This document shows, in pieces, positions 1 to 64,000 of a stretch of 64,000 nucleotides of DNA; the first letter of the stretch is position 1, and every line of letters begins with the position of its first letter. Location: positions 2,418,001 through 2,482,000 of the forward strand of contig NZ_OMOR01000001.1 in the NCBI RefSeq assembly GCF_900302465.1. Direction: 5' to 3'. The position numbers and the translations under genes were made by a program. This DNA is from Ascidiaceihabitans donghaensis. Its GTDB lineage: Bacteria > Pseudomonadota > Alphaproteobacteria > Rhodobacterales > Rhodobacteraceae. The notes beneath the pieces are model-generated. The model was not told the origin of the DNA. It did no database searches and saw nothing but the letters and a program-made list of their open reading frames with translations.

Positions 1-924
1 TGGGGATTGGTCACGACTTTCCTTGGCCCGTCTTCTGACATCCTGAAATTCGCCGCCTACCATTTGGACAAGGGCGCCCACAGACTTTTCATCTTTTTGG
101 ATGATCCAGACAGCGATGCCTACGTCCCTCTTAAAGCCCATTCAAAAATCAGAGTATTCGCCTGCGACACGGCGCATTGGAAAAAGCTGGGTGGAAAGCG
201 TCCCGTCAAACATCAGGTACGCCAATCACGCAACGCGACATACGCCTATAGGCGCAAACAGGACGTCGCCTGGTTGGGCCATATCGACGTCGACGAATTC
301 TTGGTGACCGATGCCCCTGTGGGACGGCATCTGGGCAAGCTGGCGGAGGATGCAATCTGCGCGCGAATGCGCCCCATGGAACAACTGGCAGGTGACGGCA
401 CCGCCTTCAAAGCCTTTTTGCCAAGTGGCCCTGCGCGCAAAGCGCTTGTGTCACAGCTTTACCCAACTTACGGCAGTTACTTGCGGGCCGGGTTCCTTAG
501 TCATGTTGCTGGCAAAATTTTTGTCCGCACTGGTCTGCAAGATATGCACTTGCGCATCCATAATGCGTTTCAAGGCGACGATATGAACCCCGGCGAAGTT
601 GAACTGCCGGGCATAGATCTTGCGCATTGCCATGCAAAAACATGGGATGACTGGATGGCAAGTTACCAGTTTCGACTGGAACAAGGGTCATACAGATCCG
701 AAATCCCCAGCGTTCACAGCACCGAAAAAGGCGGGCTGACGATTCACGAGATGTTCTGCGCGATCGAAGCCCACGATGGTGCGGCCGGATTACGTGCCTT
801 TTACGACGAAGTCGCAGGCGACAGCCCCGAATTGCGGGCACGGCTGGAAGATCACGGAGCGTTGCGGCTGATCAATCTGGATTTGGATGCAACAGTCGCG
901 CGTCATTTTCCGCAAATCACGTGA
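1..924 (+). CDS. Glycosyltransferase family 2-like protein (5' end outside the window)
   Basis: The frame is open to base 1, so the true start is probably upstream and only the very N-terminus is missing; a TTG at 7 is the first possible start inside the window. The visible 305 residues resemble the bacterial glycosyltransferases that begin with a 'hold the conversation at a distance' N-terminus and carry a DxD metal/sugar-nucleotide motif, here in HIDVDEFL at about residues 92-99. Such proteins transfer sugars to surface polysaccharide or unknown acceptors; substrate cannot be read from the sequence. No signal peptide or membrane segment is evident. It lies 131 bp upstream of the helicase gene on the same strand and is probably a separate unit. 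Confidence 0.75.
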   Translation, partial: WGLVTTFLGPSSDILKFAAYHLDKGAHRLFIFLDDPDSDAYVPLKAHSKIRVFACDTAHWKKLGGKRPVKHQVRQSRNATYAYRRKQDVAWLGHIDVDEFLVTDAPVGRHLGKLAEDAICARMRPMEQLAGDGTAFKAFLPSGPARKALVSQLYPTYGSYLRAGFLSHVAGKIFVRTGLQDMHLRIHNAFQGDDMNPGEVELPGIDLAHCHAKTWDDWMASYQFRLEQGSYRSEIPSVHSTEKGGLTIHEMFCAIEAHDGAAGLRAFYDEVAGDSPELRARLEDHGALRLINLDLDATVARHFPQIT

Positions 925-1055
925 TTGTTTGACCCTGCCGCAGGGTTTTGTTAAGTCCCGTCCATGTCGCGGCCATAGGGCTGCCTCTTGGGCCATGCGG
1001 GCCGACATTTATTGCTGCCGCGGGCCAAATTGTAGTCCGCAAACCACGGACGTAC

Positions 1056-2570
1056 ATGACAAAATTTTCTGATCTGAACCTGAACCCTAAGGTTCTCAAA
1101 GCCATTGACGAAGCAGGCTATGAAAGCCCGACCCCCATTCAAGCCGGGGCGATCCCACCGGCCCTGGAAGGGCGCGACGTTCTGGGCATTGCCCAAACCG
1201 GCACAGGCAAAACCGCCAGCTTTACACTGCCTTTGATAACCATGCTTGCACGTGGCCGTGCGCGTGCGCGTATGCCGCGATCTTTGGTGCTGTGTCCAAC
1301 GCGTGAATTGGCAGCACAGGTTGCCGAAAACTTCGACACTTATGCCAAACATGTGAAACTGACCAAAGCGCTTCTGATCGGTGGCGTGTCGTTCAAGGAA
1401 CAGGACACGCTGATCGACAAAGGCGTCGACGTTTTGATTGCCACTCCGGGCCGTCTTTTGGACCATTTTGAGCGCGGCAAACTGATTTTGAACGACGTGA
1501 AAGTCATGGTTGTCGATGAAGCCGACCGGATGCTTGATATGGGGTTCATCCCTGACATCGAACGTATCTTCGGACTGACACCTTTCACCCGCCAAACTCT
1601 GTTTTTCTCGGCCACGATGGCACCTGAAATCGAACGGATCACCAACACGTTCCTGTCCAACCCCGAACGCGTCGAAGTGGCCCGTCAAGCGACGGCCTCA
1701 GAGAACATTGAGCAGGCCGTGGTCATGTTCAAAGGGTCACGCAAAGACCGTGAAGCAACAGAAAAGCGCAAAGCGTTGCGGATGCTGATTGACGCCGAAG
1801 GCGGCAAATGCACCAACGCCATTATCTTTTGCAACCGCAAAACAGATGTGGATATTGTCGCTAAGTCATTGAAAAAATACGGCTATGATGCAGCGCCTAT
1901 TCATGGGGATCTCGATCAATCACAGCGCACCAAGACACTCGAAGGGTTCCGCAACGGCGAATTGCGCTTCTTATGTGCCTCTGATGTTGCCGCCCGCGGA
2001 CTAGATGTGCCAAGCGTCAGCCATGTGTTCAACTTCGACGTACCCGGTCACGCAGAAGACTACGTACACCGCATCGGACGGACGGGTCGTGCAGGGCGCG
2101 ATGGCAAGGCCATCATGATCTGCGTCCCCCGTGATGAAAAGAACTTCGAAGACATCGAACGCCTGATCCAAAAAGAAATCCCGCGCTTGGAAAACCCGCT
2201 GTCCAAAGGCAAAACGCCCGTGGAAACCGACGCTGCGGCGGATGACAAACCGACACCATCTGAAAAGCCGAAACGCACACGCAGCAGATCGAAAAAATCG
2301 GACACAGCAAAATCTGAAGCTGCGCAGGAAACGCCGAAGGAAACGGCCGTTGTGGATACACCTGTGCCAGCCAAATCGGAACAGACGCCTCCGGCTGAAA
2401 CGGATCAGAAACAATCCCGATCACGGGGTGGTCGCAGTCGTTCCAATTCGGGTGATCACGACAAAAACAACAACCGCCACAACAACAACCATAATAAGGT
2501 TGTCGGCTTGGGCGATCACACACCGACGTTTATTCAACAAAGCTTTGCAGAGCGTTACGAAAGCCAATAG
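1056..2570 (+). CDS. rhlE: DEAD-box ATP-dependent RNA helicase, RhlE-type
   Basis: ATP-driven RNA unwinding protein of the DEAD-box family, cytoplasmic, acting in ribosome assembly, RNA decay or cold adaptation. From the ATG at 1056 the protein is 504 aa and begins MTKFSDL, the usual start of the Q motif; the longer frame from 948 has an unlike N-terminus. Visible motifs: Q motif 4-29, Walker A AQTGTGKT 46-53, PTREL 81-85, TPGR 130-133, DEAD 154-157, SAT 185-187, and the C-lobe motifs up to HRIGRTGRAG near 338-347. The tail after about 385 is Lys/Arg/Glu rich and ends with Asn/His runs, typical of a disordered RNA-binding extension. It faces RNase J across a shared terminator, so both RNA-processing genes end at the same point. 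Confidence 0.93.
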   Translation: MTKFSDLNLNPKVLKAIDEAGYESPTPIQAGAIPPALEGRDVLGIAQTGTGKTASFTLPLITMLARGRARARMPRSLVLCPTRELAAQVAENFDTYAKHVKLTKALLIGGVSFKEQDTLIDKGVDVLIATPGRLLDHFERGKLILNDVKVMVVDEADRMLDMGFIPDIERIFGLTPFTRQTLFFSATMAPEIERITNTFLSNPERVEVARQATASENIEQAVVMFKGSRKDREATEKRKALRMLIDAEGGKCTNAIIFCNRKTDVDIVAKSLKKYGYDAAPIHGDLDQSQRTKTLEGFRNGELRFLCASDVAARGLDVPSVSHVFNFDVPGHAEDYVHRIGRTGRAGRDGKAIMICVPRDEKNFEDIERLIQKEIPRLENPLSKGKTPVETDAAADDKPTPSEKPKRTRSRSKKSDTAKSEAAQETPKETAVVDTPVPAKSEQTPPAETDQKQSRSRGGRSRSNSGDHDKNNNRHNNNHNKVVGLGDHTPTFIQQSFAERYESQ

Positions 2571-2590
2571 CGCTTTTGACCGTGAAATTG

Positions 2591-2625
2591 AAAAAGGGGC
2601 GCAGCCATCGCTGCGCCCCTTTTTT
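2591..2625. terminator. Bidirectional Rho-independent terminator
   Basis: Perfect stem GGGGCGCAG / CTGCGCCCC with loop CCATCG, flanked by A5 on the left and T6 on the right, so it works in both directions. It ends the helicase gene on + and the long nuo-birA-coaX-rnj unit on -. Confidence 0.92.
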
Positions 2626-2648
2626 GTTTAGATAAAGCGTGTTGCACA

Positions 2649-4316
2649 TCAATGCAGACGCGACACCACCACTGTGACTTCTGGTTTTTTGCCAATCTCG
2701 CCCTGCGCAGAGTTGCGCACAACGCGACGAAGCGCTTCGCCAAGTTTGTCATCGTCACGCAAGGTTTTGGCGTCCGCACGCCCCAAAAACTGCCCCAGAT
2801 CATGTTCCAAAACATCTACCAATGCACTGTTTGAGCTGCCTGTTTCAGGCAATCCCATCAGTTCGCACCATGGATCCCCCAGCGGCTCATCTTCGTCATC
2901 GATGATCAACGTCACAACCACATGACCGTTCAGCGCCATCCGGATCCGGTCACGTACAACCCCGTCCAAAGCCCCGATCTGAACCGAACCATCCAGATAT
3001 GTCCGGCCCGTTTCGATGTATTCCGCGACCGTGGGCGCATTGCCCGACAGGTCGATCATCATGCCATTGACAGCCAAAACACCTGCCATGCCTTTGGCCT
3101 TGGCAATCTTCACATGTTCGCGCAAATGCCGGTGTTCACCGTGCATTGGAACCAGAATTTGCGGTTTCACAATGTCATGCAACGCTTCCAGATCGGGGCG
3201 GTTGGCATGGCCTGACACGTGGTACAAACCAGAGCTGTCGTCGACCACATCCACACCCATCTCGGAAAACGCGTTGATGATGCGGATCACGCCGCGTTCG
3301 TTGCCCGGAATAGTTTTGGATGAAAACAGGAACATGTCGCCTTCTTTCATCGACAATCCCATGTATTTCCCACGGGCCAATTGCGCAGAGGCCGCGCGGC
3401 GTTCGCCTTGCGATCCCGTGACCAAAAGCATCAGGTTTTCGCGTGGAATGTTCTTGGCGTCTTCTGTAGATACGACAGCCGGGAAGTCTTTCAATACACC
3501 CGTCTCGATAGATGCCTCGATCATGCGCCGCATAGAACGGCCAAGCAACACGATGGAACGCCCTGCCCGTTCAGCGGCATCCGCCAATGTTTTCACACGC
3601 GCGACGTTGGACGCAAATGTTGTGGCAACAACCATTCCAGGTGCTGAGTTGACCAGTTTTTCGATCTCGGGACCCACTGTGATTTCCGAGCGCCCTGCGA
3701 CAGGCGAAAACACATTGGTGCTGTCGCAAACCAGCGCTTTGACGCCCCCCTTGCAGACCTCGGCCCACAGATCAGGATCAAAGGCTTCGCCCACAACAGG
3801 GGTTTTATCCAGCTTGAAGTCCCCGCTGTGGATCACGCGGCCCGACGGGCTGTCGATGACCAATGCACCACTTTCCGGGATGGAATGCGAGATTGGCAAG
3901 AACCCGACTTTGAAAGGGCCGAAGTCGCGTTGCTCTGGCCAAGCGCCCATAACTGTCACCGCATCATCGGGGTGGCCGTGTTCGGACATTTTGCGTCTTG
4001 CGATATTCGCGGTAAAGGCACGGGCATAAATCGGGGCGCCCAAGCTTTTGTAGGTATGTGCGACCGCGCCCACGTGGTCTTCATGGGCGTGTGTCACAAA
4101 GATAGCTTCAATCCGGTCGCGCCGTTCTTCCAGCCACGTCACATCGGGCAGGATCAGATCCACCCCCGGTGTGCCGTCCATATCCGGGAAGGTCACGCCC
4201 AGATCCACAACGATCAGGCGTTCCTGATCGGGTTTCCCGTAGCCATAAACATAGGCATTCATGCCAATTTCGCCCGCCCCGCCAAGGGGCAGATAAATCA
4301 ATCGTTCACTGCTCAT
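2649..4316 (-). CDS. rnj: Ribonuclease J (beta-CASP metallo-beta-lactamase RNase)
   Basis: Endo/5'-exoribonuclease of 555 aa that acts in mRNA decay and rRNA maturation; alphaproteobacteria often have it together with RNase E. The metallo-beta-lactamase zinc motif HAHEDH is at 76-81 and the further metal ligands appear in SHSIPES, IHSGDFKLD and VPMHGEHRHL. The beta-CASP region and C-terminal domain are complete, and the length matches alphaproteobacterial RNase J. The gene starts 3 bp after the coaX stop, so it is almost certainly translated from the same mRNA as coaX and birA, and ends at the terminator near 2600. Confidence 0.93.
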   Translation of the reverse strand: MSSERLIYLPLGGAGEIGMNAYVYGYGKPDQERLIVVDLGVTFPDMDGTPGVDLILPDVTWLEERRDRIEAIFVTHAHEDHVGAVAHTYKSLGAPIYARAFTANIARRKMSEHGHPDDAVTVMGAWPEQRDFGPFKVGFLPISHSIPESGALVIDSPSGRVIHSGDFKLDKTPVVGEAFDPDLWAEVCKGGVKALVCDSTNVFSPVAGRSEITVGPEIEKLVNSAPGMVVATTFASNVARVKTLADAAERAGRSIVLLGRSMRRMIEASIETGVLKDFPAVVSTEDAKNIPRENLMLLVTGSQGERRAASAQLARGKYMGLSMKEGDMFLFSSKTIPGNERGVIRIINAFSEMGVDVVDDSSGLYHVSGHANRPDLEALHDIVKPQILVPMHGEHRHLREHVKIAKAKGMAGVLAVNGMMIDLSGNAPTVAEYIETGRTYLDGSVQIGALDGVVRDRIRMALNGHVVVTLIIDDEDEPLGDPWCELMGLPETGSSNSALVDVLEHDLGQFLGRADAKTLRDDDKLGEALRRVVRNSAQGEIGKKPEVTVVVSRLH

Positions 4317-4319
4317 AAG

Positions 4320-5093
4320 TCAGTTATTTTCCTTGTTGTATCGATGGATCACGGTCAGCCCGTGCATCGTCAAATCATCTTGAAAGTCATCAAAAAGCGC
4401 TTGGGATTGCTGGAACAATGGTGCCAGCCCGCCGGTCGAGATCACTTTCATATCCCGGTCGCGCTCCGCCTTTATGCGCGCACATATCTCTTTAACGAGG
4501 CCCACGTAACCCCAAAAGACACCAGACTGCATACAGGCCACAGTATTGGTGCCCACAACAGCCTGTGGTTTGGAAATATCTACGTGGGGCAAAGCCGCAG
4601 CAGCCTGATGAAGCGCCTCAAGGCTTAGGTTCACACCTGGTGCGATGACGCCACCCACGTAAGCACCGTCTTCAGCAACAACATCAAAGGTCGTGGCGGT
4701 GCCAAAATCGACCATAATCAGGTCCCCGCCGTATAGGTCGAACCCGGCGACCGTGTTTACTAGCCTGTCCGGACCTACGGCTGTACCAGCATCCACGCGC
4801 ACGTCCACAGGCAGCAGGCAGTCTGGCTTGCCCACAACAATGGGACGCGTGTTGAAATACCTGTCTGCCAGAACGCGCAGATTGAAGACCACGCGCGGCA
4901 CCGTCGAAGATACAATGACGTCAGTGATTTCGACGTCAATGTTCTGGAACTTCATTAACGTGCTAAGCCAGACATAGTATTGATCCGCCGTGCGCTGCCA
5001 TTCAGTGGCCGTGCGCCATGTGCCGATAAACGCCTCGCCGTCCCAGATGGAAAACACCGTATTGGTGTTGCCACAATCAATCGCCAAAAGCAT
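4320..5093 (-). CDS. coaX: Type III pantothenate kinase
   Basis: Phosphorylates pantothenate in the first step of coenzyme A synthesis; this type belongs to the ASKHA fold and needs a monovalent cation. The 257-aa protein has the phosphate-1 loop with Asp6 (AIDCGNTNT), the GPDR motif at 107-110, and DFGTATT at 129-135 followed by GGVIAPG, all diagnostic of CoaX. It sits 12 bp downstream of birA and 3 bp upstream of rnj. The order birA-coaX-rnj after nuoN is usual in Rhodobacteraceae. Confidence 0.93.
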   Translation of the reverse strand: MLLAIDCGNTNTVFSIWDGEAFIGTWRTATEWQRTADQYYVWLSTLMKFQNIDVEITDVIVSSTVPRVVFNLRVLADRYFNTRPIVVGKPDCLLPVDVRVDAGTAVGPDRLVNTVAGFDLYGGDLIMVDFGTATTFDVVAEDGAYVGGVIAPGVNLSLEALHQAAAALPHVDISKPQAVVGTNTVACMQSGVFWGYVGLVKEICARIKAERDRDMKVISTGGLAPLFQQSQALFDDFQDDLTMHGLTVIHRYNKENN

Positions 5094-5105
5094 AAGGTTT
5101 CTCCC

Positions 5106-5855
5106 TTAAAAATAGACGTCCGCCGCAGGCACGCTGATCCGGCCTTTGGCTGTCTCCAGAACAAGTTGGCCATCAGCATCCACCTCGCGAAAGATACCGT
5201 GCCATTCTTCGCGTGCAGTACGGGCGCGGATCATTTCATTAAGACGGGCAGCTTTTTGCATCCATGCCGTACGGATGGGGGCGAAACCAAAATCCCGAAA
5301 TTGGGCTTCATAGTTTGCATAAGCCACAGCCAGCGCATCAAGAAAAGCTTCAGGGGTTACATTGATCCCCAAGGTGGTCCGCAACGCGACAGGCGGCACG
5401 GCGCCTGCTTCCACGTCCTGAACACTGGGGGCCGCGGCAAGGTTCACACCGATGCCGATCGCCAAATGCGACAGTACATGCCCTTGCCCTGCGCTTTCCA
5501 GCAGAATGCCTGCGACCTTACCGCCGCGCAGCAACACGTCGTTGGGCCATTTCAGCGCAAACGCTGAACTTTGTCCGCTGACCGCGACAAACGCATCATA
5601 CAACGCCAAAGAGGCCACAAAGGAACGCAATGCTGCGTGTTGCGCAGGTTCAGCAACCGGCAGCACCAATGTCGCTGAAAAATTGCCCGTGGGCGCGGAC
5701 CACGCCCGCCCCCGTCGGCCCCGCGCAGCTGTTTGCGTGTGCGCAAGAATCCATTCGGGGCCCGCAATTTCAGGTGCAATACGCGCGGCTTCAGACAAAG
5801 TGGAATCCACGGATGCCAGAATGCGCCGTCCATATCCGTCCGGCCATCCGCTCAT
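5106..5855 (-). CDS. birA: Biotin-[acetyl-CoA carboxylase] ligase, without DNA-binding domain
   Basis: Activates biotin to biotinyl-AMP and attaches it to a lysine of biotin-dependent carboxylases. The 249-aa protein has the adenylate loop GRRGRAW at 46-52, LKWPNDV at 101-107 and the biotin-site Lys near 113. It begins directly with the catalytic domain and lacks the N-terminal helix-turn-helix of E. coli BirA, so it should not act as a repressor. The gene is 39 bp downstream of nuoN. One likely substrate, the methylcrotonyl-CoA carboxylase alpha subunit, is encoded in this window at 30794-32740. Confidence 0.9.
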   Translation of the reverse strand: MSGWPDGYGRRILASVDSTLSEAARIAPEIAGPEWILAHTQTAARGRRGRAWSAPTGNFSATLVLPVAEPAQHAALRSFVASLALYDAFVAVSGQSSAFALKWPNDVLLRGGKVAGILLESAGQGHVLSHLAIGIGVNLAAAPSVQDVEAGAVPPVALRTTLGINVTPEAFLDALAVAYANYEAQFRDFGFAPIRTAWMQKAARLNEMIRARTAREEWHGIFREVDADGQLVLETAKGRISVPAADVYF

Positions 5856-5894
5856 GGTTTTACCTCGTTTGATAAATCTTCCCCGAAGGGTCGA

Positions 5895-7340
5895 TTATTT
5901 AACAAGTGATACAGCCGCAACGTTTGCGATGCTCTCGATGCCGAACATATTCACACCAGGCAGCCATGCCACACCGATGATAAATGCGCCGCCCATCAAA
6001 AAGACCCAAAGCCTGCGTGATCCGCGCATTTCGACACCGCCGTTTTCTGCCCCGAAATACATAAAGAACACAATACGCAGATAATAATATGCACCGATGG
6101 CGGACGCCACCGCACTGACCACAACCAGCCAGACCAATCCCGCGTCCACACCCGCTTGCCACACGCCAAACTTGGCAAAGAACCCAAGCATGGGCGGCAC
6201 ACCAGCCAGTGAAAACAGCAAAACCAACATGGCAAGCGCTTTGCCCGGTTCACGTTTCGCAAGCTGGTTCAGGGCCGCGATGTCTGTGACCGGTTGTCCG
6301 TCGCGTTCCATCATCAGGATGAAGGCGAAGGTGCCGATGTTCATCGTCACGTAGATTGCCATGTAAACCAGCATCGCCTGAACACCCAATGCCGTGCCTG
6401 CCGCCAGTCCGATCAACGCGTAGCCCATGTGTGCGATTGATGAATAGGCCATAAGGCGCTTGATGTTGGTCTGACCAATCGCTGCGATAGCCCCCAGCAA
6501 CATCGACAACACAGACAAAAGCGCGATGACCTGGCTCCAGTCTTGGACCGCAAGGCCAAAGGCATCATGCATCACGCGGGCGAACAACGCGATGGCCGCA
6601 ACTTTCGGGGCTGTGGCAAAGAATGCTGTGATTGGCGTCGGCGCCCCTTCGTAGACGTCGGGTGTCCACATGTGGAACGGCACAGCGGACACTTTGAAAG
6701 CCAAGCCGGAAATCAGGAAGATCAAGCCAAACAACAGCCCAAGCGACACTTCACCGTGCACAGCCGTTTGTGCAATGCCGGAAAACAGCGTCGTGCCAGC
6801 ATAGCCATAGATCAGGGAGGCACCGTACAACAACAAACCCGACGACAACGCGCCCAGAACGAAATACTTCAAGCCGGCCTCGGTTGAGCGTACGGAATCC
6901 CGGCGCAAAGATGCTATAACGTACAGCGCCAAGGATTGCAGCTCCAACCCCATGTAAAGCGCCATCAAATCACCCGCCGACACCATAACCATCATGCCCA
7001 CAACGCTTAGCGCGACCAGAACCGGATACTCAAAGCGCAACAGTCCACGTGCTTTCATATAGCCTTCGGACATGATCAGCACAGCTGCAGCTGACAGCAA
7101 AATCATCACCTTGGAAAACCGTGCAAAGCCGTCGTCAACGAACATGCCACCAAAGGCCACATTGACGCCCTGCCCTGTCAAACCGATCCAGACCCCAAGG
7201 GCTGTCATGGCCACGGCCGTTGCCCAAACAAGGGCTGACGCCATGCCGTCTTTTCCAGTGTAAACCGCGCCCAGCAAGCCCAGCATCGCAAACAGCGACA
7301 ACAGGATTTCAGGCAGGATAATGCTCAGATCAGCGGACAT
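5895..7340 (-). CDS. nuoN: NADH-quinone oxidoreductase subunit N
   Basis: Antiporter-like membrane subunit of complex I, 481 aa, one of three (with L and M) that translocate protons. The proton_antipo_M core is clear, with the conserved helix around [19 protein letters not shown] (near 210-230) and the lysine in [17 protein letters not shown] (near 290-306). The protein is hydrophobic throughout and has the usual length of about 480 aa with 14 helices expected. It follows nuoM after 14 bp and is the last nuo gene; birA follows. Confidence 0.96.
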
Positions 7341-7354
7341 ATGCCCCGCTCCTT

Positions 7355-8896
7355 TTAGTTTGAGGCCATCTGGCTTGCAGCATCCGCCGCGGCCAGTGCC
7401 GTATCGTAATTCGTAACCAGAGCGGCCACAGAGGGCCCGATGATGTCCAACACAAGTGCAGGATAAACCCCAAGCAACAAGGTCATGACCACCAGCGGTG
7501 CAAAAATCATGCGTTCACGGGTCGTCATATCCGTGATCGATTTCAAGCTTTCCTTGATCAGGTCCCCCATCACCACGCGGCGGTACAACCACAACGCATA
7601 GGCCGCAGAGAAGATGACGCCGGTTGTCGCCACCAAAGCCACCCAGGTGTTCACTTGGAACACAGCCATCAGCGTCAGAAATTCGCCGACAAACCCAGAT
7701 GTGCCGGGCAAGCCGACGTTGGCCATGGTAAACAGCATAAAGATCATCGCATACGCAGGCATCCGGTTCACCAACCCGCCATAGGCGTCGATGTCACGGG
7801 TGTGCATCCGGTCGTAAATAACACCAACACACAAGAACAGCGCACCAGAAATAAAGCCGTGGCTGATCATCTGGAAAATCGCGCCATCAATGCCTTGCTG
7901 GTTGGCCGCGAATATCCCCATTGTTACGAAGCCCATGTGCGCGACCGATGAATAGGCAATCAGCTTTTTCATATCGTCTTGCACCAAAGCAACCAGCGAT
8001 GTGTAGACGATGGCAATGGCCGACATCCACAACACCAACGGCGACAATACGTCAGATCCGACCGGGAACATTGGCAACGAGAAACGCAAGAAGCCGTAGC
8101 CGCCCATTTTCAACAAGATTGCGGCCAACACGACCGAGCCCGCGGTTGGCGCTTGAACGTGCGCATCCGGCAGCCAAGTGTGCACCGGCCACATCGGCAT
8201 TTTCACTGCGAAACTTGCAAAGAACGCCAAGAACAACAGCGTCTGTAGCCCGCCCACAATCTGCACACCCAGAATGCTAAATGTCTCGAATGCGAACTCA
8301 TGGTTCAGTAGCACTGTGATGTCTGTGGTCTGGGCATCGGCATACATGCCGACCATCGCGACCAGCATCAAAACAGACCCAAAGAACGTGTATAGGAAGA
8401 ATTTGAAGCTGGCATACACACGGTTCGCCCCGCCCCAAATGCCGATGATCAGGAACATCGGGATCAGACCTGCCTCAAAGAAAAGGTAAAACAGAACCAG
8501 ATCCAGCGCCATGAAAACGCCCAGCATCAGTGTCTCAAGCAGCAAGAATGCAATCATGTATTCTTTGACGCGGCTTTCAACATTCCAAGATGCTGCAATG
8601 ACCAGCGGCATCATAAATGTCGTCAGCATCACAAACAGCAAGCTGATGCCATCGACACCCATTTTGTACTGTAGCCCCATCAGCCAGTCGGCCTGTTCGA
8701 CAAACTGGAAGCCGGTGTCGTTCACATCGAAACCGAACAGGATAAACAAAGACACAACAAATGTGGCCGAAGTCGCAAACATCGCAGCCATCTTGGCGTT
8801 GCGATTGGCGGCTGCATCGTCTCCGCGTAGAAACACAGCCAAAATCAAAGCTGCAAGAGCCGGGATAAAGGTGACAATGGAAAGAAGGTTATCCAT
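7355..8896 (-). CDS. nuoM: NADH-quinone oxidoreductase subunit M
   Basis: Antiporter-like proton-pumping subunit of complex I. I place the start at the ATG at 8896, giving [10 protein letters not shown] and 513 aa; the frame extends 10 codons further up, but the start at 8896 overlaps the nuoL stop as TAATG, the coupling used throughout this operon. Conserved segments are seen: the glutamate-bearing helix [27 protein letters not shown], and [17 protein letters not shown]. About 14 membrane helices are expected from the family. Confidence 0.95.
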
Positions 8897-10992
8897 TAGT
8901 GCGCTCCTCCGCTGAGCGTCATCCATGTGACGAGTGCTGCGATGCCGATCACCATGGCGAAGGCGTAAGTGAAAATGTAACCCGATTGCGCACGTCCTGC
9001 GAGGCGCGTGAAGAACGGGATGATCCCCATAGCGATGCCGTTGAGGCCGCCGTCAATGACGTTTCCGTCGCCACGCTTCCACAAGAACCGTCCGATGGCT
9101 TTGGCCGGACCGACAAACACGACATTGTAAAGTTCGTCAAAGTACCACTTGTTCTTGAAGAACAAGTACAATGGGCGTTGGTTTTCGGCCAAACGTCCCG
9201 GCAGCGTCGGGTTCCAGATATAGAACCACATTGCCATGATAAAGCCGCCCAACATCGCGACAAACGGCGATACTTTGACCCAAGCCGGCACATTGTGTGC
9301 ATCATCCAGCACTGTATTGTCAGGTGCAAAGTACAAGGCCCCTTCCCCGGGCGCCCCTGCAAAAGCGTAGTGGTGTTCGGCTTTTTCGTCACCGTGTGAA
9401 CCTGCGTCACCGTGATCTTCTTCCGCGCCCTCGACCTTGGTGTCGCCATGCGAGGCAGCTTCCTCATAGGGGATGCCGTAAAAATCAGCGACGTAATTCG
9501 TATGCCCGAAAAACGGCTTGAACCAGATCATGCCCGCAAAGATCGCACCGAGGCTTAGAACACCAAGTGGGATCAGCATCACCATCGGGCTTTCATGCGC
9601 GTGCTCGTGGGTATGCTTGTCGCCGCGCGCTTCGCCGTAGAATGTCAGGAACATCAGGCGCCAAGAATAGAAAGATGTCATGGCAGCCGCGATCACAAGC
9701 AGCCAAAATCCATAAGACGACCCACCCGCATAGGCGCTTTCGATGATGGCATCTTTAGACAAGAAGCCCGCGAAACCGTAATGCGTCAGTGGAATACCAA
9801 CACCAGTGATCGCCAAAGTCCCGATCATCATCGCCCGGAATGTCCACGGTATCTTTTTGCGCAAACCGCCGTAGTTGGTCATGTCCTGTTCGTGGTGCAT
9901 GGCATGGATCACCGACCCTGCCCCCAAGAACAACATCGCTTTGAAGAACGCGTGTGTGAACAGGTGGAACATGGCCGCGGAATACATACCGACGCCAGCG
10001 GCCACGAACATATAGCCCAATTGCGAGCAGGTCGAATAGGCGATCACGCGTTTGATATCGGTTTGAACCAAGCCAACAGTTGCAGCAAAAAACGCCGTCG
10101 TCGCACCTATGACGGTGACAAACATCATCGCCTCAGGGGCAAATTCCATCAACGGCGACATGCGGCAGACCAGAAACACACCGGCGGTGACCATGGTTGC
10201 GGCGTGGATCAAGGCAGACACAGGCGTCGGCCCCTCCATCGCGTCTGGCAACCAAGTGTGCAAGAACAATTGGGCCGACTTGCCCATCGCACCGACAAAC
10301 AACAAGAACGCAATCACATTGGCCGCGTTCCAATCGCGCCACAAGAAGGTCAGTTGCTGCTCGGCCAAATCTGGGACGGCTGCGAACACTTGGTCAAAGC
10401 TGATGCTTTGCGTCATGAAATACAGTGCGAAGATGGCCAGCAAGAAGCCGAAATCGCCAACCCGGTTCACCACAAACGCCTTGATAGCCGCGGCATTCGC
10501 AGTCGGTTTGCGGTAGTAAAAGCCAATCAGCAAATAAGAAGCGACGCCCACACCTTCCCAGCCAAAGAACAGCTGCAGCAAGTTGTCGGCCGTCACCAGC
10601 ATCAACATCGCAAAGGTAAAGAACGACAGATACGCAAAAAAGCGTGGCTTGTAGCTTTCGCCATCACGCCACTGCGGGTCATTGGCCATATATCCAAAGG
10701 AATAGAGGTGCACCAACGCCGAAACCGTTGTGATCACGATCAGCATGATCGCCGTCAAGCGATCGAGACGGATCGCCCAGGATGTGTCAAGCAAACCGCT
10801 TTGGATAAAGCGCAGGATCTCGATTTGCTGCGTGGCACCGTCGAACGTCAGGAAAACAACCCACGACAGGGCAGCAGCCAAAAACAGAAAGCCTGTAGCG
10901 ATCCACATCGCTGCGGCCTCGCCAAAAACGCGCCAACCAAAGCCACATAGAAGGGCACCAACAAGTGGCGCGAAAAGGATAGTGGTTTCCAT
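8896..10992 (-). CDS. nuoL: NADH-quinone oxidoreductase subunit L
   Basis: Largest antiporter-like subunit of complex I, 698 aa, distal in the membrane arm and carrying the lateral helix at its C-terminus. N-terminal proton_antipo_N (about 65-115) and proton_antipo_M (130-420) regions are present, with the conserved [19 protein letters not shown] (239-257) and [17 protein letters not shown] (311-327). The C-terminal half carries a His/Asp/Glu-rich segment at about 509-545, plus a shorter His cluster near 459-467, that separate hydrophobic stretches. Only 5 bp separate it from nuoK. Confidence 0.96.
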
Positions 10993-10997
10993 GATCT

Positions 10998-11303
10998 TTA
11001 ACCCTTCATCACGTTGACGTCTTCAACCGCAATGGTGCCACGGTTGCGGAAGAAACAGACCAGAATGGCAAGGCCAATGGCAGCTTCAGCGGCAGCCACG
11101 GTCAGCACAAACAATGTAAACACCTGTCCCACCAGATCGTCGAGAAAGCTGGAAAATGCAACGAGGTTGATGTTCACAGCCAGCAGCATCAATTCGATGC
11201 TCATCAATAGGATGATCACGTTCTTGCGGTTCAGAAAGAGCCCAAAAATGCCAATGACAAATAGCGTCGCCGCCACCGTCAGGTAATGTTCTAGTCCGAT
11301 CAT
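10998..11303 (-). CDS. nuoK: NADH-quinone oxidoreductase subunit K
   Basis: Small membrane subunit of complex I with three helices. The start at 11303 gives [10 protein letters not shown] and 101 aa, the standard length; the upstream extension of the frame (24 codons) has no family likeness. The conserved glutamates in helix 2 are visible in [10 protein letters not shown], and the second in [10 protein letters not shown]. It lies between a secreted-protein gene and nuoL. Confidence 0.96.
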
Positions 11304-11316
11304 GTCTTTCCCTCGG

Positions 11317-11847
11317 TCATTTCTTGGCACCCGCGCTTTCGGGGTAATGTAACTTGCATCCACAAAACGCATCAAAGCGATCTTTGTGACGTTGATTTTT
11401 GTTCAGGTCATTTGCATCAGCCGTGGTTTTGAACCCGTTCGCAGCAGCGAACTGAACAAGACCGGCCACAGAACCGATACCCGACACATCCAGTGCACCT
11501 TTTGGCGGCAAATGCGCTGAAATCGGCAGTGTTTCTCCACAACTTGTCTGTTCGTCTTGCGGTGGGCTCTTGGCCCAGACAATTGCAGATGTGGCAGAGG
11601 TGCAGTCCACAACAGCCATTCCACTTGCGAAAAAAAAGCTAAGCTCTTGCGACACAAGTCCGTTGCCTTGATCGACAGCGTCTTTCCCGGCGCCCATGTC
11701 ATTTGCACCGGCGTAGTAAAAGGAACAGGTGTCAGAATGTTTAACCCGCTTGTTCCAGTCCGGCTGTGCAATAGAGCACGCCAAAGCAGGCACAGCCCCT
11801 ACCAAGGCCGCCAAACCGCAGGATATGAAAGACAAGCGCACGGTCAT
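11317..11847 (-). CDS. Secreted cysteine-containing protein of unknown function within the nuo operon
   Basis: I do not recognise the family. The 176-aa product has a signal peptide (basic MTVR, hydrophobic core to about residue 23, ALA before Cys24), so a periplasmic location is likely. The mature part has six cysteines, including FCGC near the C-terminus, which could form disulfides or bind metal. It contains no membrane helix after the signal. The gene sits 8 bp after nuoJ and 13 bp before nuoK on the same strand and must be transcribed with them. Rhodobacter nuo loci are known to carry such unassigned ORFs. Confidence 0.75.
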
Positions 11848-11855
11848 GGTTTTGC

Positions 11856-12458
11856 TTACAACCCCTGCCCCGGTTTGATGTCTTTCAGTTCCATCGCCTT
11901 CGCCGGGTCGCGCATCATCTGTGCCACCACATCCTGACGTTTAACATCCGTCCGGTGGCGCAGGGTCAAGACAATTGCACCGATCATCGCAACCAGCAGG
12001 ATCAGCCCGGACAGTTGGAACAAAAGGAAATATTGATCATACAAGATCAGGCCGAGGGCTTCGGTGTTGTGGCGGTCAACCGGAGTAACCTGTGCGCGCA
12101 ACCCTTCCGCGGCCGCGTTGCTTTCCCAAGCCCCGAATGCGATCACGAATTGCATCAAAATTACCAAGGCAATCAACAAGGCCAGCGGCATGTATTTCGC
12201 CATTTCGGCCTTTAGTTCTGCAAAATCGATGTCCAACATCATGACCACGAACAAGAACAGAACCGCAACCGCGCCTACATAAACAATGATCAGCAACATG
12301 GCGACAAATTCAGCACCAAGAAGGACAAACAGTCCTGCCGAGCTGAGGAATGCCAAAATAAGCCACAACACGGAATGGACGGGGTTGCGGCTTACAACTG
12401 TAAAGAAGCCCCCCGCAACAACCGAAATCGCAAAAAGGTAAAAGGCGAAGACGCTCAT
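11856..12458 (-). CDS. nuoJ: NADH-quinone oxidoreductase subunit J
   Basis: Membrane subunit of complex I with five helices, 200 aa, the usual length for alphaproteobacteria. It starts [10 protein letters not shown] and shows the conserved [10 protein letters not shown] and the third helix with [18 protein letters not shown] that contains the pi-bulge region. The start codon overlaps the end of the upstream AhpD-like gene by 4 nt (ATGA), so the two are probably translationally coupled. Confidence 0.95.
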
Positions 12459-12871
12459 GATTTGTCATCCTTTGTGTCGGACTTGGTTTCGGCGGTGACC
12501 TCTTGGGCCAATTGCAACGCTTTGGTTACAGCAGGCATTCCGGCAAAAGCCGTCATCATTCCAATGGTTTCACTGATGTGTTGGTCGGTGGCGCCTGCCT
12601 CTTTGGCGTGGCGCATGGTCTGGCGAATGGCAACGGCATTGTCGGCGCCCTGAATGGTTAAGCCTGCAAGGGTCAGCAACAGTTTTGTACGTGCGTCCAA
12701 TGCGCCTTCGTTCAATGCGTTGCCGAACATGCTTTCCATCATGTCCTTGGGCATAGTGCCCATCATCTTTTCAAAACCTTCGGGCGTGAAGGCGTCCATG
12801 GCCGGCATGTCCTTGGCCATTTTCTGCATCTGCGCCATCATGTCGGCGAACGGATTTTTGGGGTCGGTCAT
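12455..12871 (-). CDS. Carboxymuconolactone decarboxylase (AhpD-like) family protein without CxxC
   Basis: A 138-aa soluble protein whose second half (about 60-125) matches the AhpD/CMD fold: [13 protein letters not shown] followed by a helix with [28 protein letters not shown]. The family includes decarboxylases and AhpD-type disulfide reductases, but the CxxC pair needed for AhpD activity is absent; the whole protein has no cysteine. The first 50 residues are Met/Lys/Asp rich and low in complexity. It overlaps both neighbours by 4 nt (DUF4259 gene upstream, nuoJ downstream). The role in or near complex I is unknown. Confidence 0.78.
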
Positions 12872-13284
12872 GTCAGTCCCCGCAACCTAATCTCAAGGCC
12901 TTCGATTTCCGCGTCCCATGCGCTTTGATCACCTTCGGCCCAAAGCTCTTGCAGTTCGGAGTTGTCGGCATTCACCCGGGCAAGCGCTTGCAGAGCCAAT
13001 GGAATCAAATCGCGATCCTGCGTGACGTCGTCGATATGCTCCAGAAGCGTCTCGGAATTGTCAGTGCCCATTTCGGGATGTGCAGCGCCAAAACACACAG
13101 CGACGATTTCGGCTGCGACTCGGGCAGGAATGCCTTCGTCATAGTCCAAGGTGTCACCAGCCGTGGTTTCGACAGCCGCCGTTAACGCCCCGCGCACAGC
13201 CTCAACGCCACCAGACGTGTAGTCATCCTCGATCCAATCGAGGCTGGTGTCGTCTTCAAATATGCTTACGCCCCAAGCGCCCAT
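12868..13284 (-). CDS. DUF4259 domain protein
   Basis: A 138-aa acidic cytoplasmic protein beginning MGAWGVSIFEDDTSLDW, the signature start of DUF4259 proteins. It is helical, with no signal or membrane segment. The gene is 17 bp downstream of nuoI and its stop overlaps the next gene by 4 nt. The function of the family is not known; elsewhere such proteins are found singly, so the position in a complex I operon is notable. No catalytic motif is visible. Confidence 0.78.
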   Translation of the reverse strand: MGAWGVSIFEDDTSLDWIEDDYTSGGVEAVRGALTAAVETTAGDTLDYDEGIPARVAAEIVAVCFGAAHPEMGTDNSETLLEHIDDVTQDRDLIPLALQALARVNADNSELQELWAEGDQSAWDAEIEGLEIRLRGLT

Positions 13285-13301
13285 GGTGTTAGCCCTAGCC
13301 T

Positions 13302-13796
13302 TCAGCGATACGGCGCGTCGAGTTCGAGATTACGCGCAATCTCGGCCTCCCAACGGTCGCCATTGGACAGCAATTTGTCCTTGTCATAATACAGTTCTTC
13401 GCGTGTTTCCGTGGAAAACTCGAAGTTCGGCCCTTCGACAATCGCATCCACAGGACAGGCTTCTTGGCAAAAGCCGCAATAGATACACTTTGTCATGTCA
13501 ATGTCGTACCGCGTTGAGCGGCGGCTGCCGTCATCGCGTGGTTCAGCGTCGATCGTGATGGCTTGTGCCGGGCAAACTGCTTCGCACAGCTTGCAGGCGA
13601 TGCAACGTTCTTCACCATTGGGATAGCGACGCAGCGCATGTTCGCCCCGAAAACGCGGGCTTAACGGGCCTTTTTCATGTGGGTAATTCAACGTCACCTT
13701 GGGGCGAAAGAAGTGCTTCATACCCAGTTTGAAACCCAGCCAATAATCCTGCAGCAAGAAGTACTTGGCGGCACGTGTGTAATCAATCTGTGTCAT
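13302..13796 (-). CDS. nuoI: NADH-quinone oxidoreductase subunit I
   Basis: Ferredoxin-like subunit carrying clusters N6a and N6b that relay electrons to NuoB. From the start at 13796 ([10 protein letters not shown]) it is 164 aa. The two 4Fe-4S motifs are intact: Cys65, 68, 71, 75 ([12 protein letters not shown]) and Cys104, 107, 110, 114 ([12 protein letters not shown]). The start lies 2 bp after the nuoH stop, which favours it over the frame's extension 7 codons upstream, which would overlap nuoH. Confidence 0.96.
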
Positions 13797-13798
13797 GA

Positions 13799-14839
13799 TC
13801 AGCCTCCTACGGCCCAACGGGCATAGACACCCCAGAACCAGTCAAATTTGGCAGCAAAGGCCACGAAAACAACCCACGCGAGAGAGAACGGCAAGAAGAC
13901 CTTCCAACCCAATCGCATCAATTGGTCATAGCGGTAGCGCGGTGTGATGGCTTTCACCATCGAGAAGAAGAAGAACACCAAGCCGATTTTGGCAACCATC
14001 CAGAAAATGCCATCAGGCAAGCCCGGGATGGGCGACAACCATCCACCAAGGAACATCAGCGAAATCAACGCACACATCAAAACAACGGCCACCAATTCAC
14101 CGATCATGAACAACAAGAACGGTGTTGATGAATATTCGACCTGATAGCCTGCAACCAATTCGGATTCAGCCTCGGGCAAGTCAAATGGTGGACGATTGGT
14201 TTCGGCCAAGGCGCTGATAAAGAACAAGATCAGCATCGGGAAATGCGGCAGCCAGAACCAGCCCAGTAAACCCGCACCAGTGTCTTGCGCAGCAACAATT
14301 TCGCCGAAGTTCAAAGAACCTGCGCTAATGACGACACCGATGATGATCAGGCCGATTGAAACCTCGTATGAAATCATCTGCGCCGCAGATCGCAAAGATC
14401 CAAGGAACGGATATTTGGAGTTGGACGCCCAGCCCCCCATGATCACCCCGTAAACTTCAAGTGAAGACACGGCGAATACGTATAAAATAGCCACGTTGAT
14501 CGAGGACAACACCCAGCCGTCGTTGAACGGGATCACAGCCCAGGCAATCAGCGACATCACAAGCGTGACCATCGGCGCCATAAAGAAAACCGCTTTGTCT
14601 GCGCCCGCTGGCACAACGATCTCCTTGACGATGTATTTGCCAAAGTCTGCGAAGCTTTGCAGCAAGCCAAATACGCCAACCACGTTGGGTCCGCGGCGCA
14701 TCATAACTGCGGCCCAGATTTTACGGTCCGCATACATCAAGAAGGCCAAGGCCAGCAAAAGCGGGACGACAACAAGCAAAATTTGTCCAACAATCGTCAG
14801 CAAAATGCCCAATGTGGTGTTCATAAAGAAGTCAGCCAT
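13799..14839 (-). CDS. nuoH: NADH-quinone oxidoreductase subunit H
   Basis: Membrane subunit forming much of the quinone channel, 346 aa with eight expected helices. Seen are [14 protein letters not shown], the E-rich loop [19 protein letters not shown] that couples quinone reduction to pumping, and the terminal helices. It follows a small lipoprotein gene after 6 bp and is followed by nuoI after 2 bp. Confidence 0.96.
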
Positions 14840-14845
14840 AGGTCC

Positions 14846-15226
14846 TCACACCGTCGGTATTCCCTTTTCCACACAAGCGGCAGTCACGACTTCAGCGTCG
14901 ATCGTGCGCAACCCGCGCGGCAAGGATGGCGAAATGGTGTAAACAGCATCTGCACGCCACACGCCACCCTCCTCATTTACATTTGTGCGCACATGGCGCG
15001 CGAAACCCCAGCCACGGATCAGTGTATACTGGGCGGCTGCACATTCGGCATAGTTATCAACGTCTTTGGACGACAGGGCATTCGTCATCGCCACTTTAAA
15101 TTGTACAAGATCATCATCCAAAAGCGCCGTTTCCACCCCGAGGTAATCCGGAATGAACTGTTCCGCCGTGGGAACAGGGTCGCAGGCCGTCAAGGTCGCT
15201 ATTGGTATGATCGCCAAAAGCTTCAT
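14846..15226 (-). CDS. Small predicted lipoprotein between nuoG and nuoH
   Basis: 126 aa beginning [15 protein letters not shown], a short signal peptide with lipobox LTAC, so Cys15 should be lipidated. The rest is soluble, with three further cysteines including two that could pair (CAAAQ and the C-terminal AACVEKG). I know no function. Its start overlaps the nuoG stop by 4 nt, so it is coupled to nuoG translation although NuoG is cytoplasmic and this protein is exported. Confidence 0.75.
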
Positions 15227-17238
15227 TCTGCGGCAATCGCCTCTGTCTGGCGGGCCTTTGCCCCTGCACTTAGTTCAGCCATCAGCTGGCTGGCACGCGC
15301 AATCGGGTTTGTCAGATAGAAATCTGTAACGGCTGCGCGGAAGTCCGCCTTGCCCAAATCGCCCGCGGCCTCGGCGACCCAGCTGTTTTCAGGAACAACA
15401 TCTATGTCCCCCAGATGCGGCACGTCTTTGACCAAAGCAGCGCGCAGTTGGGCCACGCTGTCGAAGGGAAGTGTTGCATTCAGTTCAGCGCTAAGTGCAC
15501 GCAAAATGGCCCAGTTTTCCTTGGCTTCACCGGGCGCAAACCCCGCACGCTGCGCCAATTGAGGACGTCCTTCGGTGTTCACGAAAATCCCGGGTTCTTC
15601 TGTATAGGCAGCACCCGGCAAGATGATGTCGGCACGATGTGCACCGCGGTCGCCATGGCTGCCTTGATAGATTACAAATGGGCCGTCAGCAACGTCCACT
15701 TCATCCGCACCAAGGTTGTAGATCACCTCGGCTTGCGACACGCCGTCCATGCCAGCGTCGTTTGTCGCCCCCACGTCCATGGCACCTACGCGGGATGCAG
15801 CGGTGTGCAGCACCATCAATTTGGACTGTGCCGCTTCGGCCATAGACATCACAGTGCCCAAGACAGCAGCCCCGTCAGCTTCATTCAAAGCGCCCTGCCC
15901 CACAATAGTGATGCCTTTGACGCCTTGTTTGTCAGAATGGTCCATCGCAGCCAATTTGGACAATGCCGCGCGGTCCGTTCCGATGTGCTCCACATCATAG
16001 GTCAAATCCGCTGCTTCGCCAATCATTGCGACTTTTGCACCACGCAGCCACGCTTTGCGGATACGTGCATTCAATACAGGCGCTTCAAGACGCGGGTTTG
16101 TGCCAACCAGCAAAATCATTTCGGCGTCGTCGATGTCTTCGATGGTGGCTTGCCCCGCATAGCCCGCGCGGTTGCCCGCAGGCAGCTTGGCGCCATCGGT
16201 GCGGCATTCAACAACACCGCCCTGCCCTTCGATCAATGCCTTCAAAGCGTAGGTGGCTTCGACCGACGCAAGATCGCCCACCAGACCGGCAAGCTTTTTA
16301 CCTTTCATCGCTGCTGCAGCGGCAGACAAGGCTTCGGGCCAGGTCGCTTTGCGCAACTTGCCGTTTTCGCGAATGTAAGGCGTGTCCAAGCGCTGGCGGC
16401 GCAAGCCGTCCCAGACAAAACGGGTCTTGTCGGAAATCCATTCTTCGTTCACGCCATCATGGTTCAACGGCAAGAAACGCATGACTTCGCGACCTTTTGT
16501 GTCAACGCGGATGTTGGATCCAAGCGCATCCATTACGTCGATGCTTTCGGTCTTTGTCAGTTCCCAAGGACGCGCCGTGAAGGCATAGGGTTTCGAGACG
16601 AGTGCGCCGACAGGGCACAAATCAATGATGTTGCCTTGCAAGTTGCTGTCGAGGGTTTCGCCCAGATAGGAGGTGATTTCAGCATCTTCGCCACGGCCTG
16701 TTTGCCCCATTTGGGCAATGCCTGCCACTTCGGTGGTGAAGCGCACACAGCGGGTGCATGAAATGCAGCGCGTCATATGGGTTTCGACCAACGGGCCAAG
16801 ATCCAGATCATCCGTCGCACGTTTGGCTTCGCGGAACCGGCTGAAATCGACGCCGTACGCCATGGCCTGATCCTGCAGATCACATTCGCCGCCCTGATCG
16901 CAAATCGGGCAATCCAGCGGGTGGTTGATCAGCAAAAATTCCATCACGCCTTCGCGGGCTTTTTTGACCATCGGCGAATTGGTTTTGACTTGTGGGGCCT
17001 GACCTTCGGGACCGGGGCGCAAATCGCGCACCTGCATGGCGCATGAGGCTGCGGGTTTTGGCGGCCCCCCGACAACTTCGACCAGGCACATGCGGCAGTT
17101 GCCGGCAATCGTCAGACGTTCGTGGTAACAAAACCGCGGGATTTCCACGCCTGCTTGCTCACAGGCTTGGATCAGGGTCATTGCCCCATCCACTTCGATC
17201 TCGGTGCCGTCGATGTTAACTTTGCGAAGGTCGCTCAT
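15223..17238 (-). CDS. nuoG: NADH-quinone oxidoreductase subunit G
   Basis: 75-kDa-type Fe-S subunit of the peripheral arm, 671 aa. Cluster ligands can be read: 2Fe-2S N1b Cys37, 48, 51, 66; N5 His106, Cys110, 113, 119; N4 Cys158, 161, 164, 208. The C-terminal half is the molybdopterin-oxidoreductase-like domain that has lost its cofactor. The extra N7 cysteine motif of E. coli NuoG (CxxCxxxC after N4) is not seen, as expected for the mitochondrial-type alphaproteobacterial subunit. It starts 3 bp after a DUF5333 gene. Confidence 0.96.
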
Positions 17239-17241
17239 GCG

Positions 17242-17643
17242 TCAATTCACCCTGAGTAACGAACCAATAAGGCTCGATTTTTCGATTTCGGCGCGGCCAA
17301 GCGCGCAATATGTTTCTGGTTGATCCGGAACCACACCATTGGCGGCCAGATATGCCTTGCCTTCTTTCCTGAGACGCGCCTTCTCAGTCGGGGATTTGCG
17401 ATACGCGTCGATCTCTGCGTCCGAATACCCCATGTCACGGGCCTTATCGCGCAAACCGTTCACAAACCTCAAGGCCTTCAAGTACCTTGGAGAGATTTCT
17501 GAGCAGGTTTTTCGTATTTCATCCGCCAAACCCACAGCCAGTAACGCATCGTCAATGGCATCAACGTCGCGCAGGTTCGGTTTTGCGACCGCAGCTCCGG
17601 CCATAACGCAAACAATGGCGGTGATTTGCACAAGTTTATTCAT
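17242..17643 (-). CDS. DUF5333 family secreted protein (copy 2)
   Basis: Start placed at 17643 (MNKLVQITAI, 133 aa) because a strong AAAGGGA lies about 8 nt upstream; the longer frame has no such site. A signal peptide ends near residue 21 (AGAAVA). The C-terminus YCALGRAEIEKSSLIGSLL is clearly like that of the gene at 18105 ([19 protein letters not shown]), so the two are paralogues. Each has a cysteine near the middle and one in the C-terminal motif that could form a disulfide. The function is unknown; the product should be periplasmic. Confidence 0.78.
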   Translation of the reverse strand: MNKLVQITAIVCVMAGAAVAKPNLRDVDAIDDALLAVGLADEIRKTCSEISPRYLKALRFVNGLRDKARDMGYSDAEIDAYRKSPTEKARLRKEGKAYLAANGVVPDQPETYCALGRAEIEKSSLIGSLLRVN

Positions 17644-17700
17644 CACATATCCCTTTCGCGGACAGTGGCTGCGCAAAATGCGTCAACCTGCCCACAGACA

Positions 17701-17741
17701 TGGGAAAGAGACATGCTGTTATGCAATAACAGGCAGTCCCA
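17701..17741. other. Stable hairpin in the gap upstream of the second DUF5333 gene
   Basis: In the 132-bp gap there is a perfect inverted repeat CTGTTAT-gca-ATAACAG (17716-17732), with an outer TGGGA / TCCCA pairing. It has no T-run on the coding (-) strand, so it is not a plain terminator. This is the widest gap inside the nuo unit, which makes an RNA processing/stability element or a second promoter possible. Confidence 0.5.
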
Positions 17742-17775
17742 AGCAGCAAAAATGCTCCGTATGTGAAACTCAGTG

Positions 17776-18108
17776 TCACTCTACGCAGGCTCCGCGCAAA
17801 ACAAGTTTGTCACCTTCAATACGAAGCTGTTCGTTCGGGCTGTCCGGGCCGATGACCCATGTTTTGTTGGATGTTCCGAACTGTTCGATGCAATACCGTG
17901 TGGCCTCATAGCGGCCGGCTTCTTTGGCGCCATCCAAAGAAGACGACACAGGGCCGATTGTTACAGTGAACTGGTCGCGCTGTTTGTCGACCTTAGAAAG
18001 TTTGGCACGAAAGAATTGGCCATCAAATGCAATCGCATCTTCTTTCTTGTTGCAGGCTGCCAAAGTTGCGGCGACTGCAAGTATGCCCAAGGAATACTTG
18101 ACCATCAT
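17776..18108 (-). CDS. Small predicted lipoprotein between two DUF5333 genes
   Basis: 110 aa with a lipoprotein signal: [18 protein letters not shown], Cys20 or Cys19 after lipobox LAAC depending on which of two adjacent ATGs is used (18108 or 18105). The mature part is small and soluble with two further cysteines (YCIEQF and the C-terminal GACVE). The start overlaps the preceding DUF5333 stop (ATGATG containing TGA). I do not recognise the family. Location between nuoF and nuoG suggests co-expression with complex I; a direct role is not shown. Confidence 0.72.
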   Translation of the reverse strand: MMVKYSLGILAVAATLAACNKKEDAIAFDGQFFRAKLSKVDKQRDQFTVTIGPVSSSLDGAKEAGRYEATRYCIEQFGTSNKTWVIGPDSPNEQLRIEGDKLVLRGACVE

Positions 18109-18509
18109 CCCGACACCTCAATCAAATAGCTACCCATAACAGTCCCCTCTTGGATTTCAGCCCGGCCCGCCGCGCACACCGCATCAGCGGATGGATTCTG
18201 CAGACCGTATTTCGTAACAAACGCGTCCTGACGTGACGCCAGTGCATCGGTTGCATCTTCCATGCCGGTTTGTTCTGCAGTCATGGTAAATCCGTCTTCC
18301 TCAAGCCGCGCGATCACGTCGCCCGTGGCCTGTGCCACCCGTGGTAAATTTACACTTAGCGTCGGACAGGCAAGCGCGAGTTGCTGTGCGGTGGTCGTAT
18401 CGATCAGAGCGTCCAAATAGTACTCAGGCGCAGGGCGTTCCGACGCAGAAACCGCACCGGTCACCACGCCAAACGCCACCACAGCACATATGAACGATGT
18501 GCCGTTCAC
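18105..18509 (-). CDS. DUF5333 family secreted protein (copy 1)
   Basis: 134 aa with a signal peptide ([22 protein letters not shown]) and a C-terminal motif [19 protein letters not shown] shared with the gene at 17242. Start overlaps the nuoF stop by 4 nt (ATGA). Similar length, motif and location show a tandem pair separated by one lipoprotein gene. The family is seen mainly in Rhodobacterales and has no known activity. Confidence 0.78.
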
Positions 18510-19801
18510 TCTGCGGCCACCGCGCTGACGCGCCCCGTGCGTTTGTGTTTGATGCGGTCTTCAATTTCGTCACGGAAGTGCCGGATCAGCCCCTGAATGG
18601 GCCATGCGGCCGCATCACCCAAAGCACAAATTGTGTGGCCTTCGACCTGTTTGGTCACATCAAGCAACATGTCGATTTCTTCTGGCTCTGCCTCGCCTGT
18701 AACCAGACGGTCCATCACACGCATCATCCAGCCGGTGCCTTCACGGCACGGCGTGCACTGGCCGCAGCTTTCGTGTTTGTAGAATTTGGACAAGCGCCAG
18801 ATTGCTTTGATCACATCCGTGGAATTGTCCATGACGATGACAGCTGCAGTGCCAAGACCGGACCGTTGCTCGCGCAAATAGTCGAAGTCCATGATGGCGT
18901 CGCGCATGTCTTTGCCCGGGATCATCGGCACCGAAGATCCGCCCGGGATCACAGCCTTCAAATTGTCCCAACCGCCGCGAATGCCACCACAATGGGTTTC
19001 GATCAGCTCTTCGAAACCAATCGACATGGCCTCTTCGACGACACAAGGATTGTTGACGTGACCGGAAATAGCAAACAGCTTTGTGCCTGCATTGTTGGCC
19101 CGACCGAAGCCTGAAAACCATTCTGCCCCGCGGCGCAGAATGGTTGGCACAACGGCAATCGATTCCACGTTGTTCACGGTTGTCGGGCAGCCATAAAGAC
19201 CTGCGCCAGCCGGAAATGGCGGCTTCATGCGTGGCATGCCTTTTTTACCTTCAAGGCTTTCCAACAGCGATGTTTCTTCGCCGCAAATGTAGGCCCCTGC
19301 ACCGTGGTGCAAGTACAGGTCAAAATCCCAGCCGGATTTCGCGGCGTTCTTGCCCAAAAGACCAGCATCATAGGCTTCATCAATGGCCGCTTGCAGGGCC
19401 TCTTTTTCGCGGATGTATTCACCACGAATGTAGATGTAGCAGGCGTTTGCATTCATGGCGAAGGACGCAATCAAGCAGCCTTCGATCAACGTGTGCGGAT
19501 CATGGCGCATGATCTCGCGGTCTTTGCAGGTGCCCGGTTCGGATTCGTCTGCATTCACAACCAGATAAGACGGGCGACCGTCGCTTTCCTTAGGCATGAA
19601 GGACCATTTCAACCCAGTCGGGAAGCCTGCACCACCCCGCCCACGCAGACCGGATTTCTTCATCTCGTCGACGATCCAGTCGCGGCCCTTTTTGATCATG
19701 GCCGCTGTGCCATCCCAGTGGCCACGCGCTTTGGCGCCTGCCAATGTACGATCATGCATGCCGTACAAGTTGGTAAAGATGCGGTCCTGGTCCTTCAGCA
19801 T
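18506..19801 (-). CDS. nuoF: NADH-quinone oxidoreductase subunit F
   Basis: NADH- and FMN-binding subunit, 431 aa. The glycine-rich NADH/FMN loop [10 protein letters not shown] is at 54-63 and the second glycine-rich segment [18 protein letters not shown] at 165-182. Cluster N3 ligands are Cys346, 349, 352 (ESCGQCTPC) and Cys392. It starts 4 bp after the DUF5337 gene and its stop overlaps the DUF5333 start. Confidence 0.96.
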
Positions 19802-19805
19802 AACG

Positions 19806-20024
19806 CTAACCCTTGTCTGTCTGGCGCTGTCGCCAGATTTTAAAAACGATCCAAAGTGCTGCGCCGAAACCGGCGAGCGTGGCTAAGTCCATCAAGGCAC
19901 GGGTCCGGTTGGACCAGCCGAAATAGGAACCTGCCAAATTCGCGCAAAGCCAAAATATGCCCAATCCGGCAATTACCAGCGCAACACGCTGTCCTGCTTT
20001 TGTGGTTGTGTCTTGGCTTTGCAC
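19806..20024 (-). CDS. DUF5337 small membrane protein
   Basis: 72 aa with two hydrophobic helices (about 13-33 and 43-62) separated by a short loop with SNRTRAL, and a basic C-terminus [11 protein letters not shown], so both ends are probably cytoplasmic. It matches the DUF5337 proteins found at this position in Rhodobacterales nuo operons. It lies 15 bp after the HHH-domain gene and 4 bp before nuoF. It might be an accessory or assembly factor; that is inference from location. Confidence 0.75.
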
Positions 20025-20039
20025 AGTTTTGTTTAGCGT

Positions 20040-21101
20040 TTAGTAAACGCCACCTTTCTTAACCTTGTTCGAGAAGTCGGTCGTCCCGCCTTTTGCCAAA
20101 ACTTTGGCTTGTTTGGTCCACTCGTCCCGCTCGATGCGGCCTTTGAACTTTAAGCGGCTGTCGACCCATTCGATTTCTTTTTTGCGCCAACCGGCGACTT
20201 GATCGAAGTGGTAAAAGCCAAGTTCGTTTAATGTCTTTTCAAGGCCCGGCCCCACACCTTTGATCTGTTTGAGATCATCGGCCGCGCCGCCTCGTGCGGC
20301 GGTCAGGGTTTCAGGCTTGCCGTCCGCTGCAACCGGCGCACGTTTGGCCGCCGCAGGTTTTGCAGCGCTTGCAGGTTTTGCAGCTGCCGATTTCTTGGCC
20401 GGCGCTTTGTCCGCGGTGGCTTTTGCAGTGGTTGCCTTTTTGGCAGGCGCTTTTTTGGCAGGTGCTTGTTTTTTCGCAGCAGCCTTTGTCTCAGCGGCCT
20501 TTGTCTCAGCCGGTTTTGCATCTGCCTTTTTCGCCGCCGGCTTTTTCGCAGCCGCTTTCTTGGCCGGAGCTTTGGCCTTGGGCGCGTCTTCCACCGGCTT
20601 TTCGTATTTGTAAGTGCCCTTGCGTTCTGCAAGTTCCTTTGTGCCTTTCAGCTCTGCAGACGGTTTTATTACTGCGGCTGTGCTGGCGGTTGCTGCCGCT
20701 GCAACCGCAGCAGGCGCCGTATTAGCGACAGACGTGTCTGATGCTGTTTCGGTGTCAGACGTAGCTGCATCTGCGGCAGGTGCTGCGGCTACAGGCGATG
20801 TAGCAGCGCTTTGCGATGCGGTGGTTGGGGCAGATGCTACAGTGTTCGCAGCATTTTGTGCCTGAGCGCGGGCCAAAGGCGTTTCGGCTTCGGACTGTGC
20901 ACCCGGTGCGGGGAGCGGTTTGCACATCACCAAACTAAGAAGCAAACCCGCAACAATGAATATGACAGCACCGATGAAGGCTGCCTGCATAAAGGTCCAT
21001 CCGCCGATAAACATCAGCAAAATCAATGCCAGCAAGCCGCCCAAAGCAGCAACCAACCAACACCCTAAGGCGCAGCCCATACTTCCTTGATTGTTATCCA
21101 T
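20040..21101 (-). CDS. Membrane-anchored protein with Ala/Lys/Pro-rich linker and NuoE-type C-terminal helix-hairpin-helix domain
   Basis: 353 aa in three parts. Residues 13-60 are two membrane helices. Residues 75-255 are low complexity: first Ala/Thr/Ser rich, then histone-H1-like KKAAAKKPAAKKA repeats from about 173. Residues 275-337 form a compact domain with an HHH-like core DDLKQIKGVGPGLE, nearly the same as the C-terminal domain of NuoE next door ([14 protein letters not shown]; both go on with LGFxHxDQ, a W, and WVD). It therefore seems to be a partial copy of the NuoE tail placed on a membrane anchor. Not a known complex I subunit; DNA or protein binding cannot be told apart by eye. 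Confidence 0.75.
   Translation of the reverse strand: MDNNQGSMGCALGCWLVAALGGLLALILLMFIGGWTFMQAAFIGAVIFIVAGLLLSLVMCKPLPAPGAQSEAETPLARAQAQNAANTVASAPTTASQSAATSPVAAAPAADAATSDTETASDTSVANTAPAAVAAAATASTAAVIKPSAELKGTKELAERKGTYKYEKPVEDAPKAKAPAKKAAAKKPAAKKADAKPAETKAAETKAAAKKQAPAKKAPAKKATTAKATADKAPAKKSAAAKPASAAKPAAAKRAPVAADGKPETLTAARGGAADDLKQIKGVGPGLEKTLNELGFYHFDQVAGWRKKEIEWVDSRLKFKGRIERDEWTKQAKVLAKGGTTDFSNKVKKGGVY
20337..20585 (-). repeat. Low-complexity Ala/Lys/Pro coding repeat
   Basis: Imperfect GCC/AAG/CCG-type codon repeats encoding KKA/KKP/AKP units in the HHH-domain gene (protein residues about 173-255). The units vary, so it is a degenerate rather than a perfect tandem repeat, but slippage between strains would be expected. 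Confidence 0.6.
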
Positions 21102-21133
21102 AGTCGTCCCTCTCCCGTCTTTTTATGTTCGTA

Positions 21134-22288
21134 TTATTTTTTATAGATACCGTCTTTTTTTGCACGTTGGGAAAATTCTGTTTCTTCGCCTGCCGCCAGG
21201 GCGCGGGCCTGATCCACCCAAGTGTCACGGGTCACGCGACCTTTGAAACCGGCAAGGTTCTGATCAACCCAAGACACTTCTTCCGACGTCCATTTGGAAA
21301 TCTGGTCGTAGTGGAAAAACCCTAAAGAGTTCACCAAAGCCTCAAGTTTTGGTCCAATGCCTTTGATCAGCTTCAAATCATCAGCACCGGCTTTGCGCGG
21401 AGCACTCATGGTTCGGGGCTTTTTACCAGGTCCGGACGCGGCAAGATCCGGGTCTGCCGGCGCGGCTGCAGGTTCAGATGGTTTGGGTTTTGCGATGGAT
21501 TTCTTTTGAGACGCAGGCGCCTTGGAAACTGCTGGCGTTTTCGCCACTTTGGCTTTCGGCGTCGTTGAAGTATTGGCGGCCTTGCCCAGCCACGGTGCAA
21601 CCAAAGGCACTTCTGTGCCGTCAATCCGCTTAACCGTGTCACCAATATCCGTCGCAAGTTGAACGGACGCATTGTACTGAGTTTTGCCGCTGTCGAAGTC
21701 TTTCAAGCTTGTTATGCCCGACAAAGGCTCGGACGCATAGCGGCCATTTTGCGGCCCCGGCGTGGGCACTTTACCGTCGGCCAGTTCCTCCAGAATTTCT
21801 GTGAAGCGGGCCGTTGTCAGATCCTCGTAATAGTCTTTGCCGATCTGCGCCATTGGTGCGTTTGAACAGGACCCAAGACATTCCACTTCTTCCCACGAGA
21901 ACTTGCCATCTTGTGAAATCTCGTGCGGTTTGGCGGCGATCTTTTCTTTGCAAACACCGATCAGATCCTCGGCGCCGCAGATCATACAGGACGTGGTGCC
22001 ACAAACCTGAATATGTGCCACTGTTCCAACAGGTTGCAATTGGAACATAAAGTAAAAAGACGCGACTTCGAGACCACGGATATAAGCCAAGCCAAGCATA
22101 TCCGAGATGTGCTCAATGGCCGGCCGTGTCAGCCAGCCTTCCTGCTCTTGTGCACGCCACAACAAAGGGATGATCGCCGAAGCCTGGCGTCCTTCGGGAT
22201 ATTTGGTAATCTGCGCTTCAGCCCATGCCTGGTTGGCTGGGGTAAAAGCGAAACTGTCTGGTTGGTCTTTGTGCAAGCGGCGGAGCAT
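21134..22288 (-). CDS. nuoE: NADH-quinone oxidoreductase subunit E with long C-terminal extension
   Basis: 24-kDa-type subunit holding the 2Fe-2S cluster N1a through Cys96, Cys101, Cys137 and Cys141. The conserved part ends near residue 200, the length of ordinary NuoE. Residues about 240-293 are a Pro/Ala/Lys/Ser linker and 303-367 are a second domain ([14 protein letters not shown] core) shared with the next gene. Extended NuoE proteins occur in alphaproteobacteria, but the tail is not needed for the cluster. Starts 82 bp after nuoD, one of the larger gaps in this operon, which contains a CCTCC-ggc-GGAGG hairpin. Confidence 0.95.
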
Positions 22289-22370
22289 TAGATTTTACCT
22301 TGATGCGTGCGGAGACTGCAGGAGCCTCCGGCGGAGGTTTTTTGAGCGAGATGAAATTGGATCCGTTGCA

Positions 22371-23582
22371 TTATCGGTCGATTTCCCCGAATACGACATC
22401 CATGGTACCAATAATTGCAGCAACATCAGCCAGTTGGTGCCCTTTGCTGATGTGATCCATAGCCTGCAAATGCAGGAACCCGGGTGCGCGGATTTTGCAG
22501 CGGTACGGCTTGTTCGAGCCATCAGCCACAAGATAGACGCCAAATTCACCTTTCGGCGCCTCAACGGCCACGTAAACCTCGCCTTCGGGCACATGGAACC
22601 CTTCTGTGTAAAGCTTGAAGTGGTGGATCAGGCTTTCCATGGAGGTTTTCATGTCTGAACGCGACGGTGGCGTTATCTTGCCCCGTGCCAGAACATCACC
22701 TGTGGCTTCGCGCAATTTGCCAATAGCCTGTTTGATGATCGACACGGATTGACGCATCTCTTCCATGCGGCACAGGTAACGGTCATAGCAGTCGCCGTTT
22801 TTTCCAACCGGGATTTGGAAATCAAATTCATCGTAGCATTCGTAGGGCTGCGCACGGCGCAAATCCCATGCCATCCCAGAGCCGCGTACCATCACACCGG
22901 AAAACCCGTAGTTCAGGATGTCTTCCTCAGTAACAACGCCAATATCGCAGTTGCGCTGTTTGAAGATACGGTTTTCGGTCAGTAGCCCGTCAATATCGTT
23001 TAGCATATTGGGGAATTCATGCGCCCATTGTTCGATGTCATCGAGCAAATCATCAGGCAAATCCTGATGCACACCACCGGGACGGAAGTAGGCTGCGTGC
23101 AAACGTGCACCGCAGGCACGTTCGTAGAAAATCATCAGCTTTTCGCGCTCTTCAAAGCCCCACAGCGGCGGCGTCAAAGCCCCCACATCCAAAGCCTGTG
23201 TCGTCACGTTCAGCAAGTGGTTCAAAACACGACCAATTTCGCAGTACAATACACGGATCAGCGACGCGCGACGCGGCACTTCAACGCCAGTCAACTTCTC
23301 GATCGCCAAACACCATGCGTGTTCCTGGTTCATCGGCGCCACGTAATCGAGGCGGTCGAAATAGGGCAGGTTTTGCAGATAGGTGCGCGATTCCATCAGC
23401 TTTTCAGTGCCACGGTGCAACAAACCGATGTGCGGATCGCACCGTTCCACTACTTCGCCGTCCAACTCAAGCACCAAGCGCAAAACACCGTGTGCCGCCG
23501 GGTGTTGAGGCCCGAAGTTGATGTTGAAATTCCGGATTTTTTGTTCGCCCGTCAAGGCGTCGTCAAATTTCGAGCCGTCCAT
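22371..23582 (-). CDS. nuoD: NADH-quinone oxidoreductase subunit D
   Basis: 49-kDa-type subunit forming the quinone pocket with NuoB, 403 aa from the start at 23582 ([10 protein letters not shown]). The frame extends 11 codons into the preceding gene, but at 23582 the start overlaps the sulfotransferase stop as TGATG, and an AAGGGA lies about 11 nt upstream. Motif GPQHPAAHG at 24-32 carries the quinone-site histidines. The C-terminus DVVFGEIDR is the family end. Note that the gene upstream is a sulfotransferase and not nuoC. Confidence 0.96.
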
Positions 23583-24475
23583 CACTGCACTGGTCCCTTC
23601 ATATTGTCCTGCCAACGCGGGGGAACCGCATCGAACCTGGACATGACAAAATCATATTGAGGCTGCATGGCATCCGCCAAGAGCGTGTGTGTGTTTGCAT
23701 CCATCGCCTGCCCCGCCCCGGCGTTCGCAGGTTCTGACGGACCCGTCAAAACATCGTCGAAGCCCAGAAACTCGGACAAATCTTCCAAAGTGTCTTTTTC
23801 AAACAACTGTTCAAAAAACAATACTTTTAACTTGGATTTCGGAACAGCTTTGGTCAGCCGCGCCAAGGTCGATGCATAGTCAGACCGCGCCATTTCCGCA
23901 GAGTTCGATCCATCCGTGATACCACGCAACAATTCGTTTTGCACGTCGTCCAATGGACGCCCGCGTTTCGCCCGTCGTTGCGCCGTCATCGAAAGGTTAG
24001 ACCACAGGCGGTCTACCGGATCACGTAATATCATCACAAAGCGTGTTTTTCCGCCATTCAAAGCGGCCATACGCTTGTATGTTTTTTCAGACAACAACGC
24101 ATAAGCCGGCGTGATGTCGGCGCATACTCGCGTTTCATCGTTCGCGCGGCGATGCATCAGGGCTTCGTACCGCTTGTCGTTTTCAACCTTCGCACCGACC
24201 AAACCCATCCAACGGTCCATTTCCTTGACACGAAATGTCAGCCGATCGCGGATTTTTCGGGTCTTGGCTTGCGCCAAATCAACACGCACCCCTTGGCGCA
24301 CACCGATCAACTGGTCCATGGACCAAAGTGCGCTGTCGTGTTCAAGGCTGTCGAAATAATGCGTTTCCTTGAACGGGGGCATTGCCGCTTGCGGATGCGC
24401 ACGCAGGGCTTGCGCCAGCCACGTGGTGCCCGCCTTCGCGGCCCCTATCCCGAAAAGAAACATCGGAGCCGCCAT
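23582..24475 (-). CDS. Sulfotransferase family protein (copy next to nuoD)
   Basis: 297-aa PAPS-dependent sulfotransferase by motif: 5'-phosphosulfate loop GAAKAGTTW at 11-19 and 3'-phosphate motif [10 protein letters not shown] at 151-160, both in the expected places. Start at 24475 chosen because it overlaps the stop of the small membrane gene (TAATG) and puts the PAPS loop at the N-terminus; the upstream 29 codons of the frame have no likeness. The likely substrate is a sugar or lipid hydroxyl/amine, but this is family knowledge only. Strong similarity to the gene at 24648 marks a paralogue. The sequence has no signal peptide. Ends in TGATG with nuoD. Confidence 0.85.
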
Positions 24476-24648
24476 TAACGCTTCTCCAGCTCTTGTTGCT
24501 TCATCGCGATAACCCACAACAACACGACTGTGCCGATGGGCAACAAGCAGGCAAAGGCCCACAGTTTATTGATGCCAAAAAATGGCAGCAATTTCAGCAT
24601 TGGAATGATTGTAGCGGCCGCGACGGCCAACCAAAACAAGGTATCCAT
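24475..24648 (-). CDS. 57-aa two-helix membrane protein between two sulfotransferase genes
   Basis: Start at 24648 gives MDTLFWLAVAAATII and 57 aa; two hydrophobic helices (about 3-24 and 30-50) end in a charged tail MKQQELEKR. The start overlaps the preceding sulfotransferase stop (TGATG) and the stop overlaps the next sulfotransferase start (TAATG), good evidence that it is translated. I do not recognise the family. It could anchor one or both soluble sulfotransferases to the inner membrane; inference only. Confidence 0.68.
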   Translation of the reverse strand: MDTLFWLAVAAATIIPMLKLLPFFGINKLWAFACLLPIGTVVLLWVIAMKQQELEKR

Positions 24649-25529
24649 CAGGCGTAGACCTCCATGCTTTGCGTCCATTTGGCGGGCAATTGTTCAAAAA
24701 TGTCACGCACATACGTATATTGCGGCTTAAGCCACAGAAACATCTGGCGCCCCAATTCTTGCGGCAAATCGATTTTTATGCCCTCATTTACATTCGTCTC
24801 GACCGGGGCTTCGAAGTCATCAATCCCAAGAAACTTGCAAATCCGCGACGCACCGCCGTCAAACAGGGTTTCAAAGAAATCAACATGCACATCTTGCGCA
24901 GGCAAAGTCGCTTTCAAATTGTCCAGCGTCATTCGGTAGTCCGAACGCCAGGCGACCCCTTTGATCCCACCGGCTTGTATTTTGGCAAAATCGGCTAATG
25001 TGTGCGCCAGCATGTCTTCGGATGTCTGCGCCCGCTTTTTCGCCCGCATACGTAGGTTCGACCACAGCCGTGAAACCGGATCGCGCATCAGGAAGATCAG
25101 CTTTGTGTTTGCTGCAACGCTGTGCATTTCACGCAAACTGTCAGCGCTTAGCATTGCATAGGCTGGTGTTACTTCACCAACAACCGACGCCCCATCACTG
25201 CCCCACAACAAATATTCAAGATATGCGTCTTTATCGATGGCTTCGTGTGTCATCAAATCGGACCACTTCTCAAACCGTTCCAGCGCAGCCTCATAAGACA
25301 TCGGGGCCACGATTTCAGCCGTGCGGTCGGGATCGCCAAAGATCGCAGCCCGACGGGTTTTTACAGTATCCGCCATAAACGCCTGACGCTTCATTTCAAC
25401 ACAGTCGAAATAATGCAGTTCTTTGATGGACGACATCGCACATTGTGGATGGTGTTTCAAAAAATAGTGCAGCCATGACGTGCCACCTTTTTGCGCACCA
25501 ATACCTATGACAACCGTTTTGTCTGTCAT
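24648..25529 (-). CDS. Sulfotransferase family protein (copy next to nuoC)
   Basis: 293 aa, PAPS-dependent sulfotransferase by motif: GAQKGGTSW at 11-19 and RDPVSRLWSN at 149-158. It shares spacing and many residues with the copy at 23582 (both have [18 protein letters not shown], a PDRLWSN-like motif and FLGxDD near the C-terminus), so the two arose by duplication. It starts 51 bp after nuoC; the Shine-Dalgarno GAGGT lies in a small GTACC/GGTAC hairpin. The acceptor is unknown; cytoplasmic. Confidence 0.85.
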   Translation of the reverse strand: MTDKTVVIGIGAQKGGTSWLHYFLKHHPQCAMSSIKELHYFDCVEMKRQAFMADTVKTRRAAIFGDPDRTAEIVAPMSYEAALERFEKWSDLMTHEAIDKDAYLEYLLWGSDGASVVGEVTPAYAMLSADSLREMHSVAANTKLIFLMRDPVSRLWSNLRMRAKKRAQTSEDMLAHTLADFAKIQAGGIKGVAWRSDYRMTLDNLKATLPAQDVHVDFFETLFDGGASRICKFLGIDDFEAPVETNVNEGIKIDLPQELGRQMFLWLKPQYTYVRDIFEQLPAKWTQSMEVYA

Positions 25530-25532
25530 AGT

Positions 25533-25548
25533 GTACCTCGGGGGGTAC
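25533..25548 (-). promoter_or_regulatory. Hairpin overlapping the Shine-Dalgarno of the first sulfotransferase
   Basis: On the coding strand GTACC-cccgag-GGTAC-type pairing (5-bp arms, 6-nt loop on the genomic strand at 25533-25537 and 25544-25548) lies directly upstream of the ATG at 25529 and includes part of the GAGGT ribosome site. It may lower or regulate translation of the sulfotransferase relative to nuoC. Confidence 0.4.
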
Positions 25549-25580
25549 TCAGTGTGAAAAGATGCGCGCCAACCATGCTG

Positions 25581-26180
25581 TTAGTCCGTCTTCTCGTCGC
25601 CGGGCAGGATGTATTCCGCGCCTTCCCATGGGCTCATGAAGTCGAATTGGCGGTATTCCTGAACAAGGCTGACAGGTTCATAAACCACGCGCTTTTCAAC
25701 TTCGTCGTAGCGCACTTCGGTATACCCCGTGGTTGGGAAATCCTTGCGCAGCGGATAGCCCCGAAAGCCGTAGTCGGTCAGGATGCGACGCAAATCCGGG
25801 TGGCCGGAAAAGAGAATGCCAAACATGTCGAAGATTTCGCGCTCGAACCAATTGGCCGAAGGGTGCACATCACACAGCGACGGCACCATCTGGTCTTCGC
25901 GGATCGACACACGCAAACGGATGCGGTGGTTCTGATACATCGACAAAAAGTGATAAACGACATCAAACCGCTTTGCGCGGCCTGTGTAGTCTACGGCCGT
26001 GATATCAACCAAAGTCGAAAACTTGCAGGTGGCATCGGTTTTCAGAAAGTCCACAAGGCCCGCGATGTTGGTTGGGGCCACATCGACATTCAGCTCATCG
26101 CGGCTGATGTCCCACGACAAGACACAATCTGCCCGCTTGGCTTCGATATACGCGCCGAGTTCTTTTAATGCTTCAGACAT
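25581..26180 (-). CDS. nuoC: NADH-quinone oxidoreductase subunit C
   Basis: 30-kDa-type subunit, 199 aa, not fused to NuoD. The family signature is visible as [14 protein letters not shown] near residues 140-153, preceded by [10 protein letters not shown]. The length is that of alphaproteobacterial NuoC. It lies 11 bp after nuoB; downstream the operon is interrupted by the sulfotransferase block before nuoD, where nuoC and nuoD usually adjoin. Confidence 0.96.
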
Positions 26181-26191
26181 GATTCAGGTCC

Positions 26192-27072
<881 letters not shown>

Positions 27073-27481
27073 GTTGGCTCCTTTGTCTTGCACAGCGCAT
27101 TTTGAGCCGTGCAGTCAAGTGGCGACGTTGACGGTGTTGGGTGTACCCCCACGCCTGTCCGGGGTCAACCAACCGGACAAGGTTTTCGCCTTGCCTGATC
27201 GCGTGGTTGGCTGTCTTCCACATCCCCTAACGGCCTATAAGTTCAAATCCGGTTAAACCCCGCAAGATTTCACGACACCCCCAATGGCAGGCGCCTGCCC
27301 GAAGCCTGTACTTTAAGCCACACTGTGGTCCCTATGTTTTTGGTTTGTGTTCTTTTGTGCACATTCACACAGCATAAAACCCGCCAAAGGCTGTCCTGAT
27401 TCTGATACCTTTACAAAATCCTGCGCACGGTTGATTCTCGTGTCATTCCATCGCTCGGACTGTTTTCAAAAGGACTCAAAA
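27073..27481. promoter_or_regulatory. 409-bp divergent regulatory region between nuoA and the cupin gene
   Basis: I see no gene here. It should hold the nuo promoter on - and the cupin promoter on +; I could not assign clear -35/-10 boxes. A perfect 14-bp palindrome GGCAGGCGCCTGCC is at 27286-27299 and CCACA-c-TGTGG at 27319-27329. Nearer nuoA (27156-27210) are several nested inverted repeats that would be transcribed as the nuo leader. The TTCAAATCC at 27242 looks like a tRNA T-loop but no tRNA folds around it. Confidence 0.6.
27156..27210 (-). ncRNA. Structured nuo leader RNA candidate with competing stems
   Basis: In the - strand leader of nuoA, TGTCCGG (27156-27162) can pair with CCGGACA (27173-27179); CCAACC (27169-27174) in its loop can pair with GGTTGG (27205-27210); and CAAGG/CCTTG (27178-27182, 27189-27193) make a third hairpin. 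The first two stems share bases and exclude each other or form a pseudoknot. It matches no RNA family I know and could be chance. Confidence 0.35.
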
Positions 27482-27799
27482 ATGTGTGATGCACCGACCC
27501 AAGGCACCGCCCTGGCCCATGCCTATATAGAAAACGATCGCACGCGTGTCACCGAATGGCGCTTCCCAAAGCGCGGCGACAACACAGGCTGGCACCGCCA
27601 TGCCTATGACTACGTGGTGGTGCCACTGTTTGACGGGCAGTTGGAAATCCTGGGCGAAGACGGCTCGCGTACATTGGCCGATATGAAGACCGGTGTTCCC
27701 TACTTCCGTGAACTTGGCGTCGCCCACGACGTGATAAGCGCAAACGACTTTGAATGCGCCTTCGTCGAAATCGAATTTCTGGAACAGCCAAAGCCGTAA
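27482..27799 (+). CDS. Small cupin-fold protein
   Basis: 105 aa starting MCDAPTQGTA at 27482, with AAAGGACTC 6-14 nt upstream; the open frame from 27347 is too long for the fold. A single cupin barrel is suggested by WHRHAYDYVVVPLFDG (metal-binding histidines) and the second motif VPYFRELGVAHDV. The role and metal are unknown. It is divergent from nuoA and converges on the enoyl-CoA hydratase gene 21 bp away. Confidence 0.75.
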   Translation: MCDAPTQGTALAHAYIENDRTRVTEWRFPKRGDNTGWHRHAYDYVVVPLFDGQLEILGEDGSRTLADMKTGVPYFRELGVAHDVISANDFECAFVEIEFLEQPKP

Positions 27800-27820
27800 T
27801 TTACGAACCAGACAAAGGCC

Positions 27821-28600
27821 TTAGCCCATCCACGCCGCTTTACGCTTATCGAAGAACGCACCGATGCCTTCGGCCGCTTCATCGGTTTCCCAACGTGATT
27901 TCAATGCGTTGATGGTCATGGCGATTGTGTCATTGTCGATGCGCGGCCCCAAATCCCGCGCCAAGGCTTTCGCGGCCGCCACAGCACCGGGGGCACAACT
28001 CAGGTAAGGCACAACTTCCGCCTCAACGGCCTCTGTCAACGTCTCTGCAGGCACAGCGCGCGCCAAAAGCCCCAATTCCACAGCCTCAGCCGCGCCAAAC
28101 AGACGCGATGACATAAAGACGCGCCGCGCACGTCCTTCGCCCATGCGTGCAATCACATATGGGCCAATCGTGGCAGGGATAATGCCCAACCGTGTTTCGG
28201 TCAGTCCCATCTTCAGATGATCCACCCCAATGGCCACATCACAGACCGACGCCATGCCGACGCCACCCCCAAATGCATTGCCCTGCAAAGCGCCAATCAA
28301 AGGTTTTGGCATCGTGTTCAGGGCCTGCAGCATATGGGCCAGCTTCGCGGCTTCGCGCCCGCGCGTTTCGGCGTCTGCGGCCATCTGTTCGCGCATCCAG
28401 CCCAGATCACCACCCGCGCAAAAACTTTTGCCCGCCCCCGTCAGCACAACAACCCGCACCGCATCATCCGATCCCAGATCGTGGGCAGCTTGCGTCAATT
28501 CCGCCAGCATCTGTGCGCTCATGGCGTTGTGTTTGTCGGCGCGGTCCAGCGTCATGGTGGCGACGCCGCGGGCGTCAACGTCGATTGAAATTGTGTCCAT
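27821..28600 (-). CDS. liuC: Enoyl-CoA hydratase/isomerase, probable methylglutaconyl-CoA hydratase
   Basis: Hydrates 3-methylglutaconyl-CoA to HMG-CoA in leucine breakdown. 259 aa of the crotonase fold, with oxyanion-hole segment CAGGDL at 61-66 and the second segment GLTETRLGIIPATIGPYVIARM, very like the AUH/LiuC group. It is the last gene of the liu unit, 11 bp after HMG-CoA lyase, which fixes the assignment better than sequence alone. Confidence 0.85.
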   Translation of the reverse strand: MDTISIDVDARGVATMTLDRADKHNAMSAQMLAELTQAAHDLGSDDAVRVVVLTGAGKSFCAGGDLGWMREQMAADAETRGREAAKLAHMLQALNTMPKPLIGALQGNAFGGGVGMASVCDVAIGVDHLKMGLTETRLGIIPATIGPYVIARMGEGRARRVFMSSRLFGAAEAVELGLLARAVPAETLTEAVEAEVVPYLSCAPGAVAAAKALARDLGPRIDNDTIAMTINALKSRWETDEAAEGIGAFFDKRKAAWMG

Positions 28601-28611
28601 TGGTTTTTCCG

Positions 28612-29466
28612 TTACCCTCTCATCGCACGTGCCATATCGGCCGCTTTGGCAATCACATCCATATCCAGCCCTGTCTCGTACCCCAGCCGCTCCAGATGCG
28701 CGGCCACGGCTTCTGTGGCCACGTTGCCAGAGGCACCCGGTGCATAAGGGCAGCCCCCAAGCCCAGCCACAGCCGCATCAAACACCCGCACGCCCAGCGC
28801 CAAAGACGCATCGATGTTGTCGATCGCACGACCGCCAGTATCGTGATAGTGGCCAGCCAAACGGCCCACAGGCACCACATCGCGCACAGCCATCAACATA
28901 CGGGCGATGCTATCTGGTGTTCCCCCCCCGATTGTGTCGCCCAACGACACCTCATAACAGCCCATCGCAAACAAACGGTCCGCGACACGGGCCACCGCCG
29001 CAGGATCAACCGCGCCATCATAGGGACACTCAACAACGCAAGACACATATCCGCGCACCGGCAGGTCAATCATACGGGCTGCTTCGATCACCGGAGCAAA
29101 CCGGTCCAGAGACTCGTCAATGGACGCATTGATATTGGCCTTGGAAAACCCCTCTGAGGCTGACCCGAACACCGCAATCTCGTCGGCTTTGGCAACTTGG
29201 GCATCTTCAAAGCCGCGCATATTCGGGGTCAACGCCGCATAACGCACGCCAGGCACGCGGGTGATCCCCGCCAGCACATCCGCGCTGCCCGCCATTTGCG
29301 GCACCCATTTTGGGCTTACAAAACTGGCACATTCAATGCGTTTGAAACCTGCACCGCTTAGGCAATCGACCAGTGCCACTTTATCGGCCACTGCAATTTC
29401 TGCTGCTTCGTTTTGCAACCCATCGCGGGGGCCAACTTCAAAAATCTCAACGGATCCAAGCGACAT
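28612..29466 (-). CDS. liuE: Hydroxymethylglutaryl-CoA lyase
   Basis: Splits HMG-CoA to acetyl-CoA and acetoacetate, the last step of leucine breakdown. The 284-aa TIM-barrel protein has VGPRDGLQNE at 11-20, metal ligands His206 and His208 (GHYHDT), and the signature Cys239 in GCPYAPGASGN. The length fits bacterial HMGL (mvaB). Starts 3 bp after a GST gene. Confidence 0.93.
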   Translation of the reverse strand: MSLGSVEIFEVGPRDGLQNEAAEIAVADKVALVDCLSGAGFKRIECASFVSPKWVPQMAGSADVLAGITRVPGVRYAALTPNMRGFEDAQVAKADEIAVFGSASEGFSKANINASIDESLDRFAPVIEAARMIDLPVRGYVSCVVECPYDGAVDPAAVARVADRLFAMGCYEVSLGDTIGGGTPDSIARMLMAVRDVVPVGRLAGHYHDTGGRAIDNIDASLALGVRVFDAAVAGLGGCPYAPGASGNVATEAVAAHLERLGYETGLDMDVIAKAADMARAMRG

Positions 29467-29469
29467 AGA

Positions 29470-30141
29470 TTATCCTTCCAAAGGCCAAGGGGCAAAAAAG
29501 CTTTGTTCAAACAGCTTTTCGCCGTCTCTGGGCAAACTGGCCTGAAACGCAGGCCGCGCGGTGATACGTTCATACCATGCGGCAGTTTCCGGGTGCGCGT
29601 CCAGCGTTGCAAAGTGACGGGCCATGTAAACGGCTTGGCCGACAGAAATATCGGCCGCGGAAAAACCGGACGTCAGCAAGTAGTCGCGGTTTTCGATGGG
29701 CGTGCTCAATCGTGCCTCAAGCGCATCATAACATTTCGAAATCCGGCTGGCTTCCAGCTTCATGACAATGGGGCTGCGCATATGGTCTTCGCGCAGCGCC
29801 ACATGCTGTTGCGTCAATGCAGCGGCATGCTGGCTGATGGTTTCTGCAAAGTGCAACCACACCAGCCACGCCATGCGGTCGGGATCATCGACGCGACGCC
29901 CGAACCGGTCGGGACTGAAGCGTTCACACAGGTATTGCGTAATGGCGCCTGTCTCGAACATGCGTTCGCCTTCAATCTCAAGGGCTGGCACACGTCCCGC
30001 CGGCGACAAGCTTAAAAACGCAGGATCACGCAAAGACCGGTCGAACGGATGCACGATCACCTGAAAATCGATCTCAAGTTCATGCAGCAACCAAAGCGAT
30101 CGCATGGACCGCGACTGAGGAACGTGATGCAATGTAATCAT
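29470..30141 (-). CDS. Glutathione S-transferase family protein (second of two)
   Basis: 223 aa from the ATG at 30141 (MITLHHVPQS). N-terminal thioredoxin-like GST domain with cis-proline in GRVPALE (near 50) followed by ETGAITQYLCE, and a C-terminal helical domain from about 85. The upstream 54 codons of the frame run into the previous gene and are rejected; the true start overlaps the other GST stop by 4 nt. Similar to bacterial GSTs of unknown substrate. No direct step in leucine breakdown is known for it. Confidence 0.85.
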   Translation of the reverse strand: MITLHHVPQSRSMRSLWLLHELEIDFQVIVHPFDRSLRDPAFLSLSPAGRVPALEIEGERMFETGAITQYLCERFSPDRFGRRVDDPDRMAWLVWLHFAETISQHAAALTQQHVALREDHMRSPIVMKLEASRISKCYDALEARLSTPIENRDYLLTSGFSAADISVGQAVYMARHFATLDAHPETAAWYERITARPAFQASLPRDGEKLFEQSFFAPWPLEG

Positions 30142-30797
30142 ATGACTTTCTCTATCTGATGAACAATGTCCGGGCGGGTGCTTAGAAAGGCATCCATTGT
30201 CGTCAACGCCGCGCACCACCGCGCCAGACCGGGGCGCGACTGCACCATATCGCGGGCTTCGGCGTACATGGAGAAATATGCAATCATTGGCCCAAGATGG
30301 CACTCTGCAAGGGTCACACCGTGGCCTGTCAGCGCGTGGCCTTCTTGGGCAATCTCTTCCAACGCATCCAGCACGCGGGGGGCCGCCGCCAGCCCTGCGT
30401 TTAATGCAGAAAGATTTGCGTCCAAGCCAAGGTGCGGCAGAAACACACCGTTTGAAAACACACCACGCACCAGATTGCTGTACACATAGTTGTCGGCGAT
30501 GCTTTGCACCTGCGTGACACGGGCACGCGGCAATCCAGCCTGTGGCATCAATGGAACGCTGGTAAATTGCGTGTCGAGATACTCCAGAATGGCTGTTGTC
30601 TCGTAAATACGGATGTCTTGGTGGATCAACACCGGCACCCGCCCGAATGGATGCACCCCCACCAACGCCGCCTGCCCGTCTTCCTGAAACGGGTCCACTT
30701 GCGTGAAGGTGTAGGGCACCGATTTTGCGTGCAGCGCCATGCGCACACTGCGGGTGTATACGCTTGGCTCATATCCTATCAACGTAAGATCATTCAC
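30138..30797 (-). CDS. Glutathione S-transferase family protein (first of two)
   Basis: 219 aa. GST N-domain 1-80 with YEPSVYTRSVRMAL (catalytic Ser/Tyr area), GRVPVLI with the cis-proline and ETTAILEYLD; helical C-domain after 90. Only loosely similar to the following GST, so the pair is not a recent duplication. It overlaps the end of the MccA gene by 4 nt and the next GST by 4 nt, so all are one translational run. Confidence 0.85.
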   Translation of the reverse strand: MNDLTLIGYEPSVYTRSVRMALHAKSVPYTFTQVDPFQEDGQAALVGVHPFGRVPVLIHQDIRIYETTAILEYLDTQFTSVPLMPQAGLPRARVTQVQSIADNYVYSNLVRGVFSNGVFLPHLGLDANLSALNAGLAAAPRVLDALEEIAQEGHALTGHGVTLAECHLGPMIAYFSMYAEARDMVQSRPGLARWCAALTTMDAFLSTRPDIVHQIEKVI

Positions 30798-32740
30798 GCC
30801 TGCGTCTCTGTATCGGCCTCCAAGCGTACCAAAGGGGCCCCCGCTTCGACCTGATCGCCTTCTGCCGCCAAAACTTCAGCGACCACACCATCACGCGCCG
30901 CCAAAAGACTGTGTTCCATTTTCATCGCTTCCAACACCGCCAGACGGTCGCCTGCCTGAACAGACTGTCCAGGTTTGGCCGCCACCAGTTTCACCAGCCC
31001 CGGCATGGGTGCCACCACAAGGTTGCCATCCCCCACCGCACCGGCATCGCGGTTCAGTGGATCGATCACATCAAAAGGTATGCCATAATCGGCAAACACG
31101 GTCACGACACCCTGCGCCAGAACGGCCTTTGGTGCCGGTTGTCCGTCAAGCATCCAACGTCCGCCGACATGCGTAGCCTCTACGCGTGTGCCGTCGATGT
31201 GCCAGATTTGCGACCGCGGCGACGTCACTTCGACCTGCAAACGCAGGATCGCATCGCCATGGCCGATGTCTACGGACTGGCGCAAAGGGTCCCAAAGGGC
31301 GAAGCCTGTCTCAGTGTGTGTGCCCCCCAGCCCCAACGCGCACATGCCCGCACATGCCCAATGGGATGGCGTGACAGGTGCTACAGCTGTCAACGCATCG
31401 AGATCACGCGCAATCAACCCTGTGTCTACATCGCCAGCGGCGAACCCGTCGTGGGCGGCCAACGCCCCCAGAAAGCTCAAGTTCGTCACAGTGCCGCCCA
31501 CTTGTGTGGCGTTCAAGGCTGCGGACAAGCGTGCAAGGGCGACGCTGCGCGTTGGGCCATGCACGATCACCTTGGCAATCATCGGGTCATAGAACGGGCT
31601 GATGGTGTCGCCGCTGCGCACGCCGCTGTCAGCGCGGGCGGTGGCGGGAAATTGCAGATGGGTCAATGTACCCGTGGCGGGCAAAAAGCCTGCGGGCACG
31701 TCTTCGGCGTACAATCGCGCCTCGAAGGCGTGGCCGTGAATGGTCAGCTCGCTTTGGGTCTTGGGCAATGCTTCACCTGACGCCACCCGCAATTGCCATT
31801 CCACCAGATCAACCCCGGTGATGGCTTCTGTAACAGGGTGTTCCACCTGCAGGCGCGTGTTCATTTCCATGAAAAAGAATCCGTCAGCTTTGAGACCATC
31901 GGACCCGTCCACGATAAATTCCACGGTACCCGCACCTTTGTACCCGATCGCTTCTGCGGCGCGGGTGGCCGCCTGACCCATAGCGTCGCGCATCTGTTCG
32001 GTCATGTCGGGTGCGGGGGCTTCTTCAATGACCTTTTGGTGGCGACGCTGCAAAGAACAGTCGCGTTCAAACAAATGCACAGCCTGAGTGCCATCCCCAA
32101 ACACCTGCACTTCGATGTGGCGGGGTTTCGAGACAAATTTCTCAACCAGAACATCGGAATTGCCAAAAGCTGTAGATGCCTCTGATCGGGCCGATTGCAG
32201 GGCGTCGGCAAATGCGGACGGCGCATCGACCAAACGCATACCTTTGCCCCCGCCACCTGCAACCGCTTTGATCAAGACAGGATACCCGATTTTATCGGCT
32301 TCAGACGCCAAAAGCGCATCATCCTGATCGGCACCGTGATACCCCGGAACAACTGGCACGCCTGCCTCTACCATCAAGGCCTTGGCGGCATCTTTCAGCC
32401 CCATTGCACGAATGGCATCCGCCGACGGCCCGATAAACGTCAAGCCAGCGGCTTCGACCGCATCCACGAAATCAGGGTTCTCGGATAAAAACCCATAGCC
32501 GGGGTGAATAGCCTGAGCGCCCGTGTCCAAGGCGGCCTGAATAATGACATCGCCGCGCAAGTAGCTTTGGGCGGGCGCGTTGCCCCCGATATGGACCGCG
32601 ACATCGGCCATTTGCACATGTTTGGACGCCGCATCCGCTTCCGAATAAACAGCAACGCAAGCCACGCCCATGGATTGGGCGGTTTCCATAACGCGGCACG
32701 CGATCTCGCCCCGATTGGCTATGAGAATTTTGTTAAACAT
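30794..32740 (-). CDS. liuD: Methylcrotonyl-CoA carboxylase alpha (biotin-containing) subunit
   Basis: Carries out ATP-dependent carboxylation of biotin for 3-methylcrotonyl-CoA carboxylase. 648 aa: biotin carboxylase domain 1-445 (FNKILIANRGEIACRV start, glycine-rich ATP grasp AVAGGGGKGMRLV, carboxylase signature FFMEMNTRLQVEHPVTE) and C-terminal biotinyl domain near 575-640 with EAMKMEH, biotin on Lys607. Neighbours (MccB, HMGL, IVD) make this MCC and not propionyl-CoA or pyruvate carboxylase. Biotin would come from BirA, also in this window. Confidence 0.92.
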   Translation of the reverse strand: MFNKILIANRGEIACRVMETAQSMGVACVAVYSEADAASKHVQMADVAVHIGGNAPAQSYLRGDVIIQAALDTGAQAIHPGYGFLSENPDFVDAVEAAGLTFIGPSADAIRAMGLKDAAKALMVEAGVPVVPGYHGADQDDALLASEADKIGYPVLIKAVAGGGGKGMRLVDAPSAFADALQSARSEASTAFGNSDVLVEKFVSKPRHIEVQVFGDGTQAVHLFERDCSLQRRHQKVIEEAPAPDMTEQMRDAMGQAATRAAEAIGYKGAGTVEFIVDGSDGLKADGFFFMEMNTRLQVEHPVTEAITGVDLVEWQLRVASGEALPKTQSELTIHGHAFEARLYAEDVPAGFLPATGTLTHLQFPATARADSGVRSGDTISPFYDPMIAKVIVHGPTRSVALARLSAALNATQVGGTVTNLSFLGALAAHDGFAAGDVDTGLIARDLDALTAVAPVTPSHWACAGMCALGLGGTHTETGFALWDPLRQSVDIGHGDAILRLQVEVTSPRSQIWHIDGTRVEATHVGGRWMLDGQPAPKAVLAQGVVTVFADYGIPFDVIDPLNRDAGAVGDGNLVVAPMPGLVKLVAAKPGQSVQAGDRLAVLEAMKMEHSLLAARDGVVAEVLAAEGDQVEAGAPLVRLEADTETQA

Positions 32741-32797
32741 TCCGGTTCTCCTTGGCGTGAAAGCCCCACGCCTGCGGCATGGCGTATAGTGTCCGTT

Positions 32798-33244
32798 TCA
32801 AGATGCTTTGAGAGAGCGCACTGGAAACGCTTCAATGATCCGCTTGGCCTGTGCCGCCACATCTTGCATATCGCCACGCGACAGGGTCGTGGACACTGCA
32901 TAGGTATCCTCATCGTCCTGCGCGTTTGGTGTGAGTTCAATGTCCAACGTGAAGCTGTCCGGCCCGTCGCCACGTTGAATTTGCACGTCAACTTGGGGCT
33001 CAAGGCTGACAAGATATGCCTGAAAACCTTCACCGGCCAGCAAAGCGTCGGTTTCATCCATGAAATCGAAAATGTCGGTGGTCATAAGACAGGAAGACGC
33101 AAAAGACACATCGCCGTCATCGGTCGGGCATTTGACGCCGATATGCAGCCAATTGGCTTTCTCGAAGTCTTTTGCGTCGTCATGTGCATAGCGTTTCACA
33201 GTCAGGCACAAGGGACCCAGATTAAAATCAGTCATATGTGGCAT
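32798..33244 (-). CDS. Small acidic protein between mccB and mccA, WapI-like in pattern
   Basis: 148 aa (or 145 aa from the second ATG at 33235). I do not recognise it with certainty. Its beta-rich sequence with WLHIGV, SFASSCLMTTDI-D and a C-terminal amphipathic helix resembles the WapI-type immunity-protein fold found in many bacteria as single genes. No toxin gene is beside it, so an immunity role is doubtful. Placed between the two MCC subunit genes and read with them. Confidence 0.6.
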   Translation of the reverse strand: MPHMTDFNLGPLCLTVKRYAHDDAKDFEKANWLHIGVKCPTDDGDVSFASSCLMTTDIFDFMDETDALLAGEGFQAYLVSLEPQVDVQIQRGDGPDSFTLDIELTPNAQDDEDTYAVSTTLSRGDMQDVAAQAKRIIEAFPVRSLKAS

Positions 33245-33292
33245 CCTTTAAAACATGAAGCGTTCCGGCGCAAAGCAGTCGCATACGCAACA

Positions 33293-34897
33293 TCACATCC
33301 GGAACACGCCAAAGCGTGTGTCCTCGATCGGGGCGTTCAGGGCTGCGGACAGGCTTAGAAACAGCACGTCGCGTGTTTTGCGCGGATCAACCACACCATC
33401 ATCCCAAAGGCGGGCCGACGCATAAAGCGGATGCGATTGTTCTTCGAACATATCAATTGTGGGCTGCTTAAAGGCGGCTTCTTCCTCGGCGGACCATGTT
33501 TCGCCTTTGCGCTCCATCCCGTCGCGCTTGACGGTGGCCAGAACACCGGCGGCCTGTTGACCGCCCATCACACCGATCCGCGAATTTGGCCATGACCACA
33601 TGAAACGAGGGCTGTAGGCACGCCCTGCCATGCCGTAATTCCCCGCCCCGAAGGATCCGCCCACCACAAGCGTGATTTTGGGCACAGACGTCGTGGCCAC
33701 AGCCGTGACCATCTTGGCACCGTGTCGCGCGATGCCTTCGTTTTCGTATTTGCGCCCCACCATAAAGCCGGTGATGTTTTGCAAAAAGACCAAAGGGATT
33801 TTTCGCTGTGAACACAGCTCGACAAAGTGTGCGCCCTTTTGGGCCGCTTCAGAGAACAACACGCCATTGTTGGCGATGATGCCAATGGGACAGCCTTTCA
33901 AATGGGCAAACCCCGTCACCAAAGTCTCGCCGAAACGCGGTTTGAATTCGTCAAACCGCGATCCGTCCACAACACGCATGATAACTTCGCGGATGTCATA
34001 GGGCTGGCGGGTGTCTGCGGGCACAACCCCCAGCAATTCGGCAGTGTCATATGCAGGTTCTTCTGCCTCTTGCCATTGCACTGTTGTGGGTTTTGTACGG
34101 TTCAATTGCGCCACAGCACGACGGGCCAGTGCCAAGGCGTGAGTGTCATCTTCGGCCAGATAGTCCGCGACCCCCGACAAACGCGTGTGCACATCACCGC
34201 CGCCCAAATCTTCGGCGGATACAACTTCACCTGTCGCGGCCTTTACCAACGGCGGGCCAGCCAGAAAAATTGTGCCCTGTTCTTTTACGATAATTGTCAC
34301 ATCCGACATAGCAGGCACATAGGCACCGCCCGCGGTGCAAGACCCCATCACAACAGCAATTTGCGGAATGCCTTTTGCGCTCATTTGCGCCTGATTAAAG
34401 AAAATGCGCCCAAAGTGGTCACGGTCAGGGAAAACCTCATCCTGATTGGGCAGGTTCGCGCCACCGCTGTCGACCAGATAGATGCATGGCAAGTGGTTCT
34501 GTTCCGCGATCTCTTGGGCGCGCAGGTGCTTTTTCACGGTCATCGGGTAGTATGTGCCACCCTTCACAGTGGCGTCGTTGCACACCACCATCACCTCGTG
34601 GCCCTGCACCCGACCAATGCCCGCAACCACGCCAGCGCAAGGGGCTGCCCCGTCATACATGCCATGGGCCGCCGTCGCTCCGACCTCCAAGAACGGAGAC
34701 CCCGGATCAAGCAAGTTCGCCACACGTTCGCGTGGCAACATTTTCCCGCGCGACACATGACGGTCACGAGACCGTTCACCGCCCCCAAAGGCTGCGGCTT
34801 GTGCGGCCTCCGTGATCTGGCCCAACGCAGCTTTGTGGGCGGTCACGTTCACTTTAAACGCTTCTGAGGACGTCAATATCTGTGATTTGAGCTTCAT
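33293..34897 (-). CDS. liuB: Methylcrotonyl-CoA carboxylase beta (carboxyltransferase) subunit
   Basis: Transfers the carboxyl group from biotin to 3-methylcrotonyl-CoA. 534 aa with two crotonase-like carboxyltransferase halves: N-part with [22 protein letters not shown]-type loop near 90-110 and C-part with [15 protein letters not shown] and [15 protein letters not shown]. The length and order MccB-MccA fit liuB/liuD operons. It starts 146 bp after the acyl-CoA synthetase gene. Confidence 0.92.
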
Positions 34898-35043
34898 AAC
34901 CTAATCCTTAATCCAACCCGTGTTGCGGTTCAGCGCGTGCATGCGTATCGCCATCGCGATCCCAAACGCCGTAACCGAACGGTCTGGCACTTGAACGCGA
35001 AAACGTTCCTTTTGGTCAAAGCCGACTGACCTCTTGCTTGCGC

Positions 35044-36525
35044 TCATGTATGAGACTCTGCAATTGCCATTGCCTTCAATTCCTTACGGATCACTTTGCC
35101 CGTTACCGTCATCGGCAAGCCCTCTAAAAATTCGATTTCTCTTGGATATGAATAGCTTGCAAGCCGGTCTTTCACGTAAATTTGAAGTGCTTCGGCGTCC
35201 CGTACGGCCCCTTCCCGCAACACAACATAAGCTTTCACAATTTCGGTGCGCAGCGCATCGGGTTTGCCGATAACGCCACAGGTCACTACATCAGGGTGCG
35301 TCAGCAAACAGTCTTCGATTTCAGCAGGTCCAATGCGGTAACCCGAAGACGTGATCACATCATCCTCACGGCCCACGAAACGCAGATAGTCACCCTCCCA
35401 GATACCGCGATCGCCCGTCAGCATCCAGTCACCACGAAATTTCTCGGACGTCGCGTCCGGGCGTTGCCAATATTCCAACATCATCGAGGGAGACCCACGT
35501 TTGACCGCAATATCCCCTTCCGCATCTGTCGTGTTCCCATCTTTATCAACCACTTGCACTTCATGACCGTCAACAGGCTTACCGATGCACCCCGGGGCTG
35601 CGGGGAAATCAGAAGCGCAGCTTGAGACCGTCATGTTGCATTCTGTCTGGCCATAGAATTCATTGATCTGCAGCCCAAAGGCGTCACGCCCCCACGCCAG
35701 CATTTCCACGCCCAACGGTTCGCCCCCCGAGGCCACAGACCGCAACCCATCGATCCGCGCCCCTTCCGCTTTCAGCATCCGCAAGGCCGTGGGCGGAAAA
35801 AACACATTCCGGACAGCACCTTGGCGGATGATGTGCAGACATTCCTCAACCGAAAATTTTCCCATTCTGGCAGCGACCACTGGCACCCCCAAGGCAAGGC
35901 CGGGCATGAGCACATCAAACAAACCGCCAATCCAGGCCCAATCTGCAGGGGTCCAAAGGCAATCGTCTGGATGGCCCAGATGATTGTGGCTGACCGAAAC
36001 GCCGGGCAAATGCCCTGCAAGTATGCCATGACCGTGCAACGCACCTTTGGCTGTGCCGGTTGTGCCAGAGGTGTAAATTATGATCGCGGGGCTTTTGTGA
36101 TCCACCGTTTGGGTCGGCACCACTGCACCAACGACGCCACAAGTTTCTGCCAACCAGGCTGTGGCCAGCCCGTCCACCAAAGCCGCCCCTTCACCGTCCG
36201 TCAAAACGATGTCGATGCCGGCATCAGATATGCGCGACTGCAAGGCGTCGTGTTTAAACAGTTTGAACAAAGGCACTGATATTGCGCCTATTTTCCAGAT
36301 TGCGATATGGGCCGCAGCACACCATGGGCTTTGGCTGAGCAACACCCCCACGCGGTCGCCTGCTTGAACCCTCGCCAGTAATGCACGCGCAATCCCGTCG
36401 GCCATGTCCTTCAGCTTGCCATAGCTGACATCACGCCGCACACCGTGTGACACGTCCACAATCGCTGTTTGATCTTCTGGGTGATCCAAACACTGCATGG
36501 CCATATTTTGTGCTGACGTCATCAT
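35044..36525 (-). CDS. AMP-forming acyl-CoA synthetase
   Basis: 493 aa (492 from the second of two adjacent ATGs). ANL-family ligase: P-loop YTSGTTGTAKG at 151-161, adenylate motif NEFYGQTECN, hinge DYLRFVGREDDVI and C-terminal lysine motif TVTGKVIRKELK. It activates a short or branched carboxylic acid to its CoA thioester. In a liu operon the likely substrates are isovalerate or a related branched acid; it is too short for the classic acetoacetyl-CoA synthetase, so the exact substrate is inference. The start overlaps the preceding gene stop. Confidence 0.85.
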   Translation of the reverse strand: MMTSAQNMAMQCLDHPEDQTAIVDVSHGVRRDVSYGKLKDMADGIARALLARVQAGDRVGVLLSQSPWCAAAHIAIWKIGAISVPLFKLFKHDALQSRISDAGIDIVLTDGEGAALVDGLATAWLAETCGVVGAVVPTQTVDHKSPAIIIYTSGTTGTAKGALHGHGILAGHLPGVSVSHNHLGHPDDCLWTPADWAWIGGLFDVLMPGLALGVPVVAARMGKFSVEECLHIIRQGAVRNVFFPPTALRMLKAEGARIDGLRSVASGGEPLGVEMLAWGRDAFGLQINEFYGQTECNMTVSSCASDFPAAPGCIGKPVDGHEVQVVDKDGNTTDAEGDIAVKRGSPSMMLEYWQRPDATSEKFRGDWMLTGDRGIWEGDYLRFVGREDDVITSSGYRIGPAEIEDCLLTHPDVVTCGVIGKPDALRTEIVKAYVVLREGAVRDAEALQIYVKDRLASYSYPREIEFLEGLPMTVTGKVIRKELKAMAIAESHT

Positions 36526-36812
36526 GCGTCTGGGCCTGCAGTCGGCGTAACCAAACGCCCTGTGCGGTCTACCCAATACTGGCTGATGCTGGACGCGGTC
36601 CCACAGCTGATGACCAACCATGCCCCGACATCGTCAGCAGGCCGCGCGACACAATCGCTGTGTGCGCCGCCTGTTTCAGCAACATAACGATCGGCAATGG
36701 CATTTATGACTTCTGTTTCGGACAATGCGGCCTGTTGACGGCCCAGATAAAGCCCGCCCGCAGCCGCCATCATCACCAGCCCCGACACCGTAAGAAGCAC
36801 TTGGCGTGGCAT
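36522..36812 (-). CDS. Small protein with N-terminal membrane helix in the liu operon
   Basis: 96 aa from 36812 ([11 protein letters not shown]), a start that overlaps the IVD stop as TGATG; the 65 codons upstream are in the IVD gene. A hydrophobic helix at 5-25 (signal anchor, positive-inside) is followed by a soluble domain with two cysteines (SDCVARP, ISCGTAS) and an aromatic SQYWVDRTGRLV. Probably a periplasm-facing anchored protein. No known family is evident. Confidence 0.65.
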   Translation of the reverse strand: MPRQVLLTVSGLVMMAAAGGLYLGRQQAALSETEVINAIADRYVAETGGAHSDCVARPADDVGAWLVISCGTASSISQYWVDRTGRLVTPTAGPDA

Positions 36813-37975
36813 CAGCCCATGGCACCCATCATTTCGCGCCCCACCAGCATGCGGCGGATTTCGGATGTGCCAGCGCCAATTTCCATTAGTTTGGCATCGC
36901 GGAAAATGCGGCCCACGGGGTTGTCGGACAAGTACCCTGCCCCACCCATGGCTTGCACGGCCTGATGCGCCTGCACCATGGCTTGCTCTGACGCATACAA
37001 ACAACACGCTGCTGCGTCCTGCCGCGTCACATCCCCACGATCGCAGGCTTTGGCGACTTCATAGACGTAGGCGCGGGCAGAATTCATCGCCGTGTACATA
37101 TCCGCCATCTTGCCCTGCATCAGCTGGAAGCTGCCAATGGGTTGTCCAAATTGCTTACGCTCGGCCATATAAGGCATGATTTCATCCAGACAGGACGCCA
37201 TGATACCGGTGCCGATCCCTGCCAGCACAACACGCTCATAGTCCAGACCGGACATCAAAACGGCGACACCGCGCCCCTCTTCGCCCAACACATTCTCAAA
37301 GGGCACTTCCACGTCGTCAAAGATCAGCTCGGCTGTGTTTGATCCGCGCATCCCAAGCTTGTCGAAATGGGGCGACGTCGAAAAGCCCGTCATGGATTTT
37401 TCGATGATAAAGGCCGTGATGCCCTTGGATCCCATATCGGGGTTCGTTTTGGCGTAGACCACAAGTGTGTCGGCATCCGGGCCGTTGGTGATCCAGTACT
37501 TATTGCCGTTCAAACGATAGTGATCGTTGCGCTTTTCCGCGTTCAGTTTCATGGAAACCACATCAGATCCCGCCCCCGCCTCGGACATCGCCAATGCGCC
37601 GACATGTTTGCCGGAAATCAAACCGGGCAGGTATTGGCGTTTTTGGTCTTCGGTGCCGTTCAGCTTTATCTGGTTGACGCACAGGTTGGAATGCGCCCCG
37701 TAAGACAGTGACACAGACGCGCTGGCACGGGCCACTTCTTCGACAGCGACAGTATGGGCCAGATATGACATGCCAGCCCCGCCGTAGTCTTCGTCCACGG
37801 TGATCCCCAAAAGGCCAAGATCGCCCATTTCGGTCCACAGTTCTGGCGGAAAGGCATTTTTTGCGTCGATGTCAGCCGCCATAGGCTTGACGCGTTCTTG
37901 CGCCCAACGATGCACCATCTCGCGCAGTGCATTTACGTCTTCACCCAAATCGAATTGCATGGTCGCATTGAACAT
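36812..37975 (-). CDS. liuA: Isovaleryl-CoA dehydrogenase
   Basis: FAD-linked oxidation of isovaleryl-CoA to 3-methylcrotonyl-CoA, the entry step to the liu pathway; electrons go to ETF. Start at 37975 gives 387 aa ([10 protein letters not shown]), the standard length; upstream sequence of the frame has no likeness. The catalytic base typical of IVDs lies in [12 protein letters not shown] with Glu247, and FAD-contact motifs [12 protein letters not shown] (127-138) and KYWITNG are present. First gene of the unit. Confidence 0.93.
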
Positions 37976-38193
37976 CGTGCGTCTTCCCCCGTCGGATTGA
38001 TAAATATCGGATTGCTGGATACCGAATTTCAGATCAGATTTATTGAACAGTTGTTCATTACTTAACGTGACCCGTGCAAACGGGTCAAGATGTTTCGAAG
38101 GATGCCACCTGTCGGAACGATTGGGCGCACTGCGCGTTACCTTTCCGAAGCGCAACGAAACGAAACGAAACGAAACGACCAAAGGAGAGACAC
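37976..38193. promoter_or_regulatory. Divergent promoter region of liuA and the PNPOx-like gene
   Basis: 218 bp without a gene. It holds two dyads: TGAACA-gt-TGTTCA at 38044-38057, of the form used by TetR-type repressors, and TGACCCG-n6-CGGGTCA at 38068-38087. On the liuA strand a TTGACC lies in the second dyad and could be a -35 box with the downstream AT-rich segment around the first dyad as -10. No regulator gene is nearby. Confidence 0.55.
38155..38178 (+). repeat. ACGAA pentanucleotide tandem repeat
   Basis: About 4.8 copies of ACGAA end 3 bp before the AAAGGAG ribosome site of the PNPOx-like gene. It is non-coding; copy-number change would shift leader length. Confidence 0.8.
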
Positions 38194-38682
38194 ATGTCAC
38201 ATCATCTGAAAGAAGAATTCTGGGACCGTATTGAGGACGCCCGCGTGGGCATGTTGTCCACCGGATTTGGCCGCACAGTGCCGATGTCGCATTACGCTGA
38301 CGACGATGAAGACGGCAACGTCATGTGGTTCATCACCGCCAAGGACACCGACGTGGCAAAGGCCGCGGCCGCTGGCAAGGACGTGCAATACACCGTGACC
38401 AGTGACAAGGAAGGCCTGTACGCTGCCATTGACGGCAAACTTAGCCTGTCCACAGACACCAACAAACTGGACGACATCTGGAATGTGTTTGCTGCGGCCT
38501 GGTTCAGAGACGGCAAAGACGATCCGAACGTACAGCTGGTACGGCTGGACCTGACCAAAGCCGAAGTCTGGGCAACAGAAGGCAAATTGGCGTTCTTGTA
38601 CGAAGTTGCCAAAGCGAACCTGACAGACGACACAGCGGATGCAGGTCACCATGGAACAATCGTGTTCCGCAAAGCGGCCTAA
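38194..38682 (+). CDS. Pyridoxamine 5'-phosphate oxidase-fold protein (general stress FMN-binding split barrel)
   Basis: 162 aa from 38194, with AAAGGAGAG 6-13 nt upstream; the frame's longer version reads through the ACGAA repeat. The split beta-barrel pattern ([56 protein letters not shown]) matches the general-stress-protein 26 group. These bind FMN or FAD; no substrate known. Monocistronic, ended by the terminator near 38725. Confidence 0.85.
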
Positions 38683-38710
38683 ATCATACGGCCTGATTGC
38701 AGCACACTAA

Positions 38711-38742
38711 AAACAAACTGGGGCACAAAGCCCCAGTTTTCT
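38711..38742. terminator. Bidirectional Rho-independent terminator
   Basis: Stem AAACTGGGGC / GCCCCAGTTT (10 bp) with 5-nt loop ACAAA, followed by T-runs on both strands. It ends the PNPOx-like gene on + and the DegT aminotransferase gene on -. Confidence 0.9.
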
Positions 38743-39953
38743 TATATCTCTGACTGATAGACCGCAGATACTTCGGCTTTGATGATACGTGCGATCAATG
38801 CACAATCGTCCAAGGAAAAGGTCAAAGGCACGCGAATATCCACAATACCGTGCAAGATCCGATCTGACTTGGGCATAGGCTGCGGATCGGCATAATGCCA
38901 ACTGTCATAGCGGCTGGTGAAGGCCGCAGGCTCGGGTGCGCCAAACCACTTCAATTCAACGCCCCGTGCGCCGCAACGTGACACCACCTTGCGAATGGCA
39001 TCCGCAGACCAATCCAGCAGCAAAAACTGGAATGAAGATCCTACGATGGTTTCCGCATCAGGACGTTCAATCACCTGCATCCCGGGCGTGTCACGCACAC
39101 CGTTTTCCAGAACATAGTAACGTTCGTTCCAGCGCTGGCATTGGGTATTCAAGTCCGCAAGTTGCGGTCGCAAGATGGCTGCGCGCAGGTTGTCCATGCG
39201 ACCTGAAATGTTGGGGGTCTCGTATTTGATCTTGGCGAAAACCGATGGATCAGGGGCTGCTAAATGCCGTTCAAACAGCATGTACGAACCTGACATCATG
39301 ATCGCACGGGCCGCGACCTGTTCATCGTCGGTGACGAGAAACCCACCTTCGCCGGAATTGACATGTTTGTAAGTCTGGCACGAATAGCAGCCCACGGTGC
39401 CTGACCGCCCCGAAGGCACATCACCCCACGCAGCACCCATCGTGTGGGCGCAGTCTTCCACCACTTTGACGCCAGCCGCATCGCAGATCGCCATCAGACG
39501 TTCCATATCGCAAATGTGGCCGCGCATATGGCTTAGCAAAAGAACTTTGGCTTGGTCGATTTTGGCCTCAAGATCATCGAGATCGATGGTCAGGCTTTCC
39601 GTAACCCCGACAAAGACGGGTTTCGCGCCCACCGATGCAATCGCACCCGGCACAGGCGCTAATGTGAATGCGTTGGACAGCACAGTATCGCCAGGTGCGA
39701 CACCCAAAGCCCGCAACGCTGTTGCCATCGCGTATCCGCCCGAAGCCACAGACAAGCAGTATTTGGCTCCGGTCAGTGCCGCAAACTCCTGTTCCAAAAG
39801 CGCGGTTTCGGACAGCTCATCAGGCACCGTGTTGTATCGGTGCAACCGTCCGTGCCGCAGGATCGACAATGCGGCTTCAATGCCCGCTTCCGGAATAGGC
39901 TCTTGTTGGGTGAAGCTGCCGGTGAAATGTTCGGTGTCGCTATGCTGTGTCAT
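38742..39953 (-). CDS. DegT/DnrJ/EryC1/StrS-type aminotransferase
   Basis: 403 aa from the ATG at 39953 (MTQHSDTEHF); the preceding 12 codons are not needed by the fold. PLP-dependent sugar aminotransferase class: internal-aldimine Lys196 in YKHVNSGEGGF, Asp167 in VVEDCAHTMGA. These proteins make amino sugars for O-antigen, capsule or antibiotics, or act as dehydratases; which one cannot be said. It is 75 bp downstream of the HAD phosphatase and lies near glmU/glmS, but other nucleotide-sugar enzymes are absent here. Confidence 0.85.
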   Translation of the reverse strand: MTQHSDTEHFTGSFTQQEPIPEAGIEAALSILRHGRLHRYNTVPDELSETALLEQEFAALTGAKYCLSVASGGYAMATALRALGVAPGDTVLSNAFTLAPVPGAIASVGAKPVFVGVTESLTIDLDDLEAKIDQAKVLLLSHMRGHICDMERLMAICDAAGVKVVEDCAHTMGAAWGDVPSGRSGTVGCYSCQTYKHVNSGEGGFLVTDDEQVAARAIMMSGSYMLFERHLAAPDPSVFAKIKYETPNISGRMDNLRAAILRPQLADLNTQCQRWNERYYVLENGVRDTPGMQVIERPDAETIVGSSFQFLLLDWSADAIRKVVSRCGARGVELKWFGAPEPAAFTSRYDSWHYADPQPMPKSDRILHGIVDIRVPLTFSLDDCALIARIIKAEVSAVYQSEI

Positions 39954-40028
39954 GGTGTCCGTTCTGAAAAGGCGCAAGGGCAAGGTCAAGGTGTCGGCGT
40001 CATATTCCGCAAAGCGGAAATGGCACGT

Positions 40029-40694
40029 TCAGCCCAGCAAATTGTCGATCAAGTCGGGCAAATCGGCATAATCATGCAGCAAAGCTTCGGGGGTCAGGGC
40101 TGCCATATCGCCGCCTGCGGGGCCAAAAGTAACCAAAACTGAAGGCACGTTGGCATTTTTGGCCGTGTTGCGATCCGTGTCGCTGTCACCGATCAGACAG
40201 GTTTTGGCAGGATCACCCCCGGCGCGGCGCGCCGCCTCGAACAGGTGCTCGGGGTCGGGTTTGCGGACTGGCAGCGTGTCTGCCCCCACCATGGATGCGA
40301 AGGCGTCACGCACCCCCAACCGCTTCAACAACTCTTCGGCCAAACCTTCTGGCTTGTTGGTTGCGATACCCACGCCGTAACCTCGGGTTTTCAGCGTTTC
40401 AACTGCGTCCATTGCGCGTGGGTACATAACGGTGCGGCTATCGATGTCCTTGGCGTAAGCCTCTAACAAGACAGGGTAATACCGATCAAGCGTGTCCATA
40501 TCATGATCCCGGTTCAGCCGCGATAGCCCCAGACGCAACATCGCACGGCCTCCGCGCAAAGCTGTGCCTGCATCAGAGACCGGATCCAGCATATCGCCTG
40601 CGCCCATATCGCGAAAACAAACGTTTGCAGCTTCGATCAGATCACCGGATGTGTCTGCCAATGTGCCGTCCAAATCAAAAATTACCGTCTTCAT
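40029..40694 (-). CDS. HAD-family phosphatase, phosphoglycolate phosphatase-like
   Basis: 221 aa from the ATG at 40694 (MKTVIFDLDG), with nucleophile Asp7 and Asp9, cap domain 15-80, motif II IATNKPEG, Lys/Asp in RKPDPEH and motif IV CLIGDSDTDRN. It is close to Gph, but HAD phosphatases are hard to assign and a sugar phosphate is also possible, given the DegT gene downstream. The open frame goes 27 codons further up into the divergent intergenic region; that part has no likeness. Confidence 0.8.
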   Translation of the reverse strand: MKTVIFDLDGTLADTSGDLIEAANVCFRDMGAGDMLDPVSDAGTALRGGRAMLRLGLSRLNRDHDMDTLDRYYPVLLEAYAKDIDSRTVMYPRAMDAVETLKTRGYGVGIATNKPEGLAEELLKRLGVRDAFASMVGADTLPVRKPDPEHLFEAARRAGGDPAKTCLIGDSDTDRNTAKNANVPSVLVTFGPAGGDMAALTPEALLHDYADLPDLIDNLLG

Positions 40695-40834
40695 TCCGCT
40701 TATCCTTTGGTCTGGTGTCGGCATGTTGCCGCTTGCCGATGTTGCAACCCGCAATCTTGTTTGATGCCACTGCATCTTGTGCCTTCGGGGGAAACGGATA
40801 AAACGGAGACGAGCAGAACAAAAGAGAAAACGCT
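40695..40834. promoter_or_regulatory. Divergent region between the HAD phosphatase and glmU
   Basis: 140 bp without a gene. A weak promoter candidate for glmU is TTGTGC near 40769 with TAAAAC 16 bp on. The sequence has no strong palindrome. Confidence 0.35.
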
Positions 40835-42181
40835 ATGGCCGTTGCCCTGATTATCCTTGCCGCTGGCAAAGGCACGCGAATGAATTCCGAAAATCCCAAG
40901 GTCTTGCACCCCATCGCGGGGGCGCCGATGCTGGTGCATGCGATGAACGCAGGTGCGACGCTGGATCCCGAACACACCGTCATTGTGGCCGGTCACGGGG
41001 CAGACGCGGTCACAAAAGCAGCAACAGCCCATGATGACACGGCCAAAGTTGTTCTTCAGACGGAACAACTCGGTACGGGTCACGCGGTGTTGCAGGCCAA
41101 AGACAGCCTGACCGGTTTTGAAGGCAAAGCGATCATCCTATACGGTGACACGCCTTTTGTGCAGCCCGAAACATTACAGGCGATGCTGGACGCCGAGGCC
41201 GACGTCGTCGTGCTGGGATTTGAGCCTGCGGATGCGGGCCGTTACGGGCGGTTGGTCATGGATGGCACGTCACTGGAACGGATTGTCGAATTCAAAGATG
41301 CCTCCCCGATCGAGCGCAGCCTAAAGCTGTGCAACAGCGGCGTCATTTGTGCACCGGCGCCGCTTTTGTTCGACCTTTTGGATCAGACAGGCAACGACAA
41401 TGCGTCGGGCGAATACTATCTGACGGACGTTATCGGTTTGGCGCGGCGCAGCGGTCATTCCGCCACCGTGGTGACCTGTGATGAAGCCGAAACACTGGGC
41501 GTCAACTCGCGTGCTGAACTGGCTGCAGCTGACGCGCTGTTTCAAACCCGCAAACGGGCAGAATTGATGGAAGATGGCGTGACTTTGGTCGCCCCTGAAA
41601 CAGTCTACTTTGCGTTGGACACGATCATCGGGCGCGACACGCTGATTGAACCCAATGTTGTCTTCGGGCCCGGTGTGACCGTCGAAAGTGGCGCCACCAT
41701 CCGCGCGTTTTCGCATCTGGAAGGCTGCCATGTGGCGCGCGGCGGCATCATCGGGCCATACGCCCGTTTGCGCCCCGGCACGGAATTGGCCGAGGACGTG
41801 CGCATCGGCAACTTTGTAGAAATCAAAAACGCGCAGATCGCCGAAGGGGCCAAAGTCAACCACCTCAGCTACATCGGCGATGCAGGCGTCGGGGCCAAAA
41901 GCAACATCGGCGCGGGCACGATCACCTGCAACTATGACGGCGTTATGAAGCATTACACCGACATCGGTTCAGGCGTCTTCATTGGATCGAACACTATGCT
42001 GGTGGCGCCCGTATCCATCGGGGATGGAGCAATGACAGGCAGCGGTTCTGTCATCACTTCTGACGTTGAACCAAACGCACTGGCGCTGTCACGCGCACCG
42101 CAAGTGGAAAAACCGGGCATGGCCAGCAAATTGTTCGATATGTTAAAGGCCAAAAAGGCCAGACAAAGCAGAGGCAGCTAA
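40835..42181 (+). CDS. glmU: Bifunctional UDP-N-acetylglucosamine pyrophosphorylase / glucosamine-1-phosphate acetyltransferase
   Basis: Makes UDP-GlcNAc from glucosamine-1-P for peptidoglycan and lipid A. 448 aa: uridylyltransferase domain about 1-230 with LAAGKGTRMNS at 8-18 and the Lys in PKVL, then a left-handed beta-helix of hexapeptide repeats from about 250 to 430 (GPGVTVESGATI, GANSNIGAGTI-type). It precedes glmS by 2 bp so the two consecutive steps are co-expressed. The usual C-terminal end is present. Confidence 0.95.
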   Translation: MAVALIILAAGKGTRMNSENPKVLHPIAGAPMLVHAMNAGATLDPEHTVIVAGHGADAVTKAATAHDDTAKVVLQTEQLGTGHAVLQAKDSLTGFEGKAIILYGDTPFVQPETLQAMLDAEADVVVLGFEPADAGRYGRLVMDGTSLERIVEFKDASPIERSLKLCNSGVICAPAPLLFDLLDQTGNDNASGEYYLTDVIGLARRSGHSATVVTCDEAETLGVNSRAELAAADALFQTRKRAELMEDGVTLVAPETVYFALDTIIGRDTLIEPNVVFGPGVTVESGATIRAFSHLEGCHVARGGIIGPYARLRPGTELAEDVRIGNFVEIKNAQIAEGAKVNHLSYIGDAGVGAKSNIGAGTITCNYDGVMKHYTDIGSGVFIGSNTMLVAPVSIGDGAMTGSGSVITSDVEPNALALSRAPQVEKPGMASKLFDMLKAKKARQSRGS

Positions 42182-42183
42182 AA

Positions 42184-44004
42184 ATGTGTGGAATTGTTGG
42201 GGTCTTGGGCAACCATGAAGCAGCGCCCATCCTTGTCGAAGCGCTGAAACGCCTTGAATATCGCGGCTACGACAGCGCGGGCATCGCCACTGTCAACAAC
42301 GGTGCGTTGGACCGACGGCGGGCCGTGGGAAAACTGGTAAATCTAAGCGACAAACTGGTGCATGAACCGCTTGCCGGCAAATCAGGCATCGGCCACACAC
42401 GGTGGGCCACGCACGGTGCCCCCAACGAAATGAACGCCCACCCCCACCAATCGGGAAACGTGGCCGTGGTGCACAACGGCATTATCGAAAACTTTCGCGA
42501 GTTGCGCGAAATGTTGGCGTCCAACGGCATCACGCCGCAAACCGAAACCGACACCGAAACCGTCGCTTTGCTGGCCCAGTACCACATGGCGCAGGGCGCG
42601 TCGCCTGTAGAGGCTGTGAACAAGACCATCGACGCGTTGGAAGGCGCATTTGCTTTGGCGTTTTTGTTCGATGGTGAAGAGGATTTGATGATCGCGGCAC
42701 GCAAAGGGTCACCTTTGGCCATCGGCCACGGTCAAGGCGAGATGTTCGTGGGCTCTGACGCGATTGCTTTGGCACCGATGACTGACCGCATCACCTACCT
42801 GGAAGAAGGCGACCGTGCCGTTCTGACCCGTACATCTTTGGAAATCCGCGACGGAAATGGCACTTTGGCCAACCGCCCCATCAAGACCATCCAAATTGAC
42901 GCCGCGCGCGTGGACAAAGCCGGTCACAAGCATTTTATGGCCAAAGAGATCGCGGAACAGCCCACTGTTCTGGGTCATACGCTGGCCAATTATCTGGGCA
43001 GCGACGGTCAAATCACCCTGCCCGACCCTGGCATAGACTTCACAAAGATCGACCGCTTGACCATGGTCGCATGTGGTACAGCTTATCTGGCGTGTTTGAC
43101 TGCGAAGTACTGGTTCGAACAAATCGCGCGTATTCCTGTCGAAGTCGATGTGGCATCGGAATTCCGCTACCGCGAGCCACCCATCCCTTCCCGTACGGCC
43201 GCGATCTTTGTCAGCCAATCTGGCGAAACCGCCGACACTTTGGCCGCCCTGCGGTACTGCGAAGGCAAAGCCGACAAAATCGTGTCTGTGATCAACGTGC
43301 CCGAAAGCTCTATTGCGCGGGAAAGCGATTTGGCGTTGCCCATCCACGCAGGCATAGAGGTCGGCGTGGCATCCACCAAAGCGTTCACATGCCAGTTGAC
43401 AGTCTTGTTGATGATGGTGCTGAAAGCGGCGCATGTGCGCGGTGAAATCTCCGACGATCAGTTGGCAGATCACATCTCAAGTTTGCGCGGTGTGCCTGCA
43501 TTGATCAACACGGCACTGGAACAAAACAAAGCCATCCGCACGGCCGCCCGCAAATTGTCCGAAGCCCGCGATGTGCTTTTTCTGGGGCGCGGCCAAATGT
43601 ACCCGCTCGCGCATGAGGGGGCGTTAAAACTAAAAGAAATCAGCTATATACATGCCGAAGCTTATGCATCAGGTGAACTGAAACACGGCCCCATCGCCCT
43701 GATCGACAAACATGTGCCCGTTGTCGTTTTGGCACCGAAAGACAGTCTATTCGACAAGACCGTGTCCAACATGCAAGAGGTCATGGCACGCAAAGGCAAG
43801 GTCGTTCTGGTCTCTGACGCAAAGGGTTTGGCGGAAGCAAGCGAGGGGGTCTGGGCCTCTATCGAAATGCCTGAATCACCGGATATCGTGGCCCCTATTT
43901 TATACGCGATCCCGGCACAGCTGCTGGCTTATCATACAGCAGTAGCGAAAGGCACAGACGTGGATCAGCCCCGAAATCTGGCCAAGTCTGTCACAGTGGA
44001 ATAG
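42184..44004 (+). CDS. glmS: Glutamine-fructose-6-phosphate aminotransferase (isomerizing)
   Basis: Forms glucosamine-6-P from fructose-6-P and glutamine, first step to UDP-GlcNAc. 606 aa: glutaminase domain 1-235 with nucleophile Cys2 (MCGIVGVLG) and two SIS domains (about 280-410 and 450-590), ending KSVTVE like the family. No glmS ribozyme is expected in this lineage and none is seen in the 2-bp gap. The last lysine-containing loop HGPIALID is intact. Confidence 0.96.
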   Translation: MCGIVGVLGNHEAAPILVEALKRLEYRGYDSAGIATVNNGALDRRRAVGKLVNLSDKLVHEPLAGKSGIGHTRWATHGAPNEMNAHPHQSGNVAVVHNGIIENFRELREMLASNGITPQTETDTETVALLAQYHMAQGASPVEAVNKTIDALEGAFALAFLFDGEEDLMIAARKGSPLAIGHGQGEMFVGSDAIALAPMTDRITYLEEGDRAVLTRTSLEIRDGNGTLANRPIKTIQIDAARVDKAGHKHFMAKEIAEQPTVLGHTLANYLGSDGQITLPDPGIDFTKIDRLTMVACGTAYLACLTAKYWFEQIARIPVEVDVASEFRYREPPIPSRTAAIFVSQSGETADTLAALRYCEGKADKIVSVINVPESSIARESDLALPIHAGIEVGVASTKAFTCQLTVLLMMVLKAAHVRGEISDDQLADHISSLRGVPALINTALEQNKAIRTAARKLSEARDVLFLGRGQMYPLAHEGALKLKEISYIHAEAYASGELKHGPIALIDKHVPVVVLAPKDSLFDKTVSNMQEVMARKGKVVLVSDAKGLAEASEGVWASIEMPESPDIVAPILYAIPAQLLAYHTAVAKGTDVDQPRNLAKSVTVE

Positions 44005-44014
44005 TTGGAAAACA

Positions 44015-44581
44015 ATGGGCAAGCAATTCGATCACATCGCAGACAACCACCGCGCCTTCATAGAAGCGCAACACATGTTTTTCAGCGGCTCTGCGGCCCC
44101 TGATGGTAAGGTCAACATTTCGCCGAAGGGCATGGACAGCCTGCGCATCCTTGGCCCCAATCGCATCGTGTGGCGTAATTTGACCGGTTCTGGAAATGAA
44201 ACGGCAGGCCATTTGGCGCTACATCCACGCATGACCTTGATGTGGTGCGGATTTGAAGCGCGACCCATGATCATGCGCGCCTATGGCACTGCCAAAACCC
44301 TGCACCCACGGGACGCAGAATTTGACGCTTTGAATGCATTGTTTCCCGAAACCTTCGCGGCCCGCCAAATATATGACGTGCAGGTGGATATGCTGCAAAC
44401 CAGCTGCGGCTATGCCGTGCCATTCTTTGAGCACCAAGGCCCGCGCGACGTATTGACCAAATGGGCAGAGGACAAAGGGGCCGACGGCATCCAGACCTAT
44501 TGGGAAGATCGCAACCAGCATACGCTGGATGGCTTGCCCACCCATATTTTAGCCCCCAATTCCCCGGACGCACCCACATGA
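44015..44581 (+). CDS. Pyridoxamine 5'-phosphate oxidase family protein
   Basis: 188 aa, starting MGKQFDHIADNHRAFIE. FMN split-barrel pattern: FFSGSAAPDGKVNISPKGMDSLRILG and a TLMWCGFEARPMIMRAYG second strand group, typical of PNPOx-like proteins that bind FMN or F420 but whose substrate is unknown. It follows glmS by 10 bp and overlaps the AlkD-like gene by 4 nt. Confidence 0.85.
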   Translation: MGKQFDHIADNHRAFIEAQHMFFSGSAAPDGKVNISPKGMDSLRILGPNRIVWRNLTGSGNETAGHLALHPRMTLMWCGFEARPMIMRAYGTAKTLHPRDAEFDALNALFPETFAARQIYDVQVDMLQTSCGYAVPFFEHQGPRDVLTKWAEDKGADGIQTYWEDRNQHTLDGLPTHILAPNSPDAPT

Positions 44582-45258
44582 CCCTAGACGACGCCCTAGA
44601 GCAACTGAACACCCACCAAGATGCTGAAAAAGCAGAACAATCGGCAAGCTACCACAAAGCACCCCGCGTTTATCTGGGAATTGCAAACCCCATCATCAAT
44701 GATCTGACCAAAGCATGGCGCGCGGACATGACTGTGGAAGAACGCGTTGATCTGGCGGATGCCCTTTGGGAAACAGACATCTATGAGGCCCGTCTTGCCG
44801 CGGCCAAACTCCTGACACAGGCACGCATCAAGGACGACGACGATGTGTGGGGGCTTATCGCGTCCTGGGTGGATGATTTTGACAGTTGGGCGATTGCCGA
44901 TCACGCCTGCATGGCTGGGCAAAAGCGGTTAATCGCAGATCCCTCACGCATTGATCACATCGAAAGCTGGACAACATCGGACCACATGTGGACCCGCCGT
45001 GCGGCTTTGGTGATCACCCTGCCATGGACCAAGCAGAACCATCCCAAGCCGCTGGATCTGGAAATCCGGCAGCGCGTTCTGGGATGGGCCGCAGATTATG
45101 TGTCTGACCGTGAATGGTTTATCCAAAAAGCCATCGCGTGGTGGCTGCGTGATCTGTCCAAACATGATGCAGAGGCCGTGCGCAGCTTTTTGGCGCAACA
45201 CGGCCCCCAAATGAAGCCTTTCGCCGCAAAGGAAGCGGCGAAATACCTGAAATTTTAG
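44578..45258 (+). CDS. AlkD-like DNA alkylation repair protein
   Basis: 226 aa from 44578 (MTLDDALEQL), overlapping the stop of the PNPOx gene (ATGA). All-helical HEAT-like repeats with WVDDFDSWAIADHA at 97-110, where AlkD proteins keep the catalytic Asp, and RRAALVITLPW. These glycosylases remove 3-methyl- and 7-methylguanine without base flipping. Catalytic function is by family; the gene is one of two after glmS. Confidence 0.82.
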   Translation: MTLDDALEQLNTHQDAEKAEQSASYHKAPRVYLGIANPIINDLTKAWRADMTVEERVDLADALWETDIYEARLAAAKLLTQARIKDDDDVWGLIASWVDDFDSWAIADHACMAGQKRLIADPSRIDHIESWTTSDHMWTRRAALVITLPWTKQNHPKPLDLEIRQRVLGWAADYVSDREWFIQKAIAWWLRDLSKHDAEAVRSFLAQHGPQMKPFAAKEAAKYLKF

Positions 45259-45259
45259 G

Positions 45260-45277
45260 CGCCTAAACGTCTAGGCG
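45260..45277. terminator. Weak convergent stem-loop
   Basis: CGCCTA / TAGGCG (6 bp) between the converging AlkD-like and peroxiredoxin-like genes, overlapping the stop of the latter. No clear T-run, so only a weak candidate. Confidence 0.35.
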
Positions 45278-45804
45278 TAGGTGCCACGGATCGGATAGTT
45301 GTTGTCGGGGTTGCGCACAAATTTGATGCCCCCCAGCACTACATTCAGATCCGGGCGCGCAAACGGTGCGTTGGAGATGTCCAAGATTTGGATCTGGCCT
45401 GCGCCATTGATCACAAACAGACCCGGTTCCGGAAACGGGTGATCGGTTTCCGCATCAGACCGCGGCGTTGAAATATACAAACCAAGGTCACGCATCTGTT
45501 CGATGCTCATCCCGTACCCCACTGGAAATGCTGGTGAAATATCAGTCAACTGCGTTTCCACTTGTTCTGCGCTGTCTGCACTGACTGCAACAACATCCAC
45601 GCCTTGTGCATGAAAATCGGCCAACAGGTCATTTATTGTGGTCAGGTAACGTGTGCAGATCGGGCAGTGTTTGCCGCGGTACACCACAACCATCTGCCAG
45701 TCGTGGCCACCGGTTGGCACGCCCACTTGCAAGGTGCCACCGCCGAATTGAGGCACATCAAAATTGGGAAAGGCCGCTCCGGCGGCCAGCTTCATCTCAG
45801 GCAT
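45271..45804 (-). CDS. Peroxiredoxin-like (AhpC/TSA) protein
   Basis: 177 aa from 45804 (MPEMKLAAG; a start 4 codons upstream is also possible). Thioredoxin-fold antioxidant protein with KHCPICTRYL at about 46-55 holding the peroxidatic cysteine as CxxC, and VDVVAVSADS. It would reduce peroxides in the cytoplasm; this group may use a different reductant from classical AhpC. No partner reductase gene is near. Confidence 0.8.
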   Translation of the reverse strand: MPEMKLAAGAAFPNFDVPQFGGGTLQVGVPTGGHDWQMVVVYRGKHCPICTRYLTTINDLLADFHAQGVDVVAVSADSAEQVETQLTDISPAFPVGYGMSIEQMRDLGLYISTPRSDAETDHPFPEPGLFVINGAGQIQILDISNAPFARPDLNVVLGGIKFVRNPDNNYPIRGTYA

Positions 45805-45935
45805 GTTTTTCTCCAAGGCAAATCATGTGTTGTTGTTCGGACAACCTGTAGATTATCGCCGCAAGATCAACCGCCCCGCAAACACGAAGGCGTGACACAG
45901 TAATCGAACGGTTTTGCCATATCGCCAACTTGACC

Positions 45936-46436
45936 CTAGATTGAAACGGCAACCTCAACCAGGTCTGTCAACGACGCACCGAGGGTTTGAAACGCCTGCA
46001 AGGACATGCGGCTTCCCGCTGTTTTTGGGCCTTCGATCGGGATCAGGGTGACTTTGGCCGATGTGCCTTTGTAGTTGACGGTGCCGGATGTTTGGGTTTT
46101 CACCAAAGGGGTTTTCAACCACAAACCGGGCTCTGCCGGGCTGCCCAAGGATGCCACAGTTGTTCCCAAAGCCCCGCTGGCTTGCGCAGGCGGGTTCGCC
46201 ACGTCGGAAGCACCCGCTTCGGCAACTGTACCGTCAACAGCGGCACCGTCTGGCCGGCTTTTGGGGCGTTGTTGTTCACTTGCCCCCCCAGTGCTGATAT
46301 CCGTTCTGATGCCCGTGTCTTGCGTTTCCGCCGTTTGCGCTGCCTCTGCGCGGTTTTTCGGTTTGAAACGATCTGGCACTATCGCGCAGCTCGCCAAGAT
46401 TGCGGCCAGCGCCGCGCATATAAAGATATTCTTCAT
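45936..46436 (-). CDS. Predicted lipoprotein of unknown function
   Basis: 166 aa from 46436 (MKNIFICAALAAILASC). Lipobox LASC gives lipid-Cys17; then a disordered Ala/Thr/Gly/Pro stretch to about 105 and a small C-terminal domain (LWLKTPLVKTQTSG onward). No recognised family. It is divergent from moaA, with 86 bp between. Confidence 0.7.
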   Translation of the reverse strand: MKNIFICAALAAILASCAIVPDRFKPKNRAEAAQTAETQDTGIRTDISTGGASEQQRPKSRPDGAAVDGTVAEAGASDVANPPAQASGALGTTVASLGSPAEPGLWLKTPLVKTQTSGTVNYKGTSAKVTLIPIEGPKTAGSRMSLQAFQTLGASLTDLVEVAVSI

Positions 46437-46522
46437 AACCCCGACCTTAGTGTGCGCCTTGCACCTCATCAATCACCTTTCCCCCCTTGCCGAGCCTATG
46501 GCGCATCTTTACCTATGATCCT

Positions 46523-47530
46523 ATGAACGCTCCTTTGATTGACCCATTCGCCCGCGCCATCACCTATCTGCGTGTCTCCGTCACGGACCGCTGCGATTTC
46601 CGCTGCGTCTATTGCATGTCGGAAAATATGACGTTTCTGCCCAAAAAAGAGCTGTTGACGCTAGAGGAACTGGACCGCATGTGTTCGACGTTCATCGGGC
46701 TTGGGGTTGAAAAGCTGCGGATCACAGGCGGTGAGCCATTGGTGCGCAAAGGCATCATGACCTTCTTTGACAGCATGTCGCGCCACCTTGATGCAGGCAC
46801 TTTGAAGGAACTGACGCTGACCACCAACGGCTCGCAGCTGGAACGCTATGCAGATGACCTTTTTGCAGCGGGCGTGCGTCGTGTGAACATTTCTTTGGAC
46901 ACGCTTGATGATCAAAAATTCGCCGACATCACCCGATGGGGGCGCCTTCCACAAGTTTTGCGTGGCGTCGATGCGGCACTGAAAGCAGGGCTTAAGGTTA
47001 AAATCAATGCTGTGGCCCTGAAAGGTTTCAATGAACCGGAACTGCCACACATTACACAGTGGTGCGCCGAAATGGGCCTTGATCTGACGTGGATCGAAGT
47101 CATGCCTATGGGCGACATCGGCAACGAAGACCGTTTGGGGCAATATTGGTCTTTGAAAGATGTGCGTTCCGAATATGCAAAGCACTATACAGTAACCGAT
47201 TTGGCCGAACGCACAGGTGGACCCGCGCGGTATGTCCGTCTGGAGGAAACAGGGCAAAAGATCGGGTTTATTACGCCGTTGTCGCATAATTTCTGCGAAA
47301 GCTGTAACCGCGTGCGCATCACCTGTACTGGGGAAATTTACCTGTGCCTTGGTCAAGAGGACATGGCCGATTTGCGCGCGCCCCTTCGCGCCCACCCGGG
47401 TGACGATGGCCCCCTTGAGGACGCCATTCGCGCGTCAATCGCTATGAAGCCGAAAGGGCATGATTTTGACTATTCCCGCCAAACGCTGGACGGGCAAATG
47501 CCGCGCCACATGAGCCACACAGGCGGGTAA
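46523..47530 (+). CDS. moaA: GTP 3',8-cyclase, molybdenum cofactor biosynthesis protein A
   Basis: Radical-SAM enzyme that turns GTP into the precursor of cyclic pyranopterin monophosphate. 335 aa from 46523 ([10 protein letters not shown]). SAM cluster Cys24, 28, 31 (CDFRCVYC); second cluster in [11 protein letters not shown] and LCLG; C-terminus SHTGG with the functional Gly-Gly. An upstream in-frame ATG at 46487 would add 12 unlike residues. Its stop overlaps the waaA start (TAATG). Confidence 0.94.
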
Positions 47531-48810
47531 TGAAGCCCACAGGCCTTTACCGCGCCTATGCGGCGGCCACAGCGCTGGTCTTGCCCTTTGCTGCACGCGC
47601 AAGGGTCAAAAAACTGCGCCGTGCAGGCATTTCTGCCCATCGTGCCCATGAGGTTCTGGGCCACGCGACAGAACGACGTCCAGGCGGCACGCTGATCTGG
47701 TTTCATGCCGCGTCTGTTGGCGAAAGCCTGTCGGTATTGTCGCTGATCGCAGCTATGGGCCGTGCTTTGCCCCTAGCACGATTCTTAATCACATCCGGCA
47801 CCCCCACCTCTGCCAGCCTGATTGCCAAACGTATGCCACCGCGATGCCAGCACCAGTTTGTGCCACTTGATGGCGCCGGTCCGTTGAAGCGTTTTTTAAG
47901 GGCGTGGCGGCCCGATGCGTTTGTGTTGGTGGAAAGTGAATTTTGGCCGAATATGCTTGTGCACATCCGCAAAGCTGGTGTGCCGATGGCGCTGGTCAAT
48001 GCGCGGTTGTCGGAACGATCCTTGAAACGCTGGGCCAAACGGCCAAAAACCGCGCGCTTCCTGTTGGAAGGGTTTTCGCTGGTGTTTGCACAAACCAATG
48101 CGCTGGCCGATCAACTGATCGCACTTGGCACACAGCCAGATAAAACACGCAAAGGCGTTGACTTGAAATCGCTGTCCGCGCCTTTGCCAGTGCATGGCAA
48201 ATCCTTGTTGGATGTGCAGCACGCTTTGGGACCACGCCCCGTTTGGGCGGCCTGTTCGACCCATCCGGGCGAAGAACAAGAGGTGCTGACAGCCCATATT
48301 TCACTGCTCGAAACCCAACCGGACCTCTGCTTGATCCTTGCCCCCCGTCATCCTGAACGTGGACTAGAAGTCGCCAAGCTGGTCACAGATTTGGGTCTAA
48401 GCCTGTCGCGGCGCAGCACTGGCGACATACCCCAAGCGCAAGTCTATCTGGCCGACACCCTAGGCGAACTGGGGCTGTGGTACACATTGGCGCCTTTTGT
48501 GTTTTTGGGCGGTTCTCTCAAACCGATTGGCGGGCACAACCCTTATGAACCCGCCCATATGGGCTCTGCGGTGTTGTCCGGGGTACACGTGAATAACTTT
48601 GCCGACACCTATGCAAAGCTTGAGGCTGCAGGCGGTGCCCGCTTGGTCAGCAGCGGTGCGAACCTCGCCCAACTGGCGCAAGACTGGTTTGAGCACCCTG
48701 TCGCATTGACCCAAGCAAGGCAGGCCGCGCGTGACTTTGCAGGCGGTCAGGCAGACACCCTGGACAGCATCGCAAATGCACTGATCGACGGGTTGGACCT
48801 GAACGTATGA
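47530..48810 (+). CDS. waaA: 3-deoxy-D-manno-octulosonic acid transferase
   Basis: Adds Kdo to lipid A precursor at the inner membrane. 426 aa, GT30 family: short N-terminal hydrophobic stretch (AYAAATALVLPF), catalytic Glu65 in IWFHAASVGESLS, and a GT-B C-domain with HPGEEQEVL and GHNPYEPAHM. Coupled to moaA by TAATG and to the next glycosyltransferase by ATGA. That moaA precedes it is unusual functionally and may only reflect compact order. Confidence 0.92.
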   Translation: MKPTGLYRAYAAATALVLPFAARARVKKLRRAGISAHRAHEVLGHATERRPGGTLIWFHAASVGESLSVLSLIAAMGRALPLARFLITSGTPTSASLIAKRMPPRCQHQFVPLDGAGPLKRFLRAWRPDAFVLVESEFWPNMLVHIRKAGVPMALVNARLSERSLKRWAKRPKTARFLLEGFSLVFAQTNALADQLIALGTQPDKTRKGVDLKSLSAPLPVHGKSLLDVQHALGPRPVWAACSTHPGEEQEVLTAHISLLETQPDLCLILAPRHPERGLEVAKLVTDLGLSLSRRSTGDIPQAQVYLADTLGELGLWYTLAPFVFLGGSLKPIGGHNPYEPAHMGSAVLSGVHVNNFADTYAKLEAAGGARLVSSGANLAQLAQDWFEHPVALTQARQAARDFAGGQADTLDSIANALIDGLDLNV

Positions 48811-49850
48811 AACACAAGCTGTTCGTCACCAACTTTAACAAGAACTTCACAGGCGTTTCAGCGACGGCAGCCAATGTCGTCAAAGCACAAGCCGGGCGGT
48901 ACGACTTGCATTTGGTGGGTCGTCCCCTGCCCGGCTGCCCCGCTCCGACCACGGTGAAACAGGCCCGTGCGCTGTCACGTGGCGGCGCCATTTGGCACGT
49001 GCGGCGCAACACTGAAATGCGTGCGGCACTTTGGGCGCGTGATGTGCTGCGCCTTCCTATCAAAATTGTGTTCACGTCCGCCGCCATTCGCCGCCATTCC
49101 GCGTTTCCCCGTTGGCTGATCAGCCGGATGGATGCAGTCATTGCCACCACGGATGCGGCCGCTTCCTTTGTGCCCCATGTCCGCGCAGTTGTACCGCATG
49201 GCGTTGACACAAACCTGTATGTGCCAGCCGCTGACAGGGCCGCGGCTTGGCAGGCTTTGGGGTATGGCGGCAAACGGGGCATCGCGACAATCGGACGGGT
49301 GCGGCCCGAGAAGGGCACCGATCAGTTTGTGACTGCGATGCTGCCGTTGCTGCGTGACCACCCGGACGCTGTGGCGTTGGTGGTGGGCAAGGCATCGCGA
49401 TCACATCAGGCGTTTCAAGACAAGCTGAAGTCCGTCATCGCGCGGGCCAACCTAAGCGACCGCATCCTGTTTGTGGGTGAAATCCCGTCACCGGACCTGC
49501 CAAAACTGATGCAAGCGCTGTCTTTGGTGGTGCAACTGCCCACATACGAAGGCTATGGAATGGTCCCGTTGGAAGGCATGGCATCAGCAGTGCCTTTTGT
49601 GGGAACGGACACAGGGTACTACCGCGCATTCACGGCCGACGGGATTGCAGGAACCATCGTGGGCACCGTAGGCCAAGCCACAAAAGCAGCGGATCATATT
49701 CTAAACGGCAATGTTGAAAGGATGGGCGCACAGGCACGGGTCATGGCCTGTGCAGGATTTGGCATTCAATCCGAGGCAGACGGGATCGACACTGTTTATC
49801 AAACACTGTCAGGGCAAATTCTGGCAGGGCAAATGCTGGCTGGGCGATAG
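48807..49850 (+). CDS. GT4-type glycosyltransferase, probable LPS core enzyme
   Basis: 347 aa. GT-B fold: GRVRPEKGTDQF near 158-169 and the EGYGMVPLEGMASAVP acidic motif near 250-265, both diagnostic of glycosyltransferase group 1. The start overlaps the waaA stop by 4 nt, so it should act next to Kdo in lipopolysaccharide core assembly; the sugar is unknown. The C-terminus LSGQILAGQMLAGR is encoded by three near-identical 15-nt units. Confidence 0.85.
   Translation: MKHKLFVTNFNKNFTGVSATAANVVKAQAGRYDLHLVGRPLPGCPAPTTVKQARALSRGGAIWHVRRNTEMRAALWARDVLRLPIKIVFTSAAIRRHSAFPRWLISRMDAVIATTDAAASFVPHVRAVVPHGVDTNLYVPAADRAAAWQALGYGGKRGIATIGRVRPEKGTDQFVTAMLPLLRDHPDAVALVVGKASRSHQAFQDKLKSVIARANLSDRILFVGEIPSPDLPKLMQALSLVVQLPTYEGYGMVPLEGMASAVPFVGTDTGYYRAFTADGIAGTIVGTVGQATKAADHILNGNVERMGAQARVMACAGFGIQSEADGIDTVYQTLSGQILAGQMLAGR
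49806..49850 (+). repeat. 15-nt tandem repeat at the 3' end of the GT4 gene
   Basis: Units CTGTCAGGGCAAATT, CTGGCAGGGCAAATG and a partial CTGGCTGGGCGA give LSGQI-LAGQM-LAGR. It may have lengthened the C-terminus recently. Confidence 0.7.
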
Positions 49851-49858
49851 GGACGTAA

Positions 49859-49876
49859 GGTGCACCTTGGTGCACC
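49859..49876. terminator. GGTGCACC inverted repeat in the convergent gap
   Basis: GGTGCACC occurs twice with 2 nt between (49859-49866, 49869-49876) and can fold as a stem between the converging GT4 and M20 genes. There is no T-run. Confidence 0.3.
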
Positions 49877-49889
49877 CCACGCCTGCCAA

Positions 49890-51053
49890 TCAGCTTGCGG
49901 GCATACGCTGTTCGACAATTTCGGCCCACCACGAACATCCGGCCGGAATGGCCTCGTCGTTGAAGTTGTATTCAGGGTGATGCACCATCGCAGTATCGCC
50001 GTTACCCACCAGAATATACGCGCCGGGGCGTTCTTCCAGCAAATAGGCAAAGTCTTCGCCCCCCATAACCAAAGGCGCTTCATCACATTGGCCCGACACC
50101 GATTTGGCCACCTCCGCTGCGAATTCGGTTTGGGCTTCGGCATTGACCATGACGGGATAGCCCCGGTGGTAAACAACCTCTGCTTTGCCGCCCAATGCAG
50201 TCGCTGTGCCTTCACAAATCTCGTAAATGCGCTTTTCGGCCAGAACCCGCATTTCAGCTGACATCGTGCGCACTGTCCCTTTCAGGTGCACGCGTTGTGG
50301 AATGACATTGAATGCTTTTGACGATGTCTCAAAGGAGGTCACAGATACCACCAATCGATCAACCGGATCGGCATTGCGGCTGGCGATGGTTTGCAAACCC
50401 ATCACAATCTGGCTTCCCATGATCGTGGGATCTGCCGTTTCATGTGGTTTGGCCGCGTGCCCTCCCAATCCTTCAATCAGGATTTCAAACTGGTCTGTCG
50501 CTGCAAAGAACGCCCCTGGGCGGATTGCGAAACTGCCCACGGGTTGGCCTGGCCAATTGTGCATGCCGTACACCTCTTGGATGCCAAAACGCTCCATCAG
50601 CCCGTCTTCACACATCTCGCGCCCGCCGCCGCCGCCTTCTTCTGCGGGTTGGAAAATGACAACGACTGTCCCGTCAAAATTACGGGTTTCCGACAAGTAC
50701 TGCGCAGCCCCCAACAACATGGCCGTGTGCCCATCGTGCCCGCACGCATGCATCGCGTTGTCTGTCTTGGAGGCATAAGGCAATCCCGTTTGCTCATGAA
50801 TAGGCAGCGCATCCATATCCGCCCGCAAGCCCAGCACCTTCCCGGACCCGGTCGCGTTCCCTTTGATCACACCGACCACACCCGTACGCCCGATCCCTTC
50901 AACCACATCGTCACAGCCAAATTCGCGCAGTTTTTTGGCCACCAATGCACTGGTGCGGTGGGTTTCAAACAGGATTTCAGGATGTTCGTGGATATCACGA
51001 CGCCAAGCAGTGATGTCGTCATGCAGTTCGGCAAGTCGGTTTTTTACGGGCAT
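49890..51053 (-). CDS. M20-family amidohydrolase (hippurate hydrolase-like), copy 2
   Basis: 387-aa metal-dependent amidohydrolase/aminoacylase. Metal motif HACGHDGHT at 102-110, RADMDALPI near 77-85, and PAEEGGGGG with the catalytic Glu near 136; dimer domain about 180-290. It removes acyl groups from N-acyl amino acids. Closely similar over its whole length to the gene just upstream (51107-52276), hence a tandem duplication. Last gene of the - strand catabolic unit. Confidence 0.88.
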   Translation of the reverse strand: MPVKNRLAELHDDITAWRRDIHEHPEILFETHRTSALVAKKLREFGCDDVVEGIGRTGVVGVIKGNATGSGKVLGLRADMDALPIHEQTGLPYASKTDNAMHACGHDGHTAMLLGAAQYLSETRNFDGTVVVIFQPAEEGGGGGREMCEDGLMERFGIQEVYGMHNWPGQPVGSFAIRPGAFFAATDQFEILIEGLGGHAAKPHETADPTIMGSQIVMGLQTIASRNADPVDRLVVSVTSFETSSKAFNVIPQRVHLKGTVRTMSAEMRVLAEKRIYEICEGTATALGGKAEVVYHRGYPVMVNAEAQTEFAAEVAKSVSGQCDEAPLVMGGEDFAYLLEERPGAYILVGNGDTAMVHHPEYNFNDEAIPAGCSWWAEIVEQRMPAS

Positions 51054-51106
51054 AGGAACCTCTTTTCGTGTTGTCTTGTCATGGGCACTTTGGAAAATCG
51101 CCGTGT

Positions 51107-52276
51107 TTACGCCGCAGGCATGCGCCGTTCAATCATTTCAGCAAACCAGCTGCATCCAGCTGGAATGGTATCGTCGTCAAAGTCGTATGCCGGGTGATGC
51201 ACCGTTGCGCCCTCTTCCCCGTTGCCGACCATGATGTACGCGCCGGGGCGGGCTTCCAGCATATAGGAAAAATCTTCGCCCGCCATGATCGGTGGCGTAT
51301 CGGTAATCACAGACCCAGCCACCGCGGCTGCGGCTTCGGCGGCGTAATCGGTGTTTTCGTCGGCGTTCACGGTCACAGGATACCCGCGCACATAGGCAAC
51401 ATCCGCCGTGCAGCCATGGGCCTGAGCCGTGGCCTCCACAATCCGTTTCAAGCTGGTTTCAGCCAAATCGCGCACACCCGCATCCAAGGTCCGCACAGTG
51501 CCACGCATGGTGACCGATTGCGGGATCACATTGTGGGCGTCAGTGTCAGAATGCAGCGCGCATATTGACACCACAACCTGCTTCAAAGGGTCCGTGATAC
51601 GTGATGCGATGCTTTGCACCCCCAAGATCACATGGGCAGACGCCACATTTGGATCAACCGCCTCATGCGGGGCAGCGGCATGGCCACCCTGCCCCGTGAC
51701 TGTCAGCACAAATTCATCAGTCGCCGCCAGCAAAGGCCCTTTGCAAATCGCAAATTCTCCCGCCTTCAGCCCAGGCATATTATGCATGCCGTAGACTTCT
51801 TGAACACCAAAGCGATCCATGATGCCTTCTTCAACCATCACACGGCCACCGCCGCCGCCCTCTTCGGCCGGTTGGAACAAAAGCACAGCTGTCCCGTCAA
51901 AATTACGGGTCTCTGCCAGATATTGCGCCGCCCCCAACAGCATCGCAGTGTGTCCGTCATGACCACAAGCGTGCATTTTGCCGGGGGTCTTTGAGGCATA
52001 ATCCAACCCCGTCGCTTCCTCGATTGGCAATGCATCCATATCGGCGCGCAACCCGATCACACGGCCTTTTGTGTCGGTTTTGCCTTTGATCACAGCAACC
52101 AAACCGGTTTTCGCCACACCTGTCGTGATGTCAGTGATGCCAAAACTGCGCAGACGCTCTTCTACGAATTTCGAGGTCTCGAACAAATCGAAATCAAGTT
52201 CGGGAATCTCGTGCAAATGCCTACGCCATGCTGTGATGTCGGCATGGGTTTCGGCAAAACGGTTTTTGATCGGCAT
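51107..52276 (-). CDS. M20-family amidohydrolase (hippurate hydrolase-like), copy 1
   Basis: 389 aa, same architecture as the following gene: RADMDALPIEEATGL, HACGHDGHT, and FQPAEEGGGGGR. Both begin MPxKNRxAExHxDITAWRR and end IPAGCSWxAExIxxRMPA. The gap of 53 bp between them has no promoter I can see. Two retained copies suggest different substrate ranges. Confidence 0.88.
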   Translation of the reverse strand: MPIKNRFAETHADITAWRRHLHEIPELDFDLFETSKFVEERLRSFGITDITTGVAKTGLVAVIKGKTDTKGRVIGLRADMDALPIEEATGLDYASKTPGKMHACGHDGHTAMLLGAAQYLAETRNFDGTAVLLFQPAEEGGGGGRVMVEEGIMDRFGVQEVYGMHNMPGLKAGEFAICKGPLLAATDEFVLTVTGQGGHAAAPHEAVDPNVASAHVILGVQSIASRITDPLKQVVVSICALHSDTDAHNVIPQSVTMRGTVRTLDAGVRDLAETSLKRIVEATAQAHGCTADVAYVRGYPVTVNADENTDYAAEAAAAVAGSVITDTPPIMAGEDFSYMLEARPGAYIMVGNGEEGATVHHPAYDFDDDTIPAGCSWFAEMIERRMPAA

Positions 52277-52374
52277 AGTATCTCCTGTAAAACGCAGCCC
52301 CCGATGGAAAAGGCCCTTATGTGATACGCCCTAACCTGTCGGACCTTGATTTGGCGGTTCTGGACAGATGGGGC

Positions 52375-53718
52375 CTAAACAGAGGGGCCGATGTCCATGG
52401 GGGAGCCATCCGAAAAGCGGCTCAACCTGAATCGTGTCAGATCATGCGCCACATCTGCACCAGTGACCAGCCCTGCCAGCACTTTGCCCGCCCCCGGTCC
52501 GATCCCAAACCCGTGACCGCTAAACCCGGTTCCAATGGTCAACCCCGGCAGGGCGTCGACGCGGTCCATCACAGGCACCACATCAGGCATCGTATCGATC
52601 ATTCCCGCCCATGCTGTTTTCAGTGTGACATCGCCCATTTGCGGAAACAATGCTGCGAAGTCGCGACACAAGTCAGTCAATTTTTTCTGGTTTGGCAGTG
52701 GGTTAAGGACACGCATTTCCTCAAACGGGCTTGGCGCATCGCCCTTCCATTTGCGTTTCGTGCCCCACGCATCCGGAAATCCTTTGGGTGCTTTGGGCAA
52801 GAAACGGGTCCCGAAAGGGTCCTGTTTCAGTTGTGTTAAGAATTTTGGCAATGCGCGAAACGCATCCGGACCAACAAACAGCTCATGAAACCCGCCTGCT
52901 GCCAGCGAATACCCGCCATCGCTACGTGGACGAAACGCGACGTTTTCAGCAGCCGCAGCCCCTTGCGACAGATGGGGCAAGGGATGGGTCGCGGCCACTG
53001 TGGCGCGGACACTTAACTGTGGAAGCGATATTCCTTCGTTGCGCAAAAACAGGGATGACCACGCCCCAGCTGCCAAAACAACCTGTGTTGTTTTTATAAC
53101 GCCTGCTTCCGTCACAACGCCACTGACACGACCCGCTTCGCGGTCCAGACAACGCACTGCACAGTTTTCAACAACTGTAACACCTGCGCGGGCCGCTATT
53201 CCGGCCAAAGCGGGCACCGTCACCCAAGGTTCTGCACGCATGTCGCTGGGTGTATGGAGCGCACCTGCAAACCGACGCGAAATCCCTGGAAACACCTGCG
53301 CAATCTCAGCGTCGCTCAACAGTCTGCTGTCGACCCCATGTGTTTTGGCGTGTGGCAACCAGTTTGCATAGGTCTCCATTTCTTCGGCCGTTTCCGCCAG
53401 ATAGGTCACACCGCCTTGTACCAAACCAATGTCGATATTGGTTTGGGCTGCCAGTTCACGCCACAAACGGTTGGCTTCGGCTGTGATGGGCAGCTCATCG
53501 GGGTCGCGCCCTTGCTGCCGAATCCACCCCCAATTGCGGCTGGATTGTTCACACGCGATGCGGCCCTTTTCCAGCAGCGCGACCTTGTGTCCGTCCTGCG
53601 CCAGAAAAAGTGCCGTGCATACGCCAATGACACCGGCACCAATCACAACAACGTCCACTTCCGTTGGGACGGGACCGGGATACGTAACAAGGGTGGCTTC
53701 TGAGATCGGGAATTTCAC
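52375..53718 (-). CDS. FAD-dependent amino-acid/amine oxidoreductase (DadA/DAO type)
   Basis: 447 aa. N-terminal FAD motif VVVIGAGVIG with GxGxxG at 27-32 and the ribose-binding Glu50, then SSRNWGWIRQQGRDPDELP near 59-77, a motif of bacterial D-amino-acid dehydrogenase/sarcosine-oxidase-like proteins; the C-terminal TGFSGHGFGIGPGAG is the FAD-binding end. It oxidises an amine to an imine; the substrate is unknown. It sits between the ArgE-like gene and the M20 pair, same strand. Confidence 0.85.
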   Translation of the reverse strand: MKFPISEATLVTYPGPVPTEVDVVVIGAGVIGVCTALFLAQDGHKVALLEKGRIACEQSSRNWGWIRQQGRDPDELPITAEANRLWRELAAQTNIDIGLVQGGVTYLAETAEEMETYANWLPHAKTHGVDSRLLSDAEIAQVFPGISRRFAGALHTPSDMRAEPWVTVPALAGIAARAGVTVVENCAVRCLDREAGRVSGVVTEAGVIKTTQVVLAAGAWSSLFLRNEGISLPQLSVRATVAATHPLPHLSQGAAAAENVAFRPRSDGGYSLAAGGFHELFVGPDAFRALPKFLTQLKQDPFGTRFLPKAPKGFPDAWGTKRKWKGDAPSPFEEMRVLNPLPNQKKLTDLCRDFAALFPQMGDVTLKTAWAGMIDTMPDVVPVMDRVDALPGLTIGTGFSGHGFGIGPGAGKVLAGLVTGADVAHDLTRFRLSRFSDGSPMDIGPSV

Positions 53719-53797
53719 TGTTTTACCTGTTTATGATCCTAAAGGACATGACACGGGTCGGTGGGCGGGGCGTCTTGGTGAAGCCAAGCGCGCCGTT

Positions 53798-54964
53798 TCA
53801 CTGACAAAGGCGCGTCACCAGATCGCGCATGAACTGATGGCCCGCCTCGAATTGTGCCACTTCGATGTATTCGTTGGGCTGGTGTGCTTGTGCGATGTCA
53901 CCAGGACCACAGACCACGGCGGAATAACCAGCGTCCTGAAACTGCCCCGCTTCAGTGCCATAGCTGACAACATGGGACCCATTGTCACCGGTCAACGCCC
54001 GGGCCAAAGTTTCAGCGCGCCCCATATCTTCAGGCAACAAAGGGGGGACGGCAAACTTCGGGGTCAATCTGATCTCCGCCTCGGGGCGGATTGTTTTCAT
54101 TGCTGTTTCGACCTGTGCCACTTTATCCAGCCATGCCTTGTCCAACGCGTCCGTGTCGTCACCTGGCACAGCCCGGTATCCCATGTTGAAATGGCAGTCC
54201 TTGGCCGTGATGTTGTCGGCCGTGCCGCCTTGAATGGTGCCCACGTGCCAGGTGGTGAAGGGCGGATCGAACATGGCTGCCATCGGGCCCGGCGTGGCTG
54301 CAGCAGCGGTTTCGTTCATGTCGTTGGCCCAACCGATCAAGCGGGCTGCTTCGTGGATGGCGCTGACAGAGCGGTCTTGCAAAGACGAGTGCATCTCGAA
54401 CCCGATCACATGGGTGCGCCACGCATTGCCCCCTTTATGGCCTGTGACGGCTTTCATCATCGACGGCTCACCCACAATAACTGTGCTGCCCTTTGGCACC
54501 ACCCCTTGCATAGCCCGGATCATAGGCGGCGCGCCCGTGCAGCCGACCTCTTCGTCAAAGCTGAGTGCAAGCTGCATCGGCGTGCGCAATTCAGCATAAT
54601 GCGCCTCGACCAGCGCCCAGATCGCCAGCGCATCGTAGCCTTTCATGTCACAGGTGCCGCGCCCGTAAAAGCGCCCCTTCGCCTCGACCACCGTCCAAGG
54701 GTCGGTGTCCCATGGCTGGCCCTCGACAGGCACCACATCCGTGTGGCCCGACAATACCACTGCCCCCTCGACTTCAGGGCCGACATGGGCAAACAAAGCC
54801 GCTTTATTGGGTTGGTCGGGGTCCGGCCAACGATGTGCCGTGATCCCGTGAGACAATAGGTAATCTTCCACCCAATCGATCAAAGGCAGATTGGTTTCGC
54901 TGCTGACCGTTGGAAAACTGATAAGCTTGGTCATCAGGTCCAGCGGCGCCATTCGTAGGGTCAT
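53798..54964 (-). CDS. argE: ArgE-like acetylornithine deacetylase (M20)
   Basis: 388 aa, beginning MTLRMAPLDLMTKLISFPTVS. Metal ligands His74 and Asp76 (LSGHTDVVP), Asp106 (GRGTCDMKG), and the catalytic Glu138 with Glu139. The sequence is close to ArgE, which removes the acetyl group from N-acetylornithine, but location beside a peptide transporter suggests that a broader N-acyl amino acid could be the substrate. It starts 1 bp before the ATPase gene stop. Confidence 0.82.
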   Translation of the reverse strand: MTLRMAPLDLMTKLISFPTVSSETNLPLIDWVEDYLLSHGITAHRWPDPDQPNKAALFAHVGPEVEGAVVLSGHTDVVPVEGQPWDTDPWTVVEAKGRFYGRGTCDMKGYDALAIWALVEAHYAELRTPMQLALSFDEEVGCTGAPPMIRAMQGVVPKGSTVIVGEPSMMKAVTGHKGGNAWRTHVIGFEMHSSLQDRSVSAIHEAARLIGWANDMNETAAAATPGPMAAMFDPPFTTWHVGTIQGGTADNITAKDCHFNMGYRAVPGDDTDALDKAWLDKVAQVETAMKTIRPEAEIRLTPKFAVPPLLPEDMGRAETLARALTGDNGSHVVSYGTEAGQFQDAGYSAVVCGPGDIAQAHQPNEYIEVAQFEAGHQFMRDLVTRLCQ

Positions 54965-54965
54965 G

Positions 54966-56813
54966 TCAGTATCCGCTGTCAGTCAAAAGCACTTGGTGAC
55001 CCGGCGAAACTTCTTTGTAGACCGACGGTTCAGCGGTGTAATCCAGCCCGTGGATCGGCGACGGGATCGGTTTAAAGTTCAGATCTTTTTCATCTTTGCG
55101 CTTTCTTGGGTCCGCAATAGGTACCGCTTTCATCAGCGCTTGGGTGTAGGGATGTTGCGGATTCTCGAACACAGCGGCACGTGGCCCCATTTCTACGATG
55201 CGGCCCAGATACATCACGCCCACATTGTGGCTGACGCGTTCGACAACGGCCATGTCATGCGAGATGAACAAAAACGACAGATCCAGTTCGGATTGCAATT
55301 CCATCATCAGGTTCAAAACCTGTGCCTGCACCGAAACATCCAGCGCCGACACGGCTTCGTCTGCGATAATCAGCTTGGGGTTCAAAGCCAATGCGCGCGC
55401 AATCGCCACGCGCTGACGCTGGCCACCGGACAATTCATGCGGGAAACGGCGCATAAAGCTGCGCGGCAACTCCACACGGTCAAACAGCATCTCAACGCGT
55501 TGTTGGATGGCAGCCCCTTTTAAAGTGCCAAAGTTATGGATGGGTTCCGCAACCTGATCTGACAACTGCATCTGCGGGTTCAGGCTGGCAAACGGATCCT
55601 GGAAGATCATCTGCATGTCCAGACGGCTGTCGCGCAGATCTTTGTGGCTGAGCGCCATGATGTCGGTGTCGCCCACTTTGATCGAACCCGCCTGCGGTTC
55701 AACCAGCCGCAAAATGGATCGGCCCGCTGTAGATTTGCCGCACCCAGATTCACCTACAAGACTTAAGGTTTGCCCCTTGTTGATGGAAAATGACAAATCC
55801 TCAACGGCGTGAACATTGGCCACAGTGCGCCGGAAAAACCCGCCTTTAACCGGGAAGCGCGTCGTCAGGTTTTTCACCTCTAGCAGCACCTCGTCTGTGC
55901 CTTTGATGGGGACACCCGCCGACGGATTGCGGCTGTTCATCAAGACCATGGGTTCGGGATATTCTTTGCCGGTCATTTCGCCCAGCTTGGGGACCGCTGC
56001 CAAAAGCGATTTTGTGTAGGGATGCTGCGGATTCTCGAAAATTTCTTCGACGGTGCCTTCTTCGACCTTCTCGCCGCGGAACATGACGACAACCCGATCC
56101 GCCATTTGGGCCACCACCGCCATGTCATGGGTAATGAACATCACCGCGGTGCCTGTTTCGCGCTTCAAACGATCCATCAGGGCCAGAATTTCGGCCTGAA
56201 TGGTCACATCAAGTGCTGTGGTCGGTTCATCCGCAATCAGCAGGCGCGGCTCACAGGCAAGTGCAATGGCAATGACAACACGCTGGCGCATACCGCCTGA
56301 CAATTCATGCGGATATTGCTTTAGGCGACGTTCGGGTTCGGGGATCCGCACCTGACGCATCAGCTCAAGGGCGCGCGTGTTGGCTTGGGATTTGGACATG
56401 CCGCGATGCAGGCGCAGCCCTTCGGTCAGTTGACGCCCGACCGTAAACACGGGGTTCAGCGCCGTCATGGGTTCTTGGAAGATCATCCCGATCTCGTTGC
56501 CACGAATGCCACGCATAATCTCGGGGTCGATGTCGGCTAAATCGACTTTGTCGTGATCCTTACGATCAAATAACAGGCGCCCACCCGCAATTTTGCCGCC
56601 GCCAAACTCTACCAGACGCATCAAAGACAGCGAAGATACGGATTTTCCCGACCCTGATTCTCCGACAACGCAGACCGTTTCGCCCGACTTGATGTTGAAA
56701 GACACGTCTTTGACACCGACCACCGGCCCGTCTTTGGTTTGGAATTCGACCCGCAAACCCTCAATTTCTGCAATGGTTTGTGCCGGTTGCGCCGCGTCGG
56801 CCGTATCGAGCAT
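54966..56813 (-). CDS. Fused double ATP-binding protein of a peptide-type ABC transporter
   Basis: 615 aa with two complete ABC ATPases, equal to DppD plus DppF in one chain. First: Walker A GESGSGKS 51-58, signature LSGGM 171-175, Walker B LLIADEP 191-197. Second: GESGCGKS 354-361, LSGGQ 461-465, LIIADEA 481-487. Each half ends with the oligopeptide/dipeptide C-terminal region ([22 protein letters not shown]). It is transcribed away from the binding protein and permeases (57114-60911), which otherwise lack an ATPase. Confidence 0.94.
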
Positions 56814-57113
56814 CCTATGTCCTCAAGGTCTTTGGAAAAATCAATGTTACGCGACGCTACGACCGTTTCTTAGACAGTGTCAAACACCAACCCGAGTAAC
56901 GCGCGGTTTCGCAGCATTTCCCGCACGACAACACTTGCATTTTTTCACAAACCTGTTTCGATAGGATCATCGGCTTGTGGGGGAACAGGCAAAAACTGAA
57001 TTTAACCGTGAGGTTAAACATCGCAGTTGAAGCGTTTTTTCCCAAAGGTCAAAAATGTTCGCGGACAACCGTGACATTCAACGGCACGAAAAGTGTCCAA
57101 CATGGAGTATGAC
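56814..57113. promoter_or_regulatory. 300-bp divergent promoter region of the ABC transporter
   Basis: No gene. It should hold promoters for the ATPase-argE-oxidase-M20 unit and for the binding-protein operon. A dyad TTTAACC-gtga-GGTTAAA (57001-57018) lies 96 bp before the binding-protein start and is a likely operator. GGAG at 57104-57107 is the ribosome site. The right half also contains a GTGACATTCAACG stretch without symmetry. Confidence 0.55.
57001..57018. promoter_or_regulatory. Dyad operator candidate TTTAACC-gtga-GGTTAAA
   Basis: Perfect 7-bp arms with a 4-bp spacer, upstream of the binding-protein gene in the divergent region. The size fits a dimeric regulator; no regulator gene is adjacent, so it may be encoded elsewhere. 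Confidence 0.5.
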
Positions 57114-58835
57114 ATGAAACTCAAATCCCTCTTGCTTGCTGCAACAGCTATGGGTGCGATGGCGCCTATGGCTTATGCAGACGGCCACGAAGGTGAACGC
57201 GGCCGCGATGGCGAAGTGCGCATCATCTATTGGCAGGCCCCTTCCATCCTGAACCCGTATCTGTCGGGCGGCACCAAAGACATCGAATCGTCTTCGCTGG
57301 TGATCGAACCGCTGGGCCGCTACGACCCCGACGGCAACCCTGTGCCGTTTCTGGCGCAAGAAATTCCGACAGTTGGCAATGGTGGCGTGTCCGAAGACCT
57401 GACATCTATCACGTGGAAGCTGAAAGAGGGCCTGAAATGGTCCGATGGCACGCCCGTGACATCCGCTGACGTCAAATTCACAGCTGAATATTGCATGGAC
57501 CCAGAAGGCGGTTGCGCCCAGGGTGCCAAATTTGACGGTGTCACAAGCGTTGAAGCCTTGGACGATCTGACCATCAAAGTTACATTCGACCAGCCCAAGC
57601 CAAACCCCTATGGTCCCTTCATGGGCGGCCAGTCCCCGATTATCCAAGCAGCACAGTTTGCAGACTGCATGGGTGCGCGCGCACCTGAATGCACAGACGC
57701 CAACTTTGGCCCCATCGGCACAGGCCCGTTTGTCGTCACAGACTTCAAACCAAATGACGTGATCACAATGGTTGCGAACGAAAACTACCGTGAAGCGGGC
57801 AAACCAGCCTTTGCATCTGTCACGTTCAAGGGTGGCGGTTCTGCCGAAGCCTCTGGTCGTGCGGTCATGGAAACCGGCGAATTTGACTACGCCTGGAACC
57901 TGCAACTGGCACCCGACGTCATCGCCAAAATGGCTGAAGGCGGCAAAGGTGTGCCTGTGTCCGCATTCGGTGCGTTGGTTGAGCGTCTGGAAATGAACCT
58001 GACAAACCCGTCGCCTGACCTGCCGCCAGAAACACGCGCGACAGTTGCCGAACCTCACCCGATCCTCAGCGATGGTCGTGTGCGCAAAGCTTTGTCTATC
58101 GCCATCGACCGCGAATTGCTGGTTGAAGTCGGTTACGGTGACGCGGGTCGTCCAACATGTAACCTGGTGCCTGCGCCTGCGATCTACGCGTCCGACAACA
58201 CGGAATGCCTGACACAGGATCTGGACGGCGCACGCGCGTTGCTGGACGAAGCCGGGTGGACTGACACAGACGGCGATGGCATCCGTGACAAAGACGGCAT
58301 GAAGCTGTCCTTGCTGTATCAAACATCCACAAACGCCGTGCGTCAGGACTTCCAAGCCCTGATCAAGCAATCCTGGAGCGAAATCGGCGTTGAAACCGAA
58401 TTGCGCAACCTGGACGGCTCTGTGTTCTTTGGTGGTGACCCAGGTTCGCCTGACACGTTCCAAAAGTTCTATGCGGACGTCGAAATGTACGCGAACGTGT
58501 TTGATGGTACAGACCCACAAGCGTATCTGGCGGCCTACCGTTGCGGCAACGAGCCGAAACCAGACAGCCAGTGGCAGGGTGAAAACATCAACCGCTTCTG
58601 CGATCCAGAGTATGACGCACTGATCGACAAGCTTGCCACAACAGGCGACTTGGAAGAGCGCGGCAAAATCGCTCGCAAAATGAACGACATGCTGACGAAA
58701 GAAAGCAACACAATCGTACCTTTGGTTGATCGTGGTCGTGTGTCCGGCCATGCCGTCACATTGGGTGGCGTTCGCTTGAACGTATTCGATTCAGAACTGT
58801 GGAATGTTGCAGACTGGTACCGTAAAGGCGAATAA
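57114..58835 (+). CDS. Periplasmic binding protein of the peptide-type ABC transporter
   Basis: 573 aa from 57114 (MKLKSLLLAA), with GGAG 6 nt upstream; a start 3 codons earlier is weaker. Signal peptide 1-22, cut after AYA. SBP_bac_5 family with IIYWQAPSILNPYLSGGTKD near 38-57 and KFTAEYC. The cysteine content (six) and the acidic YTDTDGDGIRDKDG-like stretch are usual in Rhodobacteraceae homologues. It would capture peptides or N-acylated/amide compounds in the periplasm; the ligand is not predictable. Confidence 0.92.
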   Translation: MKLKSLLLAATAMGAMAPMAYADGHEGERGRDGEVRIIYWQAPSILNPYLSGGTKDIESSSLVIEPLGRYDPDGNPVPFLAQEIPTVGNGGVSEDLTSITWKLKEGLKWSDGTPVTSADVKFTAEYCMDPEGGCAQGAKFDGVTSVEALDDLTIKVTFDQPKPNPYGPFMGGQSPIIQAAQFADCMGARAPECTDANFGPIGTGPFVVTDFKPNDVITMVANENYREAGKPAFASVTFKGGGSAEASGRAVMETGEFDYAWNLQLAPDVIAKMAEGGKGVPVSAFGALVERLEMNLTNPSPDLPPETRATVAEPHPILSDGRVRKALSIAIDRELLVEVGYGDAGRPTCNLVPAPAIYASDNTECLTQDLDGARALLDEAGWTDTDGDGIRDKDGMKLSLLYQTSTNAVRQDFQALIKQSWSEIGVETELRNLDGSVFFGGDPGSPDTFQKFYADVEMYANVFDGTDPQAYLAAYRCGNEPKPDSQWQGENINRFCDPEYDALIDKLATTGDLEERGKIARKMNDMLTKESNTIVPLVDRGRVSGHAVTLGGVRLNVFDSELWNVADWYRKGE

Positions 58836-58857
58836 GGTATCGGCCTTATGATCCATG

Positions 58858-58887
58858 GGTTGGGGCGCGTGTGCGTCCCAACCTTTT
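58858..58887 (+). terminator. Attenuator-like hairpin between binding-protein and permease genes
   Basis: GGTTGGG / CCCAACC (7 bp, plus G-T, C-G and G-C inner pairs, 10 in all) with a TTTT following. In ABC operons such hairpins let the binding-protein message outnumber the permease message. Confidence 0.6.
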
Positions 58888-58921
58888 CCCATAAAAAGAC
58901 TGACGCACAAAGGCGCCGCGC

Positions 58922-59929
58922 ATGCTGACCTTCACGATCCGACGACTGCTTCTGTCGATCCCGACGCTTTTGTTTATCAGCCTTATCATTTTTTTACTGT
59001 TGCAGCTCGCCCCCGGTGATCCGATGGCGCAAGTGCCTTTGACCGTGCCTCCAGAGGTAAAGCAGAAGATGCGCGAAGCCCTTGGTTTGGGTGAGCCCAT
59101 CTATGTGCAATACTACAAATGGCTGATCCAGTTCTTCTGGATCGAACCGCAAGTTGCCTTTGATTACTTCTTCGGAACGGAGTTTTCCGAAGGCAAACAA
59201 CGCGTGATCTCATGGCAGTGGCGTGGTCCGGTCATGGATGTGGTCGTGCAACGCCTACCCCAGACATTCTGGGTTGTGGGTATGGCCTATGTTGTGGGCG
59301 TGCTGATTTCGATCCCTGTGGGCATTTACTCAGCCTACCGCCAGTATTCGGTCTTTGATCAATCGGGCACGTTCATCACCATGATTGGCTTTTCCGTGCC
59401 ACCGTTTTTCACCGGACCTTTGTTGGGCATCATCTTTGCGGTGCAACTGGGATGGGTGCCCCTGCTATACGACACCACCCACGTGGTTGAGGACTGGGCC
59501 AGCTTTAAGGTGCAGTTCCAGCAAATGATCCTGCCCGTTATGGTGCTTGCGCTGCAAACCACGGCCCAGATCAGCCGCTATATGCGGGCCTCTGTGCTAG
59601 ACAACCTGAACCAGGACTATGTGCGCACAGCGCGATCCAAAGGGTTGTCCGAAGCGGTTGTGGTCATGGTGCATGTCGTGCGCAATTCCATGATCCCGGT
59701 GATCACGGTTATCGCTTTGGGCATCCCTGCCATCTTTGGCGGCGCCATCATCACCGAAGTGGTCTTTGGTGTCTCGGGCATCGGCGACATGTTCATTCGT
59801 GCACTGCTGTCCAACGACCTGCCCACGGTTCAAACCTTGGCCTTTATTTTCGCGATCCTGATCGTGCTCTTCAACCTGATCGCAGACGTCCTTTACGGCG
59901 TGCTCGACCCGAGGATCCGCTATGACTGA
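58922..59929 (+). CDS. Peptide-type ABC transporter permease 1 (DppB-like)
   Basis: 335 aa, membrane permease with an N-terminal helix RRLLLSIPTLLFISLIIFLLLQL (about 6-29) and the BPD_transp_1 core from about 95, with EAA-like loop QDYVRTARSKGLSEAVVVMVH near 235-255. Six helices are expected. Begins 86 bp after the binding protein and overlaps the second permease by 8 nt. Confidence 0.92.
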   Translation: MLTFTIRRLLLSIPTLLFISLIIFLLLQLAPGDPMAQVPLTVPPEVKQKMREALGLGEPIYVQYYKWLIQFFWIEPQVAFDYFFGTEFSEGKQRVISWQWRGPVMDVVVQRLPQTFWVVGMAYVVGVLISIPVGIYSAYRQYSVFDQSGTFITMIGFSVPPFFTGPLLGIIFAVQLGWVPLLYDTTHVVEDWASFKVQFQQMILPVMVLALQTTAQISRYMRASVLDNLNQDYVRTARSKGLSEAVVVMVHVVRNSMIPVITVIALGIPAIFGGAIITEVVFGVSGIGDMFIRALLSNDLPTVQTLAFIFAILIVLFNLIADVLYGVLDPRIRYD

Positions 59930-60911
59930 GACTGCACCTGACGATCACTTCGAGGCGCTTCGTGACATCGAGCCCCCAAAGGAACCCCGCAGCCAATGGG
60001 CTGATGTGTGGAGCCAGTTCAAAAAGCACAAAGGGGCGCTGTTTGGCGGCGGTTTCCTTGTGTTTATCACGCTGTTTGTGTTGATCGGGCCCTATATCTG
60101 GCGGGTTGATCCGCAAGCGCTGCCAAAGGGGCGCGAAATGTTGACGTTGCGCGACGTGCGACCGATCTTTGTCGCACTGTGGGATTTTGATGCCAAAGTG
60201 ATGTGGTCACGCCCGTTGGGCACGGACAATCTGGGCCGCGATATTCTGGCCAACATCATCGCAGGCGGGCGCGCATCGATGGCTGTGGGCTGGGCTGCTA
60301 TGGTGCTGTCTTTGGTGATCGGCACTGGCATTGGTGTGATGTCAGGCTACTTCCGCAAGCTCGATTTCTGGCTGATGCGCTTCACCGATCTTGTGTTGTC
60401 CTTGCCGATCCTGCCACTTTTGCTGGTGGCTGTGGTGCTGTTTCGTCAACCCTTACGGTCGAACTTTGGACCCGAAATGGGGATGTTTATCCTGATTGTG
60501 GGCGTTATCGCCATCACAAGCTGGATGCAAACCGCACGGATTGTGCGTGGCGAAATTCTGGCCCTGAAAGAACGCGAATTCATCCTGGCGGCGCGGTCTA
60601 TCGGAACATCCAACTACAAAATTATCACACGGCACCTGCTGCCCAATGTCATTTCGCCAATCATGGTGTCAGCGACTTTGGGGCTGGCGACGGCGATCAT
60701 CACCGAAAGTGCGCTGTCGTTCCTTGGCTTTGGCTTTCCATCCGATTTTCCGACATGGGGCAAATTGCTGTCTGATGCAGTTCCGCGCATGACAGAATTT
60801 CCAGAGCGGGTGCTGTTTCCGGGTATTGCCATTTCCCTCACGGTTCTGGGTGTGAACTACTTGGGCGACGGCCTGCGCGACGCGCTTGATCCGCGCATCA
60901 GGGGGCGCTGA
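59922..60911 (+). CDS. Peptide-type ABC transporter permease 2 (DppC-like)
   Basis: 329 aa. N-terminal cytoplasmic segment with FKKHKGALFGGGFL, first helix near 45-65, then the permease core with EFILAARSIGTSNYKIITRHLLPN, the cytoplasmic EAA loop. The overlap with the first permease (8 nt) indicates coupling. The operon ends at a stem-loop at 60915-60940. Confidence 0.92.
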   Translation: MTETAPDDHFEALRDIEPPKEPRSQWADVWSQFKKHKGALFGGGFLVFITLFVLIGPYIWRVDPQALPKGREMLTLRDVRPIFVALWDFDAKVMWSRPLGTDNLGRDILANIIAGGRASMAVGWAAMVLSLVIGTGIGVMSGYFRKLDFWLMRFTDLVLSLPILPLLLVAVVLFRQPLRSNFGPEMGMFILIVGVIAITSWMQTARIVRGEILALKEREFILAARSIGTSNYKIITRHLLPNVISPIMVSATLGLATAIITESALSFLGFGFPSDFPTWGKLLSDAVPRMTEFPERVLFPGIAISLTVLGVNYLGDGLRDALDPRIRGR

Positions 60912-60914
60912 GCG

Positions 60915-60940
60915 AAGGGCGCGTTTAACCCGCGCCTTTT
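60915..60940. terminator. Convergent Rho-independent terminator
   Basis: AAGGGCGCG / CGCGCCTTTT with a 7-nt loop (TTTAACC; one G-T pair) between the permease gene on + and the DUF3422 gene on -. Confidence 0.8.
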
Positions 60941-60944
60941 GGGC

Positions 60945-62231
60945 CTACTTGCCTTCTACGCTGCTGCGGATGCGGCGCACCATGTACCAGACCAGCCCAA
61001 CCACAGGCAAAGCGACAAGCGCTGTCAGCATACCTTTGCTGATGCCTGTAAGCTCTGTCACGGGATACAAAACATAAGCAGCCAGCGACACCGCGTAATA
61101 GCTGATTGCGACCACAGACAGGCCCTCGACTGTGCGCTGCAACCGCAGCTGCAAATCAGACCGTTTGTCCATGCTTTCCAACAAGGCTTGGTTCTGGGCA
61201 GAGCGTTCCACATCAACGCGGGTGCGCAACAAATTACTGACGCGGATAGAACGGCTGGTCATTGCCTCAAGGCGTCGTTCAGCTGATTTGACAGTGCGCA
61301 TCGCAGGCTCATACCGGCGCATCATGAATTCGCCAAAGCTTTGACGCCCAAGATAGCGTTCTTCGCGCAGCGCATTGATCCGCTGATCAACGATGGCCTC
61401 ATAAGCCCCTGTCGCCCCAAAGCGGAATGCGCTTTCCGCAGACAGGGTTTCCAGTTCCGCGGACACCGTCAGCAGCTCTCGAAGCGTCTTTTCCGCTTCG
61501 GCATCCGCATCGCGCATGTTGCCCACCAGCGATGTCAGTTGCGTGTCCAACCGGTTCAGGTCAGGCCCCAGTTCGCGTGATCGGGCAAATCCAAGCATCG
61601 ACATGGTTTTATAGGTTTCGACCTCGCACAAACGCTGCACGATGCGCCCGATACGCCGCGCCCCTGTGTCCGGTGCCACAAACACCGCAAACCGCTGGTG
61701 ACCGCTGGTATCTATCCGAAAGTCTCCGGCCACCACAGCGGCACCATCAAGCACAGAACTGACAGCCAGGCTTTCCGGCACAAACCAATCCTGCAGGCGT
61801 TGCACAATCTTGCTTTCGGTATCTTCCACTTCGATGCGCAAAAGGGCCGACGTCATCGTCACCCCTGGTGCGACAGCCAGCCAATCGGCAGGAAAGGGAT
61901 CGAACGCACACGGATCAAACGCACGGTCCCCTACCCCTTCCGAGAAGACAGTATAGGTGACAAACTCGGTGTGCTGTTCCCACTTCAACCAGTGGCGGCC
62001 GATTTGACCATAGTAATGCGTGGCCCCGGGCTGAGGGTGAGGCGCCCCGTGACGGTCCAACAAGGCAATCAAATGATCCAGATCAAGGGTGCGGTCACGC
62101 GTCGCCGATTTGCCTGATTGCTTGATCGCAATATAGGCGGCTGTGCAAGGCGCTGACATGGACGGGAACGGACGCGCATGCAGTTCGTTGGCCAGTTTGT
62201 AGCGCATCGGGTGATCGTCAATAGGGGGCAT
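60945..62231 (-). CDS. DUF3422 family protein
   Basis: 428 aa, MPPIDDHPMRYKLANELHARPFP at the N-terminus, the mark of this family, which is common in alphaproteobacteria. Residues 1-370 are soluble and partly coiled-coil (around 240-300 and 325-365); two membrane helices (about 373-390 and 398-418) end at the C-terminus with a basic tail. The function is unknown. A consensus TATAAT and a palindrome lie upstream. Confidence 0.88.
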   Translation of the reverse strand: MPPIDDHPMRYKLANELHARPFPSMSAPCTAAYIAIKQSGKSATRDRTLDLDHLIALLDRHGAPHPQPGATHYYGQIGRHWLKWEQHTEFVTYTVFSEGVGDRAFDPCAFDPFPADWLAVAPGVTMTSALLRIEVEDTESKIVQRLQDWFVPESLAVSSVLDGAAVVAGDFRIDTSGHQRFAVFVAPDTGARRIGRIVQRLCEVETYKTMSMLGFARSRELGPDLNRLDTQLTSLVGNMRDADAEAEKTLRELLTVSAELETLSAESAFRFGATGAYEAIVDQRINALREERYLGRQSFGEFMMRRYEPAMRTVKSAERRLEAMTSRSIRVSNLLRTRVDVERSAQNQALLESMDKRSDLQLRLQRTVEGLSVVAISYYAVSLAAYVLYPVTELTGISKGMLTALVALPVVGLVWYMVRRIRSSVEGK

Positions 62232-62289
62232 GTCTTGTTCTCCGCTCTTGTAGGAGAGATACGCCCTTTCAGCAAAAAGTCAAACTTTT

Positions 62290-62325
62290 ATTATATTTCA
62301 ATAAGTTACCTGAATACAATTGTAT
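62290..62325 (-). promoter_or_regulatory. Sigma70-like promoter with palindrome for the DUF3422 gene
   Basis: On the - strand TATAAT (62290-62295) is preceded at 18 bp by TTGTAT (62314-62319). The latter is half of a perfect palindrome ATACAATTGTAT (62314-62325), placing a possible operator on the -35 box. Confidence 0.55.
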
Positions 62326-62348
62326 ACCAAAGGCAAACCGAAGTGGGT

Positions 62349-63251
62349 TTAATGCCTTTGTCCGTCCCCGGCAGCGCTTTGTAGTTTTTCATGCAGCGGT
62401 GAAAACGCCCACTTTGGGTGCGCTTCGGAAATTGCATCCAAGGCGCGTTCGGCAAGAGCGTAATGCCCTGCATCGATGGCAGAATGGATCAAAACCCGCG
62501 CAAAGGGCTTGGATAGGCGCAAAGCGTCAAACTGTTTGTCAAAGGACTGCGCCGTCAGGGTACCGCCCCACGCATCGGGTACTATAGTTGAAAGAAGCTT
62601 GCCGTTTTTCAGAACATTCGCCGCCTGATTTTTCAGATGTGGTGTTTTCAACCAGATCAGATTGTCCGTTTGCAATCGCATGACGTGTTGTGCGTCTGGT
62701 GCAAAAAATGGGTCCGCCAGCACATACACTTTTTTTGCCGAAGCGGCACCTGCAACCCCGTCAGCGTAAGGCCCTGTCCATATGCCACGGCTAAACGGGG
62801 CCGGAAAACGCGTCTCAAATGGAACAATCCGTGGATCAAGCGAAGTTTGCGGCGTCAAAGCCACCACCGTAGCCCCCGGTGACAGAGGGGCATAGGCAAG
62901 TGCCCCATACCCCCCCATGGAGCTGCCGTAAAAAACCACCTCATCGAACTGTTCAAAAAAACCCTTCTTGCGAAACCGGTCAAGACACGCCCACAAGCTT
63001 GGATGTCGAAACCAGTCGTTTCGGTCCACCATCATGATCCCCAGATGCGACCAGCCGTGTTTGGCCACAAAATTGTAACCCCAAGGATAAACAGGTGCTA
63101 TCGCATCCCTGCTTTTCATACTGTCAAACGTCACCACCAGCCGTTTGCTACGTGGGTAAAACATGACCGCATGCTTTGTCAGCCATTTCGTAAAGCCACC
63201 CGAGTTCTTCGCAGCACTGCCTGCTTCGACGTATTTTTCAAGATCATCCAT
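62349..63251 (-). CDS. Alpha/beta-hydrolase-like protein with GSSMGGYGA elbow
   Basis: 300 aa. The nucleophile elbow FYGSSMGGYGALAY at about 108-120 (Ser111) matches an alpha/beta hydrolase fold; Asp180 and His205 are plausible partners. The region after about 215 is helical and may be a separate TPR-like tail (SAIDAGHYALAERALDAISEAHPKW). There is no signal peptide. Roseobacter genomes contain related proteins of unclear role, sometimes near polysaccharide genes; esterase or acyl-transfer activity is possible. Confidence 0.7.
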   Translation of the reverse strand: MDDLEKYVEAGSAAKNSGGFTKWLTKHAVMFYPRSKRLVVTFDSMKSRDAIAPVYPWGYNFVAKHGWSHLGIMMVDRNDWFRHPSLWACLDRFRKKGFFEQFDEVVFYGSSMGGYGALAYAPLSPGATVVALTPQTSLDPRIVPFETRFPAPFSRGIWTGPYADGVAGAASAKKVYVLADPFFAPDAQHVMRLQTDNLIWLKTPHLKNQAANVLKNGKLLSTIVPDAWGGTLTAQSFDKQFDALRLSKPFARVLIHSAIDAGHYALAERALDAISEAHPKWAFSPLHEKLQSAAGDGQRH

Positions 63252-63387
63252 ACGCCTCTGAGTGCCACAAAAATATTGCTACCAAGTTTACAGCCCCTCA
63301 AAATGCAGGTTGAGATTTGCCCTTTCCCCTCGCCTTTTGGCATTTCCGTCAGCTAAGTCTGCGTTGAATTTGAATAACAGGTGATCC

Positions 63388-63825
63388 GTGAAGACCGTAG
63401 AAGACCCCAGATACATTGCCCTACAAGCCGCCGTTGGAGCGACTGTGGCGTTGATGCATGGCCCCGTGGCCTTGGCATTTGTGATTTCAGGAGCAGTGGC
63501 TTTAGCACTTTGGCCCTATGTCCTGTTGTCCCCTGCCGTCAGCTTGCGTCGCAGTTTTTCAAAATCAAACAGGCAAGCCAGCATCGCTGTGTTAAAGGGC
63601 AATTCCAACATTCCGGCGCGTCAGGCCCGCGTCATTGTGTTGGCCATGATCGTGTCGGGGTGTTTGTTCAGCCTAATGGGGCTTGTCTTGTGCGAAGTTC
63701 TGTTTCCCGACCTGTTAGGTCTGACGCTGAGAAACCGCAACGGCATCACAAGCATGGTTCTGGCGGGCGGGTTGTTTGCCCTGTTCAAGACGTTGCAATG
63801 GTACGCAAAAACCCTGTCCAAATAG
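63388..63825 (+). CDS. Small membrane protein of unknown function
   Basis: 145 aa from a GTG at 63388, with AGGTGA 4-9 nt upstream. Three hydrophobic segments (about 14-48 as one or two helices, 81-107 and 120-140) and a short basic loop SLRRSFSKSNR. No motif or family is recognised. Monocistronic; converges on pntB. The GTG start and short length make it only moderately safe, but the upstream gap of 137 bp fits a promoter. Confidence 0.6.
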   Translation: MKTVEDPRYIALQAAVGATVALMHGPVALAFVISGAVALALWPYVLLSPAVSLRRSFSKSNRQASIAVLKGNSNIPARQARVIVLAMIVSGCLFSLMGLVLCEVLFPDLLGLTLRNRNGITSMVLAGGLFALFKTLQWYAKTLSK

Positions 63826-63875
63826 CAAAAAAGCCGGCCCGAAGACCGCCTTTCTCAAACTTCACCAACCGTGCC

Positions 63876-64000
63876 TCAGTCGATCATCGGCAACAGTTTG
63901 TCTAGGGATGCTTTTGCATCGCCATAGAACATGCGCGTGTTCTCCTTGAAGAACAGCGGGTTCTCGATCCCCGAATACCCTGTCCCCTGCCCGCGTTTGG
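63876..64000 (-). CDS. pntB: NAD(P) transhydrogenase subunit beta, C-terminal end (partial)
   Basis: Only the last 40 residues lie in the window; the frame runs off its right edge. They read [20 protein letters not shown] then [20 protein letters not shown] before TGA, closely like the PntB C-terminus ([16 protein letters not shown] and LFGDAKASVD in E. coli), part of the NADP-binding domain III. This subunit uses the proton gradient to make NADPH. No more can be said from this fragment. Confidence 0.88.

Follow-up and report, generated by a model that had tools for sequence, protein, structure and literature searches.

A sulfotransferase block between nuoC and nuoD

The window, a 64,000-nucleotide stretch of the Ascidiaceihabitans donghaensis genome, contains a complex I (nuo) operon in which three genes lie between nuoC and nuoD, all on the minus strand. 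The gene 5' of this interval, nuoC (30 kDa subunit; 25581..26180; PF00329, 158.4 bits), is followed by a 51 nt spacer (25530..25580) and then by ST1 (24648..25529), coding for a PAPS-type sulfotransferase of 293 residues, a small gene that we refer to as m (24475..24648), coding for a 57-residue protein with two hydrophobic stretches, and ST2 (23582..24475), coding for a second PAPS-type sulfotransferase of 297 residues. Next is nuoD (49 kDa subunit; 22371..23582, ATG at 23582; PF00346, 402.6 bits). The coordinates, strand and frames of the ST1-m-ST2 block agree with a preliminary description of this DNA, and the three 1 nt stop/start overlaps (gap -1 each) are exact: TGATG at ST1/m, TAATG at m/ST2 and TGATG at ST2/nuoD. 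At nuoC/ST1 the gap is 51 nt, and the run of overlaps therefore starts at ST1. In another genome of the genus (G011) the same ST1-m-ST2 order is kept (58%, 72% and 68% identity, respectively), in keeping with the description of conserved genes that run into nuoD with overlaps.

At all four starts (ST1, m, ST2 and nuoD) a GA-rich stretch ends 7–12 nt 5' of the ATG, and from their sequence we read these as putative Shine-Dalgarno sites: GAGG in the spacer (25539–25536, 7–10 nt before the ST1 ATG), GGAGG within ST1 (24663–24659), GGAG within m (24487–24484) and AAGGGA within ST2 (23599–23594). A promoter-like match (25558–25530) lies in the nuoC-ST1 spacer and ends right at the ST1 start codon. 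A search of 5 kb on both strands for a local nuoD promoter gave four promoter-like sites, compared with 3.4 (sd 1.6) in shuffled sequences, none of them convincing.

The same operon contains at least nine further extra ORFs; the labels nuoA, B, F, G, I and K-N were assigned by position, size or similarity to our own labels rather than by family search. The nuo clusters of Paracoccus and Rhodobacter also contain extra reading frames (URFs), which, like the block described here, are non-core genes between nuo genes. A literature search found no paper on sulfotransferases in a nuo cluster or with complex I genes.

ST1 and ST2 are predicted PAPS-dependent enzymes

Both enzymes exceed the Pfam cut-offs for Sulfotransfer_3 (PF13469, cut-off 27; ST1 51.7 bits, ST2 41.2 bits) and Sulfotransfer_1 (PF00685, cut-off 22; 30.5 and 31.6 bits), and they are 30% identical to each other over 290 aligned columns. 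Each contains the PAPS motifs, with a GAQKGGT (ST1) or GAAKAGT (ST2) loop and an RDPVxRLWS stretch (RDPVSRLWS in ST1, which also has KELHYFD); we take these to be the 5'-phosphosulfate loop, the Arg and Ser of the 3'-phosphate site and, in the E-x-H-[FY]-F-D motif, the catalytic Glu. In an alignment of 37 such sulfotransferases, positions G11, G16, K36, E37, R149 and S157 are all invariant, and K14 and T17 are present in at least 90%.

Structure prediction, suggested as a check in the preliminary description, gave confident sulfotransferase folds for both proteins (pLDDT 89.3 for ST1; pLDDT 90.3 and pTM 0.88 for ST2). The predicted fold is that of the heparan sulfate 3-O-sulfotransferases (3-OSTs), the N-sulfotransferase domain of NDST and 3rnl, an Alicyclobacillus sulfotransferase with no named acceptor, with Foldseek E-values of 4e-9 (ST2) and 4e-8 (ST1) to 3rnl and about 1e-6 to 3-OST-3. 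The GxxKxGT PAPS loop, the E-x-H-[FY]-F-D motif and the R...S stretch align across this group; K14, T17, E37, R149 and S157, though not K36, align with heparan sulfate 3-OST chains, and E37 with the Glu of chains 1t8t and 1zrh. ST1 and ST2, however, are bacterial, and share only 12–21% identity with the group (Foldseek matches with E ≤ 0.001). A lysine in the KTP stretch is important in 3-OSTs (KTPAY in 1zrh, KTPSY in 1t8t), whereas the ST profile reads itPaY, and because this lysine is absent we do not class the enzymes as 3-OSTs. Tyrosylprotein sulfotransferases are also among the matches, the second match of ST1 is a polyketide-type sulfotransferase domain, and TM-scores to 3rnl are moderate (0.59–0.61), such that the fold leaves the acceptor unfixed.

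An APS kinase, the source of PAPS, is encoded in the same genome, making PAPS supply likely, although its presence in 147 of 148 genomes of the order means that it does not discriminate between explanations. From the conserved motifs and the models, ST1 and ST2 are most likely active, cytosolic PAPS-dependent enzymes.

The nuoC-nuoD junction is a patchwork in relatives

Relatives were gathered with a NuoD query of genome contigs, an ST1 query of contigs having given none. We counted 79 named loci from the best 80 of 588 NuoD matches, a sample in which near relatives are over-represented, excluding one locus without nuoC (L112). The slot between nuoC and nuoD holds m in 33 of these loci (31 without and two together with a sulfotransferase), a sulfotransferase without m in nine, something else in ten, and is empty in 27. 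The view that nuoC and nuoD usually adjoin does not survive this comparison, as nothing lies between them in only those 27. An empty slot leaves the nuoC stop and the nuoD start sharing 1 nt (TGATG or TAATG), and some of the slot genes likewise have 1 nt overlaps at their borders. For the count of junctions, repeats of one genome were removed by a hand-made list, such that near-copies may remain. Other cargo includes GFA-, FlK-thioesterase- and Lumazine_bd_2-like genes. In six presumed Paracoccus genomes (NuoD 84–94% identical to chain D of 8qby, which we take to be the P. denitrificans entry) the slot has no sulfotransferase, one holding an FlK-like ORF (judged by eye) and five being gaps of at most 34 nt.

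A sulfotransferase profile built from 37 of 48 extracted frames, and favouring slot enzymes as it was made from them, matches 48 of 148 genomes of the order, 41 of these with the sulfotransferase in the slot and three beside nuoA. In 107 of the 148 the slot lacks a sulfotransferase of the profile, and nuoD is present in all 30 sulfotransferase-less genomes of the order that were searched. Slot sulfotransferases are nevertheless spread over many of the family's genera, and the m and ST2 lineages are both found in the slot in many other genera. The block is thus not a peculiarity of this genome, but it is not a fixture of all Rhodobacterales either. A phage origin was also considered; megablast gave no match among 50,697 phage records.

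Within the genus, m is present in eight of 12 genomes, and in all four of those at least 90% complete, and is the usual resident of the slot, whereas sulfotransferases (ST1 query, E ≤ 1e-30) are found in two of 12, and two of the four. The suggestion of a settled insertion therefore fits m but not the sulfotransferases. The m protein probably has two membrane helices, as judged by eye, and P16, P22, G25 and W45 are invariant in an alignment of 29 rows. It has no match in Pfam or NCBIfam, and the single PDB match of its profile, a lectin (E 0.0024), was taken for chance. Across the order sample m and a slot sulfotransferase occur together in three genomes, compared with 11 expected (Fisher p 0.0007); as the genomes are related and the 40 m matches were counted by presence anywhere in the genome, we attach no meaning to this deficit.

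These distributions bear on whether the sulfotransferases could be parts of complex I. CI-PIMT, a methyltransferase-like protein, is a bound subunit of complex I in P. denitrificans; it is reported to have changed catalytic and cofactor residues, and its authors conclude that it is inactive (PMC11522691). By analogy, ST1 and ST2 might derive from enzymes but serve complex I without catalysis, as accessory subunits or in its assembly: in both cases an alphaproteobacterium has a protein with an enzyme fold linked to complex I, in ours by its position inside the operon. However, CI-PIMT is complex-bound, whereas ST1 and ST2 are known here from their genes, and the sulfotransferases keep their own catalytic and cofactor residues, each of which is either invariant among the 37 sequences or present in at least 90% of them. 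Given also the 107 genomes without a profile sulfotransferase in the slot, we consider this quite unlikely, and the conserved active-site columns led us to drop a dead-enzyme subunit as the leading idea.

ST1 and ST2 have separate origins

The two enzymes had been described as paralogous. They belong to one family, lie in one operon and are 30% identical, which would fit a lineage-specific tandem duplication on either side of m. However, in a 43-row set, chosen by hand out of 114 rows, the AU test rejects a clade that joins the four ST1 and ST2 sequences of A. donghaensis and G011 (p-AU 0.003), ruling out a recent pair, and ST2 groups with a slot sulfotransferase of Tateyamaria (L036; support 100) within a 23-row slot clade (support 81), which ST1 does not. 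The 114-row tree agrees on the separation and places ST2 in an 83-row slot clade (support 93). ST1 lies outside both slot clades and is weakly placed; all trees are 'quick' trees, with long sulfotransferase branches and weak support at many forks. ST2 is a member of the main sulfotransferase clade of the slot and ST1 is a separate recruit, and tandem duplication is extremely improbable.

Among 11 close pairs of slot sulfotransferases omega is 0.03–0.21, and the slot sulfotransferases of relatives are under purifying selection, although omega is higher than for nuoC in nine of the 11 pairs (nuoC frames were taken from stop to stop, and so include some upstream bases). Distances between sulfotransferases correlate with those of NuoD (0.263, n = 85) to nearly the extent that NuoC does with NuoD (0.294), suggesting that the sulfotransferase is an old resident; the correlation with NuoC is weak (0.130), with six of 300 permutations as high. 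Mean distances are 1.23 for the sulfotransferases compared with 0.27 for NuoC and 0.14 for NuoD.

One interpretation is that the block was inserted by chance and has been tolerated through the kept reading overlaps, and that the enzymes have no lasting use. This would account for their faster divergence, the higher omega, and a patchiness that requires 14 changes of sulfotransferase presence on a 120-row NuoC+NuoD tree (enriched with loci picked for having one). Omega is still low in all 11 pairs, however, the active-site columns show little or no variation, and slot sulfotransferases extend through many genera of the family, such that we regard an insertion of this sort as very unlikely.

Possible acceptors and the link to complex I

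The slot profile also matches sulfotransferases on the roseobacter plasmids pSD118 and pDOK1-4-7, where they sit amid glycosyltransferase and sugar-nucleotide (polysaccharide) genes. These two plasmid neighbourhoods, among three of five plasmid records examined, are the grounds for a guess that the acceptor of ST1 and ST2 is perhaps sugar-type. The plasmid enzymes are, however, only 32–35% identical to ST1, and the plasmid stretches examined contain no nuo genes. The third plasmid relative adjoins fatty-acid genes, and the two other sulfotransferases of the A. donghaensis genome have no polysaccharide genes nearby in the ORFs scanned.

Sulfotransferases are found at three places in nuo operons: in the nuoC-nuoD slot, between nuoB and nuoC (L036) and before nuoA (L145, L148, L151 and L178). 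This is more than plain cargo predicts.

The three positions would fit sulfation of something in the respiratory chain or the membrane around it, with quinones, lipids, m and the complex I subunits as candidate acceptors, and thus a functional co-expression with nuo. Menaquinone is sulfated by a mycobacterial sulfotransferase, which provides a precedent; we know of no sulfation step of this kind for bacterial complex I. Most slots of the order lack a profile sulfotransferase, nuoD is present in every sulfotransferase-less genome searched, no sulfotransferase was found in ten of the 12 genomes of the genus, and unrelated cargo occupies the same slot, all of which make functional co-expression unlikely. 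The related proposal that nuo-linked sulfotransferases modify such a respiratory membrane part and were recruited for this to several operon positions is, in our judgement, unlikely. The preliminary description had tied sulfation to complex I expression; its evidence is co-location, in an operon with at least nine other extra ORFs, and the claim is not supported. The arrangement can be explained with no direct role in complex I.

The explanation that we favour, and hold to be probable with considerable room for doubt, is that the nuo operons of Rhodobacterales have long had an exchangeable slot at the nuoC-nuoD junction, where small genes would be gained and lost, and that in A. donghaensis it came to hold m, ST2 and the separately recruited ST1. 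We infer that the block is co-transcribed and translationally coupled with the nuo genes, the 1 nt overlaps at the borders of slot genes placing their translation in series with that of nuoD. ST1 and ST2 would then be active PAPS enzymes that transfer sulfate to an acceptor, perhaps a sugar-type one, and would be carried along as cargo by complex I expression.

Implications

Rhodobacterales complex I operons have an exchangeable slot between core genes that sulfotransferases have used repeatedly. As several unrelated gene families share it, the junction is a warning against reading function from operon position alone. The slot also offers a defined enzyme set that some close relatives naturally have and others lack, and so a handle on the targets of sulfation and on whether it concerns respiration.

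Organization of the nuoC-nuoD interval

The block between nuoC and nuoD lies on the minus strand in the order nuoC (26180-25581, in the nuo operon), ST1 (25529-24648), m (24648-24475), ST2 (24475-23582) and nuoD, whose ATG at 23582 is the downstream border. ST1 and ST2 are PAPS-type sulfotransferases (STs), and m is a 57-aa protein with, by eye, two hydrophobic stretches. The preliminary description had placed a block with three 1-nt overlaps at this position, and this is borne out: the ST1-m, m-ST2 and ST2-nuoD distances are each -1. The nuoC-ST1 spacing is 51 nt. Upstream of the ATG codons are GAGG (ST1; ending 7 nt upstream), GGAGG (m; 11 nt, inside ST1), GGAG (ST2; 9 nt, inside m) and AAGGGA (nuoD; 12 nt, inside ST2), which we read as putative Shine-Dalgarno sites. 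The order ST1, m, ST2 is kept in a second genome of the genus (G011), with 58, 72 and 68% identity to the window; the core subunits NuoC and NuoD are 87% and 97.5% identical.

Comparison of this interval (the slot) among relatives, as suggested in the preliminary description, gave a mixed answer. In the 79 loci with both nuoC and nuoD, among the best 80 of 588 from a NuoD search, there are five slot states: m without an ST (31), nothing (27), an ST (9), an ST and m (2) and something else (10), such that STs are present in 11 of 79. Of the 27 empty slots in this set, 26 have a 1-nt overlap between nuoC and nuoD, and the nuoC stop overlaps the following ATG by 1 nt at 22 of 31 loci with m and at none of the 11 with an ST. 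Across 126 loci, the last gene (ST or m) overlaps nuoD by 1 nt in only 33 (24 ST, 9 m), the remainder having spacings of 0-20 nt (46) or more than 20 nt (46), or a 4-nt overlap (one). The 1-nt overlaps of the window are therefore one variant among slots, and not the rule.

Other slot occupants include a GFA-like ORF (L097), Lumazine_bd_2-like ORFs (L061, L097 and L110) and an FlK-thioesterase-like ORF (L113); in Ruegeria loci, an ORF of 40-44 aa is present. The slot ORF of L197 (G445, taken for Paracoccus) resembles by eye that of L113, and two adjacent m-like proteins occupy the slot at L114:4628-4998 and also in L049 and L211.

Distribution of slot sulfotransferases and other extra ORFs

An ST1 query matched 81 of 394 Rhodobacteraceae genomes at E <= 1e-40, 79 of them outside the genus, and in all 53 of these 79 that were inspected, including the 28 best, the ST is between nuoC and nuoD. 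A 37-row profile, which was derived from slot STs and thus under-counts other sulfotransferases, matched 48 of 148 Rhodobacterales genomes at E <= 1e-50. The ST is in the slot in all 34 genomes matching below 1e-90 and in seven weaker ones (41 in total), directly before nuoA on the opposite strand in three, and elsewhere only in four. An alphaproteobacterial sample gave matches in 3 of 385 genomes, two from the same family and one other, and no nuo gene is present in the 3-kb ST locus of the latter. Some loci have more than one ST: L140 and L033 have two each in the slot, L145 has one before nuoA and another in the slot, and L036 (uncultured Tateyamaria) has two between nuoB and nuoC, with m and an ST before nuoD. 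The nuoB-nuoC pair (L036:1258-3316) marks a second operon junction occupied by STs.

The strongest case for a functional tie to complex I or the respiratory chain comes from the three places around nuo to which STs have been recruited, but we consider such a tie unlikely; its boldest form, in which nuo-linked STs sulfate part of the respiratory membrane (a quinone, a lipid, m or a complex I subunit), is a little less likely still. At least nine further extra ORFs within 11317-21101 of the same nuo operon fit the view of the STs as cargo. With nuoF, nuoG and nuoI labeled by position, these include a 353-aa ORF (HHH-type by eye) and a DUF5337 ORF at nuoE-nuoF, two DUF5333 ORFs and a 110-aa ORF (lipoprotein-like by eye) at nuoF-nuoG, a 126-aa ORF at nuoG-nuoH, DUF4259 and CMD ORFs at nuoI-nuoJ, and a 176-aa ORF after nuoJ. 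We found no paper in the open-access literature tying a sulfotransferase to nuoC/nuoD, the nuo operon or complex I, and the word 'sulfotransferase' is absent from the main text of three complex I papers (PMC8115037, PMC8762328, PMC11522691).

Inheritance and selection

Within the genus, m is present in 8 of 12 genomes (profile, E <= 0.001) and STs in 2 of 12 (ST1 query, E <= 1e-30), although five of the 12 are 53-79% complete and some absences may reflect assembly gaps; in those at least 90% complete, m is in 4/4 and STs are in 2/4. The genus is taken as Ascidiaceihabitans because G007, another of its genomes, shares an identical NuoC+NuoD with L038, a record under that name. A NuoC+NuoD tree of 120 rows, enriched in ST-bearing loci, requires 14 changes for ST presence, 13 for m and 12 for emptiness, and the 'ST', 'm' and 'empty' labels are clustered beyond all shuffles, which is not so for 'ST+m' and 'other'. 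From this clustering and these counts, ST and m have been inherited for some time and are frequently lost or regained. Correlation with NuoD distances is almost as high for ST distances as for NuoC distances (0.263 and 0.294, n=85, 0/300 permutations each; nearest-neighbour agreement 21/85 and 26/85), and the ST-NuoC correlation is weak (0.130, 6/300 permutations). The NuoC+NuoD of L042, in a record titled Nocardioides marinus (an actinomycete), groups with Leisingera, suggesting a mislabelled or contaminated record.

In a 114-row ST tree, ST2 is inside the main slot clade and ST1 is outside it on a long branch. A 43-row subset joins ST2 to a Tateyamaria slot ST with support of 100, and on this subset a common clade of the ST1 and ST2 pairs is rejected (p-AU 0.003). 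Omega is 0.03-0.21 for slot STs in 11 close pairs, 0 to 0.17 for nuoC in the same pairs (below the ST value in 9 of 11), and 0 to 0.25 for m in seven pairs; the window's own genes are excluded because synonymous sites are near saturation against G011.

Sequence and predicted fold of ST1 and ST2

Both ST1 and ST2 exceed the Pfam cut-offs of Sulfotransfer_3 and Sulfotransfer_1. In the 37-row slot-ST alignment that includes them, G11, A12, G16, K36, E37, R149, S157 and others are invariant, and K14, T17 and H39 are at least 90% conserved. Against the PDB, the profile matches the Alicyclobacillus sulfotransferase 3rnl at E 3e-19 and heparan-sulfate 3-OSTs at E 1e-10; the E-L-H-Y-F-D of slot STs aligns with E-P-H-F-F-D and E-V-H-F-F-D of 3-OSTs, in which the Glu of the E-x-H-F-F-D motif is catalytic. 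K36 has no counterpart in the 3-OSTs, and because a lysine of their KTP stretch is absent from slot STs, we do not class these as 3-OSTs.

Structure prediction, also proposed in the preliminary description, gave confident models (pLDDT 90.3 for ST2 and 89.3 for ST1) with sulfotransferases as the leading matches. The top Foldseek match for both is 3rnl, with moderate TM-scores (0.59 and 0.61), followed by NDST1 and 3-OSTs for ST2, and by an olefin-synthase sulfotransferase domain, 3-OST-3 and a curacin domain for ST1. The matches with E <0.001 also include tyrosylprotein sulfotransferases. Given this mixture of glycan, polyketide-type and tyrosylprotein matches, the predicted fold is compatible with a glycan acceptor but does not prove one.

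Proposed role

Two plasmid relatives of the STs lie amid polysaccharide genes (Sulfitobacter guttiformis pSD118 and Tateyamaria omphalii pDOK1-4-7), and together with the prominence of glycan sulfotransferases in the fold matches this favours a sugar-type acceptor. Counting against it, a third plasmid relative adjoins fatty-acid genes, and no polysaccharide genes were seen among the longer ORFs scanned (6 of 12 and 7 of 10) around the genome's own two other STs (L003 and L004). Within the pSD118 polysaccharide locus, a 905-codon frame annotated as an alpha/beta hydrolase fold protein (L154:5011-7725) holds an ST domain. An APS kinase is encoded in the organism's own genome, as in 147 of 148 Rhodobacterales genomes. 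Most likely, ST1 and ST2 are working PAPS enzymes that are co-expressed with complex I.
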